64,000 nt of DNA, from contig JAIUPL010000006.1 of the NCBI GenBank assembly GCA_020160935.1, positions 62,001-126,000 on the forward strand, given 5' to 3'. This document shows positions 1 to 64,000 of this stretch, one piece after another. The translations under genes and the position numbers were made by a program. The DNA comes from Bacteroidota bacterium. GTDB taxonomy: Bacteria > Bacteroidota > Bacteroidia > Chitinophagales > Saprospiraceae. The notes below the pieces were generated by a model. That model was not told the origin of the DNA and made no database searches. It saw only the letters and a program-made list of their open reading frames with translations. Each line of letters begins with the position of its first letter. The first letter of the stretch is position 1.

Positions 1-364
1 AGGCGAAGACCTTGGCGAAGAGCGCATTGAAAGTCGTCTGTGCTGTTTTAAACTCCTTGTCCCAGATGTTTAAAAACAGTTTCTGGGCCAGGTTTTTTAC
101 CTGCTTGAGGTCTGTATCTGAAACGCCAAAGAGTTTTTTGAGTACTTTCTCCTTGTTTTGGGCAATATAAAACGCAACCGCAGCGCTGATCAGAATCAGG
201 CCAACAAAGCCTACCAGCAGGTGTGGCAAAAAGCGCTCAAGGGCATCCAGCCCCGTCAACGCCACAATGGCGCCCACCAAAATACCCAAAGTCAGCGCAA
301 CGATGGTGCGTGACCAGATGTCGATTTGGTTGGAGGGGCCCGGATCGTGGTGCGGTTCTTGCAT
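1..364 (-). CDS. Membrane protein, C-terminus cut by window edge
   Basis: The reading frame starts at the ATG at 362-364 and runs leftward off the window, giving 121 codons. After a short polar N-terminus (MQEPHHDPGPS) two hydrophobic stretches at about residues 22-42 and 50-68 look like a transmembrane hairpin. A charged segment rich in Lys follows (AQNKEKVLKKLFGV) and is probably cytoplasmic. I do not recognise the family; the missing C-terminus would be needed to name it. It is divergent from the next gene, with a 120-bp gap. Confidence 0.6.
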   Translation of the reverse strand, partial: MQEPHHDPGPSNQIDIWSRTIVALTLGILVGAIVALTGLDALERFLPHLLVGFVGLILISAAVAFYIAQNKEKVLKKLFGVSDTDLKQVKNLAQKLFLNIWDKEFKTAQTTFNALFAKVFA

Positions 365-487
365 ACCTTTTCAAATGATGATAGATTGCTGTTGGGCAAA
401 TGTAGGTTTATTTCCGTTGTTGCATATTTGAGCCAAAGCCTCAAAATTGATATAACTTCGCGGCTGAATTGATTTAACACTGTTTAC

Positions 488-1189
488 ATGGCGGATTTTT
501 CAGTAAAAATAAAAGGGTTTATCTTCAATCTGGACGGAGTGATCGTAGATACGGCCAAATACCACTACAAGGCGTGGCTCAGATTGGCCGATGAAATGGG
601 TGTGGAGTTTCCACCCGAACAACACGAACAGTTGCGAAGCCTCAGCCGTATGGAAAGCCTCGAAAAAATTCTGGAATGGGGTGGATTGTATATGACCGAG
701 GCTGAAAAACTGCATTGGGCGGATGTTAAGAACAATTGGTACCAGGGCCTTATCGCTCATATGACGCCCGATGAAGTGTTTAAGGGGGTGTTGCCATTTT
801 TGGAAGAAGTGCGTGAGTATGGTGGTAAAACAGCGCTTTCGTCTGCATCGCGCAATGCTCATACAGTTCTGAAATCCACTCGTCTGGACAGCAGTTTTGA
901 TGTCGTGCTGGATGGCAGCGCTGCCCGCAAAGCCAAACCGCACCCCGATTGTTTTTTGCAGGCGGCTTCGGCATTGGGGCTTGCTCCTTCGGAATGCATC
1001 GTATTCGACGATGCTGTACTTGGCGTGCAGGCTGCAAGAGATGGTGGTTTTCATACCGTTGGCGTAGGAAAACAGGAAGATTTGCCGGACGCTGACCTGG
1101 TGATACCCGGATTCGAAGGACTTTCTCTTTCCGACGTGTTGGAAATGATGCCCTGGACTCCTCTGAGTATGGTTGAAACAGAGGGATAG
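488..1189 (+). CDS. Beta-phosphoglucomutase-like HAD protein with altered nucleophile
   Basis: 233 residues, the usual length of beta-phosphoglucomutase (beta-glucose-1-phosphate to glucose-6-phosphate). The cap signature LSRMESLEKIL, motif II (LSSASRN), motif III Lys (AKPHPDCF) and motif IV acidic pair (VFDDAVLG) are all present. In motif I the family has DLDGV, where the first Asp is phosphorylated; here codon 14 is AAT, giving NLDGVIVDT. The general acid/base Asp two residues on is kept. A GH13 enzyme lies 0.7 kb downstream, which fits glucan metabolism, but no maltose or trehalose phosphorylase is visible. Family assignment is firm; activity is uncertain because of the Asn. Confidence 0.85.
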   Translation: MADFSVKIKGFIFNLDGVIVDTAKYHYKAWLRLADEMGVEFPPEQHEQLRSLSRMESLEKILEWGGLYMTEAEKLHWADVKNNWYQGLIAHMTPDEVFKGVLPFLEEVREYGGKTALSSASRNAHTVLKSTRLDSSFDVVLDGSAARKAKPHPDCFLQAASALGLAPSECIVFDDAVLGVQAARDGGFHTVGVGKQEDLPDADLVIPGFEGLSLSDVLEMMPWTPLSMVETEG

Positions 1190-1240
1190 TGCCTGCCGAT
1201 TTGTAATATTTCTTCACATACATCAAAAACTTCTTTGTTG

Positions 1241-1816
1241 ATGAAAATCAATATTTTGCTTGGTATTGCATTGCTTGCTGCGATTTATATGACTTGCAAG
1301 AATTTACAAAAAACGCAGCAGGAAGAAGCGGTCGCTGCTGCTCCGGCGCCCGTGCCAGCCCAATCCAAAGTGATCAAAATCATGGGCGAAGGGGCCGACA
1401 CAGCCAATCAGTTGCAATTCAGCGAACCTCCACCTCAAGTTGTTGTGCCCTGGCAGAAACCCGGGCGCCCAAGTACCAGCCGCCGCGCTTTTATGTCGAG
1501 CGGCTACTGGAATCCAATGACGGCGATTTCACCTACCGACACAACAATTTACCACCAGTACAGGCCCAAATGGCTCAAATTTCACGACGACCAGACGTTT
1601 GATATTATCATACAGAACAAAGTAGTGGAATCAGGCAACTGGGCATTCGATGAGGATAAATTTGTGTTGTACCTGTCTTGCAAAGACCCGTATTTCAACA
1701 ATACCTGGAACATCAAGGAACGTGGCTTTCGAATGATTTTGGTTGGAAACACGGACATCAATATTACAGGCATACAGATCAGGCTTGATATGAAAAATGA
1801 ATTGCCCGCCAACTGA
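1241..1816 (+). CDS. Secreted or lipoprotein-like protein, possible lipocalin-like domain
   Basis: 191 residues from the ATG at 1241; an in-frame TTG six bases upstream is a less likely start. A hydrophobic N-terminus (ILLGIALLAAIYMTC) ends in Cys and could be a signal anchor or lipobox-like signal. A Pro/Ala-rich linker follows. The C-terminal 110 residues contain FHDDQTFDIIIQNKVVESG and NWAFDEDKFVLYLSC, the alternating pattern of a small beta-barrel, similar in style to lipocalin-like domains of Bacteroidota. The function is not known; the lipocalin idea is inference. Confidence 0.7.
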   Translation: MKINILLGIALLAAIYMTCKNLQKTQQEEAVAAAPAPVPAQSKVIKIMGEGADTANQLQFSEPPPQVVVPWQKPGRPSTSRRAFMSSGYWNPMTAISPTDTTIYHQYRPKWLKFHDDQTFDIIIQNKVVESGNWAFDEDKFVLYLSCKDPYFNNTWNIKERGFRMILVGNTDINITGIQIRLDMKNELPAN

Positions 1817-1901
1817 AAATAAAACACTGCCATAGAACCCTTCACTGGAACCGGCGTCTTAATTCACCCGATAACCAAAGCATTTAGTGCAATCCTGAAT
1901 C

Positions 1902-3299
1902 ATGAAATATACAGGCATTTTTGTTCTCATTTTGCTCATTTGTTCCTGCCAGCAAAACAGTTCCAGCGTGCAGCAAAAAACACCATCTAACATTCCTGCA
2001 GGCCGACCGACAGAGCCGGAGTGGGCAAGAAATGCAGTATTGTACGAATGCAATGTCAGACAGTTCTCAGCGTCCGGCAATTTTAAAGGCGTTCAGGCTC
2101 AATTGCCTCGTTTACGCGACCTGGGCATCAATGTGCTCTGGCTCATGCCCATTCACCCGATTGGCGTCGAACGCAGGAAAGGCTCTTTGGGCAGCCCTTA
2201 CTCTGTCCGCGATTATTATGCTGTAAACCCTGATTTTGGCACACTCGACGACCTGAAGAACCTCATTGGAGAAGCCCACAAACTGGGCCTGAAAGTCATC
2301 CTCGACTGGGTGCCCAACCACACCTCATGGGATGCGGTGTGGTTAAAACAACATCCGGAATTTTACACCCGCTACAAGGGTAATCTGACCACACCCATCA
2401 ACGAACACGGGGAACCTATTACGGACTGGTCGGATATCTGCGACCTCGACTACAATCAGCCTGGTACCCGGAAAGCCATGATCGACGCCATGAAATACTG
2501 GATAACAAGTGCCGACATCGATGGCTTCCGCGTCGATATGGCAGGCCTGGTTCCCAATGATTTTTGGGCGGAGGCACGCCCGGCGCTGGATTCCGTCAAA
2601 CAAATGTTCATGCTGGCCGAATGGCAGGATGAACCCGGGCATTTTAATTCCTGTTTCAATGCCAACTACGGCTGGAAATGGAAAGATATTACGAAAGATA
2701 TCGCCACCGGCAAACAGAATGCCACTTCACTAGATACCTTGCTGAACTACCTGGACGAGTATTACCCCAAGGACTATTACCAGTTGTATTTTACACAGAA
2801 TCACGATGAAAACTCCTGGGCAGGCCACGAACAGGAGTTATATGGCCCTGCCGCCGACGCGTTTAATGTGCTGATGTTTACCTGGCAGGGTATCCCGATG
2901 TTGTACAATGGGCAGGAAGACGGACTTGCACAACGGCTTGCTTTTTTTGAAAAAGACCCGGTCAAATGGAAAGACTATTCCAAAACAGTGTTTTTTCAAA
3001 ACTTGTGTACGCTCAAACGCAACAATAAATCCGTAGCGGCTGGAAAGAATGGCGGGGTTCTGAAAAAAATCCCCACAGACAAAGACACCGAAATTTATGC
3101 TTTTACGCGTGAAAAAGACGGCGACAAGGTGGTGGTGGTGCTGAATTTGACCAATAGACCGCAGTCAGTCACACTGAACCCCGACGACCAGGTGGCCGGC
3201 GCCTACCTCAGTGTTTTTGGCGCCAGTACCGTTCAGGTAACAAAAGACATGCAACTCAGCCTCAAACCCTGGGAATATCTGGTGTTGACCAATAAATAA
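1902..3299 (+). CDS. GH13 alpha-amylase family lipoprotein
   Basis: 465 residues. The N-terminus (MKYTGIFVLILLICSC) ends in a lipobox, so the enzyme is probably lipid-anchored in the envelope. The GH13 barrel follows: region I LDWVPNHTSWD, region II GFRVDMAG with the nucleophile Asp near residue 212, region III MLAEW with the acid/base Glu near 239, and region IV TQNHDENS with the transition-state Asp near 301. A C-terminal beta domain of about 90 residues ends the protein. It probably cleaves or rearranges alpha-glucans; exact specificity cannot be read. It follows the beta-PGM-like gene in the same direction, separated by the 191-residue protein. Confidence 0.9.
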   Translation: MKYTGIFVLILLICSCQQNSSSVQQKTPSNIPAGRPTEPEWARNAVLYECNVRQFSASGNFKGVQAQLPRLRDLGINVLWLMPIHPIGVERRKGSLGSPYSVRDYYAVNPDFGTLDDLKNLIGEAHKLGLKVILDWVPNHTSWDAVWLKQHPEFYTRYKGNLTTPINEHGEPITDWSDICDLDYNQPGTRKAMIDAMKYWITSADIDGFRVDMAGLVPNDFWAEARPALDSVKQMFMLAEWQDEPGHFNSCFNANYGWKWKDITKDIATGKQNATSLDTLLNYLDEYYPKDYYQLYFTQNHDENSWAGHEQELYGPAADAFNVLMFTWQGIPMLYNGQEDGLAQRLAFFEKDPVKWKDYSKTVFFQNLCTLKRNNKSVAAGKNGGVLKKIPTDKDTEIYAFTREKDGDKVVVVLNLTNRPQSVTLNPDDQVAGAYLSVFGASTVQVTKDMQLSLKPWEYLVLTNK

Positions 3300-3420
3300 G
3301 CATCGACTATCCTCCAATCTGACCATCGTGCAAGCAGGCAATTTTCTCCATTTCGTTTTGGTGTTTTTGGGGCTGCCACCCAAAAAGGTAGTTCACAGCC
3401 AGCGATTTAACAGAATTGCC

Positions 3421-4431
3421 ATGATCCTGCGCCGCCTGCTCACGGCCACCTTGCTCATGCTGTCGTCGATTCTGGTGGGCACGCTGGGGTATGTCTTCAT
3501 TGAACATTACCCCTGGTTTGACGCCTATTATATGGCCGTCATAACGCTGGCGTCGGTAGGGTTTGGCGAGGTGCATCCATTGAGTACCGAAGGCAAGATA
3601 TTTACCACATTTTTGATATTGTTCAATGTCGGGCTGTTCGCTTATGCCATTTCCACGATTACCGGAATCTTTGCGGAAGGTGGCTTTCACCGGCTTCTTA
3701 ACGATTTTCGTATGAATAAAAGCGTTGAAAATATCCGTCAACACACCATCGTTTGCGGATTCGGTCGCCACGCCATCGAAGTAACGCAAGAACTGACCAA
3801 ACAAGGTATCCCGTTTGTTGTGGTAGAGAGCAATCCCGCCAAAATTGATTTTTTGCGCTCCGAAACCAATTACCTGTTTGTGGAAGGAGATGCAACGGAA
3901 GATGAGACGCTGGCAGAAGCAGGTATCAAAAGGGCTTCCGCCATTGTAATTACTTTGCCCGACGATGCTGATAATATGTTTATCACCTTGTCGGCACGCC
4001 AAATCAACCCGGGACTGCGGATCATCAGCCGTGCCAACGGCATTGCAGATGAAGTCAAAATTCGCCGCGCTGGCGCCGATCACACCGTGGTGCCCGAGCG
4101 TATCGGAGGGTTTTACATGGCCAATCTGGTCAATCAACCCGATCTCGTAGAGTTTTTTAATTTATTGTCCAACATGGGCCCCAGTAATGTGGTGTTCGAG
4201 GAAGTGGGGGTTCCGCAGTTGCAGGATACTTTTCAAAACGAAACAATCGGTAATAGTGGCCTCGATCGGGTAGCGCCGGTATCTATCGTGGCTGTGCGGC
4301 ATTCGGACGGACAATATCAGTTCAATCCGCCTTCGACGCTCTATCTTTCGCCCGATTTGAGGCTGGTGCTGCTGGGCAACCCCGAACAGGTGGCACAGTT
4401 TCGAAAAAAAGCCTTGCGCTCTACTACCTGA
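3421..4431 (+). CDS. Potassium channel with RCK (TrkA-N) domain
   Basis: 336 residues from the ATG at 3421; an in-frame GTG at 3328 would add a 31-residue extension. Two transmembrane helices enclose a pore loop with the selectivity filter ASVGFGE near residues 42-48 (family consensus TVGFGD or TVGYGD). A cytoplasmic RCK domain starts at about residue 105 with the Rossmann motif VCGFGRHA and a later ligand-binding Glu/Asp (VVVESN, EGDATEDE). A C-terminal TrkA-C-like part follows. This is the MthK-like 2TM plus RCK layout, so a K+ channel gated by ion or nucleotide binding is expected. Confidence 0.92.
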   Translation: MILRRLLTATLLMLSSILVGTLGYVFIEHYPWFDAYYMAVITLASVGFGEVHPLSTEGKIFTTFLILFNVGLFAYAISTITGIFAEGGFHRLLNDFRMNKSVENIRQHTIVCGFGRHAIEVTQELTKQGIPFVVVESNPAKIDFLRSETNYLFVEGDATEDETLAEAGIKRASAIVITLPDDADNMFITLSARQINPGLRIISRANGIADEVKIRRAGADHTVVPERIGGFYMANLVNQPDLVEFFNLLSNMGPSNVVFEEVGVPQLQDTFQNETIGNSGLDRVAPVSIVAVRHSDGQYQFNPPSTLYLSPDLRLVLLGNPEQVAQFRKKALRSTT

Positions 4432-4457
4432 TACGTCATAATTCCTTTCGAATCGTT

Positions 4458-5453
4458 TTGAAAATCCTTGTCTTGCGCTTTTCTTCCATTGGTGATATTG
4501 TACTCACTTCACCGGTGCTACGCTGTTTGAAACAGCAAACAGGTGCCTCGGTGCATTTTCTGTGCAAGGAATCTTTTCGTTCGGTGGTAGCATCCAACCC
4601 TCATATCGATCGGGTATTTACTTTTCAAAAAAAGGTTTCTGAAGTGTTGCCTGCATTGCTGGCAGAACAATATGATATAGTGATCGACCTGCATCGCAAC
4701 TTCCGCAGCCTTCAGGTAAAATGGCGGCTTGGTAAAAAGGCTTATTCCTTTCGCAAACTCAATCTGGAAAAATGGCTGCTGGTAAATTTGCGGATTCATC
4801 GCCTTCCGGATGTACACATCGTCGATCGCTACATGGCCTGTGTCGCAGCGTTAGGAGTGAAATACGATGGCCAAGGGCTCGATTTTTTTATTCCTGAAGG
4901 CAACGATTGGCGACAACGCATTCCCGCAGAAGAAATTCCTGCTGAACCATTTATCGCATTTGTCGTAGGCGCCACTCATGCCACCAAGCGCTTGCCCCTG
5001 GAAAAAATGATCGACTTGTGCAGCCGGATCGATCAACCAGTAGTCCTTGTAGGAGGAAAACAGGAGTCTGAATTGGGCAAACAGGTGGCTGCTTCAGCAG
5101 GTGTGCATGTCTATAATTACTGCGGACGAATGAGCCTCTATGAATCTGCCTCTGTGGTGAGAGATGCCGAACAGGTATTGACGCATGACACCGGATTGAT
5201 GCATATCGCCGCTGCATTTCGAAAAAAGATTGTTTCCGTTTGGGGCAACACGGTACCCGAGTTTGGCATGTATCCATTTTACCCAACCGGCATGGATGCC
5301 AACACGTCTTTTCAGGTGAATGGATTATCTTGCCGCCCATGTTCGAAAATTGGCTACTCTCAATGCCCAAAAGGCCATTTTGAATGTATGAACAAGATTC
5401 CAACAGACACGATTGCAGCCAACTTGAACTACTCCAATTCCCCCAAAAAATGA
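4458..5453 (+). CDS. Glycosyltransferase family 9 (heptosyltransferase-like)
   Basis: 331 residues starting at a TTG (4458), because the family N-terminus MKILVLRFSSIGDIVLTSP begins exactly there and no ATG is near. GT9 landmarks are the N-terminal GDIVLTSPVLRCLK, the second-domain start FVVGATHATKRLP, VVLVGGKQE and the nucleotide-sugar site LTHDTGLMHIAAAF. Such enzymes add heptose or related sugars to the lipopolysaccharide core at the cytoplasmic face. It lies 26 bp after the channel gene. The sugar donor cannot be told from sequence. Confidence 0.9.
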   Translation: MKILVLRFSSIGDIVLTSPVLRCLKQQTGASVHFLCKESFRSVVASNPHIDRVFTFQKKVSEVLPALLAEQYDIVIDLHRNFRSLQVKWRLGKKAYSFRKLNLEKWLLVNLRIHRLPDVHIVDRYMACVAALGVKYDGQGLDFFIPEGNDWRQRIPAEEIPAEPFIAFVVGATHATKRLPLEKMIDLCSRIDQPVVLVGGKQESELGKQVAASAGVHVYNYCGRMSLYESASVVRDAEQVLTHDTGLMHIAAAFRKKIVSVWGNTVPEFGMYPFYPTGMDANTSFQVNGLSCRPCSKIGYSQCPKGHFECMNKIPTDTIAANLNYSNSPKK

Positions 5454-5586
5454 CAGCAAAATACCAAAACAGGGTTTTTAACAAATTCAAGGCCTGTACG
5501 TGGGTTGGTATTTACAATTTTGCCCTAATTTGCCACCCAATTTGACTGGATTCAGAGCACTGACTCTTTTTACAAAACATTCCGAT

Positions 5587-6666
5587 ATGTACGTTAGAAA
5601 ACTACTAAGCCTTTTTGTCACTGTCCTTTTCCTGGGAAGCCTTGCGGCGCAGGACATTCACTTTACCCAGTTTTACATGTCGCCTATGACATTAAACCCC
5701 GCCATGGCGGGTAAATTTGAAGGTACCGTGCGTATTGGCGGTATTTATCGCGACCAGTTTCGCAGTGTCATCAATCAAAAAGACCTCGATCCGGCGGTTA
5801 AAAATGCCCAGTACAAAACCCCGGCTATCTTCGTAGATGCACCGGTGATTCGCGGTTTCCGCCGCAATGACTGGGTGGGTGTTGGTTTGTCGTTCTTCTC
5901 CGACAAAGCGGGACAAGGCGGTCTGGCACATACCGGTTCGAAAATCGGTGCAACTTATCACCTGGCGGTCGATAAAAAAGCGAATACCGTCATTTCCGTA
6001 GGCGCAGCCTATGGCGGCGAACAGCGCAAGGTGGACAACGGCAAGTTTTTCTTCGAACGCGGTTACACCAACTCCACCCGCCCCAATAACCAGTACGATC
6101 CGGGCCAATCCGGTGAAAGCCAGACGAACACGGATGACAAATACACCGATATCGACGCTGGTCTGGTGCTGACTTCCAAACTCAACAAGATGATGGATTT
6201 CAACATTGGTTTTTCCATGTACCACCTTACCCAGCCTAGTTATTCGCTGATCGGCGGTACGGGCGCCAGCGGCGGTGGCAATACCAAAGTACCACGTCGC
6301 TCGGTGTTGCACGGTCAGTTCAACGCCAAACTGAATGATAAATTCAGCATCAATCCTGCTTTCCTGTTCCAGACCCAGAAAGGCGGTCAGGAAATTTTGC
6401 TGCAAGGCATGGCCGGTTACCTGCTGGATGAGCAGAAAGACATCAACCTCAACTTCGGTGTCGGTTATCGCATGCGCGATGCCATGCAAGCCATTGCAGG
6501 TATGCGCTACAAAGCACTGAATGTTGGTCTTGCCTATGATATTAACGTGTCTGGCCTGAATACCGTAAGCCGCTACCGCGGCGGTTTTGAACTGGCAGCC
6601 AACTATATCATCAAGATTTACAAACCTGCTGTGATCAAAACGAAAGTGTTGTGCCCGCGTTTCTAA
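5587..6666 (+). CDS. PorP/SprF family type IX secretion membrane protein
   Basis: 359 residues from the ATG at 5587, which gives a clean signal peptide (LLSLFVTVLFLGSLAAQ) followed by the family hallmark DIHFTQFYMSPMTLNPAMAG. The rest is a series of amphipathic beta strands ending in an aromatic-poor LCPRF, expected for an outer-membrane barrel. PorP/SprF proteins help export or anchor T9SS cargo carrying type B sorting domains. It is followed 86 bp later by a PorE-like gene, the usual PorP-PorE pairing in Bacteroidota. A second paralogue lies at 45.2 kb beside a giant adhesin. Confidence 0.93.
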   Translation: MYVRKLLSLFVTVLFLGSLAAQDIHFTQFYMSPMTLNPAMAGKFEGTVRIGGIYRDQFRSVINQKDLDPAVKNAQYKTPAIFVDAPVIRGFRRNDWVGVGLSFFSDKAGQGGLAHTGSKIGATYHLAVDKKANTVISVGAAYGGEQRKVDNGKFFFERGYTNSTRPNNQYDPGQSGESQTNTDDKYTDIDAGLVLTSKLNKMMDFNIGFSMYHLTQPSYSLIGGTGASGGGNTKVPRRSVLHGQFNAKLNDKFSINPAFLFQTQKGGQEILLQGMAGYLLDEQKDINLNFGVGYRMRDAMQAIAGMRYKALNVGLAYDINVSGLNTVSRYRGGFELAANYIIKIYKPAVIKTKVLCPRF

Positions 6667-6752
6667 AAAAATCTGGCGCATGGCGCCACTCAAACCCTCA
6701 CTTTTTGAATATCCATACGTTCACACTTTCAGGGCCCGGCCCACAGCATAAT

Positions 6753-8795
6753 ATGAAAAAACTTTCCATCCTCTTTTTTCTAACGGTAATGTCCGGTTGG
6801 ATGCTACATGCACAACCTATCAACCGCTCTACACCTGAAACGAACCTGAAATCGGCCAAACAGGCCGAAGAGAATGGCAATCCGTACGAAGCACTCGATT
6901 TGTACGAAAAGGTGTACGAAGTAAACAAGGACAAGGCCGTTTCTCTGAAAATCGCGGAACTTGAATACACCCTCCGCGACTACGAAAAAGCAGAGCGCGC
7001 GTATGCCCGTATCGTGAATCGCGACCGCAAACAGGAGTTCACGGAACAGAAATACTGGTATGCCATGTCGATGAAACGCAACGGCAAATACGCCGAAGCC
7101 GCCGATATGTTCCAGCAATATATTGACGCAGGTCAGGATCCTGGCCTCGTGCAGGCTGCCAAACGTGAAAAAGCAGGTTGCGAACTGGGTAAAAAAGCCA
7201 AACAACCCGACAACCTGCTCGTCAATAACCTGGGCAAAAAAGCCAACAGTCCGCAAACGGAAGCCTCTCCCATTTACAATGGCGGCGAACTGTACTACAC
7301 CTCCATGCAGTCCAAGGAAGTAGTAGAAATGGATGGCAAAAACCAGGAATGGTACATGAAAGTGTATTCTGCCTCTAAAAGCGGTAAGGAATACGGCGCT
7401 CCGACAGCCCTGGGCACAGAAATCAACCGCGAAGGCTGGCAACAGGGCAACGTCAGCATCACGCCGGATGGCAAAACCATGTATTTCACCCGCGCCCTGC
7501 TGAAAGAAGAAGGCCAGACGCTGGCAGAAAGCAAAATTTACTACAGCATGAAAGGCTCCGATGGCTGGAGCGGCGCCAATGAAGTGAGTGGTGTGAACGG
7601 CGATTACATTGCCAAACACCCTTGTGAGGGCGAACTCTTTGGCGAAAAAGTGCTCTTTTTTGTAGCCAATATGCCAGGTGGTAAAGGTGGATTTGACATC
7701 TACTATGCACCGAAAAAATCGGACGGTGTATTTGGCCTGCCCGTCAACCTCGGTGAGGTGATCAACACAGTGGGTGAAGAAAGCAGCCCCTTCTACCGCG
7801 ATGGCAAACTGTATTTCAGCACCGACGGCCGCCCTACACTGGGTGGACTCGATGTGTTTGAAAGCCAGTGGAACGGATCGGTGTGGAGCGAACCCAAAAA
7901 TATGTCGCTGGGCGTCAACTCCAGCGTAGACGATATTTACTACACCCAGACACCCGACGGCATGAGCGGTTTCTTCGTGAGCAATCGCCCTGGCCCGAAT
8001 AACCTGAAAAGCAAAACCTGCTGCGACGACATTTATGCCTGGGAAATCGAGCGCGTAAAAGTCAACCTGATGGCTAAAACCCTGCGTTTCAAACGCAAAG
8101 GAGAAAAGGAAAATCAGCCGCTCACAGGTGCAACCTTGCAGGTAGTGGATGTTTCGGATAAAAACCCGGCCAATGTGGCTTCCAAAACCAACACGGCTGC
8201 CAACGACTTTACTTTCGAACTTCAGCCTGAGAAGTCCTACCTCGTGATCGCTACCCGCGACGGTTACCAGCCCGACTCGGTTACTTTCAATACCGTAGGG
8301 ATCAAAAAAAGCAGGGACATTGAAAAAACGCTCACACTCCGACTTGTTCGCAAGGAACCGGAAACACGCATTGTCAAAACCAACGAACCGATCCGCCTCG
8401 ACAATATCCTGTACGACTATGACAAATGGGATATTCGCCCGGATGCCGAGCCCGACCTGCAATACCTGACCGACCTGCTGAAGAAATACCCGGATATGAA
8501 AATCGAGTTGTCTTCACACACCGACTCCCGCGGTCAGGATGCCTACAACGAATCACTGTCGCAGAAGCGCGCTGAAAGCGCCAAAGCGTGGATCGTGGCA
8601 AAAGGCATTGCCGCCGACCGCATCGTAGCAAAAGGTTATGGTGAAAAACAACTGCTGAACAACTGCGCCAATGGTGTGGATTGCACGGAAGAACAACACC
8701 AGTTGAACCGCCGTACGGAGTTCAAAATCATCGCCGGCCCAACGAGCATTACCATCGAACGGGAAGAAAAAGTGATGCCGGAAAACAAACAGTAG
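6753..8795 (+). CDS. PorE-like TPR / PD40 propeller / OmpA protein
   Basis: 680 residues from the ATG at 6753, which starts a signal peptide ending ...GWMLHAQ. Domains in order: TPR-like helices (about 25-140), a WD40-like/PD40 beta-propeller (about 160-430, with ASPIYNGGELYYTS, SITPDGKTMYFTR and ESSPFYRDGKLYFST repeats), a carboxypeptidase-regulatory-like beta sandwich (about 435-530) and an OmpA C-terminal peptidoglycan-binding domain (from DNILYDYDKWDIRPDA, about 549-665). This order matches PorE, the T9SS protein that ties the PorP-associated machinery to peptidoglycan. It is probably co-transcribed with the upstream PorP-like gene. Confidence 0.9.
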   Translation: MKKLSILFFLTVMSGWMLHAQPINRSTPETNLKSAKQAEENGNPYEALDLYEKVYEVNKDKAVSLKIAELEYTLRDYEKAERAYARIVNRDRKQEFTEQKYWYAMSMKRNGKYAEAADMFQQYIDAGQDPGLVQAAKREKAGCELGKKAKQPDNLLVNNLGKKANSPQTEASPIYNGGELYYTSMQSKEVVEMDGKNQEWYMKVYSASKSGKEYGAPTALGTEINREGWQQGNVSITPDGKTMYFTRALLKEEGQTLAESKIYYSMKGSDGWSGANEVSGVNGDYIAKHPCEGELFGEKVLFFVANMPGGKGGFDIYYAPKKSDGVFGLPVNLGEVINTVGEESSPFYRDGKLYFSTDGRPTLGGLDVFESQWNGSVWSEPKNMSLGVNSSVDDIYYTQTPDGMSGFFVSNRPGPNNLKSKTCCDDIYAWEIERVKVNLMAKTLRFKRKGEKENQPLTGATLQVVDVSDKNPANVASKTNTAANDFTFELQPEKSYLVIATRDGYQPDSVTFNTVGIKKSRDIEKTLTLRLVRKEPETRIVKTNEPIRLDNILYDYDKWDIRPDAEPDLQYLTDLLKKYPDMKIELSSHTDSRGQDAYNESLSQKRAESAKAWIVAKGIAADRIVAKGYGEKQLLNNCANGVDCTEEQHQLNRRTEFKIIAGPTSITIEREEKVMPENKQ

Positions 8796-8816
8796 AGACA
8801 AGGCATGCCTTGTCTC
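8795..8816. repeat. 22-bp perfect palindrome, copy 1
   Basis: A perfect self-complementary sequence (half-site GAGACAAGGCA) whose first base is the last base of the TAG stop of the PorE-like gene. An identical copy lies at 10191-10212, so the two copies bracket the GH18 gene. No T-run follows directly, so it is not a canonical terminator. Confidence 0.85.
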
Positions 8817-8831
8817 AGCGTAACGTTTAAC

Positions 8832-8873
8832 ATCCCGAATTTTGGCCAACGCCAGGATTCGGGATTGTTTTTT
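8832..8873 (+). terminator. Probable Rho-independent terminator after the PorE-like gene
   Basis: The arms ATCCCGAAT (8832-8840) and ATTCGGGAT (8857-8865) pair perfectly around a 16-base loop and are followed by a T-rich tract (8865-8873, one interruption). It lies 37 bp after the stop codon. Confidence 0.7.
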
Positions 8874-8967
8874 GGGGTAGAATGAGGAAAATTACATTTC
8901 GGCAAATAAGCATCATTCCAAAAACTTCGGAACCGCTCCTGTTTTTTATCATAGCCACCTTTTTTAC

Positions 8968-10158
8968 ATGAAAAACGCCCTATCGCTTTTTTTCCTCTTT
9001 CTGTTCGTTTTCCAAATCCAGGCTCAGACATTCAAAACCGTCGGATACGTGGCCATGTGGAATGTCGATACCTGCACCATCCAATGGGATAAACTCACCC
9101 ATATCAACCTGGCTTTTGCCAATCCGGATGCTGCCGGACAACTACACATCGATGGCGAAGATCCGACAGATCTTGTGGCTGCAGCCCATGCACATGGAGT
9201 AGAAGTATTCATTTCCCTGGCTGGTGGGTACCTGCAGCCTGATTGGGAGGCAGCCTGGAATTACTGGATGCTGCCGGAGCACCGTGGCGCATACATTTCC
9301 AATATCATGCAATTTGTGCAGGAGAATGACCTCGATGGTGTGGATATCGACCTGGAATGGCAATACGTCAACGACTTGTACAGCCCCTTTGTGTTGGCAC
9401 TGAAAGATAGCCTGCAATGGGCTGGCTGGCCCATGTCTGCTGCCTTGCCAGGCTCGTACCGCTATCCTCAAATCAGTGCGGAGGCACTCGCAGCGTTCGA
9501 TTGGGTGAATCTCATGATTTATGACCTCACGGGCCCCTGGGCGCCCAACACCCCAGGCCAGCATTCGCCCTACGCCTGGACTGAACAATGCCTGCAATAC
9601 TGGAACGCCCAAGGGCTGCCGGGCAGCCGCCAAACCCTGGGTGTGCCATTTTATGGATACGATTTTGCTACCGACCCGGTTACAGGACTCGATTATAGTG
9701 AAATCGTGGCCCTGAATGCCGACAATGCCCAACTTGATCAAGTCGGGCAATTGTATTACAACGGCATTCCGACCATCGTAGCCAAAACCCAACTGGCCCT
9801 ACAACGAACCTCCGGCGTGATGATTTGGGAATTGGGCGGCGATGTTTGTGCCCCCAACCAGGCATATTCCTTGCTCTCAGCCATTCATCAAACCATACAG
9901 ACCGTATCGGTCGAGATGCCTTCCAGGCCTTTGTTACTGGCCATTTTTCCCAACCCTGTGGTCGACATGGTTCAAATATCTTCCAGTCAGGTGCGTTTTG
10001 AACGGTATCAACTCATTGATATGCAGGGAATTGTGCGGAAAGAAGGGCTGCTTGCAGCAGATGGCAATATTCCGGTTCAGGGTCTTTCCTCCGGCTTGTA
10101 TTTGTTAAAATTGTATGCGGGAGATGCGGTTTGGACGGGCAGATTTGTGAAGATCTGA
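8968..10158 (+). CDS. Secreted GH18 chitinase-like glycosidase with T9SS sorting domain
   Basis: 396 residues. A signal peptide (LFFLFLFVFQIQAQ) is followed by a GH18 barrel. The catalytic signature DGVDIDLEW gives the DxxDxDxE motif with the acid Glu near residue 129. Other family segments are THINLAFAN, VEVFISLAGG, WVNLMIYDLTG and GVMIWELGGD. The last 80 residues (IFPNPVVDMVQISS ... LYLLKLYAGD) form a type A T9SS C-terminal domain, so the enzyme is expected at the cell surface or outside. The substrate is probably chitin or another GlcNAc polymer. It lies alone between two copies of a 22-bp palindrome. Confidence 0.92.
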   Translation: MKNALSLFFLFLFVFQIQAQTFKTVGYVAMWNVDTCTIQWDKLTHINLAFANPDAAGQLHIDGEDPTDLVAAAHAHGVEVFISLAGGYLQPDWEAAWNYWMLPEHRGAYISNIMQFVQENDLDGVDIDLEWQYVNDLYSPFVLALKDSLQWAGWPMSAALPGSYRYPQISAEALAAFDWVNLMIYDLTGPWAPNTPGQHSPYAWTEQCLQYWNAQGLPGSRQTLGVPFYGYDFATDPVTGLDYSEIVALNADNAQLDQVGQLYYNGIPTIVAKTQLALQRTSGVMIWELGGDVCAPNQAYSLLSAIHQTIQTVSVEMPSRPLLLAIFPNPVVDMVQISSSQVRFERYQLIDMQGIVRKEGLLAADGNIPVQGLSSGLYLLKLYAGDAVWTGRFVKI

Positions 10159-10190
10159 GAAACAGAAAATATTTCTGCACAACCCGCCTT

Positions 10191-10212
10191 GAGACAAGGC
10201 ATGCCTTGTCTC
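10191..10212. repeat. 22-bp perfect palindrome, copy 2
   Basis: Identical to the palindrome at 8795-8816. It lies between the convergent ends of the GH18 gene (10158) and the type B T9SS gene (10218), so it could act as a bidirectional end signal or be a small mobile repeat. Confidence 0.85.
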
Positions 10213-10217
10213 TACCG

Positions 10218-11483
10218 TTATCGTATCAACGTAACCGACCCTGCTTTCACATACGTCGTACCGTCGATGCGCTCCATTTCCGCATAAAACATATAGGTAG
10301 CCACCGGCGCAATTTTTCCCCGGAAATAGCCATCCCAGCCTTCATCGGGCTGATCGGGCAGGAAGTCGGATTTGTCGAACATCAGTTCGCCCCAGCGGTC
10401 GGCTACGAACATCCGGACGATACGGGCCGTACCGCGGTCGGCGCTCAGGAAAAAACGATTGTTGGGCCAAGGGGCCTCCGGTGAGAAAATAGTGGGCGCG
10501 TAGGTCTTGTTGTCGGTATTTACAAATACGCCGATGTCGTCGGTGAGTACACAGCCATATGGATCGGTGGCGCTTACCTGAAAAGAAATTGTTTGTAGCG
10601 GCTGAAAGCAAAAGAACGGACAATGCGGGTCGTCGCAGGGTGGGGCGGGGCTCCACTCGACATTGAGAGGGGTAAAGCCATAGTCGGGTTCGATGCAAAC
10701 AATATCACCTTTGGCAATAGTCTGGTCATCTCCGGCATGGAAAAATATTTGTCGGAATGCCAGGCTGATCGTTACCAGCGAATCGCATCCGCTGGCGGCA
10801 GCGCCATCCAGGATTTCAAACCCGGCGCGGTTGTTTTCGTCGTATGTGTGTCCGTTGATGATAAGTATCTCTCCGGGACACAGCGTGTCCACGAGGTTGC
10901 TGAAAGGGGGCGTAAGTACCTCCAGATTTACCTGAATAATGCTGTCGCAGCCGCCGGAACCGGTATGCGTAATCACCTCTTCGCCGCTTGGGTGCAGGGC
11001 ATGGTAGGCGTTGTTGTTGATGTAAATGGTATCGCCTTCACAAATCGTGGCCTGATACGTGCTGTACACCGGCAAAAAATTAAGTGACACATGAATCAGG
11101 CTGTCGCAACCATTGGCAGCGCCGCCTTGCACTGTTTCTTCTCCGAGATAAAACTGGGCATGGTAAGGCGTCCCGTTTACATACAGTGTATCGCCGCTGC
11201 AAAGGGTTTGAGAAAGGGTCGTTTCGGGGCGTTGTAAAAAAGTGAGTTGTATGCTAATCAGGCTATCAGAGCCGTTTGCGGCTGCGCCCGGCAGAAATAC
11301 CTGACCGGTGGGTCGGTCGGGGCTAAACAATTCACCACCTACCAGTATGGCTTGATACGTGCAGAAGGTGTCGCGCAGATTAAAAAAAACGGTGTCCTGC
11401 GCACACACTTCGGCTTGCAGCGGGGCTGAAGAAGCAAGTTGAAACAGGAAGATAATGCAGGTAATCGGTAGGAATAAACGCAT
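10218..11483 (-). CDS. Repeat-containing secreted protein with gliding-type (type B) T9SS domain
   Basis: 421 residues from the ATG at 11481-11483, chosen because it gives a signal peptide (LPITCIIFLFQLASSAPLQA). About four repeats of roughly 65 residues follow, each with C.GD..Y.NG..Y near the start and GCDSLI..SL near the end (for example CSGDTLYVNGTPYHA and GCDSLIHVSLNF). The C-terminal 90 residues (YAPTIFSPEAPWPN ... VADRWGELMF ... GWDGYFRG) form the gliding-motility-associated type B sorting domain that depends on a PorP/SprF partner. The repeat unit is common in Saprospiraceae surface proteins; the ligand is unknown. It is convergent with the GH18 gene. Confidence 0.85.
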   Translation of the reverse strand: MRLFLPITCIIFLFQLASSAPLQAEVCAQDTVFFNLRDTFCTYQAILVGGELFSPDRPTGQVFLPGAAANGSDSLISIQLTFLQRPETTLSQTLCSGDTLYVNGTPYHAQFYLGEETVQGGAANGCDSLIHVSLNFLPVYSTYQATICEGDTIYINNNAYHALHPSGEEVITHTGSGGCDSIIQVNLEVLTPPFSNLVDTLCPGEILIINGHTYDENNRAGFEILDGAAASGCDSLVTISLAFRQIFFHAGDDQTIAKGDIVCIEPDYGFTPLNVEWSPAPPCDDPHCPFFCFQPLQTISFQVSATDPYGCVLTDDIGVFVNTDNKTYAPTIFSPEAPWPNNRFFLSADRGTARIVRMFVADRWGELMFDKSDFLPDQPDEGWDGYFRGKIAPVATYMFYAEMERIDGTTYVKAGSVTLIR

Positions 11484-11509
11484 GCAGGGAGTCGGTAAAT
11501 GAGGGTGCA

Positions 11510-11549
11510 AATATAAAAGCCACAGAATCAGGAGTTTTGATTCTGTGGC
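11510..11549 (-). terminator. Rho-independent terminator of the S74 gene
   Basis: Read on the minus strand, the 12-bp arms GCCACAGAATCA (11538-11549) and its complement (11519-11530) enclose a 7-base loop and are followed by TTTTATATTT. It begins 26 bp after the stop of the 11575-15327 gene. Confidence 0.85.
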
Positions 11550-11574
11550 CTTGTAACAGTTCGAAGGGCAAATT

Positions 11575-14500
11575 TTAATTTTTCTGCTTCATCATTTGTT
11601 CCTCCAGACGCAGCATACGGGCCTCCATGCTCTCTATTTTTTGTTTGAGCGCCTCATTTTCAGTTTTCAACTGTTCCATTTGTGTCTGCTGCTCTTGAAT
11701 GGCCTTGATAGCCAATACACCAAATCCTGCATAGTTGAGTGACAGGTAATCGCCGTTTTGTGCCACCAGTTCCGGAAACTGTTTTTGTACATCCTGTGCC
11801 AGGAAACCGATGGTGCGGGGCGCCGATTCCAGTTCTACCTGATACCGATATGCCACGGGCTTGATGTTCATAATCTTGTTCAAGGTGCTGCCAGGCAATC
11901 CGACGATGTCTTTTTTCAGTCGTTCGTCGGAGGGAACGTACAAACCTGCAGTTGAAAAAGTTCCGGCAGGAACAGCATTGCCCAAGGTACTATTGAACAA
12001 TTGAAGGCTTCCGCCAGCGCCGGCCACCTTGAACGTCCAGTTTTTTCCAGTGTTGGCGTTATTGACCATAAAACCTCCAAAGGCGCCGTGGTTTGCTTTT
12101 ACCACACCTCCGCCGTTGCTGGACAGGCTATCGCCCATGCTTACATTTCCATTTTGATCCGCAGTGATCATGGAAAAAGATGTTCCACTTTCTTTGATAA
12201 ACTGAATATCGAAAGTTCCGGGTTCATCCGTTCTGCCAAGAACATTCCAGGCGTTGGAGCTGCCTGTATGTTTGAACAAAATATTGGCTCCTTTTTCTTC
12301 ATTGTTCTCCAGCGTAAGTTGTGCTGGCGCTGCATCGCCCGTTACGATACGTGTCGGGCCGTTCACATCCAAACGCGCTGTGGGATTGGGGGTGTTAATT
12401 CCCACAAAACCAGCGTCAGTTATCAATGCTTTGCCATTGGTGGAAGTGAAATAACCCGCAGGGCCGGTACCATTTGTTTGAACGACAATACCTGCTGCGG
12501 AACCGGCGGTATTGCTCTGAACAAAGCGGGCTGCTTCGATGGAGCCTCCGGCCAGCACCTGCAATTTGCCGGAAGTGCTCGTATTGGTACCGATCAGCAC
12601 ATTGTTGGTGTTGGAGTTGTAAATGTGTACGCCACCTGTACCGGCAGGTTTCCATACACTGCTGGCTGTGAGCAGCGGTGCAAGGTCGATGGGGCTGCTT
12701 ACCTGCGAGATTTCCAGCGTTGAACCATTCAATGATAGAGACTGTAGTTCATTGCTTGGGTTTTTATCGGCATCACCTGAGTTTGTGATGGTCAGGTTGG
12801 GTGCTGTGCCTGTGATGCTAATGCCGTTGCCGGCTGTGTAGGTATTACCAGATGGAAGCGATACCGTACCGCCGCCGTTTGACAGGGTGAGTTGCGAGCC
12901 GTTGAGTGCCAGGGTTTGCAATTCGTTGGTATTGCTGAGGTCGCCTGAGTTGGTAATCGTAAAGTTAGGAGCCGTTCCACCAATGTTGATTCCATTGCCA
13001 GCCGTGTAGGTGTTGCCACCGCCGCCGCTGGGCAGGGTTACCGTACCGCCACCATTGGATAGCGTCAGTTGCGAGCCGTTCAGTGCCAGGGTTTGCAATT
13101 CATTGGTGTTGCTGAGGTCCCCTGAATTAGTAATTGTCAGGTTGGGGGCAGTACCCGTAATATTGATGCCATTTCCGGCTGTGTAGGTATTGCCACCGCC
13201 GCCACCCGACAGGTCTGCTGCGGGTTCCCAGGTCGATCCGTTCCATTTCAACACCTGGCCTGCTGTAGCACCCATGTCATCGATTTTGGCGCCTGTAACA
13301 GACTGGTTGGCCAGGTTGGCTGTTTCAACAGCGCTATTGGCCAGTTCGGTTGTGGTGACCACATCGGCTTTTATTTGAAGGTTGCTGAACGGGCCCGATA
13401 CATCGCCATTGGCTTGCGAGGCGGTCGTGAGGTCGTCGCTTGGGTCCGTATCGCCGGTATTGTTGATGGTAAATACTGGAGACGCACCGGTAATATTGAT
13501 ACCCGCACCGCTGGTATAAGTGTCGGAAGACCCGCCGCCGCCGCCAGTTTGGTCGGTACCGGGCGCCCATGCGGAGCCGTTCCATTTTAATACCTGACCG
13601 GCAGAAGCGCCCATATTGTCAATTTTGGCAGAAGTAATAGCAGAATTGACAATATTGGCTGTGCCAACGGCATTGTTAGCCAATTCGACTGTGGTGATCA
13701 CATCGGCTTTTACTTGCAGGTTGCTGAACGGGCCTGTTACGTCGCCATCTGCCACCGTAGCGGTTGTAATATCATCTGCGGGGTTGGTGTCGCCGGCATT
13801 CAATATGGTGTATGTGCCATCCAGCGAAGTAACGTCGATGCCGTCTCCACCGATGATATTTACCGTACCGCCCCCACTGCCAGTTTGGTCGACAGCGGGC
13901 GCCCATGCAGAGCCGTTCCATTTCAGCACTTGACCACTGCTGGCGCCCATATCAGATAGTTTGACAGCCGTTACTGCGCCATTTGAAATTTTACCTGTCG
14001 TAACGGCGCTGTTGGCCAGTTCTGTAGCCGTCACAACGCTTGATTTCAATTGCAGGTTGCTGAACGGGCCGTTTACGTCGCCATCTGCCTGAGAGGAGGT
14101 GGTTACATCATCGGAGGCATTCGTATCGCCTGTATTGGTTATCGTAAAGGAAGGAGAGGCGCCCGTAACGGAAATACCGGACCCTGCCGACAGCGATACC
14201 GTGCTGATGCCGGTCTGGTCGGCAGCAGGCGCCCATGCAGAGCCGTTCCATTTCAGGATTTGCCCATTGGAGGCGCCCATATTGTCGAGTTTGGCGGCTG
14301 TAACGGCGGCATTGCTGATTTTGCCGGAAGTCACTGCATTCGTTGCCAATTCATTGGAAGTCACTACACTGGCTTTCAGTTGCAGGTTGCTAAATGGGCC
14401 GTTTACGTCGCCATCTGCCTGCATGGAGGTGGTCACATCATCAGCAGCATTGGTATCGCCCGTATTGGTAAGGGTAAAATTGAAGCCGTTTTGTTCCACA

Positions 14501-15327
14501 TTGAGCCCCGGACTGCCTGTAATGCCTACCGTGCCGGGCTGTACAATCGTTTTGAAGATATTCGTGATACGCCCCTGGGCATCTACGGTAATAACAGGTA
14601 TTTCGGTAGCGCTGCCATAAGGGCCGGGTGTAACGCCGGTATTGCTCAGACTGATGGTGCCTGCATTGGTAATGGGGCCGCCTGTAAGACCAGAGCCAGT
14701 ATTGACCTGGGTTACTGTGCCTCCATTGGAGCCGCTGGAAGAAATATCGTCTGCAGGCGCCCAGGTGCTGCCATTCCATTTCAATACCTGACCAGTTTGT
14801 GCATTTTGCTGCGCGAGGCCGATGGGATTGCCGCCTGTACCGTTGCCGCTGATAGTAGTGTTGGTCTGTACAGTTTGGGAGCCCCAGTTATCGCCACTGC
14901 CGCCACCGCCGCCATTGGCAGCGTTTTGGGCATACAGTGCATAAGGGACGCTCATCAGTTGGGAAGTGCCAACTTCATCAAAAACATTGGGCGCGTTTTC
15001 TACCGAAACGGTCAGGTATTTTGCCCCGCCACCCCAGTTGATATTGCTGAACTCGCCAAGCAGGGGAGTGCCTCCCTGTCCAATAATCAGGTTGACCAGT
15101 CCGAATTCGTTGGTAGAAACGACCTGTTTTTCTGAATACGCAACCGGACCGTTGGGTGCTCCGCTGCGCACTGAAAAAAGCAATGTGACGGTCTGATTGC
15201 CCAGCGGATTACCGCTTCCGTCTCTTATAATGCTTTGATAATTAAAACCTTGTGGTGTAAATTGTGCCGATGCAGCAAGCGCGAAGCCCATCAGCAAGAG
15301 GGTTAAAAAGAATAAACGCTGTTTCAT
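11575..15327 (-). CDS. Tail-fibre-like repeat protein with C-terminal S74 chaperone domain
   Basis: 1250 residues from the ATG at 15325-15327; two in-frame ATGs lie 9 and 60 bp upstream, but this one gives the best signal peptide (RLFFLTLLLMGFALAASAQ). An N-terminal beta domain (about 20-140) is followed by a Gly/Thr/Asn-rich stalk with at least five units containing LKWNGSAWAP, four with ADGDVNGPFSNLQ, and three with NELQTLALNGS. The end (about 1130-1230) is a peptidase S74/endosialidase-type intramolecular chaperone: SDERLKKDI carries the Ser-Lys dyad spacing, then IGFLAQDVQKQFPELV. A coiled coil of about 35 residues closes it. S74 domains trimerise and then cleave themselves off; a secreted trimeric surface fibre is likely. 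Confidence 0.88.
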   Translation of the reverse strand: MKQRLFFLTLLLMGFALAASAQFTPQGFNYQSIIRDGSGNPLGNQTVTLLFSVRSGAPNGPVAYSEKQVVSTNEFGLVNLIIGQGGTPLLGEFSNINWGGGAKYLTVSVENAPNVFDEVGTSQLMSVPYALYAQNAANGGGGGSGDNWGSQTVQTNTTISGNGTGGNPIGLAQQNAQTGQVLKWNGSTWAPADDISSSGSNGGTVTQVNTGSGLTGGPITNAGTISLSNTGVTPGPYGSATEIPVITVDAQGRITNIFKTIVQPGTVGITGSPGLNVEQNGFNFTLTNTGDTNAADDVTTSMQADGDVNGPFSNLQLKASVVTSNELATNAVTSGKISNAAVTAAKLDNMGASNGQILKWNGSAWAPAADQTGISTVSLSAGSGISVTGASPSFTITNTGDTNASDDVTTSSQADGDVNGPFSNLQLKSSVVTATELANSAVTTGKISNGAVTAVKLSDMGASSGQVLKWNGSAWAPAVDQTGSGGGTVNIIGGDGIDVTSLDGTYTILNAGDTNPADDITTATVADGDVTGPFSNLQVKADVITTVELANNAVGTANIVNSAITSAKIDNMGASAGQVLKWNGSAWAPGTDQTGGGGGSSDTYTSGAGINITGASPVFTINNTGDTDPSDDLTTASQANGDVSGPFSNLQIKADVVTTTELANSAVETANLANQSVTGAKIDDMGATAGQVLKWNGSTWEPAADLSGGGGGNTYTAGNGINITGTAPNLTITNSGDLSNTNELQTLALNGSQLTLSNGGGTVTLPSGGGGNTYTAGNGINIGGTAPNFTITNSGDLSNTNELQTLALNGSQLTLSNGGGTVSLPSGNTYTAGNGISITGTAPNLTITNSGDADKNPSNELQSLSLNGSTLEISQVSSPIDLAPLLTASSVWKPAGTGGVHIYNSNTNNVLIGTNTSTSGKLQVLAGGSIEAARFVQSNTAGSAAGIVVQTNGTGPAGYFTSTNGKALITDAGFVGINTPNPTARLDVNGPTRIVTGDAAPAQLTLENNEEKGANILFKHTGSSNAWNVLGRTDEPGTFDIQFIKESGTSFSMITADQNGNVSMGDSLSSNGGGVVKANHGAFGGFMVNNANTGKNWTFKVAGAGGSLQLFNSTLGNAVPAGTFSTAGLYVPSDERLKKDIVGLPGSTLNKIMNIKPVAYRYQVELESAPRTIGFLAQDVQKQFPELVAQNGDYLSLNYAGFGVLAIKAIQEQQTQMEQLKTENEALKQKIESMEARMLRLEEQMMKQKN
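12880..14440. repeat. Internal tandem DNA repeats within the S74 fibre gene
   Basis: Two repeat types are visible in the DNA. Near-identical copies of about 170 bp lie around 12840-13200 (NTYTAGNGINI-type units). Units of about 250 bp recur from about 13210 to 14440, each holding the CCATTTCA(A/G)CAC-like WNGS segment and the CAGGTTGCTGAACGGGCC-like segment. High identity between units implies recent duplication or gene conversion, and length variation between strains would be expected. Confidence 0.75.
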
Positions 15328-15427
15328 GGAAAACATAGTTTTGGTACGTTCGTCAATAAACCGATTACCGGCCTGGTGGAATTTCATGCTGGATTAAAAA
15401 AGAAAAAATGTTTTCACAGGAATAGCA

Positions 15428-15934
15428 TCAGAGTCGAATCACACGTACAGTGGCAGCAGATCGGGTTCGGGTGTCCTGTAGTCGAATCAGGTAAACACCT
15501 GCCTGCCAGTTGCTGCAGTCTAATGTGGAGTCGTCAGGTTGGTCGAGTGTAATGTTCTGCATAACAGGCCTGCCCAGCAGGTCGAAAACCTGTGCGCTGA
15601 GGAGGCCTTTTTGTTCGTTTGAATATCGTATGTGGATCAGGTTGGACGCAGGATTGGGGTAAATTTCCAGTTCCCAGGCATTAATATCCAGGTCATTGGT
15701 CAGAACCGGCAAACACAAGTCCGGTTGATGAAATCCTTGGGTAATAATTTTAGATGTCGCAGTCAGGGTAAAAATAAAGGGTTCGCCAATGGTATAGGCA
15801 TACGTGCGACCTCCCTGTACTGTGGCCTTTCCAGCCGATGCAATCACCTGATTACAAATTCCGATTTGGGCTGATAAATAATGGCTGATAGATAAAAATC
15901 CAAGTAAAAAAATCAGGTGTAGGGATCGGTTCAT
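15428..15934 (-). CDS. Small secreted protein with type A T9SS sorting domain
   Basis: 168 residues from the ATG at 15932-15934. A signal peptide (LIFLLGFLSISHYLSAQ) is followed by a short mature region (QVIASAGKATVQGGRTYAYTIGEPFIFT ends near residue 55 and closes with TQGFHQPD), typical of small Bacteroidota proteins of unknown role. The last 85 residues (LEIYPNPASNLIHIRY ... GVYLIRLQD) are a type A T9SS domain. It sits 100 bp upstream of the fibre gene in the same direction and may be transcribed with it. Confidence 0.8.
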   Translation of the reverse strand: MNRSLHLIFLLGFLSISHYLSAQIGICNQVIASAGKATVQGGRTYAYTIGEPFIFTLTATSKIITQGFHQPDLCLPVLTNDLDINAWELEIYPNPASNLIHIRYSNEQKGLLSAQVFDLLGRPVMQNITLDQPDDSTLDCSNWQAGVYLIRLQDTRTRSAATVRVIRL

Positions 15935-16040
15935 GGTAAAACGGTTAAAATAAATACAAAGAAACAAATCTTTTGAAAGTGTTGGCTGAAAAAACCTGCC
16001 GCTGTCGCATTTGTGTCATTTGAGGGGCATGATGCAATAG

Positions 16041-16274
<234 letters not shown>

Positions 16275-16285
16275 TAGCCGACACC

Positions 16286-17062
16286 TCAGGAGCTATGTTC
16301 TTTCTCAATACTTTCAGAAATAAGTCTGTACACCTGCTGCCAGTCAGGATGTTGTTCGAGCAGTTGGAGGTGTCTTTGCATGGTGTCCTGATCGCCTCTC
16401 AAGGCCGGGCCGGTTTGCATGGCAAATGGTGATTGCTCGAGCGCCTTGGCCAGTGTTTCCTGCATTAAAGGGTGCAATAATTCGAACGAAAGCCCTTTTT
16501 CTTCCAATATTTTTTCAGCAATGACGAAGCAGTGGTTGGAAAAGTTGTTGGCAAATACTGCTGCAACGTGCAACTGCGCGCGCTGTGTGTCATCTATAAT
16601 GTATGCCTTTTGCCCAATTTTATCGGCAATATGAAGCATGACGTCCAGGTCTTGCTTCGTGGAGGCATCCACACAAATGGGGATTTCAGACCAGTTGGGC
16701 CTCCTTTCCTGTGAAAAAGTTTGAAGTGGATAAAAGACGCCGTTCCTTTTGAAAAAAGGCGCCAGCACAGTACCGGGTGTCGCGCCGGAAGTATGCGTGG
16801 CAAGTGCACCGGGTGCATGGTGCGACAATTCTTCGGCCACGACTCCGATGACGTCATCCCGAATGGCTATCAAAATCCAGTCGGTATCAGGAAGGATATC
16901 CGACCATTGATCCGACCAGGTGGCATGAAGTGCTTCTGCGAGCGAACGGGCATGTTCAGCCGTTCGGCTCAGCACCTGCGACACAGCAAAACCTTTGTCC
17001 GTCAGGCGCTTGCCCAATTGCCAGGCTACCTTGCCCGAGCCGACGAGCGCAATTCTGGTCAT
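16286..17062 (-). CDS. Rossmann-fold / DUF2520 oxidoreductase-like protein
   Basis: 258 residues. The N-terminal Rossmann motif MTRIALVGSGKVAWQLGKRL binds a dinucleotide. The C-terminal helical DUF2520 domain includes AAVFANNFSNHCFVIAEKIL and EETLAKALEQSPFAMQTGPA. These proteins resemble F420/NADP-dependent or pyrroline-carboxylate-type reductases, but their substrate is unknown. It starts 1 bp after the stop of the downstream-oriented neighbour at 17064, which suggests an operon with the HEXXH protein gene. Confidence 0.88.
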   Translation of the reverse strand: MTRIALVGSGKVAWQLGKRLTDKGFAVSQVLSRTAEHARSLAEALHATWSDQWSDILPDTDWILIAIRDDVIGVVAEELSHHAPGALATHTSGATPGTVLAPFFKRNGVFYPLQTFSQERRPNWSEIPICVDASTKQDLDVMLHIADKIGQKAYIIDDTQRAQLHVAAVFANNFSNHCFVIAEKILEEKGLSFELLHPLMQETLAKALEQSPFAMQTGPALRGDQDTMQRHLQLLEQHPDWQQVYRLISESIEKEHSS

Positions 17063-17063
17063 T

Positions 17064-18122
17064 TTACTTTTCTTTCAATAATTGTTCTATATCATCCAGT
17101 AATTTCTTTCCTGCGGGGGAAAATTTGGCCGTAAGCGCTGCAGATTTGGATCTTCCCATGACGAATGCAAAATTGTCGGCCAGTACTTCATCCGGGTGAA
17201 TGATATACCCCGTATTGTCCTTGATCTGGTTGAAAAAGTCGGGCTGTTTATCGATGCTCAAAGTGCTGGTCAGGCCATCCTCTTTGGTCAGTACGCGCCA
17301 CGAACCATCGGCATTTTTTTCTACCTGAAACAGGTTAAACTCAAGATAACCGAAAAACTCGGTAATACTGCTTTGGTAACCAGCCTGGTTGGCATAGAGA
17401 ACGGGAATGGCTTCTATAGTTGATCCGTCGGCCTGGCGGAGTGTAATTTTTTGAGCAAAATCCACGCCGTCCGGATTGTGTAGCAACCTGTCCGACAATG
17501 CCGGTGGAATTCGCAGGTTTTGATAACCAATTTCCTGAAAACCAATGAGTTGGTACAGTTTGTCGCTTTTTTGAGGGTTCAAACGTGAATAAACGTGAAA
17601 CAACTCATGGAACATCGTGGTAGTAAACGGATTGGTTTTTTTGGAATCCAGTTCGTTTGCCGGAATAATGATGCAGTTCTCACGTGTGTACCACACGCCA
17701 TCGCCGTAGTGCCTGCCTTTGGTTTTGATGAGCAATATGGTGTCCGGGAAAATGCCGGGCGCCACTTTTTCACTCGTTTCAAAGACTTTTTTGATGACAT
17801 CTGCGGTGAATTTGGCTTCATCGGCACTAAAACTCAGCACATCGCTTTTCAGGAAGGCTACGTACTCGGGCAGCATTTTTTCCCGGGTGTCGGCCGTGGT
17901 CAATTCGCGTTTCATCTGAATCGACATTTCCGTAAGCCTTACTTTCTGAAAATAAGCGTCGCGGTGATCCGTGGTGATGGCTTTGGCAGCATCGGTGCTG
18001 TCGAGCAGATACACGATGTGTTTGCTGTCTAATCGCACTTCTTTTACAGCGGGCTGCGCCTTGCATTCCAGCAAAAACAACACAGACAGCAGGCACAGGG
18101 AGAGAAAAGATTTTTGTTTCAT
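17064..18122 (-). CDS. Putative secreted metallopeptidase-like protein (HEXXH)
   Basis: 352 residues with a signal sequence (LLSVLFLLECKAQ). The Cys before KAQ has Glu at -1, so it is a poor lipobox and signal peptidase I cleavage is as likely. A HELFHVYS segment near residue 172 gives a zinc-type HEXXH motif, and FQEIGYQN about 20 residues on could supply a third ligand. The rest is not recognisable to me. A periplasmic metallopeptidase is the simplest reading. The stop lies 1 bp before the DUF2520 start, and the sirtuin gene ends 14 bp upstream. Confidence 0.7.
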   Translation of the reverse strand: MKQKSFLSLCLLSVLFLLECKAQPAVKEVRLDSKHIVYLLDSTDAAKAITTDHRDAYFQKVRLTEMSIQMKRELTTADTREKMLPEYVAFLKSDVLSFSADEAKFTADVIKKVFETSEKVAPGIFPDTILLIKTKGRHYGDGVWYTRENCIIIPANELDSKKTNPFTTTMFHELFHVYSRLNPQKSDKLYQLIGFQEIGYQNLRIPPALSDRLLHNPDGVDFAQKITLRQADGSTIEAIPVLYANQAGYQSSITEFFGYLEFNLFQVEKNADGSWRVLTKEDGLTSTLSIDKQPDFFNQIKDNTGYIIHPDEVLADNFAFVMGRSKSAALTAKFSPAGKKLLDDIEQLLKEK

Positions 18123-18136
18123 GGTTTCAATAAAAA

Positions 18137-18829
18137 TTAGTTGTTGCGCAACATCGCCGCTACACCGGGAACGCCTGTAGTGGCTGGTTCGGCCACTATG
18201 GTTAAGTTGGGCATGGATGCCAGTTCATAGTTTACCTGTGGTTTCGGGTCAATGTAATAAAACGGAATATTTCGCCTTGCATACACCATCAAACTGGCGG
18301 CAGGATATACCTGAAGAGATGTCCCTACAATCAGAAAAATATCGGCTTGCTGTGCCAGTTCTGCCGCAGCACCCAGCATGGGCACAAATTCGCCAAACCA
18401 CACGATATGGGGACGAAGTTGGTAACCGCGTTCACAGGTGTCGCCCATTTCAATATCTGTTTCGCAGGGGTACACCAGTTGTTCAAAACGCTCCGAACGC
18501 ACCTTGCGCAGTTCACCATGCAAATGTAAAACGCGGGTACTTCCGGCGCGTTCATGCAGGTCGTCCACGTTTTGAGTTATTACATGCACGTCAAAATCCT
18601 TTTCCAGTTCCGCAAGTGCCGTATGGCCCATATTGGGTTGTACATCAAAGAGTTGTGCGCGGCGCTGATTGTAAAAACGCAACACCAGTTCCGGGTTGGC
18701 TGCCCATGCTTCGGGTGTAGCCACCTCTTCTATTCGGTGTTGTTCCCACAATCCATCTGCATCACGGAATGTTTTGATCCCGCTTTCGGCAGAAATGCCC
18801 GCACCTGTCAACACCACTACTTTTTTCAT
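18137..18829 (-). CDS. cobB: NAD-dependent sirtuin deacylase (SIR2/CobB class III)
   Basis: 230 residues. NAD-binding motifs GAGISAESGIKTFRD and TQNVDDLHERAGS and the catalytic His in LHLHGEL are intact. Tyr and Arg in FYNQRRAQL are the residues that let class III sirtuins accept succinyl- or malonyl-lysine. Where CobB-type enzymes carry four zinc cysteines, only two are visible (PCETDIEMGDTCERG) before RPHIVWFGE, so the zinc site is incomplete. It removes acyl groups from protein lysines using NAD. The start overlaps the stop of the permease gene by 4 bp, so the two are co-transcribed. Confidence 0.92.
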   Translation of the reverse strand: MKKVVVLTGAGISAESGIKTFRDADGLWEQHRIEEVATPEAWAANPELVLRFYNQRRAQLFDVQPNMGHTALAELEKDFDVHVITQNVDDLHERAGSTRVLHLHGELRKVRSERFEQLVYPCETDIEMGDTCERGYQLRPHIVWFGEFVPMLGAAAELAQQADIFLIVGTSLQVYPAASLMVYARRNIPFYYIDPKPQVNYELASMPNLTIVAEPATTGVPGVAAMLRNN

Positions 18830-20763
18830 CCGGCCGCACTTTTTTTAGCGGCCAGCCTGCTGTGGCTGTATCCGTATCCGAAGTAAATCGTGAGGCCGAT
18901 GATCAACCAGATCAAAAAGCCAAACCAACTTTTTGCAGGTATCTGTGCCATCATGTAAAAACAGGAAACCAGCCCCAGCATGGGTATGAGCGACAGGTTG
19001 TGTCGGAATGCCATCACAGCCAGCGCGAGGCTTGTCAGTACAAAAAGCCACATAGGGATTTTGTGTTTGAACACATCCCAGCCCGATTCATATTTGTGAA
19101 CATCCGAGGCGGGAATACGCTGAACGGCATCTGCATACTGATTGGCATCGAGCGCCGATAAATAGGCCACCAGATCGCCACCGGCCTGTGCCATGCCTGC
19201 ACTGTCGCGCTGCAAAAGAATGGCTTTTGTAGCAGATACTTCGTTTTCCGACAGTTTTCCAACCAGTTTGTCCGCTTCGCGAATTTGGGGCGCGTTGCTA
19301 ATCCAGTCTACAGTGTCCTGGCGGAATTGTGTGAACAAAAATGCGGCCATGCCCAGCAGCAGCGCCGGGAAAATCCATTTGCCATTGATATATGGCGTGC
19401 GGAATTTGCCGCGCGGCGCATCTGGCGTCAGTTGCAGTTTCAATACGCCGGCACACACCAATACAAATGCAAACAAGGTGCCCATGCTACACAAATCGAG
19501 CACCGTATCGCTCGGAATAAACAGCATGGGAATGATGACAAACAAACCTGTTATGATCGTGGCATATGCAGGCGTACGGTATTTCGGGTGAATTTCCGAA
19601 AAGCGGGGCGGCAGCAGCCCGTCGCGGCTCATGGTCATCCAGATACGTGGCTGGCCCAGTTGGAAAACCAGGAATACACCGGCCATGGCCACCACAGCAC
19701 TGACGGCAATGATGCCTGAAAACCATTTCAGGTTGATTTTCTGGAACACATACGCCAGCGGGTCGTTTACATCCAGTTCCTTGTAATTGACCATTCCAGT
19801 GAGTACCAATGCAATGATGATGTACAAGATGGTGCAAATAATAATGGAATACACCATGGCACGAGGGAGGTCGCGTTGCGGGTTTTTGCATTCTTCGGCA
19901 GTAGTCGACAAGGCATCGAAGCCGATATAGGCAAAAAATACCGATGAAACGCCCCCCATTACGCCACCAAAACCATTTGGAATAAAGGGATGCCAGTTGG
20001 CAGTGTCTACATAACCAGCGCCCACGATGATGACCAGGATAACAACGATGAGTTTCAGCACCACCATAATATTACCGGCAGTTTTAGACTCTTTCATGCC
20101 TATATACACCAGTGCCGTTATCAGAATCGACATGATGATGGCTGGAATATCCATGATAATACGCAAACCGCCCAGGTTCGGCGCATTTTCCCAGGCTGTC
20201 CAGGCTTCGCGTTCGCCATCGCTGAGACTGGCTACATCGGCCCCTCCTTTCAGCATGGCAGAAACGGCGGTGTGGCCTTCGTGCGCACTGACGTAATCGA
20301 TGGTAGCCCAGGAAGCGATATGCCAGCCCATGCTTTCACACAGTCCTGTGAAATAGCCCGACCATGAAACGGCCACGGTAATATTTCCCACCGCATATTC
20401 CATCACAAGTGCCCAGCCGATGATCCATGCGATCAATTCGCCAAACGCTACATAGGAATACGTGTAGGCGCTTCCGGAAACAGGCAGCAAGGACGCAAAT
20501 TCAGCATAAGCGAAGGCGGCAAACCCGCAGGCCACGGCTGTAAATATGAACAGAAATACCACCGCCGGGCCGCCGCTATAACTGGCCGATCCAATGGTGC
20601 TGAAAATACCCGCCCCGATGATGGCAGCAATACCAAGGGCTGTCAGATCGATTACACGAAGGTTTTTATCCAAACCTCCTGTGCCGTGAATTTCTTCCTG
20701 TTGCGCAGTAGCAATGGCGTCGGGGACTGATTTTTTTCTGAAAATATTTGATAGAAAAGACAT
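18826..20763 (-). CDS. APC superfamily amino acid permease
   Basis: 645 residues. The N-terminal GLDKNLRVIDLTALGIAAIIGAGIFSTIG is the cationic-amino-acid-transporter type signature, and about 12-14 transmembrane helices follow. VFFAYIGFDALSTTAEE is another conserved family segment. Two unusual loops are seen: about 45 residues between the third and fourth helix pairs (SAHEGHTAVSAMLKGGADVA) and about 80 soluble residues near position 470-560 (IREADKLVGKLSENEVSATK) before the last helices. The role is amino acid uptake across the inner membrane; the substrate is not readable. It is followed by the sirtuin gene with a 4-bp overlap. Confidence 0.9.
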   Translation of the reverse strand: MSFLSNIFRKKSVPDAIATAQQEEIHGTGGLDKNLRVIDLTALGIAAIIGAGIFSTIGSASYSGGPAVVFLFIFTAVACGFAAFAYAEFASLLPVSGSAYTYSYVAFGELIAWIIGWALVMEYAVGNITVAVSWSGYFTGLCESMGWHIASWATIDYVSAHEGHTAVSAMLKGGADVASLSDGEREAWTAWENAPNLGGLRIIMDIPAIIMSILITALVYIGMKESKTAGNIMVVLKLIVVILVIIVGAGYVDTANWHPFIPNGFGGVMGGVSSVFFAYIGFDALSTTAEECKNPQRDLPRAMVYSIIICTILYIIIALVLTGMVNYKELDVNDPLAYVFQKINLKWFSGIIAVSAVVAMAGVFLVFQLGQPRIWMTMSRDGLLPPRFSEIHPKYRTPAYATIITGLFVIIPMLFIPSDTVLDLCSMGTLFAFVLVCAGVLKLQLTPDAPRGKFRTPYINGKWIFPALLLGMAAFLFTQFRQDTVDWISNAPQIREADKLVGKLSENEVSATKAILLQRDSAGMAQAGGDLVAYLSALDANQYADAVQRIPASDVHKYESGWDVFKHKIPMWLFVLTSLALAVMAFRHNLSLIPMLGLVSCFYMMAQIPAKSWFGFLIWLIIGLTIYFGYGYSHSRLAAKKSAAG

Positions 20764-20934
20764 AGGGCAGTCGGGTAAACAAGTGATTTTTGCGGGGCAA
20801 ATTAGGGTTTTCCCGAAATTTAATGCCTATCCCGAAAAGAAAGCGCGAGGTATCATTCCGAAAGCACAGAAATGTGAACGGTCTTTCATGACCTCTATGC
20901 GTGGATTTGGTATAAAATCCGATGCAAAATGCCC

Positions 20935-20942
20935 TATTTTTG
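20935..20942 (+). promoter_or_regulatory. Possible -7 box (TATTTTTG) upstream of the DedA gene
   Basis: Matches the Bacteroidota TAnnTTTG -7 consensus 36 bp before the chosen start. A TTTG at 20906-20909 could be the -33 element but its spacing (25 bp) is longer than usual. Confidence 0.4.
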
Positions 20943-20978
20943 CGCGCTTTCCAATTAAATGACTTCCTGAAATTAATT

Positions 20979-21653
20979 ATGCTCGATCTGCTGACGCAAT
21001 TCATAGATATTATTCGCCACCTCGATGTTCACCTCGAAAACATCATGCGCGAATATGAACTTGGTACATACCTCATATTGGCCCTCATTATTTTTTGTGA
21101 AACCGGTCTCGTGGTTACCCCTTTTTTGCCGGGCGATTCGCTTTTGTTTGCTGCTGGCGCCATCACCGCAAAAACTGGCATCCTCAGTATCTGGCTGCTC
21201 ATACCATTGCTCTTTCTGGCTGCCATCCTGGGCGACAACACCAATTATTTTTTTGGAAAATACCTGGGAGGCAAGGTTTTTACCCGCGACTACTGGTTTT
21301 TGAAAAAGTCGTACATCGATAAAACCCAGGAGTTTTATGAGCGATATGGAGGACGTACCCTGGTGATTGCTCGTTTTGTGCCGATTGTACGCACATTCGC
21401 CCCTTTTGTGGCGGGTGTAGGCTCTATGTTTTACAGCCGGTTCATCGGATACTGTCTGGCAGGAGGAGCCTTGTGGGTAACAACCCTGACGCTCGCCGGG
21501 TATTTCCTGGGGTCACAGCCATTTGTAAAAAACAACTTTGAAATTGTCATTTTTGCCGTCATCGGTATTTCACTGATACCGATTGTAGTTGAATTCATTC
21601 GTGCGCGTTTGAAAGGTAAAAATGCTACACCCAAATCTGATGACCATGTTTAA
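20979..21653 (+). CDS. DedA family membrane protein
   Basis: 224 residues from the ATG at 20979, chosen because the family N-terminus (MLDLLTQFIDIIRHLDVHL) aligns with E. coli DedA there; an in-frame ATG at 20922 would add 19 residues. Conserved segments are FCETGLVVTPFLPGDSLLFA, GDNTNYFFGKYLGG and RFVPIVRTFAPFVAGVG, the last carrying the functional Arg residues. Five or so membrane segments are present. DedA proteins support membrane homeostasis, and some members flip polyprenyl phosphate or phospholipids. The stop overlaps the start of the thioesterase gene by 8 bp. Confidence 0.93.
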   Translation: MLDLLTQFIDIIRHLDVHLENIMREYELGTYLILALIIFCETGLVVTPFLPGDSLLFAAGAITAKTGILSIWLLIPLLFLAAILGDNTNYFFGKYLGGKVFTRDYWFLKKSYIDKTQEFYERYGGRTLVIARFVPIVRTFAPFVAGVGSMFYSRFIGYCLAGGALWVTTLTLAGYFLGSQPFVKNNFEIVIFAVIGISLIPIVVEFIRARLKGKNATPKSDDHV

Positions 21654-22077
21654 AACGCCTGTTTCCCTGCGTTGGGCGGATATGGACCCTAATTTTCACC
21701 TGCGCCATTCGGTTTATTACGATTTTGCAGCAACAGCACGGGTCGAATTCCTGTCGGCGTACGGCTTGTCTACCCATTTGATGCTCGAACAACATGTAGG
21801 GCCGATATTATTCAGGGAAGAAGCCATTTTCCGAAAAGAGGTGCGGCCGGGCGATCAGTTGTATATCACCACCGCTATTACGAAGTTGCGTCGCGATGGA
21901 TCGCGGTTTTCATTCCGGCACGAATTGATCCGAGCGCGCGACGGCGCTGTATGCGCCGTCATGAATATCGATGGCGCCTGGATCAATACCCAATTGCGCA
22001 AACTCACAGCGCCTCCGACTACTGTTGTCGAATTGATGGAAGGCGCACCCAAAGCGGAGGATTTTGTCTGGGAGTGA
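21646..22077 (+). CDS. Hotdog-fold acyl-CoA thioesterase (4HBT type)
   Basis: 143 residues from the ATG at 21646; in-frame ATGs at 21640 and 21622 are alternatives. The N-terminal LRWADMDPNFHLRHSVYYDF carries the Asp and His positions of the 4-hydroxybenzoyl-CoA thioesterase active site, and RPGDQLYITTAITKLRRDGS is the following strand pair. It hydrolyses acyl-CoA thioesters; the chain preference is unknown. Overlap with the DedA gene implies translational coupling. Confidence 0.88.
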   Translation: MFKTPVSLRWADMDPNFHLRHSVYYDFAATARVEFLSAYGLSTHLMLEQHVGPILFREEAIFRKEVRPGDQLYITTAITKLRRDGSRFSFRHELIRARDGAVCAVMNIDGAWINTQLRKLTAPPTTVVELMEGAPKAEDFVWE

Positions 22078-22080
22078 AAT

Positions 22081-22207
22081 GTTTGTGGTTTGGTGTTTTG
22101 GTGTTTTGGAAGGGTAGGGCAGCATAAGTGGTAAAATATGCCACTTAATCTTTACCCCTCAATGCCAAGAGCAAAGTCCACCAAAACACCAAAACACCAA
22201 AACACCC
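22081..22207. repeat. Hairpin with tandem 8-bp-unit arms between convergent genes
   Basis: The right arm holds three tandem CACCAAAA units (22179-22202) plus CACCC, ending 1 base before the M43 protease stop codon. The left arm (22089-22109) holds the complementary TTTTGGTG units and begins 11 bp after the thioesterase stop. In the middle AAGTGG and CCACTT form a smaller stem. The whole gap between the two convergent genes is used up by this structure. The design (short tandem units in inverted arms) matches the hairpins at 28.2, 45.0 and 55.2 kb, but the unit sequence is different. Confidence 0.75.
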
Positions 22208-22208
22208 C

Positions 22209-23744
22209 TCACTTCAACACCGTCAGTTTACGAACTGCCCGCCCTTTCTCCGTGCTCAGCACGACAAAATACACACCATTGGCAAGCCCGCTCGTTGAGA
22301 TTTCCAGTGTTGTATTTCCGGCGCCCAGGTCGATACCATTTTGTTCGTACACCATTTCTCCAGCCGGGTTGACAATGCTCAACGAAGTGGTAAATCCGTT
22401 ATCAGCCTGAATGGCAACATATGCCTTGTCATCAGGAGAAACCGGATTGGGATATATGTTCCAGGCATTCAAATCTTCAATACTTTTTACGGCCGAAGTG
22501 GTCGGCGTGCGGAAAGAACTGGTTTTTGCCGGCGCGCAGGTTACATATTCATTGAAAGGGCGTACCCGCCAGTAGTAATTTCTGTTGGCCTGCAAAGTGG
22601 TGTACAACAGCGAAGTAGTAGTGGCCGGAACAATGACGGACTGAAAACTGGTGGTAGCGAAGAAAGTGGAAATATCAAACTCAATCAGGTAGTACGTAGC
22701 GCCGGGAACGGATTGCCATTGTAACAGCACTTCGTCATAAAATTCCTGTGTAGCGCCCCCAATCGGAGAGATCAACAGGTTGTCGGGAACCGAAATTTCC
22801 TCTGCTGCAGGTGTGTACGTGTTGTCGAGGTAGTTGCGGTCATTTGAAGCCCTGTCGGAGAGCACCACGCTCACTTGCCCCGGCGTAAACTGATAGTCTG
22901 TACAGCCGATGAAATAGCCCATAAAATTGTTTTCCATCGGGTCGACAGGGTTGCTCAGCGGATCGAGCGCGGCGCCGGTATAGGTTGCGCAGCCGTTTGC
23001 GCCATATCCAAAATTGTAGTCTTCGGGTGTATCGCAAATTTCATCGGCTGCTGACTGACAGTTGGAGCCGTCTGCACGTTCAGTGAGGGGACCGCCGGGA
23101 GATACCACAGGTGCTACCGGCCAGGTGGGGTCGTTCACGCCATCAAAAGGGTTGGATTCGTACCCGAGGAAAGTATGGGGCAAGGCAAAGAAGTGTCCCA
23201 CTTCGTGGGGCAGGGTTCCATTGCCATTGCCATTGATCTGGTCTTTGCGAGCCACTACCCAGTCGCGGTCTGAATTGTTGAAACCAAGAATGCTCGGATC
23301 ATCAAACACCTGATTTACCACATATACATTTAAGGCATTTTGATTCCGGCGGCTATTCATCAGAAATTCGTTGGTTTGTCCGGAGTACACTGAATTGCTG
23401 TTGATAGAGCGATCTATCAGGCCGTAGGTTGTGTGTGGCTTTATATAAAACCGAAAATCCATAGGGGCGTATGCCTCATTCATATCGCACAACTGATCGA
23501 GCACAAAGCGGTCCTTATGGCGCCCTTCTCCTGCTGCATCGGCAGTGAGGTGAAAGAAAATCGGAATATATTGGACTTCATTTCTTTCGCTTGTCAGAAC
23601 CTGTTGTTGATAGGTACGAACCCGGGGAAGCATGTGTTCAATCTGTTGTGCGGTGGTATTGCCACACACAGGAAGCCCTTGCTGGGCAGAAGCACTGGAA
23701 ACGCTACAGGCAACAGCCAGCAATACAGATATGAATATCTTCAT
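22209..23744 (-). CDS. Secreted M43 pappalysin-like metalloprotease with T9SS domain
   Basis: 511 residues from the ATG at 23742-23744, giving a signal peptide (VLLAVACSVSSASAQ). The zinc motif LPHEVGHFFALPHTF near residue 180 fits HEXXHxxGxxH except that Ala replaces the usual Gly; the Met-turn is NPMENNFMGY-like (DPMENNFMGYFIGC). Cys residues around the site could form disulphides. A fibronectin-type-III-like domain (about 340-420, NRNYYWRVRPFNEY) and a type A T9SS domain (WNIYPNPVSPDDKAYV ... NGVYFVVLST) follow. An extracellular protease is the expected product. It is convergent with the thioesterase gene. Confidence 0.9.
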   Translation of the reverse strand: MKIFISVLLAVACSVSSASAQQGLPVCGNTTAQQIEHMLPRVRTYQQQVLTSERNEVQYIPIFFHLTADAAGEGRHKDRFVLDQLCDMNEAYAPMDFRFYIKPHTTYGLIDRSINSNSVYSGQTNEFLMNSRRNQNALNVYVVNQVFDDPSILGFNNSDRDWVVARKDQINGNGNGTLPHEVGHFFALPHTFLGYESNPFDGVNDPTWPVAPVVSPGGPLTERADGSNCQSAADEICDTPEDYNFGYGANGCATYTGAALDPLSNPVDPMENNFMGYFIGCTDYQFTPGQVSVVLSDRASNDRNYLDNTYTPAAEEISVPDNLLISPIGGATQEFYDEVLLQWQSVPGATYYLIEFDISTFFATTSFQSVIVPATTTSLLYTTLQANRNYYWRVRPFNEYVTCAPAKTSSFRTPTTSAVKSIEDLNAWNIYPNPVSPDDKAYVAIQADNGFTTSLSIVNPAGEMVYEQNGIDLGAGNTTLEISTSGLANGVYFVVLSTEKGRAVRKLTVLK

Positions 23745-24080
23745 GGAGAAAGTTTGATTTGCTAAAATGAAATAATCCGCAAAGTTACATGCAGTTTGGC
23801 TTCCAAAAAGATATGTAATAGCAAATTCATACATTTTTGCCACCTTTGCCTGAAGCGGGTTGGCCTTGTTATTTCCCGACGATTCAGAATGGGTTTTTAT
23901 CGATAACTTAACACATCTGAATAATTTAGGCACTAACTTTGCAATAATTCTGAAAAGGTGCTTTGATTTGAGTGTTAACAAAATAATCATTTGAAACTTT
24001 TCGTTTTTTACTTTTGTTATATCTTTGTAATCAAGCATCTCGAAGAATCGAAAATTATTTCAGAATTAAATTCTGAGCCA
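23745..24080. other. Divergent intergenic region with promoters
   Basis: AT-rich gap between the M43 protease (leftward) and the CotH-like gene (rightward). It holds -7-like boxes facing left (23780-23787) and right (23934-23941 TAACTTTG; 24020-24027 TATCTTTG). No gene, RNA or repeat was recognised. Confidence 0.6.
23780..23787 (-). promoter_or_regulatory. Probable -7 box (TAACTTTG) of the M43 protease gene
   Basis: Exact match to TAnnTTTG on the minus strand, 35 bp upstream of the start codon; a TTTG lies about 16 bp further upstream as a possible -33 element. Confidence 0.55.
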
Positions 24081-25121
24081 ATGGAAAAGATACAAATTTC
24101 ACTTGCATATATTTTTCTCATCTGCCTGTTTTCCCTGTATGGAGCAGGTGTTCAAGCACAGGCGCCTGCCGACTTGCCATCGATCCTGGAACGCCTGACG
24201 GTGCAGGAAGGCGCCAAAATGACACTTGAAACAGACCTGACGACCATCATTGCCAATAAAAAAACGAATCAGTATTTTCCCGGCAACCTGATTACAGCAG
24301 ATGGAAAAACCTACAAAATAGAATTGCGCCCGAGGGGAAAATACCGCAGGAAAGTGGCTGAAATTCCACCGCTGAAAATCAAATTCAAGAAAAAAGACCT
24401 GAAAGAGGAAGGTCTCGATACCCTCAATGAAATCAAACTGGTTTTACCTTGCTTCGACAGCGACCTGGGCGACCAACTCATTGTGAAGGAATACATCGCC
24501 TACCGCATGTTCGAACACCTGACCGGTGCGTCTGTGCGTGCGCGACTGATTCGTCTGACCATTCGCGATACCCACGTGGAAAAATCAAAAAAAACCATGA
24601 TGGCGATGCTGGTAGAAGATGAAGAAGAAACCGTGGCACGAATGAACGGACAGGTAGTAGATCAGTACGGCATCCCGACCGACAGCCTGATGACTCACCA
24701 GGCTGCGCTGGTGGCTATGTTTGAATACATGATTGGCAACACGGATTGGGAAATTTCCATGATGCGCAATGTACGCCTGATCCGCTCGGCTGAAAACCCG
24801 GGAAAAGTGCTGGTTATTCCCTACGATTTTGACTTTTCAGGGTTGGTAAGCGCACCTTATTCCAGCCCGGCCTCTGAAACCGGCCTCAAAAACGTGCGGG
24901 ACAGATTTCTCATGTCGAACGGCCTGAAACCGGAAGCGCTTAAAAAGGCCGCCAAAATGCTGGTGGCTGCTAAAAAGGAATTGTATGATCTCTGCGATTC
25001 AAAATTCCTCACCCGAATCTCGTCGCAGGAAATGACGGCTTATCTGGATACTTTTTTCAATCAGATTGAATCGAATGAAGAAATACCACAGATCTTGCGG
25101 ATGCCATTGCCAACAGACTAA
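24081..25121 (+). CDS. CotH-kinase-like secreted protein
   Basis: 346 residues from the ATG at 24081, which precedes a signal peptide (YIFLICLFSLYGAGVQAQ). The body resembles the CotH protein-kinase fold: IELRPRGKYRRKV at the N-lobe, VKEYIAYRMFEHLTGASVRA, MLVEDEEETVARM, then GNTDWEISMMRNVRL and VIPYDFDFSG, which match the catalytic NxD and metal-binding DFD positions. There is no sorting domain, so a periplasmic location is likely. CotH proteins phosphorylate secreted proteins in spore formers; the target here is unknown. Assignment to CotH rests on motif reading and should be treated as probable. Confidence 0.7.
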   Translation: MEKIQISLAYIFLICLFSLYGAGVQAQAPADLPSILERLTVQEGAKMTLETDLTTIIANKKTNQYFPGNLITADGKTYKIELRPRGKYRRKVAEIPPLKIKFKKKDLKEEGLDTLNEIKLVLPCFDSDLGDQLIVKEYIAYRMFEHLTGASVRARLIRLTIRDTHVEKSKKTMMAMLVEDEEETVARMNGQVVDQYGIPTDSLMTHQAALVAMFEYMIGNTDWEISMMRNVRLIRSAENPGKVLVIPYDFDFSGLVSAPYSSPASETGLKNVRDRFLMSNGLKPEALKKAAKMLVAAKKELYDLCDSKFLTRISSQEMTAYLDTFFNQIESNEEIPQILRMPLPTD

Positions 25122-25180
25122 GCGAAGTTGCGAAAAAATAAATTTTTGGCAGCCCCTGACTATATTTTTCAAAAAGCCGC

Positions 25181-25188
25181 TATCTTTG
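25181..25188 (+). promoter_or_regulatory. -7 box (TATCTTTG) of the tRNA-Ser gene
   Basis: Exact match to the Bacteroidota TAnnTTTG element, 14 bp before the 5' end of the tRNA, the spacing expected for a short leader. Confidence 0.75.
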
Positions 25189-25202
25189 CGGCCCATCCAT
25201 AC

Positions 25203-25287
25203 GGAGGAGTGCCAGAGCGGTTTAATGGAGCGGTCTTGAAAACCGTCGTACTGAAAGGTACCGGGAGTTCGAATCTCTCCTCCTCCG
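25203..25287 (+). tRNA. tRNA-Ser (anticodon TGA)
   Basis: The 7-bp acceptor stem GGAGGAG (25203-25209) pairs with CTCCTCC (25280-25286) with G as discriminator. The anticodon loop is CTTGAAA with anticodon TGA, on a stem formed by CGGT and ACCG. A long variable arm (GTCGTACTGAAAGGTACC region) marks a class II tRNA. The T-loop is TTCGAAT. Length is 85 nt and CCA is not encoded. Confidence 0.96.
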
Positions 25288-25332
25288 CGGATTTTTAATG
25301 CAATTGCCTGATTTACAGGTGATTGCATTTTT

Positions 25333-27288
25333 TTATTTCCGCTCCCATACCAGCCCTTCTCCAGGGCCAATCTTTAGTATATTTCCTTCATAGTGCAACT
25401 TGCTACCCTTCGCTGATTCTGTTTCTGTGGAAAAACGCGGGTTCCAGTTTCCTTCGGGAAATACGACTGGGATATGCTGCACTTCATTTCGCGTATCGAG
25501 ATTGGCAGCAAAGACAAATTGCGGATCGTCTGCTTGCGTCCATACTATCACTTTCCTTTTTCCGCTGGCATCAGGTGCGAGCAACCAGGTGATTTTTTGA
25601 TCAACTATTGATTCATATATTTCCTCAGCCAAAATTTTCTGGCGATTCAATTTGTAATTCAGCGCCCGATTTTTTCCCCATACGTATGGCCCTCGCGTGC
25701 CTTTGGGGCCGTCGGGCATTTGAAAAACATACAGTTTGCTGTAATGCTCGTTCGGCGCCGGGGCAGGGTGGGGGTCTCGGCATTCAAAGCCCATACCCAT
25801 GTATGCAGGCATATCGCTTAAAAACAGGGCGATGAAAAAGCGGATTTCATTTCCATCGAGGTAAAATTTGTCAAAACGGGGGTCGTCCTTGTCGGCAGTG
25901 ATCAGGGTGAAATTCGGTGCAAACTCCCTGGACTCCAGCCATTTACGGTATTGAGCGAAATCGCCGGTGAATTTGTCGGTGCCTACGGGTTCCGATTGCA
26001 AATCGCCGAGTGTGGAATCGGCGAAAGAGGCTTCCAGGTGGTCGCATTCGTCTCCGTAGGCCATTTCTCCGGGAGGGGCGAGGAAACTCTCGGCGAAGTA
26101 GCCAAATGAAGGATTGTTTTGGCAAATATCTGCTTTTACAGCACCCAGAATATCGTAAAACTGATCGGGCTGACTTGGCACACCATCGGGCCGCATCTGT
26201 ACATGCGACATATCACCACGCATAAAATCAAACCCGAATTCTGCCTGAATCTCCTTGTAATGCCTTTTTACATACTCCCAGGCTATGGTATTGGGTTGGT
26301 CGAAATCGAGTTCCCAGTTCCGATTGTCATCTTTCGACCAGTACAAACGGTATCGCGCCAGCGGCCCGAAAATACGCGAAAAAGATTCTGGTCGGGTGAT
26401 GCGGTAGTCGCGCCAGATACGTCCTTCTTCATCTGTGATTTTTGCTTCCGGATCGGGGTCTACCTCTATACCACGATAAGGTGGGCCCATGGTGGCGGGC
26501 ACTGTTTCATAGCCTTCCGTATAGAGCAACTGCACCATTTCTTTTCTGTGTTCGAGGCGGCCGACGTAGTCGTATTTTTCGCCAAACATCAGTTCCAATC
26601 GCTCTTTTTCGGGCAGGTTATAAAAAAAATCAGTCTGTTCAGGCAACGTTTTGCCTCCGCTCCTGTTTTTAAGGTGTACGTAAAGAAGATGTTCTACTGC
26701 TCGATAAAGATCGTTTCCCTGTTGCACTATCTGTAAATCTTTTCGTTGCAGCCATTCAAAACAAACAGGGTTGGCCAATGCGGCTTCCGAGTATCTGTCC
26801 GTATGGGGCACGACATCCATGCCGACGCTCTTGCCCATCAGATGCAACACATTGATCACTGTTTTCAGTTGTTTTTCAACTGTATCCAAATGAGGAAAAC
26901 AGTTTTGAAGGGCTGCACTGAAAAATTCCGGATTGATATTCCAACTGGAAGGGCCATACAAACTTGCTACAACGCCGGGCTCCCAGATTGGAAGGATATG
27001 GATGGCATTGAACATGCGGGGTAGTGTCAGCGCATAAGGTATGATGTTCCAGAAATGCCCTATGGTACGCACATTGATGCCTACTGTTTTGGCAGTTTTC
27101 ATCCATTGGGTGTCTTTCAAACCTGAAACAGGACCTTTGATAAGGATAGCCGGATCGAAGGCGCTGTACAAGGCTTCGCCGTATAATGACTCCAGATATC
27201 CCAGTACTTCTTCGATCGGAAGTCGAAGTGCGTCTTCTGGCATACATTTTAATAAGTGCGAAAAACCTTCGTGTGTATTTTGTTTCAC
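25333..27288 (-). CDS. Alpha-amylase superfamily glycosidase-like enzyme
   Basis: 651 residues with no signal peptide, so cytoplasmic. The segments FNAIHILPIWEPGVVASLYG, KSVGMDVVPHTDRYSE, GFDFMRGDMSH near residue 358 and FGYFAESFL near 396 correspond to GH13 regions I to III, with Asp and Glu at the nucleophile and acid/base positions. A later DKDDPRFDKF may hold the third acid. A small beta domain ends the chain (VIVWTQADDPQFVFAANL). It is longer and more divergent than classic amylases, and its substrate is not readable. It stands alone, convergent with the tRNA gene. Confidence 0.75.
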   Translation of the reverse strand: MKQNTHEGFSHLLKCMPEDALRLPIEEVLGYLESLYGEALYSAFDPAILIKGPVSGLKDTQWMKTAKTVGINVRTIGHFWNIIPYALTLPRMFNAIHILPIWEPGVVASLYGPSSWNINPEFFSAALQNCFPHLDTVEKQLKTVINVLHLMGKSVGMDVVPHTDRYSEAALANPVCFEWLQRKDLQIVQQGNDLYRAVEHLLYVHLKNRSGGKTLPEQTDFFYNLPEKERLELMFGEKYDYVGRLEHRKEMVQLLYTEGYETVPATMGPPYRGIEVDPDPEAKITDEEGRIWRDYRITRPESFSRIFGPLARYRLYWSKDDNRNWELDFDQPNTIAWEYVKRHYKEIQAEFGFDFMRGDMSHVQMRPDGVPSQPDQFYDILGAVKADICQNNPSFGYFAESFLAPPGEMAYGDECDHLEASFADSTLGDLQSEPVGTDKFTGDFAQYRKWLESREFAPNFTLITADKDDPRFDKFYLDGNEIRFFIALFLSDMPAYMGMGFECRDPHPAPAPNEHYSKLYVFQMPDGPKGTRGPYVWGKNRALNYKLNRQKILAEEIYESIVDQKITWLLAPDASGKRKVIVWTQADDPQFVFAANLDTRNEVQHIPVVFPEGNWNPRFSTETESAKGSKLHYEGNILKIGPGEGLVWERK

Positions 27289-27607
27289 GTGATAAAAGTC
27301 AACTTTTTGCCCAAAAAATAAAAATGCGTGTTAAGACATTGAATTTCAATGCAGTGAACATTTTGAAATATATGAAGGAAAGACGAATTTCGCAGCGGGA
27401 ATCCTCATTGCATGTGAAAACGACCGTCGTTTCGACCGTCCAGCAGAACATTATTTTGGATCTGACCGGCCGCCAGGCCGGACATTAGATGCAGTTGTTT
27501 TTCATTCTGCAACTTGTTTGCTGGTATTTCCAATGTACATTCTTACAGTGCTTGCTTCTTTCGTAATCCAATCGAATTTTTAGCAAAAGTACGCTTCAAC
27601 GTATTTT
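27289..27607. other. Intergenic region with one doubtful small ORF
   Basis: A possible 53-codon ORF (27327-27488 on the plus strand, beginning MRVKTLNFNAVNILKYMKER) is not recognisable and may not be a gene. A short hairpin CCGGCC/GGCCGG lies near 27466-27481. Nothing else was seen. Confidence 0.4.
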
Positions 27608-28171
27608 ATGCTCATCCTGAAACATGAAAAACATACTCCCGTGGTCTACAAAGTAAAATTAAAAAATGCAGATGATTCCGTATTGCTGGATAGTCCCACA
27701 TACGAATGGATCATTTCCGACCCCTATCTGTCCAAAATTGACTTCATCAACAACCTGCGCAAACACTCCAGCGGGTGTGCCGTATTTCAGAAGACATGGC
27801 GAAAGGCCGATGGCGATTACAAAACGGAAACGATTTATCTCCACAAACTGATTGCTGAAAAATTTCTCAGCGACCAGAAAAAAAATGGTAAATCCCTCGT
27901 GGGCGCCAAAAATGGTGATAAACTCGATTGTCGCCTTGACAACCTGATATATCGCTCTCGGGCTGTTGCCAGCCGCCAGCGTAAAACCAGCAGTAAAACC
28001 GGTTTTACAGGCGTTTATCAAGAACACAACCGGTACCGCGCCGTTATTTCTATCAACGGTCGCCCTGTTCACCTGGGTATGTTCGATACCGCTGAAGAAG
28101 CAGCGATGGCTTACAACAAGATGTCGAAGGAGATGTATGGAGAAGACGGAAAATTGAATAGAGTGAAGTAA
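27608..28171 (+). CDS. HNH-AP2 type DNA-binding protein, HNH site degenerate
   Basis: 187 residues. The middle (YLHKLIAEKFL ... NGDKLDCRLDNLIYRS) follows the HNH homing-endonuclease layout LHRLIAxxF ... HxDGNKxNNxxxNL, but the segment where the central catalytic His normally sits reads LVGAKNGDKLD, with no His. The C-terminus (TGFTGVYQEHNRYRAVISIN ... FDTAEEAAMAYNKMSKEMYG) is an AP2/ERF DNA-binding domain. Both parts together are typical of mobile HNH-AP2 endonucleases; loss of the His suggests a DNA-binding protein rather than a nuclease. Its stop codon merges directly into a hairpin repeat. Confidence 0.8.
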   Translation: MLILKHEKHTPVVYKVKLKNADDSVLLDSPTYEWIISDPYLSKIDFINNLRKHSSGCAVFQKTWRKADGDYKTETIYLHKLIAEKFLSDQKKNGKSLVGAKNGDKLDCRLDNLIYRSRAVASRQRKTSSKTGFTGVYQEHNRYRAVISINGRPVHLGMFDTAEEAAMAYNKMSKEMYGEDGKLNRVK

Positions 28172-28340
28172 GTCTTAAGTCCTGAGTCGACAGTCCTAAG
28201 TCCTAAGTCCGTAGAGTTGACCGACTTATTTTTGGCATTAATATTTAGATGGCCAAAGGCAAGTCGGTCAACTCTACGGACTTAGGACTCAGGACTTAGG
28301 ACTCAGGACTGTCGACTCAGGACTATCGACTCAGGACTCA
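28172..28340. repeat. Large hairpin with tandem heptamer arms, copy 1
   Basis: The gap between two convergent genes is filled exactly. Left arm (28172-28227) and right arm (28261-28340) are built from heptamers of the type AAGTCCT(A/G), with interspersed GTCGACA-like variants. They meet in a 20-base perfect inner stem containing GTAGAGTTGACCGACTT. The loop (28228-28260) contains TTTGGC/GCCAAA, which can extend the stem. The right arm ends on the base before the miaE-like stop codon, and the left arm starts on the base after the upstream stop. Related copies lie at 44988-45123 and 55140-55291. Confidence 0.92.
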
Positions 28341-28946
28341 CTAATGCATTCTATCCCCCCTCGGCGTCAGCCGTTCCATCACCCCTGCTTCAAACTTCAG
28401 GTATTCCTGCCAGCGGGCCCAGGTGCGTTCTTTGCCGAAATAGAGTTCGGCCAGGTCGAGAAACATCCTGTAATGGCTGGCTTCTGCCACCATAAACTTG
28501 TGGTACCAGCCTTGCAGGTCGACATCCGAGCAATACAGCGACAGCAGTCGGAATCGTTCACAACTGCGTGCTTCTATCAGTGCAAACGTGAGCAGGCGCT
28601 CGAACAGGGCTTCCTCGCGGGTGCCGCCTCGTTTCTGAAATGTTTGTAACTCGTTGACGTACTCGTCTTTGCGTTGCTTTCCGAGGGAGAGGTTTCTTTT
28701 TTTCAATTCGGCCAACACCATGCGAAAATGCCCCCATTCTTCCGTGACCACCGGCGCCAGTTCTTCCACCAGTTCCACCTTATCCGGATAACTCTGTATT
28801 AGTGAAATGCATGCAGTGGCTGCTTTTTGCTCGCAGTAAGCGTGATCTGTCAGGATTTCTCCCAGGTCCATTTCAGCCAGGTTGACCCATCGGGGGTCGG
28901 TGGGCAGTTTCAAACCCAGTTTGGTATTGTGCAAAGGCGATTCCAT
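28341..28946 (-). CDS. miaE: tRNA-(ms2io6A) hydroxylase MiaE
   Basis: 201 residues from the ATG at 28944-28946. Di-iron ligands appear as Glu in DLGEILTDHAYCEQKAA, EEWGHF (ExxH) in the middle, and ALIEARSCERF with VAEASHYRMF (ExxH) in the second half, the four-helix-bundle pattern of MiaE. The enzyme hydroxylates the isopentenyl side chain of 2-methylthio-i6A37 in tRNA with O2. It is divergent from the SPOUT methyltransferase gene, 43 bp away, so two RNA-modification genes share a control region. Confidence 0.9.
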   Translation of the reverse strand: MESPLHNTKLGLKLPTDPRWVNLAEMDLGEILTDHAYCEQKAATACISLIQSYPDKVELVEELAPVVTEEWGHFRMVLAELKKRNLSLGKQRKDEYVNELQTFQKRGGTREEALFERLLTFALIEARSCERFRLLSLYCSDVDLQGWYHKFMVAEASHYRMFLDLAELYFGKERTWARWQEYLKFEAGVMERLTPRGDRMH

Positions 28947-28950
28947 GTGG

Positions 28951-28958
28951 CAAAGGTA
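28951..28958 (-). promoter_or_regulatory. -7 box (TACCTTTG) of miaE, near-leaderless
   Basis: Exact TAnnTTTG match on the minus strand, ending only 4 bp before the miaE ATG, so transcription would begin at or next to the start codon. Confidence 0.5.
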
Positions 28959-28989
28959 ATATCCAGCAAGAAGCCTGTATTTTCGCGGC

Positions 28990-29526
28990 ATGGAAAAATT
29001 AAGCATGGATGCGCTCGGACGAATTTCCGTAGATGATTTCCGGCGCCAAAACAAGATGCCGATCGTGCTGGTGCTCGACAATATTCGATCCGGATTGAAC
29101 ACTGGTTCTATATTTCGGACAGCAGATGCCTTTTTGCTCGAAAAACTGGTGCTGTGCGGGATCACTGCACAGCCGCCCCATCGCGAAATTCTGAAAACCG
29201 CTCTGGGTAGTACGGAGTCTGTTGCCTGGACATACACAGACTCCACCGTGGAGGCAGTAAAAGTGCTGAAAAACGAAGGTTATCAGGTATTTGCCATCGA
29301 ACAAACGACCACCAAAACCTGGTTGCAGGATTTCGATCCCATGCTGGAGAAAAAATATGCTTTTATCCTCGGCAATGAAGTGGACGGCGTAGATGACGAG
29401 GCCTTGACTGCTTGTGATGGCACCATTGAAATTCCGCAGTATGGCACGAAGCATTCACTGAATGTGGCTGTTGCGGCTGGTATTGTGGTGTGGGAAGTGG
29501 TGCGAAAAATGGTAGCAGATGTGTAG
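28990..29526 (+). CDS. TrmH/SpoU family (SPOUT) RNA 2'-O-methyltransferase
   Basis: 178 residues. The three SPOUT motifs are DNIRSGLNTGSIFRTADAF, FILGNEVDGV and IEIPQYGTKHSLNVAVAAGI, including the catalytic Arg and the knot that binds S-adenosylmethionine. It lacks an N-terminal substrate-binding domain. It methylates tRNA or rRNA ribose; the exact site cannot be told. The start codon lies 43 bp from that of miaE, and a TATTTTCG element (28978-28985) sits 4 bp before the ATG. Confidence 0.92.
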   Translation: MEKLSMDALGRISVDDFRRQNKMPIVLVLDNIRSGLNTGSIFRTADAFLLEKLVLCGITAQPPHREILKTALGSTESVAWTYTDSTVEAVKVLKNEGYQVFAIEQTTTKTWLQDFDPMLEKKYAFILGNEVDGVDDEALTACDGTIEIPQYGTKHSLNVAVAAGIVVWEVVRKMVADV

Positions 29527-29643
29527 TAGTGATTCTGCTGGCGAACCTGCGCCAATTGGATTTATGGGAGCCAGAAGGTACGCCAGCGAGGGCAGGTATT
29601 ACCTCAAATACAAAATCTTTCACCAATTCTAAAATCAAATAAA

Positions 29644-29925
29644 ATGAAAAGTGTTGTTTGGTTTAAAGAAGAAGTCGAGCCTTATTTAAAGGGGTTTGAA
29701 ATCAAGTATAAATTCTTTGAGAAAGGAGATTTTGGCGAACTTAATCAAGTAGAGTTTAACTCGAAAGAAAAAGGCGGTGAAATTGATTTTTGGAGTACGG
29801 GTTGGTTAGGTGTCCATTTAGTAGATTATATGAAAGGTGATGAATTACTAAACGTTTTTCTAGAACCACATCAGGAAATTGAAAAAGAAAACATCTTGGA
29901 GAGATTGCGAGAATTATTGCAATAG
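29644..29925 (+). CDS. Small acidic protein, possible orphan immunity protein
   Basis: 93 residues, AT-rich compared with its neighbours, with an acidic composition. The middle VEFNSKEKGGEIDFWSTGWL and LVDYMKGDELLNVFLEP suggest a compact beta fold. I recall similar small proteins in Bacteroidota that lie near polymorphic toxins, but the family is not named here. It begins an island of short genes and inverted repeats that reaches to ruvB. Role as immunity protein is inference from size, charge, composition and place. Confidence 0.6.
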   Translation: MKSVVWFKEEVEPYLKGFEIKYKFFEKGDFGELNQVEFNSKEKGGEIDFWSTGWLGVHLVDYMKGDELLNVFLEPHQEIEKENILERLRELLQ

Positions 29926-29957
29926 AAATGAAGCCCCAACTTTCCCTCAACTCGAGC

Positions 29958-30103
29958 GGCGCTGGCGCGCGGCCAATGCCGTTAACTTAAGGGTTGGGGA
30001 CGTTAAGAGGGATAGTAGATTTATTACATGTCTTCAAGAAATCGAAAAAATTCTAGCCACTTGATTTTCCTTAAGTTAACGGCATTGGCCGCGCGCCAGC
30101 GCC
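29958..30103. repeat. 35-bp perfect inverted repeat around a 76-bp segment
   Basis: The left arm 29958-29992 (starting GGCGCTGGCGCGCGG) and right arm 30069-30103 are perfectly complementary. The 76 bp between them are AT-rich and, read rightward, encode an ORF end (FITCLQEIEKILAT then stop) that looks like a displaced gene tail. The arms are GC-rich, in contrast with the AT-rich island. A sequence similar to AGGTGCGCCAGCGGGG follows at 30120 and recurs in a variant form at 29578. Confidence 0.9.
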
Positions 30104-30165
30104 ACACGGGTTAAGGTAACAGGTGCGCCAGCGGGGTAGTTGCCGCTAAGGGGGTAACAACTGAA

Positions 30166-30375
30166 ATGACAACAGTTGGATGTTATCTTCCTCGGTCAAT
30201 CTCTGGCCCTATTTGGGACAGGTTATCTAGAAATTTTGCAATGGGAGCATCAGGAGATATAAATGTTTTCCAAAACGCAGCTGGTGTAAGCCTGAAAAGT
30301 ACTTGGAGAAGAATTGAATACCCAATTTTACGAAATAACAATATTTTCTATCACATAATAGATAGTCGAAAATGA
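30166..30375 (+). pseudogene. Possible remnant of a polymorphic-toxin C-terminal domain
   Basis: 69 codons from the ATG at 30166. The peptide (GPIWDRLSRNFAMGASGDIN, then QNAAGVSLKSTWRRIEYPIL, ending FYHIIDSRK) reads like the tip of a larger protein, with no signal peptide and no obvious own start. Its TGA overlaps the ATG of the next small gene (ATGA at 30372-30375), the arrangement of toxin tip and immunity gene. No upstream toxin body is present; the inverted repeat lies there instead. The family is not recognised, so this is inference from layout. Confidence 0.4.
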
Positions 30376-30629
30376 TTACCAAAGAAAAAATAAAAATCTA
30401 TAAGCGATATGGCGGCGATATAGATGGCTGGGCAAGAAGCGGGTCTAGGAAGGAAAAATCAGTTATGAACGATAATGATTGGTACATAATTGATGGACTT
30501 TTACAAGATTTGACTTTAGCGAAAAAAGGGCTGACATCTCTCTCATTCAATGATGATTTGAATAGTAGATTAGAGGAAAATTGTGAAAACAAAGAGACTA
30601 TCCAAACTCTAAAAGCGATGACAGATTAA
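30372..30629 (+). CDS. Small AT-rich protein, candidate immunity protein
   Basis: 85 residues, mostly helical and acidic (DNDWYIIDGLLQDLTLAKKG, SRLEENCENKETIQTLKAMT). It overlaps the preceding 69-codon ORF by 4 bp, so translation is coupled. Base composition is clearly more AT-rich than the flanking core genes, a sign of transfer. Not recognised as a named family; the immunity role is inferred only from the arrangement. Confidence 0.5.
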   Translation: MITKEKIKIYKRYGGDIDGWARSGSRKEKSVMNDNDWYIIDGLLQDLTLAKKGLTSLSFNDDLNSRLEENCENKETIQTLKAMTD

Positions 30630-30717
30630 TCGTGACTACAGGGACAAAGGCTGTCCATTCCTCACCCGAAGGGCTTAGCGGCTCATATTTTCACACCGTC
30701 AGGTCTTCCCCAATCAA

Positions 30718-30773
30718 CCCAAGCGCCGCGCCGCAGGAGTGTCTCCGACCTGCTGCCAACATACAGTACGATC
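30718..30773. repeat. 56-bp repeat, left copy flanking the transposase fragment
   Basis: Inverted partner of 30995-31050, with 51 of 56 positions the same by eye. The centre TGTCTCCGACCTGCTGCCAA is identical. It lies 30 bp before the Y1 transposase ATG. Confidence 0.85.
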
Positions 30774-30779
30774 ATCCCA

Positions 30780-30787
30780 TATATTTG
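30780..30787 (+). promoter_or_regulatory. -7 box (TATATTTG) before the Y1 transposase fragment
   Basis: Exact TAnnTTTG match 15 bp before the ATG at 30803. The same TATATTTGTGTACAC-like context recurs upstream of the 57908 gene. Confidence 0.5.
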
Positions 30788-30802
30788 TACACAAAAAAAG
30801 AC

Positions 30803-30997
30803 ATGAAACCGCTTCCTATCGAAGGATATACAGCCCTTTACTTCACCACAGCAAGCATCAAAGGCTGGAAGCACCTGTTGAAGCCGGATAAGTATAAAAG
30901 AATAGTGACAGATTCGATGGCTTATCTGGCGGACCGGCAAGAAGTATGGTTTTATGCTTTTGTGATCATGCCCAACCACATACATTGGATTTGGGAT
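30803..30997 (+). pseudogene. REP-associated Y1 (IS200-like) transposase, N-terminal fragment
   Basis: About 65 codons remain: a start (MKPLPIEGYTALYFTTASIK), then WKHLLKPDKYKRIVTDS and the HUH motif in VIMPNHIHWIW. Y1 transposases of the RAYT group carry the catalytic Tyr about 60-80 residues beyond the HUH motif; here the homology stops just after it, at the point where an inverted copy of the 56-bp repeat begins. The frame then runs on as nonsense to 31156. The protein cannot be active. It marks the site as one visited by a REP-type system. Confidence 0.75.
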
Positions 30998-31050
30998 CGT
31001 GCTGTACATTGGCAGCAGGTCGGAGACACTGCTGCGGCGCTGCGCTTGGG
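30995..31050. repeat. 56-bp repeat, right copy interrupting the transposase
   Basis: Inverted relative to 30718-30773. It truncates the transposase reading frame after the HUH motif. GATC is found at the inner end of both copies. Confidence 0.85.
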
Positions 31051-31104
31051 ATTTGTTGAAAAGATAGAGAAAATCTGCCGAGGCGGAACCGTTTTAGTGA
31101 AACG

Positions 31105-31152
31105 GTACACTCTACGGACTCTCACCCTCTCATCCTCTCACTCTCTCACCTT
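31105..31152. repeat. Half hairpin element: GTACACTCTACGGACT core plus four octamers
   Basis: The core GTACACTCTACGGACT (31105-31120) matches the inner arm of the heptamer hairpins at 45.1 and 55.2 kb. It is followed by four exact-length octamers CTCA(C/T)C(C/T)T-like (31121-31152) that end on the base before the ruvB stop codon. Only one arm is present. A small hairpin (ACCGTTT/AAACGGT, 31088-31106) precedes it. Confidence 0.8.
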
Positions 31153-32166
31153 CTAAAACAAAGTTCCTGCTTGCCTTGGCGGCACAGCCCCGATATGCTT
31201 GTACGCCTTTTCCGTTGCAATCCTGCCACGGGGCGTGCGTTGCAAAAAACCTTCCATAATCAGGAAAGGTTCGTGTACTTCCTCGATGGTGCCAGCCTCT
31301 TCTCCCACGGCAGTACCCACGGTAGTGAGCCCCACCGGGCCGCCTTTGAATTTATGAATAATGGTGGTCAGGATACGAATATCCATTTCGTCGAGGCCGG
31401 ATTCGTCGACGTCCAGTGCGGAAAGACCATATTTGGCGATGGCCTCATCCACTTCTCCGGAGCCTTTGATCTGGGCAAAATCGCGGATGCGGCGCAGCAA
31501 GGCATTGGCAATACGAGGCGTGCCACGGCTGCGACGCGCAATTTCGTAGGCGCCATCGGGCGTAATGGGAATATTCAGGATTTCTGCCGAGCGGTGCAAG
31601 ATGCGCACCAGCGTGGCCACATCATAATAATCGAGGTGACAGGAAATGCCAAAACGGGCGCGTAGGGGAGAGGTCAGCAATCCCATACGCGTGGTTGCGC
31701 CCACCAGCGTAAACGGATTTAGGGTGATTTGTATACTGCGGGCGTTCGGGCCCGAGTCGATCATAATATCAATTCGGTAATCTTCCATAGCCGAATACAG
31801 GTATTCTTCCACCACAGTATTCAGCCGGTGTATTTCGTCGATGAACAGCACATCGCCGGGTTCCAGATTGGTGAGCAAGCCTGCCAGATCGCCGGGTTTT
31901 TCGAGTACCGGGCCGGAGGTCATTTTCATGGAAGCGCCCAGTTCATTGGCCACGATATGGGAAAGAGTGGTCTTGCCAAGGCCTGGCGGGCCATGCAGCA
32001 ACACATGATCCAGTGCTTCTCCACGCTGACGGGCAGCCTGAATGAATACCTGGAGGTTATCCACGATTTTTCCCTGCCCGCTGAATTCATCGAGCAATTT
32101 TGGGCGAAGCGCTTTCTCTATGAGTTTCTCTTCGCCTACCGGTTCGTTTGCAAGGTCTTTTGACAA
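31153..32166 (-). CDS. ruvB: Holliday junction branch-migration ATPase RuvB
   Basis: 337 residues. Walker [10 protein letters not shown], Walker [10 protein letters not shown], the sensor-1 [12 protein letters not shown] and the Arg finger region SPLRARFGI are intact, followed by the winged-helix C-terminus ([17 protein letters not shown]). RuvB works with RuvA to move Holliday junctions during recombination and repair. The start is ATG at 32164-32166. No ruvA or ruvC lies nearby, which is common in Bacteroidota. Confidence 0.98.
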
Positions 32167-32352
32167 ATCCGAGAGGTTGTTGTTGCTGCAAAGTTGACAT
32201 GAATTGTTTTGAAAATCAAAGCAATATGCAGAAAATGTTAAAAATTATATTGTCCAATGGCTGTTGCAGCAAAGTCAATACCTTGTTGCTTCTAGTTGCG
32301 TGCGTATAAAACTTGAAACCCTGCTCGTTTACCCTAAACTTCTACCCTTGTT

Positions 32353-35300
32353 ATGCGCCCTTGTTTTCGATTTCCAATATTCATTTTACTGTCGTTTTTT
32401 GCTGTTTCTGTTCAGGCCCAATGGACACAAGTAACGTCGGGTACCAATGCCACGCTTTATGCAGTTGATATGGTAAACGCCGATACAGCCTATGCGGCCG
32501 GTGTGGGTGTATTTCTCAAAAGCACGAATGGCGGCCAGTCCTGGACCTCCGTTCCTATTGTCAACAACGCCAATCAGCCCATTAATGGTCTTACCATCCA
32601 CGATATGCATTTTTTCAACGGGATGACCGGCGTGGCCGTTGGAAACCGCTCCGGCATTATCCATACCATTCTCAGGACGATCGACGGAGGCGCGCACTGG
32701 TCGACCGTATTGACGCAGAACGACCCCGGCAACTGGGACGGCGGCATCTGGCAGGTTGATTTTATCAATGCCGGGCAGGGATGGTGTGTGGGCAGTAGCG
32801 GAAAGGTGCGCCGGACGCTGGATGGAGGCCAAACCTGGACCGAACTGCCAAGTATTACCAGCCTCACCTATTTGTATTCAGTTGATTTTGCTGATGCACA
32901 GGTCGGGTATGCATCGGGCGCATTCAGTTTTGGTGGCGGCCAGTTTTTAAAAACGATGGATGGTGGACAAACCTGGAATCCAATCAGTAGCGATGTGTTT
33001 TATGACCTCGATTTTATCAGCCCCGATACCGGTTTTATGGCCGACCAGTTCTACTTTTTTAGAAAAACAGACAACACACCAAATTGGGATTTTCTGACCA
33101 TTCCGGATGAGCAACCAGTCCGAAAATGTATGTTTCAGAATGGCAATAACGGATATATTCTGACAGAAAAAGGCGTACGCCGAACTGCGACTGGCGGACA
33201 ATTCTGGATTGATTATGCTTTTCCCAATAACAACCAGGCGCAGATGTACGATTTCGACTGGGCGCCCGGGTTCCAGAAGGGCATTGCTGTGGGGAACGTG
33301 GGCCGCATATTCCAAACCACGAACGGCGGCGGCGCCGGAGCGCCTATGGCTTTTTTCACAACAAACCCCCAACAGGCGTATTACTGCAAAGATCAGGTAA
33401 TCACCTTGACCAACCCCGCGCCGGCAGGCGAGTGGAATTCGACGTGGTGGGTAGACGATATGGTGTATTCTACTGCCAACGATATTACAGTGAGTTTTCC
33501 GGATTATGGTGCCACACATACGGTCACACTATTGATTTCCAATGGAATAACGAGCGACACATTTCAACGTACCTTGCAAACCGAACAGGCCCTGGAATTC
33601 CCGTTCGGGGAAGTGGTGTGGAATACAGGCGCCCAAATGTGCCAGGGGGGTAATGCCTATGTGACCATCAACAACCCCAGCCTGAATCGCACGTATTATT
33701 TTTCGCTCAACAATGAAGTTATTTCCCAGCAACTGGCTCTCAATAGCAACCCCATCACGTTTCAGACGCCTTTTCTGAATGCTGATGCCGACCTGCGCGT
33801 TTTTGTGAATGAGGTTTCATTTTGCGGTACATACTTCCACGCAGAAGATTTGCATGTCACGGTATTTCCTTTCCCCAACCCGAACCTCAACTGGACCATG
33901 CCGGATTATGTCTGCGTAAATGGATCGGCGCCCATCACCATTTACAACTCGGAGCCAGGCATTCGATACTGGCTCGAGGAAAGCAATATTTTCACTCGTT
34001 CCGATACGCTATTGGGGAATGGCGGAACGCTCACATTTATCAGCGATCCCCTGAATCAATCGGTCAATTATCAGGTAAGGGCAGCAAATTCCATCGGGTG
34101 TATGAACTGGATCGGGCAGCCCATACAAGTAAACATCGATCAGTTTTACTTGATGGTGGATACGACACATTTGTATGGCGTGGAAGGATACCCGATACAG
34201 GTGTCGAATTTCACAGAAAACCTGGGCGCTTCCAACTGGAACTTTGGCGTTGCTGCCCAACCGCCTTCCAGTCAGGCCCCAACTCCAGTTGTAACCTATT
34301 CGAATACAGGTACTTATCCATATCTGTATCAATACCAAAGCCTGAATGCCTGCCAGGGCAATTTGGCTGGTCAGTTTGAAATATTCGAACAGGCGTTAGA
34401 CCTGAATGGCGCGTCGTGCTGGTCGCAAAGGCTGCTGAATGCCGTCTATGTGAACGATCATATCATGGATGTGAAAGTAGATGCGCAGGGGAATTACTGG
34501 GTTACCGGCGCCTCGTTTCAGCCGGTGGGGTTCTGGCTAACCATGAACCTGTTTCTGAATAAATACGACGCATCCGGCGTGTTGCTGTGGTCAAAAAAGG
34601 TTAATCCAGAAGACCCGGCCAACAGTTTTGATTATCGCAATACCTACGGGCTTTCCATTGCTTTTGACGGCAGCGGAAATGCGTATTTGTCAGGCAGTTA
34701 CAGCGCTGATAATGCCCGCATTTTCGGGATAGACTTTACGCGACCAACATCTTTTTTCGCTTCTTATCCGCAAGGTTTTTTGCTGAAACTGGATGCTGAT
34801 GGAAATGTTATCTGGCACAATTCCTTTCAGGCGATCAACGACTATGAAAGTTGTATCCCGACCAGCATCGTATTCCATGAAAATCGCCTGCATCTAATGC
34901 TCAAAGGCGGGGCCTGGCAGATGTTTCAATCGGATGGCAACCTGGCTACCAATGCCGCGCCCGATGCAGCAGCCTGGTATATTGCACTGGATGAAAACGG
35001 AAATTTTATACAGGATTTACCCTTAAAAGAGTCGTTTCTAAACGCCGTTACAGGCTCCTGGCTGCCGGAATTAGTGAGTTTTTCAACGGAACTGGTAACA
35101 TTCAGAAGCCCGCGCCTGCTGCTTGCTGCCAATGGTAAATTGCTGGTAAATGGTGTGTTCACGGGTTTGGCTAATCTTGATTTTGGTGGCGTTACTATTG
35201 CGCCGTTGGATGCTACTTTCAGTGCAAAAAACCAGTTTGTAGCAGTTCTCGACCCCACAAGCGGTCAGTGCGAACAGGCATTTTGTGCTTTGAGCCAACA

Positions 35301-36123
35301 AACACCCCAGAGCGATTTCCCTGCCTGGCAAACGGATGCAACTGGTGATGTGTATTTTGGTTTTGGCGCCACCAATACCTATCCAACGTACACGCCTTCC
35401 ATAAAAATCGGGCAAAATGTAAACGCAACACCTCCCAATCGGAGTTACACAGCCAAATTTTCACAAAACGGCGACTTACTCTGGTACCAGCAACACACGG
35501 ATATCTGGTTCAACAGTTTTGCAAAGTCGGATGATGGAATCTGGGCGCTCAGCCGATTTGATCAGTCGGTGGGCATGAGAAGTGTGGGCAGCAACCTGTC
35601 CGGCGTCGTTTCCAATGGTGGCAATGACCTGCTGTTGTCACACATCGATGCGGAAGGCAATGTGACGGGCATGCAACACTTTGGCGGTTCCGCACATGAA
35701 CAGGCAATTGCACTTGCAAATGCAGGTACAACACTGCTCGGTATTTTCAGTGCCGACGATCTGAATCAGTACCTGAACGCTCCCCCCAATGCCTACACCT
35801 TGCGTGTCTGGTCTTCAGACCCGGCTGAATGCCCGGTATTGTCAACGGATGAAACATTGGAAACATTGACCTGGGAAGTTCAACCCAATCCGTTTTCAGA
35901 TTTGCTGGTTTGTACATTCCACATAAAAGAAGCCACATCAGATGCCATTTGCCGATTGCTTTCTACCGATGGCCGGATTGTACAGTCAAAAAACATAGGC
36001 CGACTGCCAGAAGGCGATACAACATTGGAACTGGAAACCGCATCTTTGCCCCCAGGCGTTTATCTGCTGGAAATTACAACAGCAGAGGACGCCGCAGTTC
36101 GAAAAGTTATCAAATGGAAGTAA
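32353..36123 (+). CDS. Large secreted YCF48-like propeller protein with T9SS domain
   Basis: 1256 residues with a signal peptide (FPIFILLSFFAVSVQAQ). The first 320 residues are a beta-propeller of YCF48/BNR-like blades (FLKSTNGGQSWTSV, VRRTLDGGQTWTELP, FLKTMDGGQTWNPI). Then come Ig/PKD-like segments (about 330-680). A second propeller-like region (about 680-1140) has SBBP-like blades such as NVIWHNSFQAIND and GDLLWYQQHTDIW. The type A T9SS domain is at the end (WEVQPNPFSDLLVCTF ... GVYLLEITT). It is exported to the surface; the ligand is unknown. Its last codons overlap the next gene by 10 bp. Confidence 0.85.
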   Translation: MRPCFRFPIFILLSFFAVSVQAQWTQVTSGTNATLYAVDMVNADTAYAAGVGVFLKSTNGGQSWTSVPIVNNANQPINGLTIHDMHFFNGMTGVAVGNRSGIIHTILRTIDGGAHWSTVLTQNDPGNWDGGIWQVDFINAGQGWCVGSSGKVRRTLDGGQTWTELPSITSLTYLYSVDFADAQVGYASGAFSFGGGQFLKTMDGGQTWNPISSDVFYDLDFISPDTGFMADQFYFFRKTDNTPNWDFLTIPDEQPVRKCMFQNGNNGYILTEKGVRRTATGGQFWIDYAFPNNNQAQMYDFDWAPGFQKGIAVGNVGRIFQTTNGGGAGAPMAFFTTNPQQAYYCKDQVITLTNPAPAGEWNSTWWVDDMVYSTANDITVSFPDYGATHTVTLLISNGITSDTFQRTLQTEQALEFPFGEVVWNTGAQMCQGGNAYVTINNPSLNRTYYFSLNNEVISQQLALNSNPITFQTPFLNADADLRVFVNEVSFCGTYFHAEDLHVTVFPFPNPNLNWTMPDYVCVNGSAPITIYNSEPGIRYWLEESNIFTRSDTLLGNGGTLTFISDPLNQSVNYQVRAANSIGCMNWIGQPIQVNIDQFYLMVDTTHLYGVEGYPIQVSNFTENLGASNWNFGVAAQPPSSQAPTPVVTYSNTGTYPYLYQYQSLNACQGNLAGQFEIFEQALDLNGASCWSQRLLNAVYVNDHIMDVKVDAQGNYWVTGASFQPVGFWLTMNLFLNKYDASGVLLWSKKVNPEDPANSFDYRNTYGLSIAFDGSGNAYLSGSYSADNARIFGIDFTRPTSFFASYPQGFLLKLDADGNVIWHNSFQAINDYESCIPTSIVFHENRLHLMLKGGAWQMFQSDGNLATNAAPDAAAWYIALDENGNFIQDLPLKESFLNAVTGSWLPELVSFSTELVTFRSPRLLLAANGKLLVNGVFTGLANLDFGGVTIAPLDATFSAKNQFVAVLDPTSGQCEQAFCALSQQTPQSDFPAWQTDATGDVYFGFGATNTYPTYTPSIKIGQNVNATPPNRSYTAKFSQNGDLLWYQQHTDIWFNSFAKSDDGIWALSRFDQSVGMRSVGSNLSGVVSNGGNDLLLSHIDAEGNVTGMQHFGGSAHEQAIALANAGTTLLGIFSADDLNQYLNAPPNAYTLRVWSSDPAECPVLSTDETLETLTWEVQPNPFSDLLVCTFHIKEATSDAICRLLSTDGRIVQSKNIGRLPEGDTTLELETASLPPGVYLLEITTAEDAAVRKVIKWK

Positions 36124-36803
36124 TACCTACCGGCAATTTTCAGCCAGATGTCAGCCTGTACGGGTTGCGCATCGGCGAACCCGTCATAACCCTCACCGCC
36201 ATCCTTATTTGCCTGGTATGCGGCTACTGCTGGTGGCGGCTCAGAACGGTTCAGCCGGCAAGCGATGCGCTCAAACTGACGCGTTTGTTTTTCCTTTTTA
36301 TGGGCATTTCCACCCTCATTGGTGGACTCGTAGGGCATGCTTTTTTGTATCTCCTGCCTTTTGAATTCAAAATCCCCGGATGGCTGTTGGGCATGGTGGC
36401 TGCTTCGGCGTTGGCACAGGCATCCATTGCGCGTTCTTCGGACATACTTTCCAGAAATGCGCGCCGGGTATTTACGATCTTGAATGTAGGCGGATTCGGC
36501 GTGCTTTTGTTGTTCTTAATCAGCACGTTATGGTTCCCTATTGTGGAAATACACTCGGCATTCTCCCTATTGCTGATCGTTACCACGCTGGAAGTGTATC
36601 GTTTGCGGAAGGTAAACGATCCGGGAAGTCGCTACATACTTGGCGGTATTTTGTTGGCTGTGGCAGCCGTAGCGGTGCACGCTCTCAAATGGTCGCTGGG
36701 GCAGTGGTTCACCTTCTTTGATATTGGGCACGTGTTTTTATGCGGCACGATGTGGATGATCATGCGCGGCGCTGAAACCGCTGCGCAGATAGAAAGGGTG
36801 TAA
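36114..36803 (+). CDS. Multi-pass membrane protein of unknown function
   Basis: 229 residues from the ATG at 36114, which overlaps the previous stop by 10 bp and so implies translational coupling. About seven hydrophobic segments are seen (VITLTAILICLVCGYCWW, FFLFMGISTLIGGLVGHAFLYLL, then WLLGMVAASALAQASIA). The pattern of GLVGHAF and late GHVFLCGTMWMIM may fit the DUF6962 family of Bacteroidota, a guess from memory. No enzymatic motif was recognised. Confidence 0.75.
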   Translation: MEVIPTGNFQPDVSLYGLRIGEPVITLTAILICLVCGYCWWRLRTVQPASDALKLTRLFFLFMGISTLIGGLVGHAFLYLLPFEFKIPGWLLGMVAASALAQASIARSSDILSRNARRVFTILNVGGFGVLLLFLISTLWFPIVEIHSAFSLLLIVTTLEVYRLRKVNDPGSRYILGGILLAVAAVAVHALKWSLGQWFTFFDIGHVFLCGTMWMIMRGAETAAQIERV

Positions 36804-36808
36804 CGTTT

Positions 36809-37465
36809 TTACCTGTATTTCCGGTAACTCACGCCCGTTTCATGCGGAGCGTGTAGCAATTCAACGATGTATTGAAAAACCTGATCGTCCCGTTGAAAAT
36901 CGGCATCGCCAAGTTCCAGGATGACGACCGGTGTTTCGGTTTCCGTTTTCAAATAATCCAGATAAGCGTTCTGGATGTCTTCGAGGTAGGCGCCTGAAAT
37001 ATTTCGTTCTATCTCGCGGCCCCTGCGTCGAATCTGGTCAAGCAGTACATCTACCGGGCGGTGCAGGTAGAGCAAAAGGTCAGGTTTCGGAAATGTTGCG
37101 TTAAGCACCGAAAACAAGCGCTGAAACAAGCGGAATTCCTCTTCGCTCAGGTTGTTTTTTGCAAACAACAGGGTTTTTACAAAAAAATAATCGGCTACTG
37201 TAAACGGCGTAAACAGATCCGGGCTTCCGAAGTGTTCCAGCAGTTGTTTGTGCCGTTCGGTCATAAAAAACAACTCAACGGGAAACGCATATCGTTCGGG
37301 CTGCTCATAAAAAGGAGGCAAAAACGGATTGTCGGTAAACTGTTCCAGCACCAGTGCACAACCAAAACGCGCTGCCAGGCGGTGGCAAAGCGTGGTTTTG
37401 CCGACACCAATATTGCCTTCTATGGCAACAAACTGATAGGGGAGCGTCCGGGCCGTTGCTGACAT
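36809..37465 (-). CDS. Deoxynucleoside kinase
   Basis: 218 residues. The P-loop EGNIGVGKTT is followed by LEQFTDNPFLPPFYEQ and PVELFFMTERHKQL, the substrate-binding segments of the dCK/dGK family, and by RRGREIERNI, the lid with catalytic Arg residues. It phosphorylates deoxynucleosides for nucleotide salvage. The gene is followed (upstream on this strand) by folK, 13 bp away, so the two probably form one transcript. Confidence 0.92.
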   Translation of the reverse strand: MSATARTLPYQFVAIEGNIGVGKTTLCHRLAARFGCALVLEQFTDNPFLPPFYEQPERYAFPVELFFMTERHKQLLEHFGSPDLFTPFTVADYFFVKTLLFAKNNLSEEEFRLFQRLFSVLNATFPKPDLLLYLHRPVDVLLDQIRRRGREIERNISGAYLEDIQNAYLDYLKTETETPVVILELGDADFQRDDQVFQYIVELLHAPHETGVSYRKYR

Positions 37466-37478
37466 CTTTTGTCTGGCT

Positions 37479-37997
37479 TTACATCTGATCGAGCATGATC
37501 ACATCGGAATTGTCTTCGCATTCCATGAACAACTCATCAATTTGCTGTTTCAGCACGGGATGCTCATATTCGGGAGCGATTTCCATGAGTGGCACCAGCA
37601 CAAAAGCGCGTTTGTGCAGTTCAGGGTGCGGTATTTCAAGCCCTTTGTCGCGGATGATGCGTTTGCCGTACAGCAGAATATCGATGTCGATCAACCTTGG
37701 ACCCCATTTTTCATTGTCCTTTCGGGCGCGGCCCATTTCCCGTTCGATGGCGGTAATTTCCTTGAGGATATCCCGTGGATCGAGCGTGGTATTGACCATC
37801 AATACCTGGTTGATAAAAGAATCCTGTTCGGTATTGCCCCATGGCTGCGTTTCGTAGAAATGGCTCTTTTTGGCCACTTTTCCGATCGTTTTGGAAATGA
37901 GTTCGGTCGCTTTTTTCAACTGGCCTTTCCGGTCGCCCATATTACTGCCAAGGCCCAGGTAAACATTGATGTATTTTTTCGGTGAAAATGTCTGCAT
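37479..37997 (-). CDS. folK: HPPK, 6-hydroxymethyl-7,8-dihydropterin pyrophosphokinase
   Basis: 172 residues from the ATG at 37995-37997, so chosen because the family start NVYLGLGSNMGDR comes about 10 residues later. Other landmarks are FYETQPWGNTEQDSFINQVL, RARKDNEKWGPRLIDIDILL (the catalytic Asp pair DID) and IPHPELHKRAFVLVPL. The enzyme transfers pyrophosphate from ATP to the pterin in folate synthesis. It lies immediately before the deoxynucleoside kinase gene. Confidence 0.96.
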   Translation of the reverse strand: MQTFSPKKYINVYLGLGSNMGDRKGQLKKATELISKTIGKVAKKSHFYETQPWGNTEQDSFINQVLMVNTTLDPRDILKEITAIEREMGRARKDNEKWGPRLIDIDILLYGKRIIRDKGLEIPHPELHKRAFVLVPLMEIAPEYEHPVLKQQIDELFMECEDNSDVIMLDQM

Positions 37998-38172
37998 ATC
38001 GGAGAGGCGATGGAGAGGTATATAATGGTGAAGAGCGGCAAAGGTAAAAAAACCGACATACCTGCTGCCGACAAGCGCTATTGCTTTCTCCGAATTTTTA
38101 AGGAATGCTCTACCTTCGCTGCGCAAATATTCCAATGCGCCGCCTTTTTGATTCAATTATCTTATTTCTGAC

Positions 38173-38661
38173 ATGAAACATTTATTTTCCATTTTCTTTT
38201 TTGCATTGTTGACAGTGCTGGTTTCCTGCAAAAAAATTGACCAGGATTTGCTTAGTCAAATGAATAATACGGTCTCTGAAATGCATACCCGCACAGAGGC
38301 GTTTGACTTAAATACCCAGGGTATTGTTCAATTTGCCAATCTGGTGGATGCTGCTCCCGAGGCCTTGAAAAATGATACTTTGAGTGGTTTTGTTAAACTG
38401 CATGAAAAAGTGACGGCCCTCAAAATCAAGCAGGAAGGCACGGTGAGAGAATACAAGGAATTGCTGGCTGAATTGCAGCGCTCGGCAGAAGAATATGCTT
38501 CCGGAAAAATCACAACGGATCAGGCACGCAGCCAGCAGGAAAGCCTCAAAGGCCGACTGACGGCTATTGAAGCGTTGCTGGAACATGTGGGCAAATTAAA
38601 TGAAGAAGCACAGACCGAGTATGGCAAGTTGATGGCAGAATTTAAAAGTAAAACGGAGTAA
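38173..38661 (+). CDS. Small coiled-coil lipoprotein
   Basis: 162 residues. The N-terminus ends in the lipobox LVSC, then KKIDQDLLSQ and long helical heptads through about residue 155 (KLHEKVTALKIKQEGTVREY, SAEEYASGKITTDQARSQQE). Probably a periplasmic-facing lipoprotein with a helical hairpin or coiled coil. I do not recognise a named family. It lies 157 bp upstream of the giant adhesin. Confidence 0.75.
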   Translation: MKHLFSIFFFALLTVLVSCKKIDQDLLSQMNNTVSEMHTRTEAFDLNTQGIVQFANLVDAAPEALKNDTLSGFVKLHEKVTALKIKQEGTVREYKELLAELQRSAEEYASGKITTDQARSQQESLKGRLTAIEALLEHVGKLNEEAQTEYGKLMAEFKSKTE

Positions 38662-38818
38662 AACAACGAGAAAACGGCGCTCCGCCGATGAAAGTTTGTG
38701 ATTTGACCTCAGGCAGCGAAATCTGTGTTCGAAGTATCCCGCTTTTTGTCTTTTTTTGCACTGCAGTATGCAAACCTGGACATCGCTCTCTTACTTTGAA
38801 ACAGCTCCCGTGTCATAC

Positions 38819-41800
38819 ATGAAACTACTTTTACCATTCATCTTTCTGTTTTTTGCCTTCTTGCTTCCTGCCCAAAATTACCTCATGAATAATACCGCTG
38901 TACAGGATTGCAGCGGTACGTTTTATGACAGTGGAGGAGGCGCCGGTAACTACGGCAACAACGAGTCGTTTACCAAAACTTTTTGCTCGGACGGCAGTTC
39001 GGGTACGCACGTTCAACTAAATTTTTCGGGGATCGACCTCGCCGGAGGAGATTTGTTGTGTTTCTACGATGGCCCGAATACAGCAGCACCATTATTGGCC
39101 TGCTCCGACGACTACCCGCCGGGTCAGCCTTTTATCGTACAGGCTACAGCCGCCAACCCGAGTGGTTGCCTGACCGTACAGTTTGAATCGGATGGCACTG
39201 GCACGGCTACGGGCTGGTCGGCAGTACTTTCCTGTGTGGCTTCCTGTCAAACGGTTTTGGCGGATTTGGTTTCCACCAATCCTGCCATTTTTCCGGCAGA
39301 TACCGGCTGGATCGACGTTTGTCCGAATGAACGAATATTCTTCAATGGCGCAGGCGTATATCCTCAAAACGGATTTGCCTATCAACAGTCGGACCTTACC
39401 ACCACCTTTGAGTGGAACTTTGGAGATGGCGGCATTTCCTATGGCCCCAATACTTCGCACCGTTTTGATGAACCGGGCGGCTACTACGTTCAGTTGTTTC
39501 TGGTCGATCAGCAAGGATGCAGGAGTACCAATCTGATCAACCAACGCATTCGTGTAGCGCCACGACCCAATTTCGCGCTGGCTGGTGCTGTCACAGATCA
39601 AATTTGTGCACACGACACCATACAACTCAGTGCCGTAGTGGCTGGTGCTGCCAATGGACAAAATCTGGTAGTGACGCCTACGCTTTCAGCGTTTTCCGTG
39701 GAAGGAAGCCGATCCGACTCCCTGGCCTTGCCGGATGGAACGGGTATTCCATATCAAACCTCTATTTTCTTTACTGAATTTTCTCCGGGGCAGGTGCTTA
39801 CCAATGAAGATGATCTGGAAAGTATTTGTGTAAATATGGAGCACTCCTATATGCGCGATTTGCAGATCACCCTTACCTGCCCGAATGGACAAATGATTAC
39901 GCTACACAATTTTGCCGGGCAAACAGGTGGCGGGGTGTTCCTGGGAGAGCCTAACGACTTTGACGGTTTTAACCCGATTCCTGGCCTGGGATATGATTAC
40001 TGCTGGACTCCCAATGCTCCGAATCCAACCTGGATTCAATACGCCAATACGACCCTGGGTGGCTTTGGCACGCTACCGCCGGGCGATTACAGCACATTTG
40101 ACCCCATTTCAGATTTGGTGGGATGCCCGCTCAATGGGGAATGGACGATTACAGCCACCGACTTGTGGCCCATTGATAACGGATATCTTTTCAGTTGGAG
40201 TTTGAAATTCAAGGATGAACTGTATCCCAATATTGAAACCTTTACTCCTGAAATTGTAGACTGGCATTGGAACAACCATCCTTCCATTTTCTATGCTACC
40301 CAGGATTCGATTGCTGCTTCGCCGCAGAATGCTGGTACTGCGGGCTACATTTTTACTGTACGTGATACGTTTGGCTGTGTATGGGATACCCTGGTAAATG
40401 TATCGGTGCTTCCGTTTACCAGCCCGCAATGCTTTAGTTGCGATATTGATTACAAAGCCCTGCGCGATACAGCCGTTTGTGAGGGAGAACCTGTATTGCT
40501 CGATGCCTCTTCCCTGAATCCCAGTCAACTGGAAGTAAGGTTCGAATCATATCCTGATTACAGATTGGGGAACGGGAACCACCCGCACAACAATCCTTAC
40601 CCGGCGCCCATTTCTGTCAGCAATGTCGGATATAATTTATTGACCAATCCAATCACGCAGATTACTTCTGTTTGTATGGATATTGAAACAGACTTCGATG
40701 CTGACCTGAATATTTATTTGCGATCACCGGACGGAAAACAACTTGAACTGACTACCGGAAACGGGGGCGCCGGCGATAATTACCATAATACCTGTTTTAC
40801 CCCAACAGCATCTACCAATATCGTCGGAAGCACCGCCCCTTTTACAGGCAATTATCGCCCGGAAGGCATGTGGACATCTTTGAACAATGCTGTGGTGAAC
40901 GGCGACTGGAAACTGATGATTTCTGATGGTTTCGGTCCCAATCAGTTAGGCAAAGTGAAATGGTGGAGTATTGGCTTCAACTACGACAATACACCAACCT
41001 ACTCCTGGACAAACGCTGCTTCGCTGGATTGCAACAACTGTGCGACGCCGACAGCCACCCCAACTACCAACAGTACCTATATAGTTACGGCAAAAGACCG
41101 GTTCAACTGCGAGCACAAGGATACTGTCACGGTAAGTATCATGAGTTTTTTCCCGGCGCCGGCCAACCTGGAAGTAATAAGTCTTGGAACCAGTGATATG
41201 ACCTGGGCATGGCAACCGGTACAAGGCGCTACCGGCTATGAGGTTAATGTAAACAACGGCGGCTGGCAGCCATCCAGCGGTTTGCTCACGCATACCGTGA
41301 CAGGGCTGGTGTCGGGTGATGTAGTAAGTATCGAAGTGCGCGCGCTGGGAGGAAGCCCCAACTGTCCGCCCAATATTGCTACGGCCTCCCAAACATTCAT
41401 CATGTGTACGCTTTCCGGTAGCGTGTCGGCCCTGGCGGCGGCGCAATGTGCAGGCACCAATACCGGATCGGCTATTATCAGTGCAAACAATGCGAATGGT
41501 AATGTCGATTTTTTTGCAAACGGAACAGGAACGCCGTTTAGCAATGGTGATCTGATGAACATATTTGGCGCTGGCAGCCATTTTGTAGTGCTGCGCGATG
41601 CTGCCGGCTGCCGGGATACGGTTGATTTTAATATTACCGAACCGGGACCGATTGTGCTGAATGCCACACATTCCGATGTGCTTTGTAATGGTGGCAGCAG
41701 TGGCTCGGCATTTGTAACTGCCACTGGTGGTACTGGAAACATCTCCTTTGAATGGCAATTGTGTGGAGGTGGAACTCCTACGCCCGGAGCCGCCATCAGT

Positions 41801-44800
41801 AGCCTTTTTGCAGGATGTTATGAGGTGGTTGCTACCGACGACAATGGCTGTACGGAAACTGCCAGCGTACAAGTGGCAGAACCGGCTGCGTACTCATTTC
41901 AGTTGACCCAGGATTCGGTGAGTTGTAATGGCCTGTCGGATGGCGCTGCTAATATTGTAGTATCAGGTGGAACAACGCCCTATCAGTATGCCTGGGACAA
42001 TCTGAGCATTACGCCGGGCGCCTCCGGGTTGAATGCCGGACTTCACTTTGTCACAGTTACGGATGCTGCCAATTGTATTTCTACCACATTTATTGAAGTG
42101 CTACAGCCGGCTACACTTCTGATTGACAGCACTGCTTCTCGTGCAGTTTCCTGTTTCGGGGGCAACAACGGCACTGCTTCCGTATTCCCTGTTGGAGGCA
42201 ATGGAGCATACCAGTATAATTGGCAGGATAGCCAGAATACGCCCAAGGCAATCAATCTGTCCGCCAACACTTATGCTGTTACAGTGAGCGATGCGAAAGG
42301 ATGCAGTGTAACAAGCAGCGTTACGGTTGAAACTCCGGATGAGTTGCAGGTGACGTTCAGTGCCATAGCAGATGAAAGATGTGCAGGCGATTGCTCCGGA
42401 ACGGCTACTGTAGTAGTGGCTGGCGGAACAGCACCTTATGATTATCAATGGGACGACCCGAATCTCCCGGATGGAAATGCTACAGCGGGCAACCTGTGCC
42501 CCGGACAATACAGCCTGGTAGTGCAGGATGAAAGAGGCTGTACCTCTACCAATGCTGTCGATATTGCTGCGGCTATTCCAATTGACGTGCAATTTGCATC
42601 GGCAGCACCGACTTGCTCCGGTATTTTTAATGGCAATGTGCAAACTACTGCTTCTGGTGGTACTCAGCCCTATCAGTACCAATGGAACAATGTGGCTGCC
42701 ACTACACCCAATCTGCAAAACCTCGACTGCGGACAATACATCCTTACTCTTACCGATGCAGTCGGTTGTGTACATTTGGACACGGTTTCGCTCACCTGCC
42801 CCGCAACCATTCAGGTTTCATCCGTTCAAATGCAGCCTGTCAAGTGCTTTAGTGGCGCGGATGGTAGTATTGCTGTACAGGCACAAGGCGGAAACGGTAC
42901 GCTTCATTATCTCTGGAATGACAGCAATGCCCAGATAAATGCAACAGCGACTGGCCTGCTTATTGGAACATATACGGTTACTATTACCGACGATAACGGA
43001 TGTAATACCACTGCCAGTGCTACAGTCACCCAACCTCCCGTGCTGACAAACAGCATTGCCAAAACGGATGTGACATGCTTCAATGGCGCCGATGGTGTTG
43101 TTACAGCCAACCCGCTGGGCGGTGTGCAACCGTATGGCTACAACTGGAGTGTGACTCAAAGTGTACCAACGGTGTCCGGACTTCCGGCAGGCGCTTATAC
43201 GGTGACGATCACCGATGCAAATGGCTGCACCGTAAGCACCAGTGCGACCTTGCAACAGCCTGCTACGGCTGTGACGGTGGCTGTATCACAAACACAAACA
43301 GCCTGTTACGGACAAAGCAACGGCGCGGCGCTGGCCACTGCTTCCGGTGGCAATGGAGCGCCTTTCTCCTACCTGTGGAGTAATGATGAAAATACGGCCT
43401 CGGCTCATAGTCTGCCAGTGGGCTCCTACATTGTGACAGCCAGCGACAGCAAAGGCTGTACGACGACAGAAAGTATTTCCATTCAGCAACTGGATAGTAT
43501 TTCTGCCAATGTCGCCCATGTCATTCCTACGTGCTACGGATACGCCGACGGACGCGCTGCCGTCAATCAGGTGCTGGGCGGCGCAGGCGGCGGCAACCTG
43601 GCCAATTATTTTTATCAGTGGAGCAAACCGAATGCACCTAACACTATTTCAGTAGACGGTCTGGAAGGTGACCGTGTTTATACCGTTACAGTTACCGACC
43701 AGCAAGGTTGTAGCGGCATTTTTGCATTTACGGTGACACAACCGCCTGCTATCGTGGTACAAACTGCTCATGATGATGTCTCCTGTTTTGGATTTACAGA
43801 CGGTTCTGCCCGGGTGGAAAATGTACAAGGCATTAATCCGATTGCCCAATATCATTGGAGTAATAACGGCAACAGTACGCAAATCGACCAACTTGCCATC
43901 GGTACATATTCTGTGACGGTGGTGGATAGCAAAGGTTGCACCGGTACCAATTCCGAACTGATAGAACAACCGGAACCACTGGCTGTTTCGTTTACTACAA
44001 AAGACCTGCTGTGCTTCGGCGATCTGAATGCCTCTATTGCTGCCAGTGTGGAAGGAGGGACGCCTCAGTACAGCCTGAACTGGAGCAATGGCAATTCGGT
44101 TTCAAATATTACAAACCTGGGCCCGGGTACTTACACACTTCAAATTACCGATGCCAACGGATGTATTCTTGCCGACTCCGCTACTATTCTTCAGCCGGAT
44201 CAAATGCAGGTGGATGTACGCACAACCGACCCGCGCTGTTTTGAAGACCGGAATGGACATATCGACCTGAGTGTTTCAGGCGGAAAACTGCCATACAAAT
44301 ACAGCATTGACGGCAGTGATTTCAATGGTTCACCCAATTTTATCGGCCTGGGGGCTGGTACCTATACGGTTCAGATAAAGGATGCCAACAATTGTATTGT
44401 TTCCCTGACGGATTCATTGCTGCAACCTCTGCCTATTGAATTGTCGCTCGGAGCAGATACATCTCTGGTGCTTGGCGACAGCATGGTTTTATCGCCGGAT
44501 ATTTCAAATGCGGTAGGTGCATTGCTGTATAAATGGCACAGCGCGCTGGTGGACACCTGGAATTGTCTCGATACCGTCGATTGTGAAAGTATCCTGATAA
44601 AACCGGATCATACCAACACCTACTTTGTTCAAATTACCGATGCCAATGGCTGTCAGGGTGAAACCAAACTCAAAGTATCGGTAGAAAAACCGCGTGGTGT
44701 ATTTGTTCCAACCGCATTCTCTCCAAACGGAGATGCCGCCAACGACTTGCTGATGGTGCATGGCAAATCAGATCAGGTGCGCAGCATTTTGTCTTTCAAG

Positions 44801-44989
44801 GTGTACGACCGCTGGGGTGAACTGGTGTATCAGGATCAAAATTTCAGCGTAAACGATGCTTCCCGTGGCTGGGATGGCCATTTCAAAGGTAATGCCTGCG
44901 ATCCGGGCGTTTTTGTATGGCACCTGGAAGCGGAGTATATCGACGGATATCGGGAAGTGCTTAGTGGTAATGTTACGCTTGTGAAATAG
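38819..44989 (+). CDS. Giant SprB-repeat adhesin with CUB, PKD, P domains and type B T9SS domain
   Basis: 2056 residues from the ATG at 38819, which opens a signal peptide (LLPFIFLFFAFLLPAQ). In order: a CUB-like domain (about 20-140, FCSDGSSGTHVQLNFSGIDL), a PKD domain near 197 (FEWNFGDGG), two proprotein-convertase P-type domains (about 336-464 and 616-722, ICVNMEHSYMRDLQITL and VCMDIETDFDADLNIYL), an FN3-like domain (about 780-860), about 12 SprB-type repeats of 75 residues (about 940-1880, each with C.G..G.a.....GG..PY.Y.W), and the gliding-type sorting domain (FVPTAFSPNGD ... YDRWGELVYQ ... GWDGHFKG). SprB is the mobile adhesin of gliding flavobacteria. A SprF-like gene follows, as with sprB. 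Confidence 0.9.
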   Translation: MKLLLPFIFLFFAFLLPAQNYLMNNTAVQDCSGTFYDSGGGAGNYGNNESFTKTFCSDGSSGTHVQLNFSGIDLAGGDLLCFYDGPNTAAPLLACSDDYPPGQPFIVQATAANPSGCLTVQFESDGTGTATGWSAVLSCVASCQTVLADLVSTNPAIFPADTGWIDVCPNERIFFNGAGVYPQNGFAYQQSDLTTTFEWNFGDGGISYGPNTSHRFDEPGGYYVQLFLVDQQGCRSTNLINQRIRVAPRPNFALAGAVTDQICAHDTIQLSAVVAGAANGQNLVVTPTLSAFSVEGSRSDSLALPDGTGIPYQTSIFFTEFSPGQVLTNEDDLESICVNMEHSYMRDLQITLTCPNGQMITLHNFAGQTGGGVFLGEPNDFDGFNPIPGLGYDYCWTPNAPNPTWIQYANTTLGGFGTLPPGDYSTFDPISDLVGCPLNGEWTITATDLWPIDNGYLFSWSLKFKDELYPNIETFTPEIVDWHWNNHPSIFYATQDSIAASPQNAGTAGYIFTVRDTFGCVWDTLVNVSVLPFTSPQCFSCDIDYKALRDTAVCEGEPVLLDASSLNPSQLEVRFESYPDYRLGNGNHPHNNPYPAPISVSNVGYNLLTNPITQITSVCMDIETDFDADLNIYLRSPDGKQLELTTGNGGAGDNYHNTCFTPTASTNIVGSTAPFTGNYRPEGMWTSLNNAVVNGDWKLMISDGFGPNQLGKVKWWSIGFNYDNTPTYSWTNAASLDCNNCATPTATPTTNSTYIVTAKDRFNCEHKDTVTVSIMSFFPAPANLEVISLGTSDMTWAWQPVQGATGYEVNVNNGGWQPSSGLLTHTVTGLVSGDVVSIEVRALGGSPNCPPNIATASQTFIMCTLSGSVSALAAAQCAGTNTGSAIISANNANGNVDFFANGTGTPFSNGDLMNIFGAGSHFVVLRDAAGCRDTVDFNITEPGPIVLNATHSDVLCNGGSSGSAFVTATGGTGNISFEWQLCGGGTPTPGAAISSLFAGCYEVVATDDNGCTETASVQVAEPAAYSFQLTQDSVSCNGLSDGAANIVVSGGTTPYQYAWDNLSITPGASGLNAGLHFVTVTDAANCISTTFIEVLQPATLLIDSTASRAVSCFGGNNGTASVFPVGGNGAYQYNWQDSQNTPKAINLSANTYAVTVSDAKGCSVTSSVTVETPDELQVTFSAIADERCAGDCSGTATVVVAGGTAPYDYQWDDPNLPDGNATAGNLCPGQYSLVVQDERGCTSTNAVDIAAAIPIDVQFASAAPTCSGIFNGNVQTTASGGTQPYQYQWNNVAATTPNLQNLDCGQYILTLTDAVGCVHLDTVSLTCPATIQVSSVQMQPVKCFSGADGSIAVQAQGGNGTLHYLWNDSNAQINATATGLLIGTYTVTITDDNGCNTTASATVTQPPVLTNSIAKTDVTCFNGADGVVTANPLGGVQPYGYNWSVTQSVPTVSGLPAGAYTVTITDANGCTVSTSATLQQPATAVTVAVSQTQTACYGQSNGAALATASGGNGAPFSYLWSNDENTASAHSLPVGSYIVTASDSKGCTTTESISIQQLDSISANVAHVIPTCYGYADGRAAVNQVLGGAGGGNLANYFYQWSKPNAPNTISVDGLEGDRVYTVTVTDQQGCSGIFAFTVTQPPAIVVQTAHDDVSCFGFTDGSARVENVQGINPIAQYHWSNNGNSTQIDQLAIGTYSVTVVDSKGCTGTNSELIEQPEPLAVSFTTKDLLCFGDLNASIAASVEGGTPQYSLNWSNGNSVSNITNLGPGTYTLQITDANGCILADSATILQPDQMQVDVRTTDPRCFEDRNGHIDLSVSGGKLPYKYSIDGSDFNGSPNFIGLGAGTYTVQIKDANNCIVSLTDSLLQPLPIELSLGADTSLVLGDSMVLSPDISNAVGALLYKWHSALVDTWNCLDTVDCESILIKPDHTNTYFVQITDANGCQGETKLKVSVEKPRGVFVPTAFSPNGDAANDLLMVHGKSDQVRSILSFKVYDRWGELVYQDQNFSVNDASRGWDGHFKGNACDPGVFVWHLEAEYIDGYREVLSGNVTLVK

Positions 44990-45123
44990 TCCTAAGTCGT
45001 GAGTCCTAAGTCCTAAGTCTGTAGAGTACACATTCTTACTCTTGGTCTTCCACCATATTGATACCAAGAGTAAGAATGTGTACTCTACAGACTCAGGACT
45101 TAGGACTCACGACTCAGGACTTA
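44988..45123. repeat. Large hairpin with tandem heptamer arms, copy 2
   Basis: The left arm 44988-45046 and right arm 45063-45123 are complementary over nearly all of about 60 bp and enclose a 16-base loop. Arms consist of heptamers AGTCCTA/AGTCGTG/AGTCCTG, and the inner part is GTAGAGTACACATTCTTAC followed by TCTTGGT. The left arm overlaps the adhesin stop codon. The element separates the adhesin from its SprF-like gene. Confidence 0.93.
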
Positions 45124-45221
45124 CTTCTCGGGACTGATTTTTTGTTAAAAAATCCAGGGAACGGTAGATTTTTCTTTTTTTTCGGTCTCAATTATCCCAA
45201 TTCTAAAATACACACACAACC

Positions 45222-46283
45222 ATGAAACAATTGTACCCACCGATTTTAATGCTGGTCGCCTTGTTGTCCTTGTTTTCAAGCGACATACAGGCCCAGGATC
45301 CGCGTTTTTCCCAATACTATGCGTCTTCCTGGAACCTTAATCCTGCCATGACCGGTATCTTCAACGGCCGTTGGCGGGCCACAGTTAATTACCGTGATCA
45401 ATGGAACAGTTTTTTGTCACCCGTACCGTTTCGTACTTACGCTGCATCCTTTGAAACGCGGTTTAATGTAGGCGCCAACGATGATTATGCTTCTGTGGGA
45501 ATTGGCGCCATGCACGATGAAGCAGGCACTGCCCGTTTTCAGCAAAACAAGGTGCAAGTAGGTGGTGCATTCCTCAAACAACTTTCCGGCGGCCGTTATT
45601 CCAATGAGCATTATCTGTCGGCAGGCGCACAACTCGGTTTCGGACAGAATTCGATTGACTGGAGCAAATTATGGTTTACACGCCAGTTTGATACCAATGC
45701 GGAAAGACCGGACCTTGGCGCTTCGAGCGGCGAAAACAATGCAAATGCCAATTCGCCGCTGTACCTGGATTTTAACGCCGGATTGCTCTGGTATGTCGTT
45801 TTCCAAAATGAAGGGTTCTTCTATGCTGGCGGCGCGTTGAGCCATATCAATCAGCCCGCCATTTCGCTCATCGAAGACAATCAGGAAACGCTGTATTCCC
45901 GCTGGTCGGGGCATATGGGCGGGCAGTTCCCCTTGACTGAAAATTTTGCCATTCTTCCCGGAGCGTTGTTCATGAAACAAGGCCCTGCTATGGAAACGGA
46001 TTTGGGCATCAATTTTCGCTATTCCAACAACGACCTGAATGAACTCGCCTTGCGTGCAGGCGTGTGGGGGCGCCTGGGCAACAAACTCGACAACAACGTA
46101 CAAATGGACGCCATTACCGTCGTCGGTATGCTCGAACTTAATCGCTGGATGCTGGGCTTGAGTTATGACATTACAGTATCGAGCCTGACAGTTGCCAATA
46201 ATTCCCGCGGCGCTTTTGAAGTATCACTTACTTATTTCCACCCGGAATACCGCCGTTCGAGGGTAACTTGCCCGAAGTTCTGA
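45222..46283 (+). CDS. PorP/SprF family protein paired with the SprB-like adhesin
   Basis: 353 residues with a signal peptide (ILMLVALLSLFSSDIQAQ) and the family hallmark DPRFSQYYASSWNLNPAMTG. Beta-rich with a C-terminal EYRRSRVTCPKF, as in other SprF proteins. SprF is needed for SprB to reach the surface in Flavobacterium, and type B cargo usually has its own SprF downstream. Here the gene comes right after the giant adhesin, separated by a hairpin element. It is more distant in sequence from the PorP-like protein at 5.6 kb than expected for a recent duplicate. Confidence 0.93.
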   Translation: MKQLYPPILMLVALLSLFSSDIQAQDPRFSQYYASSWNLNPAMTGIFNGRWRATVNYRDQWNSFLSPVPFRTYAASFETRFNVGANDDYASVGIGAMHDEAGTARFQQNKVQVGGAFLKQLSGGRYSNEHYLSAGAQLGFGQNSIDWSKLWFTRQFDTNAERPDLGASSGENNANANSPLYLDFNAGLLWYVVFQNEGFFYAGGALSHINQPAISLIEDNQETLYSRWSGHMGGQFPLTENFAILPGALFMKQGPAMETDLGINFRYSNNDLNELALRAGVWGRLGNKLDNNVQMDAITVVGMLELNRWMLGLSYDITVSSLTVANNSRGAFEVSLTYFHPEYRRSRVTCPKF

Positions 46284-46412
46284 CGGGCTGCCATTTGTAT
46301 TGCTCTTCGTAACAGGTTTGTACAACGGATAATCCGTCAAAAGTCCGTTTCATCTGCTGTCCAATCCTGTTACGGCGGGTATTTTATCTGATCTGAATAA
46401 ATCCTTCATTCA

Positions 46413-48296
46413 ATGCGTTTTTTGCCGTTTCTGCTTCTGTTTCCTGCGTTTTTGTTTGCACAGCAACCCAAAATCACACCGGCACATCCCAAACCCGGTG
46501 ATGTGCTGGAGATCGTTTTCGATCTGAGTATCAGTCCGTTGCGGGATGCGGAAGAGATCGACGTCGTTTTTCTGGAGCACAATGGCATGATGACCGATAT
46601 TCGGGAAGTGGCACAAAAAAAAGTGGGGCACATGCTTCACCTGTTCGTGTCGCTGCAACCCGGCTCGGTAGCAGCATTAATAGCCTTGCGTACAGGTGAG
46701 CGATATGACAACAACAACGGCGAAGGGTACTTTGTATCGGTTTGCGATGCTTCTGGCAAAATTTTACCGGAAAGTTATGCTGCACAGGCACTTTTGTACC
46801 GCGATTATGGTGGCGCAGTCGAGTTAAAACGCGAGCCGGCTGTAGCGCTCGAATGGTACAACAGGGCATTCGCACTACAACCTGATCTGAAAAACAAATA
46901 CATCGGTAGTTACACCAATGTTGTATTAGCCGCAAAAAAAGGCGATGCAGGAAAAACGCAGGTGCTCGAATTATATGCAGAAGCGGAGAAAGACCAGAAT
47001 CTGAGTGAAAAAAACCTCATCGCAATGATGCGTTCCTACGAACGTATGACGATGGTAGACAAGGCTAAAGCCCTGAAAGAACGCATTAAAAACCAATTCC
47101 CTAAAGGACAACTGGTTCGGCAGGAACGCTTGAGCGCAGCAGAAAACAACCCCGATCTTGAAAAAGGCGAGGCCTTGCTGGCTGCCTTTATCCAGGAATT
47201 TCCCCCGCAGACGGCCGAAGAAAAGGCCATGGTTAACAGGGCTAAGTCGAATATTTGCGCAAAAATCGCTGATACGCATGATTGGGAGAAATTCAAGTCA
47301 AAAGCAGCCCAGTTGCCAGGCCCAAGCAGGGCCTCTTTGTACAATAATATTGCCTGGGAGGTAGCAGAAAAAGGTGAAGAAATGGAAATTGCCAAAACAT
47401 TGGCAGCAGAGGCCGTGTCGCTCAGCAAGCGGGAAATCAACGAACCCAGTGTGCCTGTTACCGGATTGATTACTGAAAAAGAACGAAAGCAAATCAGCCG
47501 GTCTGAGTATGGAAATTACCTGGATACCTACGCTTTCGTACTCGACAAAAGTGGCGATCCTGCCGCGGCGGCTCGTTTCCAGGCAGAGGCTATCGAGATC
47601 AACGAAGGAAAAGAGGCAGAATTCAACGAACGTTATATCGGCTACCTGGAACGTTCCAAATCTCCAGAATTGCGCTACCAGATGGAGCGTTTTATCATGG
47701 AGGGGCATGCTACCGAAAAAATCAAAAAACAGTTCAAAGGGATTTATGCTGCCGAGGACAAATCAGAGGCAGGTATCACCGCTTACATGAACGGCCTGGA
47801 ATCAATTGCACGGATGAACCTCCAGAAGCAACTTGCATCTCAAATGCTTGAGCAGCAGGCGCCTGCATTTAGTCTGCGCAACCTGCAGGGAGAAACTGTC
47901 AGCCTTGAAAGCATGCGTGGTAAAGTGGTTATCATCGATTTCTGGGCTACCTGGTGCGGCCCCTGCAAAGCCTCGTTCCCGGGCATGCAAATGGCAGTCG
48001 ACAAATTTAAAGACGACAAGGATGTGGCTTTTGTCTTTGTAGATACCTGGGAAAAGGCTGAAGACAAGGCAAAAAATGCCCAGGATTTTATCACTGGAAA
48101 AAAATACACCTTTAATGTGCTGCTCGACAATGATGATAAAGTTGTTTCCTCTTTCGGCGTTTCCGGAATACCCACCAAGTACATCCTCGACCGCCAGGGC
48201 AAAATTCGATTCAAAACGGTCGGCTTCAACGGTAGTTCGGAAGGGCTTGTTGAAGAACTGAGCGGAATGATTGAATTGGCCCGGGCACAACCTTGA
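46413..48296 (+). CDS. TPR protein with C-terminal thioredoxin-like (TlpA-type) domain
   Basis: 627 residues with a signal peptide (FLPFLLLFPAFLFAQ). An N-terminal beta region (about 20-120) precedes TPR-like helices (about 130-460). The last 140 residues form a thioredoxin-like domain: FSLRNLQGETVSLESMRGK, then FWATWCGPCKASFPGMQ with the redox CGPC near residue 514, and GIPTKYILDRQGK with the cis-Pro. The domain order is typical of Bacteroidota periplasmic thiol-disulphide proteins of unknown partner. Confidence 0.9.
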   Translation: MRFLPFLLLFPAFLFAQQPKITPAHPKPGDVLEIVFDLSISPLRDAEEIDVVFLEHNGMMTDIREVAQKKVGHMLHLFVSLQPGSVAALIALRTGERYDNNNGEGYFVSVCDASGKILPESYAAQALLYRDYGGAVELKREPAVALEWYNRAFALQPDLKNKYIGSYTNVVLAAKKGDAGKTQVLELYAEAEKDQNLSEKNLIAMMRSYERMTMVDKAKALKERIKNQFPKGQLVRQERLSAAENNPDLEKGEALLAAFIQEFPPQTAEEKAMVNRAKSNICAKIADTHDWEKFKSKAAQLPGPSRASLYNNIAWEVAEKGEEMEIAKTLAAEAVSLSKREINEPSVPVTGLITEKERKQISRSEYGNYLDTYAFVLDKSGDPAAAARFQAEAIEINEGKEAEFNERYIGYLERSKSPELRYQMERFIMEGHATEKIKKQFKGIYAAEDKSEAGITAYMNGLESIARMNLQKQLASQMLEQQAPAFSLRNLQGETVSLESMRGKVVIIDFWATWCGPCKASFPGMQMAVDKFKDDKDVAFVFVDTWEKAEDKAKNAQDFITGKKYTFNVLLDNDDKVVSSFGVSGIPTKYILDRQGKIRFKTVGFNGSSEGLVEELSGMIELARAQP

Positions 48297-48309
48297 TTCT
48301 CCCAGGTAA

Positions 48310-49146
48310 ATGATTTTTCGTACCCTTCAAGGCACTTCGCTGGCTGTACTGACCACTGCATTCAATCGTGCTTTCTCGGATTACATGGTTCCGTTGCAAA
48401 TGACAGAAGCGCAGTTACAGCATAAAATGGCTTCCGATGGTGTTCGGCTCGACCTGTCGGCCGGGGCTTTTAAAGGAGATGAACTCATCGGATTTATTCT
48501 GCATGGCTTCGATGTGGTAGAGGGCAAACCACAGGCCTACAATGCGGGGACAGGTGTGTTGCCTGAACACAGGGGACAAAAAATCACTTCGCACTTGTAT
48601 GAGTTTATCGTGCCAGAACTAAAAAATGCGCAGATTCAGCAAATTCAACTGGAAGTAATTCATGGCAATGTACCAGCGATTAAAACCTATGAAGCCATCG
48701 GGTTTGAAGTAACCCGCCAACTGGATTGCTATAAAGGATACTTGACAAATGAACCTGTAGCAGGCGCCGACATACGCGGGTTGGTTTCGTACGATTGGAC
48801 TTTGATGAAGTCGTTCTGGGACTGGCAACCATCCTGGCAGAATTCCATATCTGCCGTTGAAAATGTGCAGCGCTCCAATATCTCTCTGGGTGCATGGCAC
48901 GGCGATCATTTGCTTGCTTACCTGATTTACAACCCTGTTTCCAACCGAATACAACAATTCGCTGTGCACCCGGCCCACAGGCGTAAGGGAATTGGCGCGG
49001 CCTTGTTTCATCACGTTGCGCAACAAGCAGGCAAAGAACTTGTTTTGATCAATATCGATCACAATTCGGGCGAAACAGCATCTTTTCTCCAGCGTCTTGG
49101 ACTGCAAAAATTTGTGGGTCAATATGAGATGAGGCGGCTGTGCTGA
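48310..49146 (+). CDS. Tandem-GNAT N-acetyltransferase
   Basis: 278 residues with two GNAT folds. The first has the acetyl-CoA loop GVLPEHRGQKITSHLYEF followed by HGNVPAIKTYEAIGFEVTR. The second, from about residue 165, has FAVHPAHRRKGIGAALFHHV and NSGETASFLQRLGL. Double GNAT proteins often keep one active and one structural domain; here both have the R/Q-x-x-G-x-G/A loop, although the first has the degenerate HRGQKI. The substrate is unknown. It starts 13 bp after the TPR-thioredoxin gene. Confidence 0.88.
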   Translation: MIFRTLQGTSLAVLTTAFNRAFSDYMVPLQMTEAQLQHKMASDGVRLDLSAGAFKGDELIGFILHGFDVVEGKPQAYNAGTGVLPEHRGQKITSHLYEFIVPELKNAQIQQIQLEVIHGNVPAIKTYEAIGFEVTRQLDCYKGYLTNEPVAGADIRGLVSYDWTLMKSFWDWQPSWQNSISAVENVQRSNISLGAWHGDHLLAYLIYNPVSNRIQQFAVHPAHRRKGIGAALFHHVAQQAGKELVLINIDHNSGETASFLQRLGLQKFVGQYEMRRLC

Positions 49147-49172
49147 TATACCCGGTTTTTTACATTTGCTAT

Positions 49173-49838
49173 ATGAATGCTACCCTCTTTGCATCTGTCG
49201 ACCGTTACATCAGTGATCTGCTGGCCGTAGAAGATGCTGCGCTAAAAGCCGTCGAACAATCTATTATCGACCACGACATTCCTCCAATAAGTGTGTCACC
49301 CAATCAGGGAAAGTTCCTGCAGGTGTTGGCTACATTGTGCAAAGCCCAAAAAATCCTGGAACTGGGCACTTTGGCCGGCTATAGCACCATCTGGATGGCG
49401 AGGGCTTTGCCTAAAGACGGCCGCCTGGTAACCATTGAATTCGATCCAATGCATGCCCGTGTGGCGCAGGAAAATATTGACAGAGCAGGATTGACGGATT
49501 TGGTTGACATACGGACTGGCAAGGCGCTGGATGTTTTACCTGAACTGGAGGCTGAAAGCGCAGGTCCGTTCGATATGGTATTTATCGATGCCGACAAACC
49601 CCCTTATGCGGAATATTATGAATGGGCGCTGCGGCTTTCGCGCCCGGGTACGCTCATCATTGCCGATAATGTCATTCGGGAAGGCAATGTGCTCAACCCC
49701 GACCATGAAGATGAACGCGTGCAAGGCGTTCGCCGGCTGAATCAGTTGTTGGCAAATGATCGACGCGTATGTGCCACCATTTTCCAGACCATCGGTGCGA
49801 AAGAACACGACGGCATGGCAATGGCTGTAGTACTGTGA
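49173..49838 (+). CDS. Class I O-methyltransferase (caffeoyl-CoA OMT type)
   Basis: 221 residues from the ATG at 49173. The SAM-binding motif LELGTLAGYSTIWMARALP is followed by LVTIEFDPMHARVAQEN and FDMVFIDADKPPYAEYYEW, whose Asp residues bind the catalytic metal and whose order matches the OMT-3 family. LIIADNVIREGNVL is also conserved. It methylates a hydroxyl or catechol; the substrate is not readable. It starts 26 bp after the GNAT gene. Confidence 0.93.
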   Translation: MNATLFASVDRYISDLLAVEDAALKAVEQSIIDHDIPPISVSPNQGKFLQVLATLCKAQKILELGTLAGYSTIWMARALPKDGRLVTIEFDPMHARVAQENIDRAGLTDLVDIRTGKALDVLPELEAESAGPFDMVFIDADKPPYAEYYEWALRLSRPGTLIIADNVIREGNVLNPDHEDERVQGVRRLNQLLANDRRVCATIFQTIGAKEHDGMAMAVVL

Positions 49839-50042
49839 AGCGGCTGGTAAAAATATTTGATAAAGCAAACTGGTTTTAAGTAATTGTTTATCAGGTATTT
49901 AGATGCTTATATTCATGACTTGAAAATTGTTTTTTAAAAAAATGTGGCCCTGGCTGGGTACATCCTGTGCGATACAAACACAGGTATACAAATTCAGCAA
50001 TTCATTCACCCACATTTCTAAAGAAACAAATTTTTCAAAGTC

Positions 50043-50519
50043 ATGAACACCATCAAAAATTGCATCGCCCTGTTCCTCTTCGTTGCTTTCGCAGCCACTT
50101 TTAATGTGCCCGCCGCTTCTGCTCAGGCAGGTGGAATGTCCAAAAACGAGTTTTTCCTGAAAGCCAATGAAGTCGACAGCAGTATGGCCTTGTTACTTCC
50201 TGCGGTGCAAAAAGTGCGAGAAGCCGCAGCCCGCACTTCCCTGCAAACCATCATCAAAAACACTTCTGCTGCCTGCCGCAAAGTAAAAGCCGCCGGCCCA
50301 AGAATGACGGATGCCCAACTTGCCACTTTCCAGCGCGAGTTTGAAAGCATCAACAATCAACTTGCAGCATTTGCCTCTACCCATACCAAGGGCAACCGCT
50401 CTGTTGAAGAATGCCTGCGCGAATGCGGCCCGATTAAAAATAACCCGGGCGCCGCTCAATGCCGCTACGAATGTATCAGTGGATGGCTTACTTCAGCCGC
50501 CACAGGGGGCAACGACTAA
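50043..50519 (+). CDS. Small secreted helical protein with CxxxC pairs
   Basis: 158 residues with a signal peptide (ALFLFVAFAATFNVPAASAQ). Mature region is helical (SSMALLLPAVQKVREAAART) and ends with VEECLRECGPIKN and CRYECISGW, a CxxxC...CxxxC pattern that should form two disulphides in a helical hairpin (CHCH-like spacing). The family is not recognised. A strong terminator follows, so it is monocistronic. Confidence 0.75.
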   Translation: MNTIKNCIALFLFVAFAATFNVPAASAQAGGMSKNEFFLKANEVDSSMALLLPAVQKVREAAARTSLQTIIKNTSAACRKVKAAGPRMTDAQLATFQREFESINNQLAAFASTHTKGNRSVEECLRECGPIKNNPGAAQCRYECISGWLTSAATGGND

Positions 50520-50557
50520 TATCTGTGGCAGATACATCGCTTAACAATCTTTTCCCG

Positions 50558-50599
50558 CAGGCTTTACTGGTTTAAAGGACCAGTAAAGCCTGTTTTTTT
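50558..50599 (+). terminator. Rho-independent terminator
   Basis: Perfect 13-bp stem CAGGCTTTACTGG (50558-50570) with 50580-50592, 9-base loop and seven T. It lies 38 bp after the stop of the 50043 gene. Confidence 0.92.
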
Positions 50600-50779
50600 C
50601 AATTCTATCAGATAATTGCGAATTGTCATTTTTTCTTTTTTCATCCACATAATAAAAATCGTTGAATAGCATTATTTCATATCTATCAACGCCCCGACAA
50701 ACAAAACGAACCCCATAGATGACGCCTGATTGCCTCCCGATGTTCTTTTATTTATATCACACATCAAATTCAATCATCT

Positions 50780-51547
50780 ATGTCCAACACAAATGGAAAC
50801 AACTACCCGGCCTGGGGTATCGATTTTGAAAACCGGGTATTCGCCATGGACTCCAGTTATGCAGTCTATCCTATGTCAGACCCTGATTTTGCAGAACTCA
50901 TTGCGATTTCCGACCAGGGTATCATCTGGGTTCTTTCTACCTCACCCGACCCGTCCAGCGGATCGGTTTTGTACTGGGGTAAAGGCGATGGCAACTGGAC
51001 GCCAGTAGGGAATGTACCCGGAGCAGTAGATTTAACGGGAGGTGCAGGCACTGGCGCCGTGTATGTCACGGAAGATGGCCAAATCTGGACCATCGACATC
51101 AGCGGCGAAGGTGAAATGGTGGATAAAATTGCCGATCTGCAAGACCTCGACTACGGTGGCGGATATTTGTGGGCTGTTTTTCCACCGAATACAGGTGGCC
51201 CCGCCGTTCTTCAACTCTCCGACACGTCCGTTATTCCTGCCAAATGGCAGGTTTTTAAAGGCCCGGCAAATCCGTCCAGCATCAGTGTGGGTTATACGGG
51301 GGATTGCTACGGAGCAGCGGGGTTTGATCCTGTGTACTATTCCAAAGACGGGCAAACGACCGGCAGTGCAGGCTCGGGCGCTGATGGCAGCACCCTGGAA
51401 GTCACTTTCAAAAACAACATCTATCTGTTGTCTACCAATGGGAATGAAAAGGGCAATGACGTATTGATCTGGGTAGATACACAGGGTGGCGTATTTGAGC
51501 CGACGGGAGTTCAAGCCATACAGATACTGGCATCGTATTCTCTGTAA
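50780..51547 (+). CDS. Tectonin-like beta-propeller protein without signal peptide
   Basis: 255 residues with no signal peptide and no sorting domain, starting MSNTNGNNYPAWGIDFENR. The chain is beta-rich with short WGKGDGNWTPVG, DQGIIWVLS and DGQIWTIDIS segments, which look like tectonin/tachylectin-type blades (repeat ...IW..........G.W..V). Similar proteins bind sugars. I do not recognise a close family, so the lectin idea is inference. It stands alone, with a terminator downstream, and its cytoplasmic location is odd for a lectin. Confidence 0.65.
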   Translation: MSNTNGNNYPAWGIDFENRVFAMDSSYAVYPMSDPDFAELIAISDQGIIWVLSTSPDPSSGSVLYWGKGDGNWTPVGNVPGAVDLTGGAGTGAVYVTEDGQIWTIDISGEGEMVDKIADLQDLDYGGGYLWAVFPPNTGGPAVLQLSDTSVIPAKWQVFKGPANPSSISVGYTGDCYGAAGFDPVYYSKDGQTTGSAGSGADGSTLEVTFKNNIYLLSTNGNEKGNDVLIWVDTQGGVFEPTGVQAIQILASYSL

Positions 51548-51601
51548 TTTCCGGATCCGCCGGTATATTCCAACCGGCTACCTTCATAAAAATGTATCCT
51601 G

Positions 51602-51635
51602 GCGATCGGACACTGAAAAGTCCGGTCGCTTTTTA
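51602..51635 (+). terminator. Rho-independent terminator
   Basis: Stem GCGATCGGAC (51602-51611) with GTCCGGTCGC (51620-51629), one G-T pair, 8-base loop, then TTTTTA. It lies 54 bp after the stop of the tectonin-like gene. Confidence 0.8.
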
Positions 51636-51727
51636 TTTGTTACCTGACAAATATGGATATGTGGCAGATGGTTTGTGGCTATCGAAAAGTACAAACCAAT
51701 TTCCGTTACACCTTTTAATATTTTGCT

Positions 51728-53584
51728 ATGAAACCGATGCTATGCTTGCTCTTTTTGAGTACTGCCTTTTTGTCGAACGCCCAAAGCGATGGCGACATCC
51801 TTTTTAATTCCGATGTGCTGCACGAGATTCGATTCGAGTCGAGCCCCGACTTTTCTCTACCCATGTTGATCGATCTTTTAAACAGTTCACCTATTGGTGA
51901 AGTACCCTACATAGCCGGTGATGTGTGGATCGATGGTACACTGATACCAGATGTGGGCGTGCGAATAAAAGGCGGTATTTCTGCCTACGCGCCCAAAAGA
52001 CCGCTTAAAATCGATTTCAACAAGTTTGTGGCAGGGCAGGAGTACGACGGCATGAAAAAACTAAACCTTCAAAATGCTGATGTCGACCTGGCTGTTCAAC
52101 GCGAAGCAGTAGTGTACGATATGTTTCGTTCGGCTGGCGTGAAAGGCCCCAGAACGGCTTTTGCCAAGGTGTATTTTGGCAATACCTATCAGGGGGTGTA
52201 CATTATGGTGGAACAAGTAGACAAGAATTTTCTACGCAACTATTTTGCTGATGATGAAGGCACTTTATTCAAAAACAAAATCTGCCAACTGGAAGTAGAT
52301 GAAGGCCCGGACACTTTTGAACCCATCAATGATCTGCAAAACATTGTAAACACGCTTTCCGGTCAGGCATTTCGCGATGCACTGGAAATCCGGCTTGCTA
52401 CGGATCATTTTTTGCTGTATTTTATCGTTCAGCATTTTATCAACGCTGTAGATGGCCCAATGGATGTTGGATGCAATTATTACATATACCATGAACCCCG
52501 CAGTAGTTTGTTGTATTGGCTTCCATGGGATTACAACCTGGCACTGTATAATGGCGCCAATTATTCCATATTGGAAACCAATACGCATGAAGCACTCTTC
52601 AATAAAATGGTTGCAGATCCGGTTTATCGGGAACGTTACATGCAACTAGCATGTGAAATGCTCGACTATGTCCTGAATGAAACATACCTGTATCCGCGGA
52701 TTGACCATAATGTCCAACTTATTCGGGAAGCGCTGACAAGCGATCCATATTTTGCCTCCATCAGCAATTTTGACTTGACGGTAGACCAGATTAAAAGCCT
52801 CATTACCGCCAGAAGAATCCGATTTCAGGATGATCTGGAACAACAGAATTTCGACTGCCAGCCCTTGAATACGTCTGTTTCATTTCGGGATATTGTGATA
52901 AATGAACTGGTGGCATCTGCCGATTCAAGCGGCACCATCACAGACCCGGCAGGAGGACATGCAGACTGGATTGAACTTTATAATAATACCAATGCAGACG
53001 TTTCTCTCCATGGTTTTTACCTGAGTAATGACCGGGATTTTCTAAAACACTGGAAATTCCCGGAAGGTATACACATTAGTGCGGGTGAGTACCTGGCCAT
53101 TTGGGCCGATCAGGATGTGGAAGAAAGCGGTTTGCATGCCGATTTTAAGTTGAAAAAAGACGGCGGACAGTTGTATCTCGCTTATGAAAACCTGGGCATC
53201 ATCGATTCGGTTGCTTATACTAGCCAGACTACCAATGTTGCCCTGGCAAGGGTGCCGAATGGAACGGGTAATTTTGTGCAACAAGCGCCCACTTTTTTGG
53301 AAAACAATAATGTGTCCTCTTCCACACTGCCCATTCCCGAACCTTTACAGATCAAAGTTAGTCCGCAACCCGTCTCGGAAACACTACAAGTAGCGCTCCA
53401 TGGAACGGAAGGGCAGGTGTCGCTGAAATTGTATAACCTCGATGGGCAAACTGTGTATTCCGGAACAGTCATCAATGGTCGGCAGAGCATCGACGTGCAA
53501 GGCATGCCTACAGGATTGTATTTCCTGCATGTACACAGCAATGGAGTTCAAATGCTCAAAAAAATAGTCATTGCAAGGCGATAA
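51728..53584 (+). CDS. Secreted CotH kinase with lamin-tail domain and T9SS domain
   Basis: 618 residues with a signal peptide (LCLLFLSTAFLSNAQ). A CotH kinase domain (about 25-375) shows VRIKGGISAYAPKRPLKIDF, VQREAVVYDMFRSAGVKGPR, YQGVYIMVEQVDKNFL and LYWLPWDYNLALY with the catalytic Asp-Tyr-Asn. A lamin-tail domain (about 385-520, VINELVASADSSG ... DWIELYNNTNADVSL) and a type A T9SS domain (about 535-618) follow. CotH phosphorylates secreted proteins with ATP in spore formers; the combination with LTD is frequent in Bacteroidota exports. It would act outside the cell, where ATP is scarce. Confidence 0.92.
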   Translation: MKPMLCLLFLSTAFLSNAQSDGDILFNSDVLHEIRFESSPDFSLPMLIDLLNSSPIGEVPYIAGDVWIDGTLIPDVGVRIKGGISAYAPKRPLKIDFNKFVAGQEYDGMKKLNLQNADVDLAVQREAVVYDMFRSAGVKGPRTAFAKVYFGNTYQGVYIMVEQVDKNFLRNYFADDEGTLFKNKICQLEVDEGPDTFEPINDLQNIVNTLSGQAFRDALEIRLATDHFLLYFIVQHFINAVDGPMDVGCNYYIYHEPRSSLLYWLPWDYNLALYNGANYSILETNTHEALFNKMVADPVYRERYMQLACEMLDYVLNETYLYPRIDHNVQLIREALTSDPYFASISNFDLTVDQIKSLITARRIRFQDDLEQQNFDCQPLNTSVSFRDIVINELVASADSSGTITDPAGGHADWIELYNNTNADVSLHGFYLSNDRDFLKHWKFPEGIHISAGEYLAIWADQDVEESGLHADFKLKKDGGQLYLAYENLGIIDSVAYTSQTTNVALARVPNGTGNFVQQAPTFLENNNVSSSTLPIPEPLQIKVSPQPVSETLQVALHGTEGQVSLKLYNLDGQTVYSGTVINGRQSIDVQGMPTGLYFLHVHSNGVQMLKKIVIARR

Positions 53585-53595
53585 TCCCGATCGAA

Positions 53596-54273
53596 TTACC
53601 CTAGAATGGCCTTTCTGAAGTACTCATTCAGCGGCTTCCCGGCCTGGAAATAGGTCGCCACAAAATCGGGAAAATCACTGCGCAGCGCGATCTCGGGTTC
53701 CATCTCCGCCATAAAGTATAATTGCTTGTTGGCGATGAGTGGTTCCGATCGCGCTGCTTCTTTAAATTCCGGCGGCAATACCTTGTTTTTCTCACCTCGT
53801 ATTTCGCCGTATTTCTCTTTAAAATCCGCAGCATCCAGCAGACTTCTGAAAGCATCCGGATCCTGGGAAATGGCCGCCCTGACTTTTCTAAGTGGCTCTT
53901 TATCAAGGAAATAAGCGCCGCCGCCAATCCAAAGGCTTCCAAACTCCACCTGAAAATAGTAGCCAGGGTAGGAGATGGCATCTGTAGTGGATTTGATATG
54001 CTTAGGCGTGAATTGCGCAGAAATATGCGTCTTGTAAGGCGTTTTGTCCTGCGAAAAACGCGTATCCCGGTAAATTCGGAAAATACAATCTTTGGGCAGC
54101 AAAGGGCCATATCCCGGCTCCATTTGCTGCACCCGCTCGATAATGGCGGCAACGGTCTGCTCGAACGGTTTTTTGACCGTGGTTTCGTACCGTTTTTTGT
54201 TTTTTTCAAACCAGTCGCGGTTGTTGTTCTGCGAGAGGTCGTACAGAAACTGCAGGAAATCGGAATTCAGCAT
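53596..54273 (-). CDS. DUF2461 family protein
   Basis: 225 residues. FLQFLYDLSQNNNRDWFEKN at the start and DCIFRIYRDTRFSQDKTPYK plus GYYFQVEFGSLWIGGG later are the marks of the DUF2461 (TIGR02453) family. Its function is unknown. It is convergent with the CotH gene, with only 11 bp between stops. Confidence 0.92.
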   Translation of the reverse strand: MLNSDFLQFLYDLSQNNNRDWFEKNKKRYETTVKKPFEQTVAAIIERVQQMEPGYGPLLPKDCIFRIYRDTRFSQDKTPYKTHISAQFTPKHIKSTTDAISYPGYYFQVEFGSLWIGGGAYFLDKEPLRKVRAAISQDPDAFRSLLDAADFKEKYGEIRGEKNKVLPPEFKEAARSEPLIANKQLYFMAEMEPEIALRSDFPDFVATYFQAGKPLNEYFRKAILG

Positions 54274-54340
54274 ATGGAATACATTTATCGCCTCCTCCGG
54301 AAGGGCATACTTGCCTTTAAAAAGGTTGCCATTTGCCTCT

Positions 54341-55096
54341 TTATTTCAGTGCTGCTACAATCGCCGCGAAGTCGTCGGCTTTGAGCGATGCGCCACCAAT
54401 CAGCCCGCCGTCTACATCCGGCTGTGAGAAAATTTCAGGTGCGTTCTGGGCATTGCAAGAGCCGCCGTACAGGATGGTGGTATCATCGGCCACGGCCTTG
54501 CCATATTTTTTGGCCACGAGCACCCGAATGGCGTGGTGCATTTCCTGCGCCTGCTGGCTACTAGCCGTACGGCCAGTGCCGATGGCCCAGATGGGTTCGT
54601 AGGCGATCACTACTTTGCGGAAATCTTCTTCCTTCAGGTGGAAAAGGCTGTCTTTTAATTGTTTAGCCACGTATTTCACATGCGTATCCACCTCGCGGAT
54701 GTGCAGTGGTTCGCCACAGCAAAAGATGGGGCGCATGCCTCGCGCCAGCGTAACGTTCACTTTGGCAGCCACTACGTCGTTTTTTTCCTTGAAATACTGG
54801 CGTCGTTCGGAGTGCCCGATGATGACAAATTCCGCGCCTACGGAAGCCACCATATCGGCCGAGACTTCTCCGGTGTACGCGCCTTTTTCCTCCTGGTGGC
54901 AGTTTTGCGCAGCCAGGTGAAAGTATTTCCGAACTTTCAGCATTTTACCAATATCGCGCAAGTGGGTGAGCGGCGGCGCCACAATGACAAGTCCGCGTGG
55001 TTTTTCCACTTTTTCAAGAATGCTTTTTGTGAGTTCCAGCCCTTCTTCCAGGGTCTTGTTCATTTTCCAGTTTCCGGCTACTATTTGCTGACGCAT
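54341..55096 (-). CDS. tpiA: Triosephosphate isomerase
   Basis: 251 residues. Catalytic Lys is in GNWKMNKT, His in FVIIGHSERR and Glu in VIAYEPIWAIGTGRTAS; the phosphate loop is LYGGSCNAQN and the glycine-rich GGLIGGASLK follows. The enzyme interconverts dihydroxyacetone phosphate and glyceraldehyde-3-phosphate in glycolysis. It is divergent from the LytS kinase, with a heptamer hairpin lying between, 43 bp upstream of its start codon. Confidence 0.98.
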   Translation of the reverse strand: MRQQIVAGNWKMNKTLEEGLELTKSILEKVEKPRGLVIVAPPLTHLRDIGKMLKVRKYFHLAAQNCHQEEKGAYTGEVSADMVASVGAEFVIIGHSERRQYFKEKNDVVAAKVNVTLARGMRPIFCCGEPLHIREVDTHVKYVAKQLKDSLFHLKEEDFRKVVIAYEPIWAIGTGRTASSQQAQEMHHAIRVLVAKKYGKAVADDTTILYGGSCNAQNAPEIFSQPDVDGGLIGGASLKADDFAAIVAALK

Positions 55097-55139
55097 GTTG
55101 GTGTGAGTTTGAGTTGTTTTTCGGCTGCAAGGTAAGAAA

Positions 55140-55291
55140 TAAGTCGACAGTCCTGAGTCCTAAGTCCTAAGTCCGTAGAGTACACCTTGTTACTTTTGGT
55201 TCTAACAAATATTAATGCTAAGAGCAATGAGGTGTACTCTACGGACTTAGGACTTAGGACTCAGGACTTAGGACTTAGGACTATGGACTTA
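55140..55291. repeat. Large hairpin with tandem heptamer arms, copy 3
   Basis: The left arm 55140-55200 and right arm 55217-55291 are heptamer arrays (AAGTCCT, AGTCCTG, AGTCGAC types) meeting in the core GTAGAGTACACC, after which the arms diverge (TTGTTACTTTTGGT against GCTAAGAGCAATGA). Unlike copies 1 and 2 it lies between divergent genes, upstream of both, so it is not tied to transcript ends here. The remaining 310-bp gap around it holds no other recognised feature. Confidence 0.93.
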
Positions 55292-55406
55292 CATCATTGA
55301 TCGAAAAAATCTTGCGCTCCGTCTCCAAATAAATTCCTTTGCCATACCAAAACAGACATTTTTATATTGCAGCGGTATTAAACCCAAAAACTTTTAATTG
55401 TAAGGC

Positions 55407-56456
55407 ATGAAAACGCGGAGCCTGCTCGATCGAATTTATGGTTTTTTATTCCGGAGGCCGGTGTACCACGGGCTGTTCTGGATGGTATTGTTCGGGTTGA
55501 TCCTGTGGGCCGACTACGAAAAAGGCATCGATATGCGCTTTGCACTGGGCAACGAACTCATCCAGTTGTTTTTTTACGCGTTTCTGGTGTACCTGAATTT
55601 GTTGTACCTGATACCCAATTACCTGGCGCGGCACGCTTTTGTGTACTTTGGACTGGTGCTGGCGGTATGTGCGCTGGTGACGCCCATAGAGGTGCTGGTG
55701 TTTTATCTGAAATTTCACGACCAGCCGCTGTATCGGGCCAGGTTGGTGGAGACGCAGGTGTGGATATTCATTGGGAATGTGATCGTCACGATCGTTTCGA
55801 CGGTGCTGCGCGTTATCATGGACTGGTGGCGCTATCAAAATGAAAAGCAGGTGCTGCTCACACAGACTATGCAGTCGGAACTGCGTTTTTTGAAAAGCCA
55901 GATCAACCCGCATTTTTTGTTCAATACCCTGAACAACCTGTATGCCCTCACCCTGAAAAAAAGCGATAAAGCCCCGGAAATTGTACTGAAACTCTCCGAA
56001 ATCATGCGCTACATGCTGTATGAATGCAATGAACGACGGGTACACCTGACCAAGGAAATCCAGTACATCTACAACTACCTCGATCTGGAACGCCTGCGGC
56101 AACCCAAAGACACGGACATCCGTTTTGTAGTGGAAGGCCAGATCAGTGAACAGATGGTGGCGCCGCTGCTATTCATTCCTTTTCTGGAAAACAGTTTCAA
56201 ACATGGCCTCAACAACCAGATTCAGGGCGAAGGTTTTGTGCGCTTACGCCTTACTGTTGCCGGCGAAGACCTCGAATTTTTTATCGAAAACAGCAAAGCC
56301 GAACGCTTGCCCCGGCAGGATCACCCGCGCAGCGGCGGCATCGGGCTTGTAAATGTGCGGCAAAGACTGCAAATGTTATACCCCGATAACCATACACTTA
56401 CGGTGCAGGATGAGCCGCACAGATATGCTGTTACCCTGCATTTAAAAATGGTATGA
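55407..56456 (+). CDS. LytS-type sensor histidine kinase
   Basis: 349 residues. Four transmembrane helices (about 15-135) precede the short His-kinase domain. QINPHFLFNTLNNLYALTLK has the phosphorylated His near residue 168, and the ATPase part has ENSFKHGLN (N box) and GGIGLVNVRQRL (G box). This family signals through a LytTR-type regulator, and one lies 114 bp downstream in the same direction. The stimulus is unknown. There is no separate sensor domain besides the membrane helices. Confidence 0.95.
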   Translation: MKTRSLLDRIYGFLFRRPVYHGLFWMVLFGLILWADYEKGIDMRFALGNELIQLFFYAFLVYLNLLYLIPNYLARHAFVYFGLVLAVCALVTPIEVLVFYLKFHDQPLYRARLVETQVWIFIGNVIVTIVSTVLRVIMDWWRYQNEKQVLLTQTMQSELRFLKSQINPHFLFNTLNNLYALTLKKSDKAPEIVLKLSEIMRYMLYECNERRVHLTKEIQYIYNYLDLERLRQPKDTDIRFVVEGQISEQMVAPLLFIPFLENSFKHGLNNQIQGEGFVRLRLTVAGEDLEFFIENSKAERLPRQDHPRSGGIGLVNVRQRLQMLYPDNHTLTVQDEPHRYAVTLHLKMV

Positions 56457-56570
56457 GCCCGTAACCCAAAAATTTTAATTCGTAAAAAGTTGACTTGTAT
56501 AAGTCGTTCCTTCTACCTTTAGTGCAACCTTTCTGAAAACTTAAGTCCAAAAACTGAAACCAACTTCCCT

Positions 56571-57314
56571 ATGCTGAACGTGCTCATCGTCGATGACGAA
56601 CCATTAGCCCTCGATGTTCTCGAGACCTACGTCGGTCAAATGCCCGACTTGAACCTCGTCAAGAGGTGTTCCAATGCACTGGAGGCCAATGAGGCCCTGA
56701 AAGCCCACCACATCGACCTGATGTTTCTGGATATTCAAATGCCACAACTGACGGGCATCGATTTTGTAAAAACCCTGATCCACCCGCCCATGGTGGTGTT
56801 CACGACGGCTTATCCGAACTATGCTATCCAGGGCTTCGACCTCAACGTACTGGATTACCTGCTCAAACCCATTTCGCTCGACCGCTTCATGAAGGCCGTC
56901 AACAAAGCGCTGGAACAATCCGAAATGTCGCAGCGCGATGCGCCCGGCTTGGCCGTGCCTGCCACAGCGCCCCAAAATGACGGACTCGATTTCTTTTTTG
57001 TCAAGGCCGATAAAAAATTAGTCAAGGTCAATTTTGACGACATCATCTACATCGAAGGCCTGAAAGACTACGTCATCATTCGCCTTACCACCGGCCGCGT
57101 CATCACCCTGCAAACTATGAAAAGCCTCGAAGACCGGCTGCCTAAAGGCCGTTTCAAACGCATTCACCGCTCCTACATCGTTGCAATGGACAAGATCATG
57201 GCCATTGAAGGCAACATGATCGAGGTGATGGAAAAAGACAAGCCGAAACTGCTACCCATCGGCAAGAACTACCGCGACGAACTGCTGGATTTGATTGAAA
57301 AAAATCGCCTTTGA
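56571..57314 (+). CDS. LytTR-family response regulator
   Basis: 247 residues. The receiver domain starts VLIVDDEP and has the phosphoacceptor Asp54 in LMFLDIQMP, the switch Thr in VVFTTAYPNYA and the Lys in YLLKPISLDRF. After a linker (about 125-145) comes the LytTR DNA-binding domain: FVKADKKLVKVNFDDIIYIE, and FKRIHRSYIVAMDKI. Paired with the upstream LytS kinase. The following acetyltransferase starts 10 bp later and may be on the same transcript. Confidence 0.96.
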   Translation: MLNVLIVDDEPLALDVLETYVGQMPDLNLVKRCSNALEANEALKAHHIDLMFLDIQMPQLTGIDFVKTLIHPPMVVFTTAYPNYAIQGFDLNVLDYLLKPISLDRFMKAVNKALEQSEMSQRDAPGLAVPATAPQNDGLDFFFVKADKKLVKVNFDDIIYIEGLKDYVIIRLTTGRVITLQTMKSLEDRLPKGRFKRIHRSYIVAMDKIMAIEGNMIEVMEKDKPKLLPIGKNYRDELLDLIEKNRL

Positions 57315-57324
57315 TTTCCCCTTT

Positions 57325-57837
57325 ATGCGTATTTCCCGGGTGCAAATAACCGATGCTGCCCTGCTCCGCGATTTTGCGGAACGCACTTTCCGTGAAGCCT
57401 ATGAACACCTGAACAACCCGGAAGATTTCCAGGCGTATTGCGAAAAAGCATTCGATCCGGCGCAACTTGCCTCCGAAATCCAGCATGCGCACTCCACATT
57501 TTGGCTGGCCAGTCTGGACGGACAGCCTGTCGCGTACCTCAAACTCAATTTTGATCGCCACCCGCCCGAACTCGACAGCCAGCGTACCGTGCATGTGGAA
57601 CGCATTTACGTCGACGCTCCTTTTCAGGGACGGAAAATAGGTGAACAACTGCTCGATTTTGCCCATGAAAAAGCCCGGGAGGCAGGCGCCGAGTGGCTTT
57701 GGCTGAGTGTTTGGCAGGCTAATCCGCCTGCTGTTCGTTTTTACGAACGCTGTGGTTATGAAATTTTCGGAGAAGAAACGTTTTGGGTAGGTGAAGATGG
57801 GCAGTTGGACTGGTTGATGAAAAAAAGAGTGGAGTGA
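57325..57837 (+). CDS. GNAT N-acetyltransferase
   Basis: 170 residues from the ATG at 57325; the TTG at 57295 would lie inside the previous gene. The motif A region is VERIYVDAPFQGRKIGEQLL with the acetyl-CoA loop, and NPPAVRFYERCGYEIFGEET is motif B. Similar to RimI-like and spermidine-type GNAT enzymes; the substrate is not readable. Close spacing to the response regulator suggests co-transcription. Confidence 0.9.
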   Translation: MRISRVQITDAALLRDFAERTFREAYEHLNNPEDFQAYCEKAFDPAQLASEIQHAHSTFWLASLDGQPVAYLKLNFDRHPPELDSQRTVHVERIYVDAPFQGRKIGEQLLDFAHEKAREAGAEWLWLSVWQANPPAVRFYERCGYEIFGEETFWVGEDGQLDWLMKKRVE

Positions 57838-57860
57838 TACGGATAAGGCCGAACAGTTTT

Positions 57861-57868
57861 TATATTTG
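57861..57868 (+). promoter_or_regulatory. -7 box (TATATTTG) before the 57908 gene
   Basis: Exact TAnnTTTG match 39 bp before the start codon, within TATATTTGTGTACACAAAC, which also holds a small TGTGTACACA palindrome. Confidence 0.6.
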
Positions 57869-57907
57869 TGTACACAAACACAATTTAATCATTAAAACAC
57901 CTTCATT

Positions 57908-58720
57908 ATGAAAGAGAATCACCTCTCTTCTTCCGGGCTTACACCGGAAGAAAACCTCGCTGCGGACAATGCACTTCGAGCGCTCAATCTGGAACTCAAA
58001 CATGGCGCTTTCATTCATCTCTCAGATGATGCACCTCCGGAAATCATACAGCATTTTCTTAAAAACGTAGAAGCCTTTGAAAATCAGCAATTGGCGCCCA
58101 AAACTACTGTGGCAAAACGCATTGGACTAACCGGTGTTCCTGCATCTGATTTGCTGCCGGATGCATTGCCGGAGGAAATTGACCGATTGCGAAACCTGCT
58201 GGAAGCGCAAGGCATCCTGCTTCTACGACCTGAAAAAGTTGAAGATTCGGACTTTTATCACTTTATCGTTGCGGATATTCTGCCAATGGAGGTGCCTGAG
58301 TATGCTCTTCCCGGTATGGTCAGCGTATTTGATTATATGGAATTTCATCCGGATGAAATACATGTGATCGCACAAGCAGTTGAAATGTTTTTGCTGGATT
58401 TGCTCAATATTGAATTCACATTCCCGGAAGAGCATTTAAGTCAGGAATGCCGAACCGATAACGAGACCATCGATCGAAGCCAGGCCATGGAACTAATATC
58501 CGCATTCAGGGCATTACATGATTCAATTGTGCCGGTTGGGTTTCGCCCGGTAGAACTCATCAAGCCAGGTAACGGCATTTATCTTTCTTTTGGCATCTGC
58601 TGGGACGGCATCGTGAGTGGTATCAAGGAACGGTATGAAGGACTGGGCATAGCCCAGGTGTTTTTTGAAGATGATGCATGGAAGATACAGGGTGTGAATA
58701 TGCCGGGATTTAAGTTTTAG
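57908..58720 (+). CDS. Conserved-looking cytoplasmic protein of unknown function
   Basis: 270 acidic residues with no signal peptide or membrane segment. The N-terminal part (EENLAADNALRALNLELKHG, then FIHLSDDAPPEIIQHFLKNV) is helical. The C-terminal part (EVPEYALPGMVSVFDYMEFH, GFRPVELIKPGNGIYLSFGI, IAQVFFEDDAWKIQGVNMPG) looks like a mixed sheet that could be a NTF2/SnoaL-type fold. I do not recognise a named family. A Bacteroidota -7 box precedes it. The gene is convergent with the secreted glycosidase. Confidence 0.65.
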   Translation: MKENHLSSSGLTPEENLAADNALRALNLELKHGAFIHLSDDAPPEIIQHFLKNVEAFENQQLAPKTTVAKRIGLTGVPASDLLPDALPEEIDRLRNLLEAQGILLLRPEKVEDSDFYHFIVADILPMEVPEYALPGMVSVFDYMEFHPDEIHVIAQAVEMFLLDLLNIEFTFPEEHLSQECRTDNETIDRSQAMELISAFRALHDSIVPVGFRPVELIKPGNGIYLSFGICWDGIVSGIKERYEGLGIAQVFFEDDAWKIQGVNMPGFKF

Positions 58721-58770
58721 GAGGTCTGTTTTGCCCCAAAAAACCAAATCCAGCGCAGCAGCAGTGTGTG

Positions 58771-58803
58771 CGACTGTCCACTGTTGACTGTCCACTATCG
58801 ACT
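58771..58803. repeat. Solo tandem heptamer array between convergent genes
   Basis: The run CGACTGTCCACTGTTGACT and its continuation to 58803 read as heptamers TGTCCAC, TGTTGAC, TGTCCAC, TATCGAC. It ends 4 bp before the glycosidase stop codon (58808-58810). The unit resembles the AGTCCTA/AGTCGAC units of the larger hairpins but no inverted arm is present. Confidence 0.65.
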
Positions 58804-58807
58804 TTTT

Positions 58808-60670
58808 TCAAGACTGTTTCACCACTTTCACCGTCTGGTTGCTATACGGCGTACTCAGTTTTATCATATAGGTTCCCGGCGGGAATGCGCTCATATCGAT
58901 AAACCGGGCTTGCGCACCTTTCAACAACGGCTCCTCTTCTGCAATGACCTGCACGAGCCGCCCGCTGCTGTCGTACATTTCAATACTCGCAACGCTGTCT
59001 TCAAACATCCAGAATTCGTACACCCCGGCGCCGTTGGTGACAGGGTTGGGCCGGAAGGTGGGCACTTTCGGGAAAGTATTGTCTACCACAGTTGGTCGCA
59101 GGAATACCGGGCTGCCCGTGAGCGGAATTTGTTGGCTGTTTACCAGCAGTCCGATACGGCTTTTGCTGTAGTTCCAGTGTCGCATTTCGAGGTATTGTAC
59201 CGGAATTTCGGGTGGAAACGCAAAAGTGGCGTGCACCGTTTCATCCTGGTCGCGATTGGTGACGGCCCAGAGAACATATGTGTAGGTGCCCAGTTCGGTG
59301 CGGAATGCTGCGCCTCGAATATGGGCAGGCAGGCGCAGGCGTTCGGTTCGAACCGGGTCGTAGCGGGCGTCGCGCAGCATTTCCTCAGTGGTTTTTATGG
59401 CCCAGGCCACCGAATTGGCCTTGCCCTGGAATGGTTTGACGTCATTCAGGTTTTCAAAAAGTCCCATATACGAAAATTCGTTGTTGGCCTCCGCAGCGGG
59501 TTTTTCGTCGCAGAGAGCGTACACATGCATTTGCAGCAATTTGCGCATCTGTGCGGTTACGAGCGTTTTGATCATAAAATTCACCTGCCCGTCGTCGGAA
59601 CCCATGTAATCGCCAAAAGCCTTGCGTGGCAGGTTGAATTCCGTACAAATGCGGTATTTGGCCGGATGCGTCACATCGTCGTAGCCGTGCGATTGCAATA
59701 CGGCTTCAAATTTTTCCAGCAACTTCCAGATGCCGTCTACCGCCCGGTCGGAATGTCGGAAATATTGAAAATTGTTGATGGCATCGCTCCATTCGCGCAG
59801 CGAATTGTCGAGGTGCGGGTAGGAATGAAAACTCAATATGTCGAAATAAGCACCACCCTTGTGTGGATAATCGGCGGATTGCGTGCCATCGAACGGATTG
59901 TCGGTGTATCGGCAAATAACATCCAGGTAACTCGGCCAGCCCAGTCCACCGGTGGCAATGAGCGCATCCGGGTCGACGGATTTGATGACCTCATACGAAA
60001 TGCGCAACAAGCGGATGTAGAAATAAGCAGGCGATTTGAGTTTGGTTTCGCAGGGCTCCGGAGCATTTTCCCACCAGTTGCCGGGCACACCGCGTTCTTT
60101 CCAGGCATTGCCATTGTCTACATCGGGTTCGTTCCACACTTCCCAGATGCGAATCAGTCCTTTGTACGTAGTGGCGGTTTTCCAGCAGTACAGTGCATAC
60201 GGATTGTTGTCGTTGACAGGCGTTCCGTTTTCACCATTGTCCCAGATGGGCTCGTACAGGTTTTTGAACAATTCGCTGCGTTCCCCGGGGCAGTAGTATG
60301 CCGCATCGCGGTGTTCTTCCGAAGGGAATCCGATCATTACTGCAATGTTTCGCAGCCCGATGCTGTCGTAATACTGAAAATGCTGCTTGCGGATGTCATA
60401 GCCCCATGTATCCAGAAAATGCTCGAACAAACCCGGCCGTATCGTCGTGATGCCTACGCCCGGCACTTTTCCGTCGGGTGTGCCATGTGCCAGGGCTGCC
60501 AGTTCCATATCGTAATAGTAGGGGGGAAAGTAACCTGGGTTGGCGCCATATCCGAACGGCTCGTTGTATTCGGGCACCTGATCATCGGCCGTGTAGGTTG
60601 GCTGACTACATGCTGAAATGGGCAATGAAAGTGCCAGGCCGAGCAGGCAGGCGGGGAAAATGACTTTCAT
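58808..60670 (-). CDS. Secreted clan GH-A glycosidase-like protein with T9SS domain
   Basis: 620 residues. The N-terminus (LLGLALSLPISAC) contains a lipobox-like ISAC, odd for a T9SS cargo. A TIM-barrel follows: EVWNEPDVDNG near residue 180 gives the acid/base Glu and ICTEFNLPRKAF near 343 the nucleophile Glu, the clan GH-A arrangement seen in GH39 and GH5-like enzymes. A beta sandwich (about 430-530) and a type A T9SS domain (FRPNPVTNGAGVYEFWMF ... GTYMIKLST) complete it. Exact substrate is not readable. It lies convergent with the 57908 gene. Confidence 0.82.
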   Translation of the reverse strand: MKVIFPACLLGLALSLPISACSQPTYTADDQVPEYNEPFGYGANPGYFPPYYYDMELAALAHGTPDGKVPGVGITTIRPGLFEHFLDTWGYDIRKQHFQYYDSIGLRNIAVMIGFPSEEHRDAAYYCPGERSELFKNLYEPIWDNGENGTPVNDNNPYALYCWKTATTYKGLIRIWEVWNEPDVDNGNAWKERGVPGNWWENAPEPCETKLKSPAYFYIRLLRISYEVIKSVDPDALIATGGLGWPSYLDVICRYTDNPFDGTQSADYPHKGGAYFDILSFHSYPHLDNSLREWSDAINNFQYFRHSDRAVDGIWKLLEKFEAVLQSHGYDDVTHPAKYRICTEFNLPRKAFGDYMGSDDGQVNFMIKTLVTAQMRKLLQMHVYALCDEKPAAEANNEFSYMGLFENLNDVKPFQGKANSVAWAIKTTEEMLRDARYDPVRTERLRLPAHIRGAAFRTELGTYTYVLWAVTNRDQDETVHATFAFPPEIPVQYLEMRHWNYSKSRIGLLVNSQQIPLTGSPVFLRPTVVDNTFPKVPTFRPNPVTNGAGVYEFWMFEDSVASIEMYDSSGRLVQVIAEEEPLLKGAQARFIDMSAFPPGTYMIKLSTPYSNQTVKVVKQS

Positions 60671-60690
60671 AGGAGAGAAAGAATATGTTC

Positions 60691-60853
60691 AGAGCATGTT
60701 TGGGATTTTTTGCCTGGTTCTGAAAAGATGGATTTTTTGTACGTTTTACGCGTTTTTTCATGCGCATAGTGGTGACTATGTAAGTGAAAAAAGGTGAAAA
60801 ACGAGCAAAAAAGCCGCTTTTCAGGCCTGGCAAAAAAATACCAAACATGCTCT
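60691..60853. repeat. 163-bp imperfect palindrome
   Basis: The two halves, each about 80 bp, are complementary by about three quarters. The outer ends AGAGCATGTTTGG (60691-60703 and 60841-60853) are exact. The centre is CATAGTGGTGACTATG (60765-60780). It runs to the last base of the wbqC-like gene and separates it from the glycosidase. There is no coding capacity inside. It resembles a MITE or a very large hairpin. Confidence 0.88.
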
Positions 60854-61473
60854 CAGTTCAACAAATCGCTCGCCTGTTTACCACAACAAAACAACAGGTC
60901 AAGCATAGAAAGATTAGGGATAAAACCGCTTTTTTCCATGAACACCTGCGCATAAGGCCGGGGTTCAAACCAGCCTGGCGCATGTTGTTTATCGGCGGAA
61001 AAATCGGAGCGAAAATCTGTTCCATTCGGCCATTGGCCTGCGGGGTGGTATTGTGTCGTGGTTGTAAAACTGCCTTTCCATCCCCAGCATTTTTCAAAAA
61101 TGAAGTGCAGCAATTCCTGATTATAATCGTACAGAAATGTGTAGGGTTGTTCGTAAAAACGGATCAATTTATCAGAATAATGCTCAAAAAACGGTGCATT
61201 CCCGTATGCTGTGCGAATACTTCTCCAGTGTTGCCGCTGCCAGGGCTCATCGTACGAAATACGTACGTCCCGAATAGGTGTTTGTCGGTTTTTGCCTTTC
61301 ACCAGCGGGATACTCAGGCGTTGAATGCCGTTTGGGCCTGCAATATAACACCGATTTCGGAAAGACCCTTTCTGGTAATGCTCGGCGGCTTCTACAGCCA
61401 CTTGCTCCGACTTCCAGGCAACAGTGCACCAGGACACGGGCGGTAAATAGGCGATGGGAAGCAGTGGCCTCAT
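60853..61473 (-). CDS. WbqC-like family protein
   Basis: 206 residues from the ATG at 61471-61473, which overlaps the coaE stop by 4 bp. YLPPVSWCTVAWKSEQVAVE begins the fold, followed by FRNRCYIAGPNGIQRLSIPL and VRISYDEPWQRQHWRSIRTA, the conserved segments of the WbqC family. WbqC is linked to O-antigen clusters and its catalytic function is not established. Here it is the last gene of a three-gene operon behind crtY and coaE. Its stop lies within a 163-bp palindrome. Confidence 0.88.
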   Translation of the reverse strand: MRPLLPIAYLPPVSWCTVAWKSEQVAVEAAEHYQKGSFRNRCYIAGPNGIQRLSIPLVKGKNRQTPIRDVRISYDEPWQRQHWRSIRTAYGNAPFFEHYSDKLIRFYEQPYTFLYDYNQELLHFIFEKCWGWKGSFTTTTQYHPAGQWPNGTDFRSDFSADKQHAPGWFEPRPYAQVFMEKSGFIPNLSMLDLLFCCGKQASDLLN

Positions 61474-62126
61474 TTTTTTGGAACAAAGGTATTTAACCCC
61501 GTCAACTTCCGGTGCGCCTGCCACACCTGTGGTATCAGCAGTTGCTGTCCGTCGTTGTGTATCACCCAATCTGCATGTTTCAGCCGCTCCGCTTCGGGCA
61601 TTTGTTTGTTGATGCGGGCGCGCACCTGCTCTTCTGTGGCGCCATCGCGGCGCATCACGCGCTCGATACGAACCGATTCTGGTGCGCTGACGACGATCAA
61701 ATAATCGAGGTGGCGATAACTGCCGCTTTCGATCATCAGGGCGGCCTCCTTGATGGTGTAAGGTGCGCCGTTTTGCGCCTGCTCGTTGTGCCAGGCGCTG
61801 CTGTGGCGTTCGACAGCCGGATGAACAAGTGCATTCAAGGCCGCGAGTTTGCTGGCATCCTGAAAAACGATGCCTGCCACCCATGCGCGCTGGTACGCGC
61901 CGGATGCATCGTACGCTTCTGTGCCGAACAATTGCAAAATGCCGCTTTTGACCTCCGGATCATGCTCGATCAGCCATTTGGCCCAGGTATCGGCATCGTA
62001 CACGGGCACGCCCAGAGACTGGAAAATGCGACATACGGTGCTTTTGCCACTGCCGATGCCGCCAGTGACGCCCACACGCAAACAAGTAGAAGGTGTATTA
62101 TTCAAAATGTTGTAACGGATTGACAC
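61470..62126 (-). CDS. coaE: Dephospho-CoA kinase
   Basis: 218 residues. The P-loop is VTGGIGSGKSTVCRIF, followed by VPVYDADTWAKWLIEHDPEV (substrate Asp) and HPAVERHSSAWH. A lid region with Arg residues is VRIERVMRRDGATEEQVRAR. The enzyme phosphorylates dephospho-CoA in the last step of CoA synthesis. The start is 3 bp from the crtY stop and its stop overlaps the next gene, so it sits in the middle of an operon. Confidence 0.95.
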   Translation of the reverse strand: MSIRYNILNNTPSTCLRVGVTGGIGSGKSTVCRIFQSLGVPVYDADTWAKWLIEHDPEVKSGILQLFGTEAYDASGAYQRAWVAGIVFQDASKLAALNALVHPAVERHSSAWHNEQAQNGAPYTIKEAALMIESGSYRHLDYLIVVSAPESVRIERVMRRDGATEEQVRARINKQMPEAERLKHADWVIHNDGQQLLIPQVWQAHRKLTGLNTFVPKK

Positions 62127-62129
62127 TCC

Positions 62130-63359
62130 CTAAACACCATAGCCTCGAACCCAATTGGCTGCCTGCCGTCCCGCCGCTTTCAAAAAGGGCAGGGTAGGAG
62201 GGGCCATCACGAGGCGTAGCACTTCTGCAAAAGTAGCATCCTCGTCCAAAAAACGAAAAACGTGCGGCGCGTCCAGTTTACGAAACAGTTGCGAAAACAA
62301 CACATCTCCCGGCACGAGGTGGTCTCTCAGTACCCGCAACATGATGGAATCCAGCATTCTGAAACCCGTTTGCGACGAGAAAATTTCGGATGCAGGCGTT
62401 CCGGTTTTTTCCCAGGCATCCACAAATGCTTTCATTTTCCGCTGCGTGCGTTTGAATGCATATCCGCTGGATGGCTTTACAAACCCGCCGACCGTTCCGA
62501 TGGAAATAACGCGGCCATCAGCAATAGATTTGGCCGGAAAATCGGACATCGGAATAACGCCAAATTCTGTTTCTTCTATGGAAAAATGCTTGATATTCAG
62601 GTGTTTGTAAAGGTAGTTTCGAATTTCCTCATCGTACTCTTCCGCCGGGCAAAGGGCGCTGGAAAAAACCGTGAATTCCACCAGTGCGCGGCGTGTGGTG
62701 AGTGGCAGCACATACATAAACCGTGTTTCACCTTTTTGATCGATGCGATAATCCATAAAAGTGGCCGTATCTGCATCAAACACCGGTTCAGGCGTTTCGA
62801 TCACCCAGCCTTTGAAATGTTGAAGCATCCAGGTGTAGTGCGGGTCTTTGGGTGCATCGGAAATGCGGCTCAGCGGAGGCTCTGGAAAATGCGTATCGGC
62901 AGGTGGAAGCAAGGGCAGGCTGGTGAGGGCTGAGTTGAACACATAATTTCCCTGAAAACTGCCCCGGGTGGTATGCACTATTCCTGTATGCGCTTCAATA
63001 GAAGTGACGGGTGCGATAAGCCGTTGAATACCAGTGTGTTGTGAAATGCGTTCATGGGCATACCTGTAAAAATCAATGCCGCGCACCATGTGGTACCGAT
63101 AAGGGGTAATACGCATCGGAATTTCCGCAGAATGGCTGAAAAAACGACAATTGTTCCAGGTTTTGTGTGTCACGGGCGGAATGGGTTCTTCGTCTTTTGC
63201 CCAAAAACACCAGGTACGATCGTTTTTTATCTTCTCTTCCCGGTCGATCAGCAGGATTTTGAGTTGCCTGAAAAATGGCCGTGCTGCCATTTCCATAGCC
63301 AGCGTAAGGCCTGCCAGTCCGGCCCCCGCAATCACCACATCGAATTTTTCCGTTTGCAT
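62130..63359 (-). CDS. crtY: Lycopene cyclase, CrtY/CrtL type
   Basis: 409 residues from the ATG at 63357-63359; an in-frame ATG 12 bp upstream is possible. The FAD-binding motif FDVVIAGAGLAGLTLAMEMA is followed by IDREEKIKNDRTWCFW, a strong mark of the lycopene beta-cyclase family, and by FVKPSSGYAFKRTQRKM. The enzyme closes beta rings on lycopene to make carotenoids, the yellow-orange pigments of many Bacteroidota. No other carotenoid gene is in the window. It leads an operon with coaE and the wbqC-like gene. Confidence 0.92.
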   Translation of the reverse strand: MQTEKFDVVIAGAGLAGLTLAMEMAARPFFRQLKILLIDREEKIKNDRTWCFWAKDEEPIPPVTHKTWNNCRFFSHSAEIPMRITPYRYHMVRGIDFYRYAHERISQHTGIQRLIAPVTSIEAHTGIVHTTRGSFQGNYVFNSALTSLPLLPPADTHFPEPPLSRISDAPKDPHYTWMLQHFKGWVIETPEPVFDADTATFMDYRIDQKGETRFMYVLPLTTRRALVEFTVFSSALCPAEEYDEEIRNYLYKHLNIKHFSIEETEFGVIPMSDFPAKSIADGRVISIGTVGGFVKPSSGYAFKRTQRKMKAFVDAWEKTGTPASEIFSSQTGFRMLDSIMLRVLRDHLVPGDVLFSQLFRKLDAPHVFRFLDEDATFAEVLRLVMAPPTLPFLKAAGRQAANWVRGYGV

Positions 63360-63658
63360 ATCACAGGGCAAAATGAGAATATGGAAATTTGGTTCAATAC
63401 GAACCGAAAAATTTCGACTTTTGCAGAAAGATAAGGGCGTGTTTTAATTTAGGTACTGAGGGCAACTGAAATCAAAACACACTCTTAAGACAAAGCATTA
63501 AGGTTTTGTTACGGAGATAGATGACTGATAATAAACAACAAAGCCGTTTCGTCCCTGGAAAATCCTTGTTATTTTCTGCAACCTTTTGAAAATGGCATAC
63601 GTCCGATGGACGCTCATTCACTTGCACCTTTAACCTAACCAAAACAATCACCTCACCT

Positions 63659-64000
63659 GTGAAACACTTTCTTAAACTTTCCTGCTATTTACTCTTTCTG
63701 GCCGGCTCTCTGAGCAGTTGTATGAAAAGCGCCTCGCTGACGGTGCTCCAACCGGCCCAAATGACCTTGCCCGAACACATTTCCACCGTAGCCGTGGTGG
63801 ACCGCAGCAAACCCTCCAATGGCTGGCTCAATGTGCTGGAAGGCCTGGTGACCGGCGAAGCCATCGGCCAGGACCGCCGCAGCCGCGAAGAAGCCGTTCG
63901 TGGCCTGACCGATGCGCTCACCCGTACTCCACGATTTACTGTAAAAAATACCGGTATCGAAATGGAAGGCAGCAAAGCCGGCAACAACCTGCCTGCGCCG
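63659..64000 (+). CDS. Lipoprotein, DUF6340-like, cut by window edge
   Basis: 114 codons visible from the GTG at 63659; no ATG start is near. The N-terminus VKHFLKLSCYLLFLAGSLSS ends in a lipobox with Cys. The following SLTVLQPAQMTLPEHISTVA and VVDRSKPSNGWLNVLEG resemble the DUF6340 lipoprotein family of Bacteroidota, recalled from memory. The C-terminus is missing. Confidence 0.75.
   Translation, partial: MKHFLKLSCYLLFLAGSLSSCMKSASLTVLQPAQMTLPEHISTVAVVDRSKPSNGWLNVLEGLVTGEAIGQDRRSREEAVRGLTDALTRTPRFTVKNTGIEMEGSKAGNNLPAP

Follow-up and report, generated by a model that had tools for sequence, protein, structure and literature searches.

In a Saprospiraceae genome, we identified a large family of palindromic hairpins, whose arms consist of tandem heptamers that mirror each other around a common core, together with its partner locus, a gene of the S23/IVP four-helix-bundle family located between two complete hairpins of this family. 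Variation is mirrored within copies, other heptamer families show a like link to S23 genes, and the hairpins turn over at fixed sites. The hairpins are probably dispersed, gene-less members of an S23-type repeat element, with the S23 protein perhaps promoting hairpin copying.

Hairpins in the window

The window is the whole 64-kb stretch of DNA analyzed here (contig C23, positions 62001-126000), which belongs to a genome of 5.84 Mb in 51 contigs (G000). The following features were identified:

28172..28340, no strand assigned: hairpin E1, occupying the space between two convergent stop codons, with its heptamer arm at 28172-28210, a palindromic core of 67 nt at 28211-28277 and the mirrored arm of heptamers at 28278-28340
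44988..45123, no strand assigned: hairpin E2, which overlaps the stop of ORF 38756-44989, with its arm at 44988-45020, a core of 68 nt at 45021-45088 and the mirrored arm at 45089-45121
55140..55291, no strand assigned: hairpin E3, located between two divergent ORFs, with its arm at 55140-55174, a core of 68 nt at 55175-55242 and the mirrored arm at 55243-55291
31103..31153, minus strand: half copy (one-sided) of a second family, ACTCTACGGACT followed by CTCTCAC-type heptamers

The preliminary description of this DNA had reported three inverted repeats with heptamer arms and the core GTAGAGT, and we find the same: the core is common to E1, E2 and E3, and the best arm pairs are 85% complementary in E1 (28171-28236/28252-28317), 97% in E2 (44988-45046/45063-45121) and 88% in E3 (55140-55197/55220-55277). 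The longer sequence that it had assigned to the second and third copies is GTAGAGTACAC, common to E2 and E3. Its account of the positions was also accurate, with E1 filling to the base the gap between ORF 27608-28171 (+) and ORF 28341-29246 (-), E2 starting inside the stop codon that ends at 44989, and E3 flanked by divergent ORFs 54341-55096 (-) and 55407-56456 (+). It had overlooked the fourth, one-sided copy at about 31103-31153, which carries heptamers of the GTGAGAG type and has no partner core within 100 bp.

The heptamer pair AAGTCCTAAGTC, with up to two mismatches, matches the window 28 times, against 2.66 expected and a maximum of 6 in shuffles. When folded as RNA, the three units of 133-134 nt have energies between -94 and -103 kcal/mol (z -16 to -18), values equalled by 0 of 200 shuffles for each unit. 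An Rfam scan of the window returned a single tRNA and no rRNA.

Several other features are located near E1. A separate G+C-rich inverted repeat at 29958-30103 (35 pairs, 76-nt loop, GGCGCTGGCGCGCGGC-type) belongs to a different family, and a word similar to it lies near a RAYT gene at locus L062. The ORF at 28341-29246 encodes MiaE; its N-terminal ~90-105 residues match a place on another contig in several genomes of the genus, and a fusion or a wrong start is possible. The ORF 5' of E1 (27608-28171) gives sub-threshold Pfam matches to AP2 and HNH_3, and an ORF of its type adjoins miaE in 20 of the 30 genus loci read.

A genome-wide family with mirrored variation

Searching the genome with the core word AGTCCGTAGAGT (up to one mismatch) yielded 411 matches, against 15 for the reversed control; with two matches per full copy, the family thus comprises about 200 copies. 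The core is therefore not confined to the window; the preliminary description had not noticed how large the family is. The canonical unit of 134 bp consists of a 33-nt arm of AGTCCTR-type heptamers, a palindromic core of ~68 nt starting with GTAGAG, and a mirrored 33-nt arm.

From 110 loci of G000, some of which overlap, plus the window, together a part of the genome, we obtained 86 distinct full copies, each with the core word within one mismatch and with no more than 7 mismatches over the first 20 core stem pairs. Pairing at these first 20 positions is thus favored by the selection, in which the arms played no part. The main class, with cores of 66-69 nt, comprises 78 of the 86 copies, and a second class (7 of 86), with cores of 54-58 nt, carries GTGAGAG-type arms. 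The eight copies left out of the main-class statistics have cores of 54 nt (five copies), 55, 58 and 92 nt (one each), and the 92-nt copy looks unrelated. In 54 of the 78 main-class copies, the distance from the core to the end of the mirrored arm is 33-35 nt, and in 76 of the 78 the core starts with GTAG, the extraction itself having required the core word within one mismatch.

Covariation was assessed in the 36 main-class copies with a core of exactly 68 nt. In this alignment, 92.4% of the cells pair, compared with 84.8% in shuffles, double changes occur at 28 of 59 pairs, and the covariation score is.225 compared with.089 in shuffles, a value reached by 0 of 500 shuffles. Across all 78 main-class copies, agreement of the mirrored arms is.905 inside a copy, compared with.848 for arms of different copies (0 of 5000 permutations); for the inner stems, the values are.860 and.689, respectively, the first 20 inner positions having belonged to the selection rule. 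Variant heptamers are mirrored as well, with exact heptamer agreement of.596 within and.337 between copies.

By eye, an apical TTGGC..GCCAA pairing appears both in the window family and in hairpins with other heptamers near S23 genes at L318, L299, L304, L317 and L325; thus, several heptamer families may have part of the core in common. Long palindromes of other short words, of the CACTAAG and ACGGATT types, are present at L257, L243, L127 and L185 in Saprospiraceae and Chitinophagaceae.

The partner gene belongs to the S23 family

A profile search of G000 with PF05635 (23S_rRNA_IVP, S23) returned 10 matches, 9 of them above the cut-off. One is the S23/IVP four-helix-bundle gene C20:17413-17763 (PF05635, 105.6 bits, cut-off 33.8; TIGR02436, 103.9 bits), whose profile match (17431-17736) is located between two complete AGTCCTR/GTAGAGT hairpins of the window family. 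The orthologue in the relative G028 (93% identical) likewise has one such hairpin on either side, and AGTGCGA arrays flank the orthologues of G016 (74%) and G006 (73%).

To score such flanks automatically, we required either that both be periodic at 7 or 8 nt at >=.64 or that they be inverted with a score of at least 34. This rule identified 8 of the 10 S23 loci of G000 (Fisher p 2e-12 against controls), 28 of 30 in five relatives (4e-37) and 14 of 30 phylum-wide (1e-14), and 5 of 418 control ORFs of 100-233 aa (3 in a first run on 300 of the 418). An earlier statistic, an inverted score of at least 40, gave 8 of 10, 6 of 30 phylum-wide and 1 of 300 controls. The 30 phylum-wide loci are high-scoring matches, one per genome, from the 75 genomes with a match, and 16 of them fail the automatic rule. 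The PF05635 rows of the relatives number 39, of which 30 were scored automatically, eight by eye, and one is the second piece of L321. By eye, arrays are present at 9 of the 10 loci of G000 and at the eight further loci of the relatives, one of which is cut off downstream; L268 and L327, both under the Pfam cut-off, lack arrays, and L266 and L321 failed the automatic two-sided rule. Two adjacent Pinibacter soli genes with period-8 AATTTGAA arrays (L221:11702-13004) are counted among the five positive controls.

Orthologous S23 genes often retain the heptamer type, forming GAGTTAT, GGTTGAT and GTGAGAG groups by eye. Furthermore, in the second family, the S23 gene of G016:C126 is located inside the arms and core themselves (GTAGAGTACACCGCTTCGC..gene..GCGAAGCGGCGTACTCTAC), and this locus is a plausible parent form of the gene-less hairpins of G000 with 54-55-nt cores. 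S23/IVP genes are widespread, with matches in 75 of the 99 Bacteroidota genomes searched and up to 16 per genome. We know of no catalytic activity for PF05635; any role of S23 in copying would therefore be indirect, which counts against the proposal made below. Genes of the GxxExxY type (PF13366) are a second candidate partner. Two S23 relatives of known structure, PDB 2gsc and 2rld, have five chains each; 2gsc is XCC0516, the S23 protein of X. campestris, which is described as a homopentamer in the available text of PMC4990558.

The same sites carry different families in relatives

The closest named relative that we found is Saprospiraceae bacterium 'new MAG-362' (contig JAEUUT010000198.1; miaE 96% identical). 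In the closest relative genome, G028, all seven sites compared are occupied, and both E1 and E2 are occupied in G028, G031, G016 and G006. The occupants differ: G028 has the same heptamer family with a different inner stem at both sites; G031 has GTGAATC heptamers with another core at both; G016 has ATGAATG at E1 and AGTGCGA at E2; and in G006, the E1 hairpin has GGTTATT heptamers, is divided between two contig ends and contains an additional insertion, whereas at E2 a GTAGAGT core is enclosed by AGTGCGA arms. In G020, the hairpin is absent at both E1 and E2. Over 500-600 bases, the flanks align at 70-91% for the four relatives that carry an element and at 64-76% for G020. The contents of the hairpins are replaced far faster than their flanks.

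At the E1 site, 30 genus loci were read at miaE, 20 of which keep the opposite neighbor gene, with 10 having no such neighbor visible. Among these 20, the gap between the stops measures 88-169 nt in five (G000, G028, G016, G031 and G022) and 1-35 nt, that is, empty, in 15. Two further observations, both from genomes other than the five relatives listed above, concern the region 3' of miaE, a 145-nt hairpin-like gap in G022 (L161) and an ACTCAAA-type heptamer hairpin in G023 (L160).

Six sites are occupied by another family (E1 and E2 of G031, G016 and G006), and at four of them the occupant matches arrays at an S23 gene of the same genome. The AGTGCGA at E2 of G016 and G006 also flanks their orthologues of the C20 S23 gene, and the GTGAATC at E1 and E2 of G031 resembles the arrays of its S23 gene at C317. 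The remaining two match S23 arrays only in other species: ATGAATG at E1 of G016 has no match among the six S23 loci read in that genome and flanks S23 in G006 and G031, and GGTTATT at E1 of G006 has none among the 11 read there and flanks S23 in G000, G028 and G031.

The preliminary description had inferred a mobile or self-propagating family and had set clean presence or absence against slow point divergence. The copy number, the patchy distribution within the genus and the gene-bearing partner loci support a dispersed, self-propagating family. Neither pattern applies, with sites common to the genomes and contents replaced. A simple MITE-style insertion is weakened by the common sites with replaced contents.

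Concerted evolution of neighboring copies

Hairpin contents were compared between species in one cluster, around the C20 S23 gene, and at E1 and E2. Each of the five hairpins around that gene has a syntenic counterpart in G028, and the region alignments, hairpins included, are 79-86% identical. Inner identity among the five is.80-.93 in G000 and.74-.91 among their G028 partners, whereas the five orthologous pairs are at.61-.67, the full set of 25 cross-species pairs at.59-.74 and random G000 pairs at.64 (sd.07); the orthologous E1 and E2 pairs stand at.63 and.54. Neighbors being more alike than orthologues, local sequence exchange after the species split seems to have occurred, and in the one cluster compared, turnover is concerted.

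Across G000, identity falls from.841 for pairs within 2 kb (n=8) to.639 for pairs on other contigs (n=2876), and the 13 pairs within 5 kb exceed all 10000 permutations. Without the C20 cluster, the likeness of near neighbors rests on 8 pairs, for which 12 of 10000 permutations reach the value. Similar neighbors occur in direct and in inverted orientation.

Distribution across species

Within the genus, the hairpin family is distributed patchily among species. Four of the 42 genus genomes searched, G000, G028, G016 and G006, contain a C20 S23 orthologue of at least 70% identity and are also the four with the most core matches (411, 434, 100 and 175, respectively), a correlation confounded by kinship. 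Next come G031 (58) and G020 (23), and outside the genus G047 (32, control 9) and G056 (28, control 8). At the place equivalent to the C20 S23 locus, G031 lacks S23 and keeps an AGTGCGA stub.

Additionally, tblastn located S23 in 20 plasmid records, 15 of them cyanobacterial; a search of phage records gave no match. The eight cyanobacterial plasmid loci read all have a heptamer array upstream of S23, six of them also downstream, and the inverted score is at least 50 in five of the eight. The controls are weaker in this set: flanks taken from different loci (56 pairs) score 19.1 on average, with a maximum of 56, and one of nine neighboring ORFs scores 52, some arrays being common to neighboring ORFs. 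Among these loci (L383-L390), three S23 genes are located between nrdB-/nrdA-type, cas6/cas4 and cas10/cmr3 genes, and a hypothetical gene next to S23 in L390 (501-941) also has inverted heptamer flanks.

Proposed mechanism

We propose that each family has a mother locus, a small S23/IVP four-helix-bundle gene with inverted arrays of a single heptamer on its two sides, together with many palindromic copies (arm, core, mirrored arm), which would reside mostly right at stop codons. The S23 oligomer might bind the heptamer arms or the hairpin and help one hairpin or arm to be copied into another. This step could proceed by template switching or gene conversion, as suggested by the likeness of near neighbors in both orientations. 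Such copying would keep each copy palindromic while the sequence of the family drifts as a whole. S23 itself need not be a nuclease, given that host replication or repair enzymes could perform the copying. An arm of 4.7 heptamers and a pentameric S23 invite, rather than prove, the notion of one subunit per heptamer.

A broader proposal, which we put forward tentatively and with somewhat less than even confidence, is that S23/IVP proteins are the trans-acting factors of an unrecognized class of transposase-free parasites in Bacteroidota and Cyanobacteria, and probably also of the Xanthomonas repeats and the 23S rRNA insertions. A protein ring would read tandem heptamers, about five per arm to match the pentamer, and drive hairpin-directed copying, so that dispersed hairpins would be repeatedly overwritten by the current master sequence; the known heptamer repeats would be its footprints.

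Alternative explanations

The hairpins could instead be domesticated bidirectional transcription terminators or 3'-end protectors, their pairing maintained by selection at the RNA level. In favor of this, according to a simple longest-ORF caller, 32 of the 78 main-class copies are located between convergent genes and 36 between tandem genes, and most of the 78 abut or overlap a stop codon; the very stable folds and strong covariation point the same way. However, six copies lie between divergent genes (the remaining four being of undetermined context), a position that the preliminary description had already taken, from E3, to mean that the family is not only a terminator. Moreover, the RNA-type asymmetry is absent: on the sense strand of the 36 tandem-gene copies, G-U mismatches (79) are in no clear excess over A-C mismatches (68), so the pairing seems to be kept at the DNA level, and we reject selection on RNA only. 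A terminator scan for G+C-rich stems with a T run, limited to loops of 3-8, scored sites elsewhere and none at E1, E2 or E3; by eye, a T-run terminator-like sequence precedes L035 and L085. The terminator reading, which also leaves the S23 link and the change of families unexplained, fits poorly, and we consider it improbable.

The GTAG tag at the start of the core, the high copy number and the patchy distribution are also reminiscent of REP/REPIN-like elements moved by a RAYT (Y1 HUH) transposase. This reading was first suggested by the tag and by the stretch at 30632-31156, in which a RAYT-like remnant is fused to its own REP-like repeat and then to the half hairpin. The motif IMPNHIHWIW, which we take to mark the remnant, is present there, and a Pfam search of the remnant gave no match. 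The fuller RAYT-type genes of the genome, at C6:224 and C29:2332, each have their own, different inverted repeats, that of C6 being the one shared by the remnant, and their fetched flanks lack AGTCCT heptamers and have no more than a single isolated CTCTAC word. Only the truncated remnant in the window adjoins a copy, the half hairpin; the gene that the family does flank is S23. We therefore rejected the RAYT reading, which is very unlikely to be correct. Alternatively, S23 might be a passenger or a self-regulator whose arrays are its own regulatory sites, with the other arrays arising from slippage and palindrome-correcting template switches and no mobile element involved. The varying number of heptamers is in line with this, mirrored arms are expected from template switching, and in Coxiella, the S23 ORF of the rRNA insertion has heptamers in front of it (PMC4990558, available text). 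Against it, the ~200 copies have the core design in common as well as the heptamer, the gene-bearing form in G016 shares both arms and core with gene-less ones, and in four of the six cases the family at a distant site and the S23-linked arrays change together. We thus regard this explanation as unlikely, and the reading that we favor remains that of gene-less members of an S23-type element.

Significance and comparison with known systems

S23/IVP is a large family without known function, and its link to heptamer repeats may explain both. The link gives the family a testable function and turns the origin of heptamer repeats into a question for the bench, and hairpins that turn over while their sites stay fixed would be an unusual example of chromosome-wide concerted evolution in a bacterium. 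For the heptameric repeats reported in cyanobacteria, Xanthomonas and others, no agent is described, as far as the available text of PMC4692102 and PMC4679880 goes. In the open-licence PMC literature, we found no paper connecting a four helix bundle protein with inverted, tandem, intergenic or mobile repeats and no co-mention of PF05635, TIGR02436, 23S_rRNA_IVP or other S23 names, both weak absences; exact heptamer strings occurred, among the matches listed, only in papers unrelated by title, and among papers pairing heptamer-repeat and rRNA-IVS terms, S23p appeared only in PMC4990558, again a weak absence.

Several known systems resemble the family in part. MITEs are short palindromic derivatives whose ends are common to a gene-bearing form. 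The one clear case of such a relationship here is the gene-bearing form of the second family in G016:C126; the difference is that no transposase partner was found for the hairpin family.

The cyanobacterial STRR sequences are intergenic tandem heptamer arrays. The preliminary description had treated them as merely a loose parallel, which was too cautious, given that the cyanobacterial S23 arrays are two-sided in six of the eight loci read. The TAACTGA arrays are similar to the window family in being intergenic tandem heptamers, also present in some Bacteroidetes, but they are described as direct repeats mostly near start codons, and the available text describes no S23 partner (PMC4679880).

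In X. campestris, GGGAATC repeats form 186 arrays, with 70 cases of close inverted pairs; they are mostly intergenic, at a mean of 28 nt from the 5' neighbor ORF, the long arrays have different neighbor genes in two related species, and the repeats are described as G-quadruplex simple repeats (PMC4692102, available text). They share with the window family tandem intergenic heptamers, some in inverted pairs, but differ in that the available text describes no common core or partner gene, and S23, four helix and XCC0516 are not mentioned in the main text (PMC4692102).

The insertion in the Coxiella 23S rRNA contains tandem heptamers in front of the S23 ORF, and in 23S rRNA IVSs the S23/IVP ORF is located in the loop of an inverted-repeat stem (PMC4990558, available text), an arrangement found here in the second family at G016:C126. 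In contrast, the S23 gene of the window family lies between two complete hairpins rather than inside a stem, and the hairpins are intergenic between protein-coding ORFs rather than inside a 23S rRNA helix, number about 200 per genome, are mostly gene-less and have inverted heptamer arms.

Finally, the window family resembles the REPIN/RAYT systems in having many gene-less hairpins, few gene loci, each with its own repeats, and a GTAG start (PMC3116915, PMC3733652, available text). It differs from them in its partner, a four-helix-bundle protein rather than a tyrosine transposase, in its arms of tandem heptamers, and in its fixed sites, at which the sequence is replaced.
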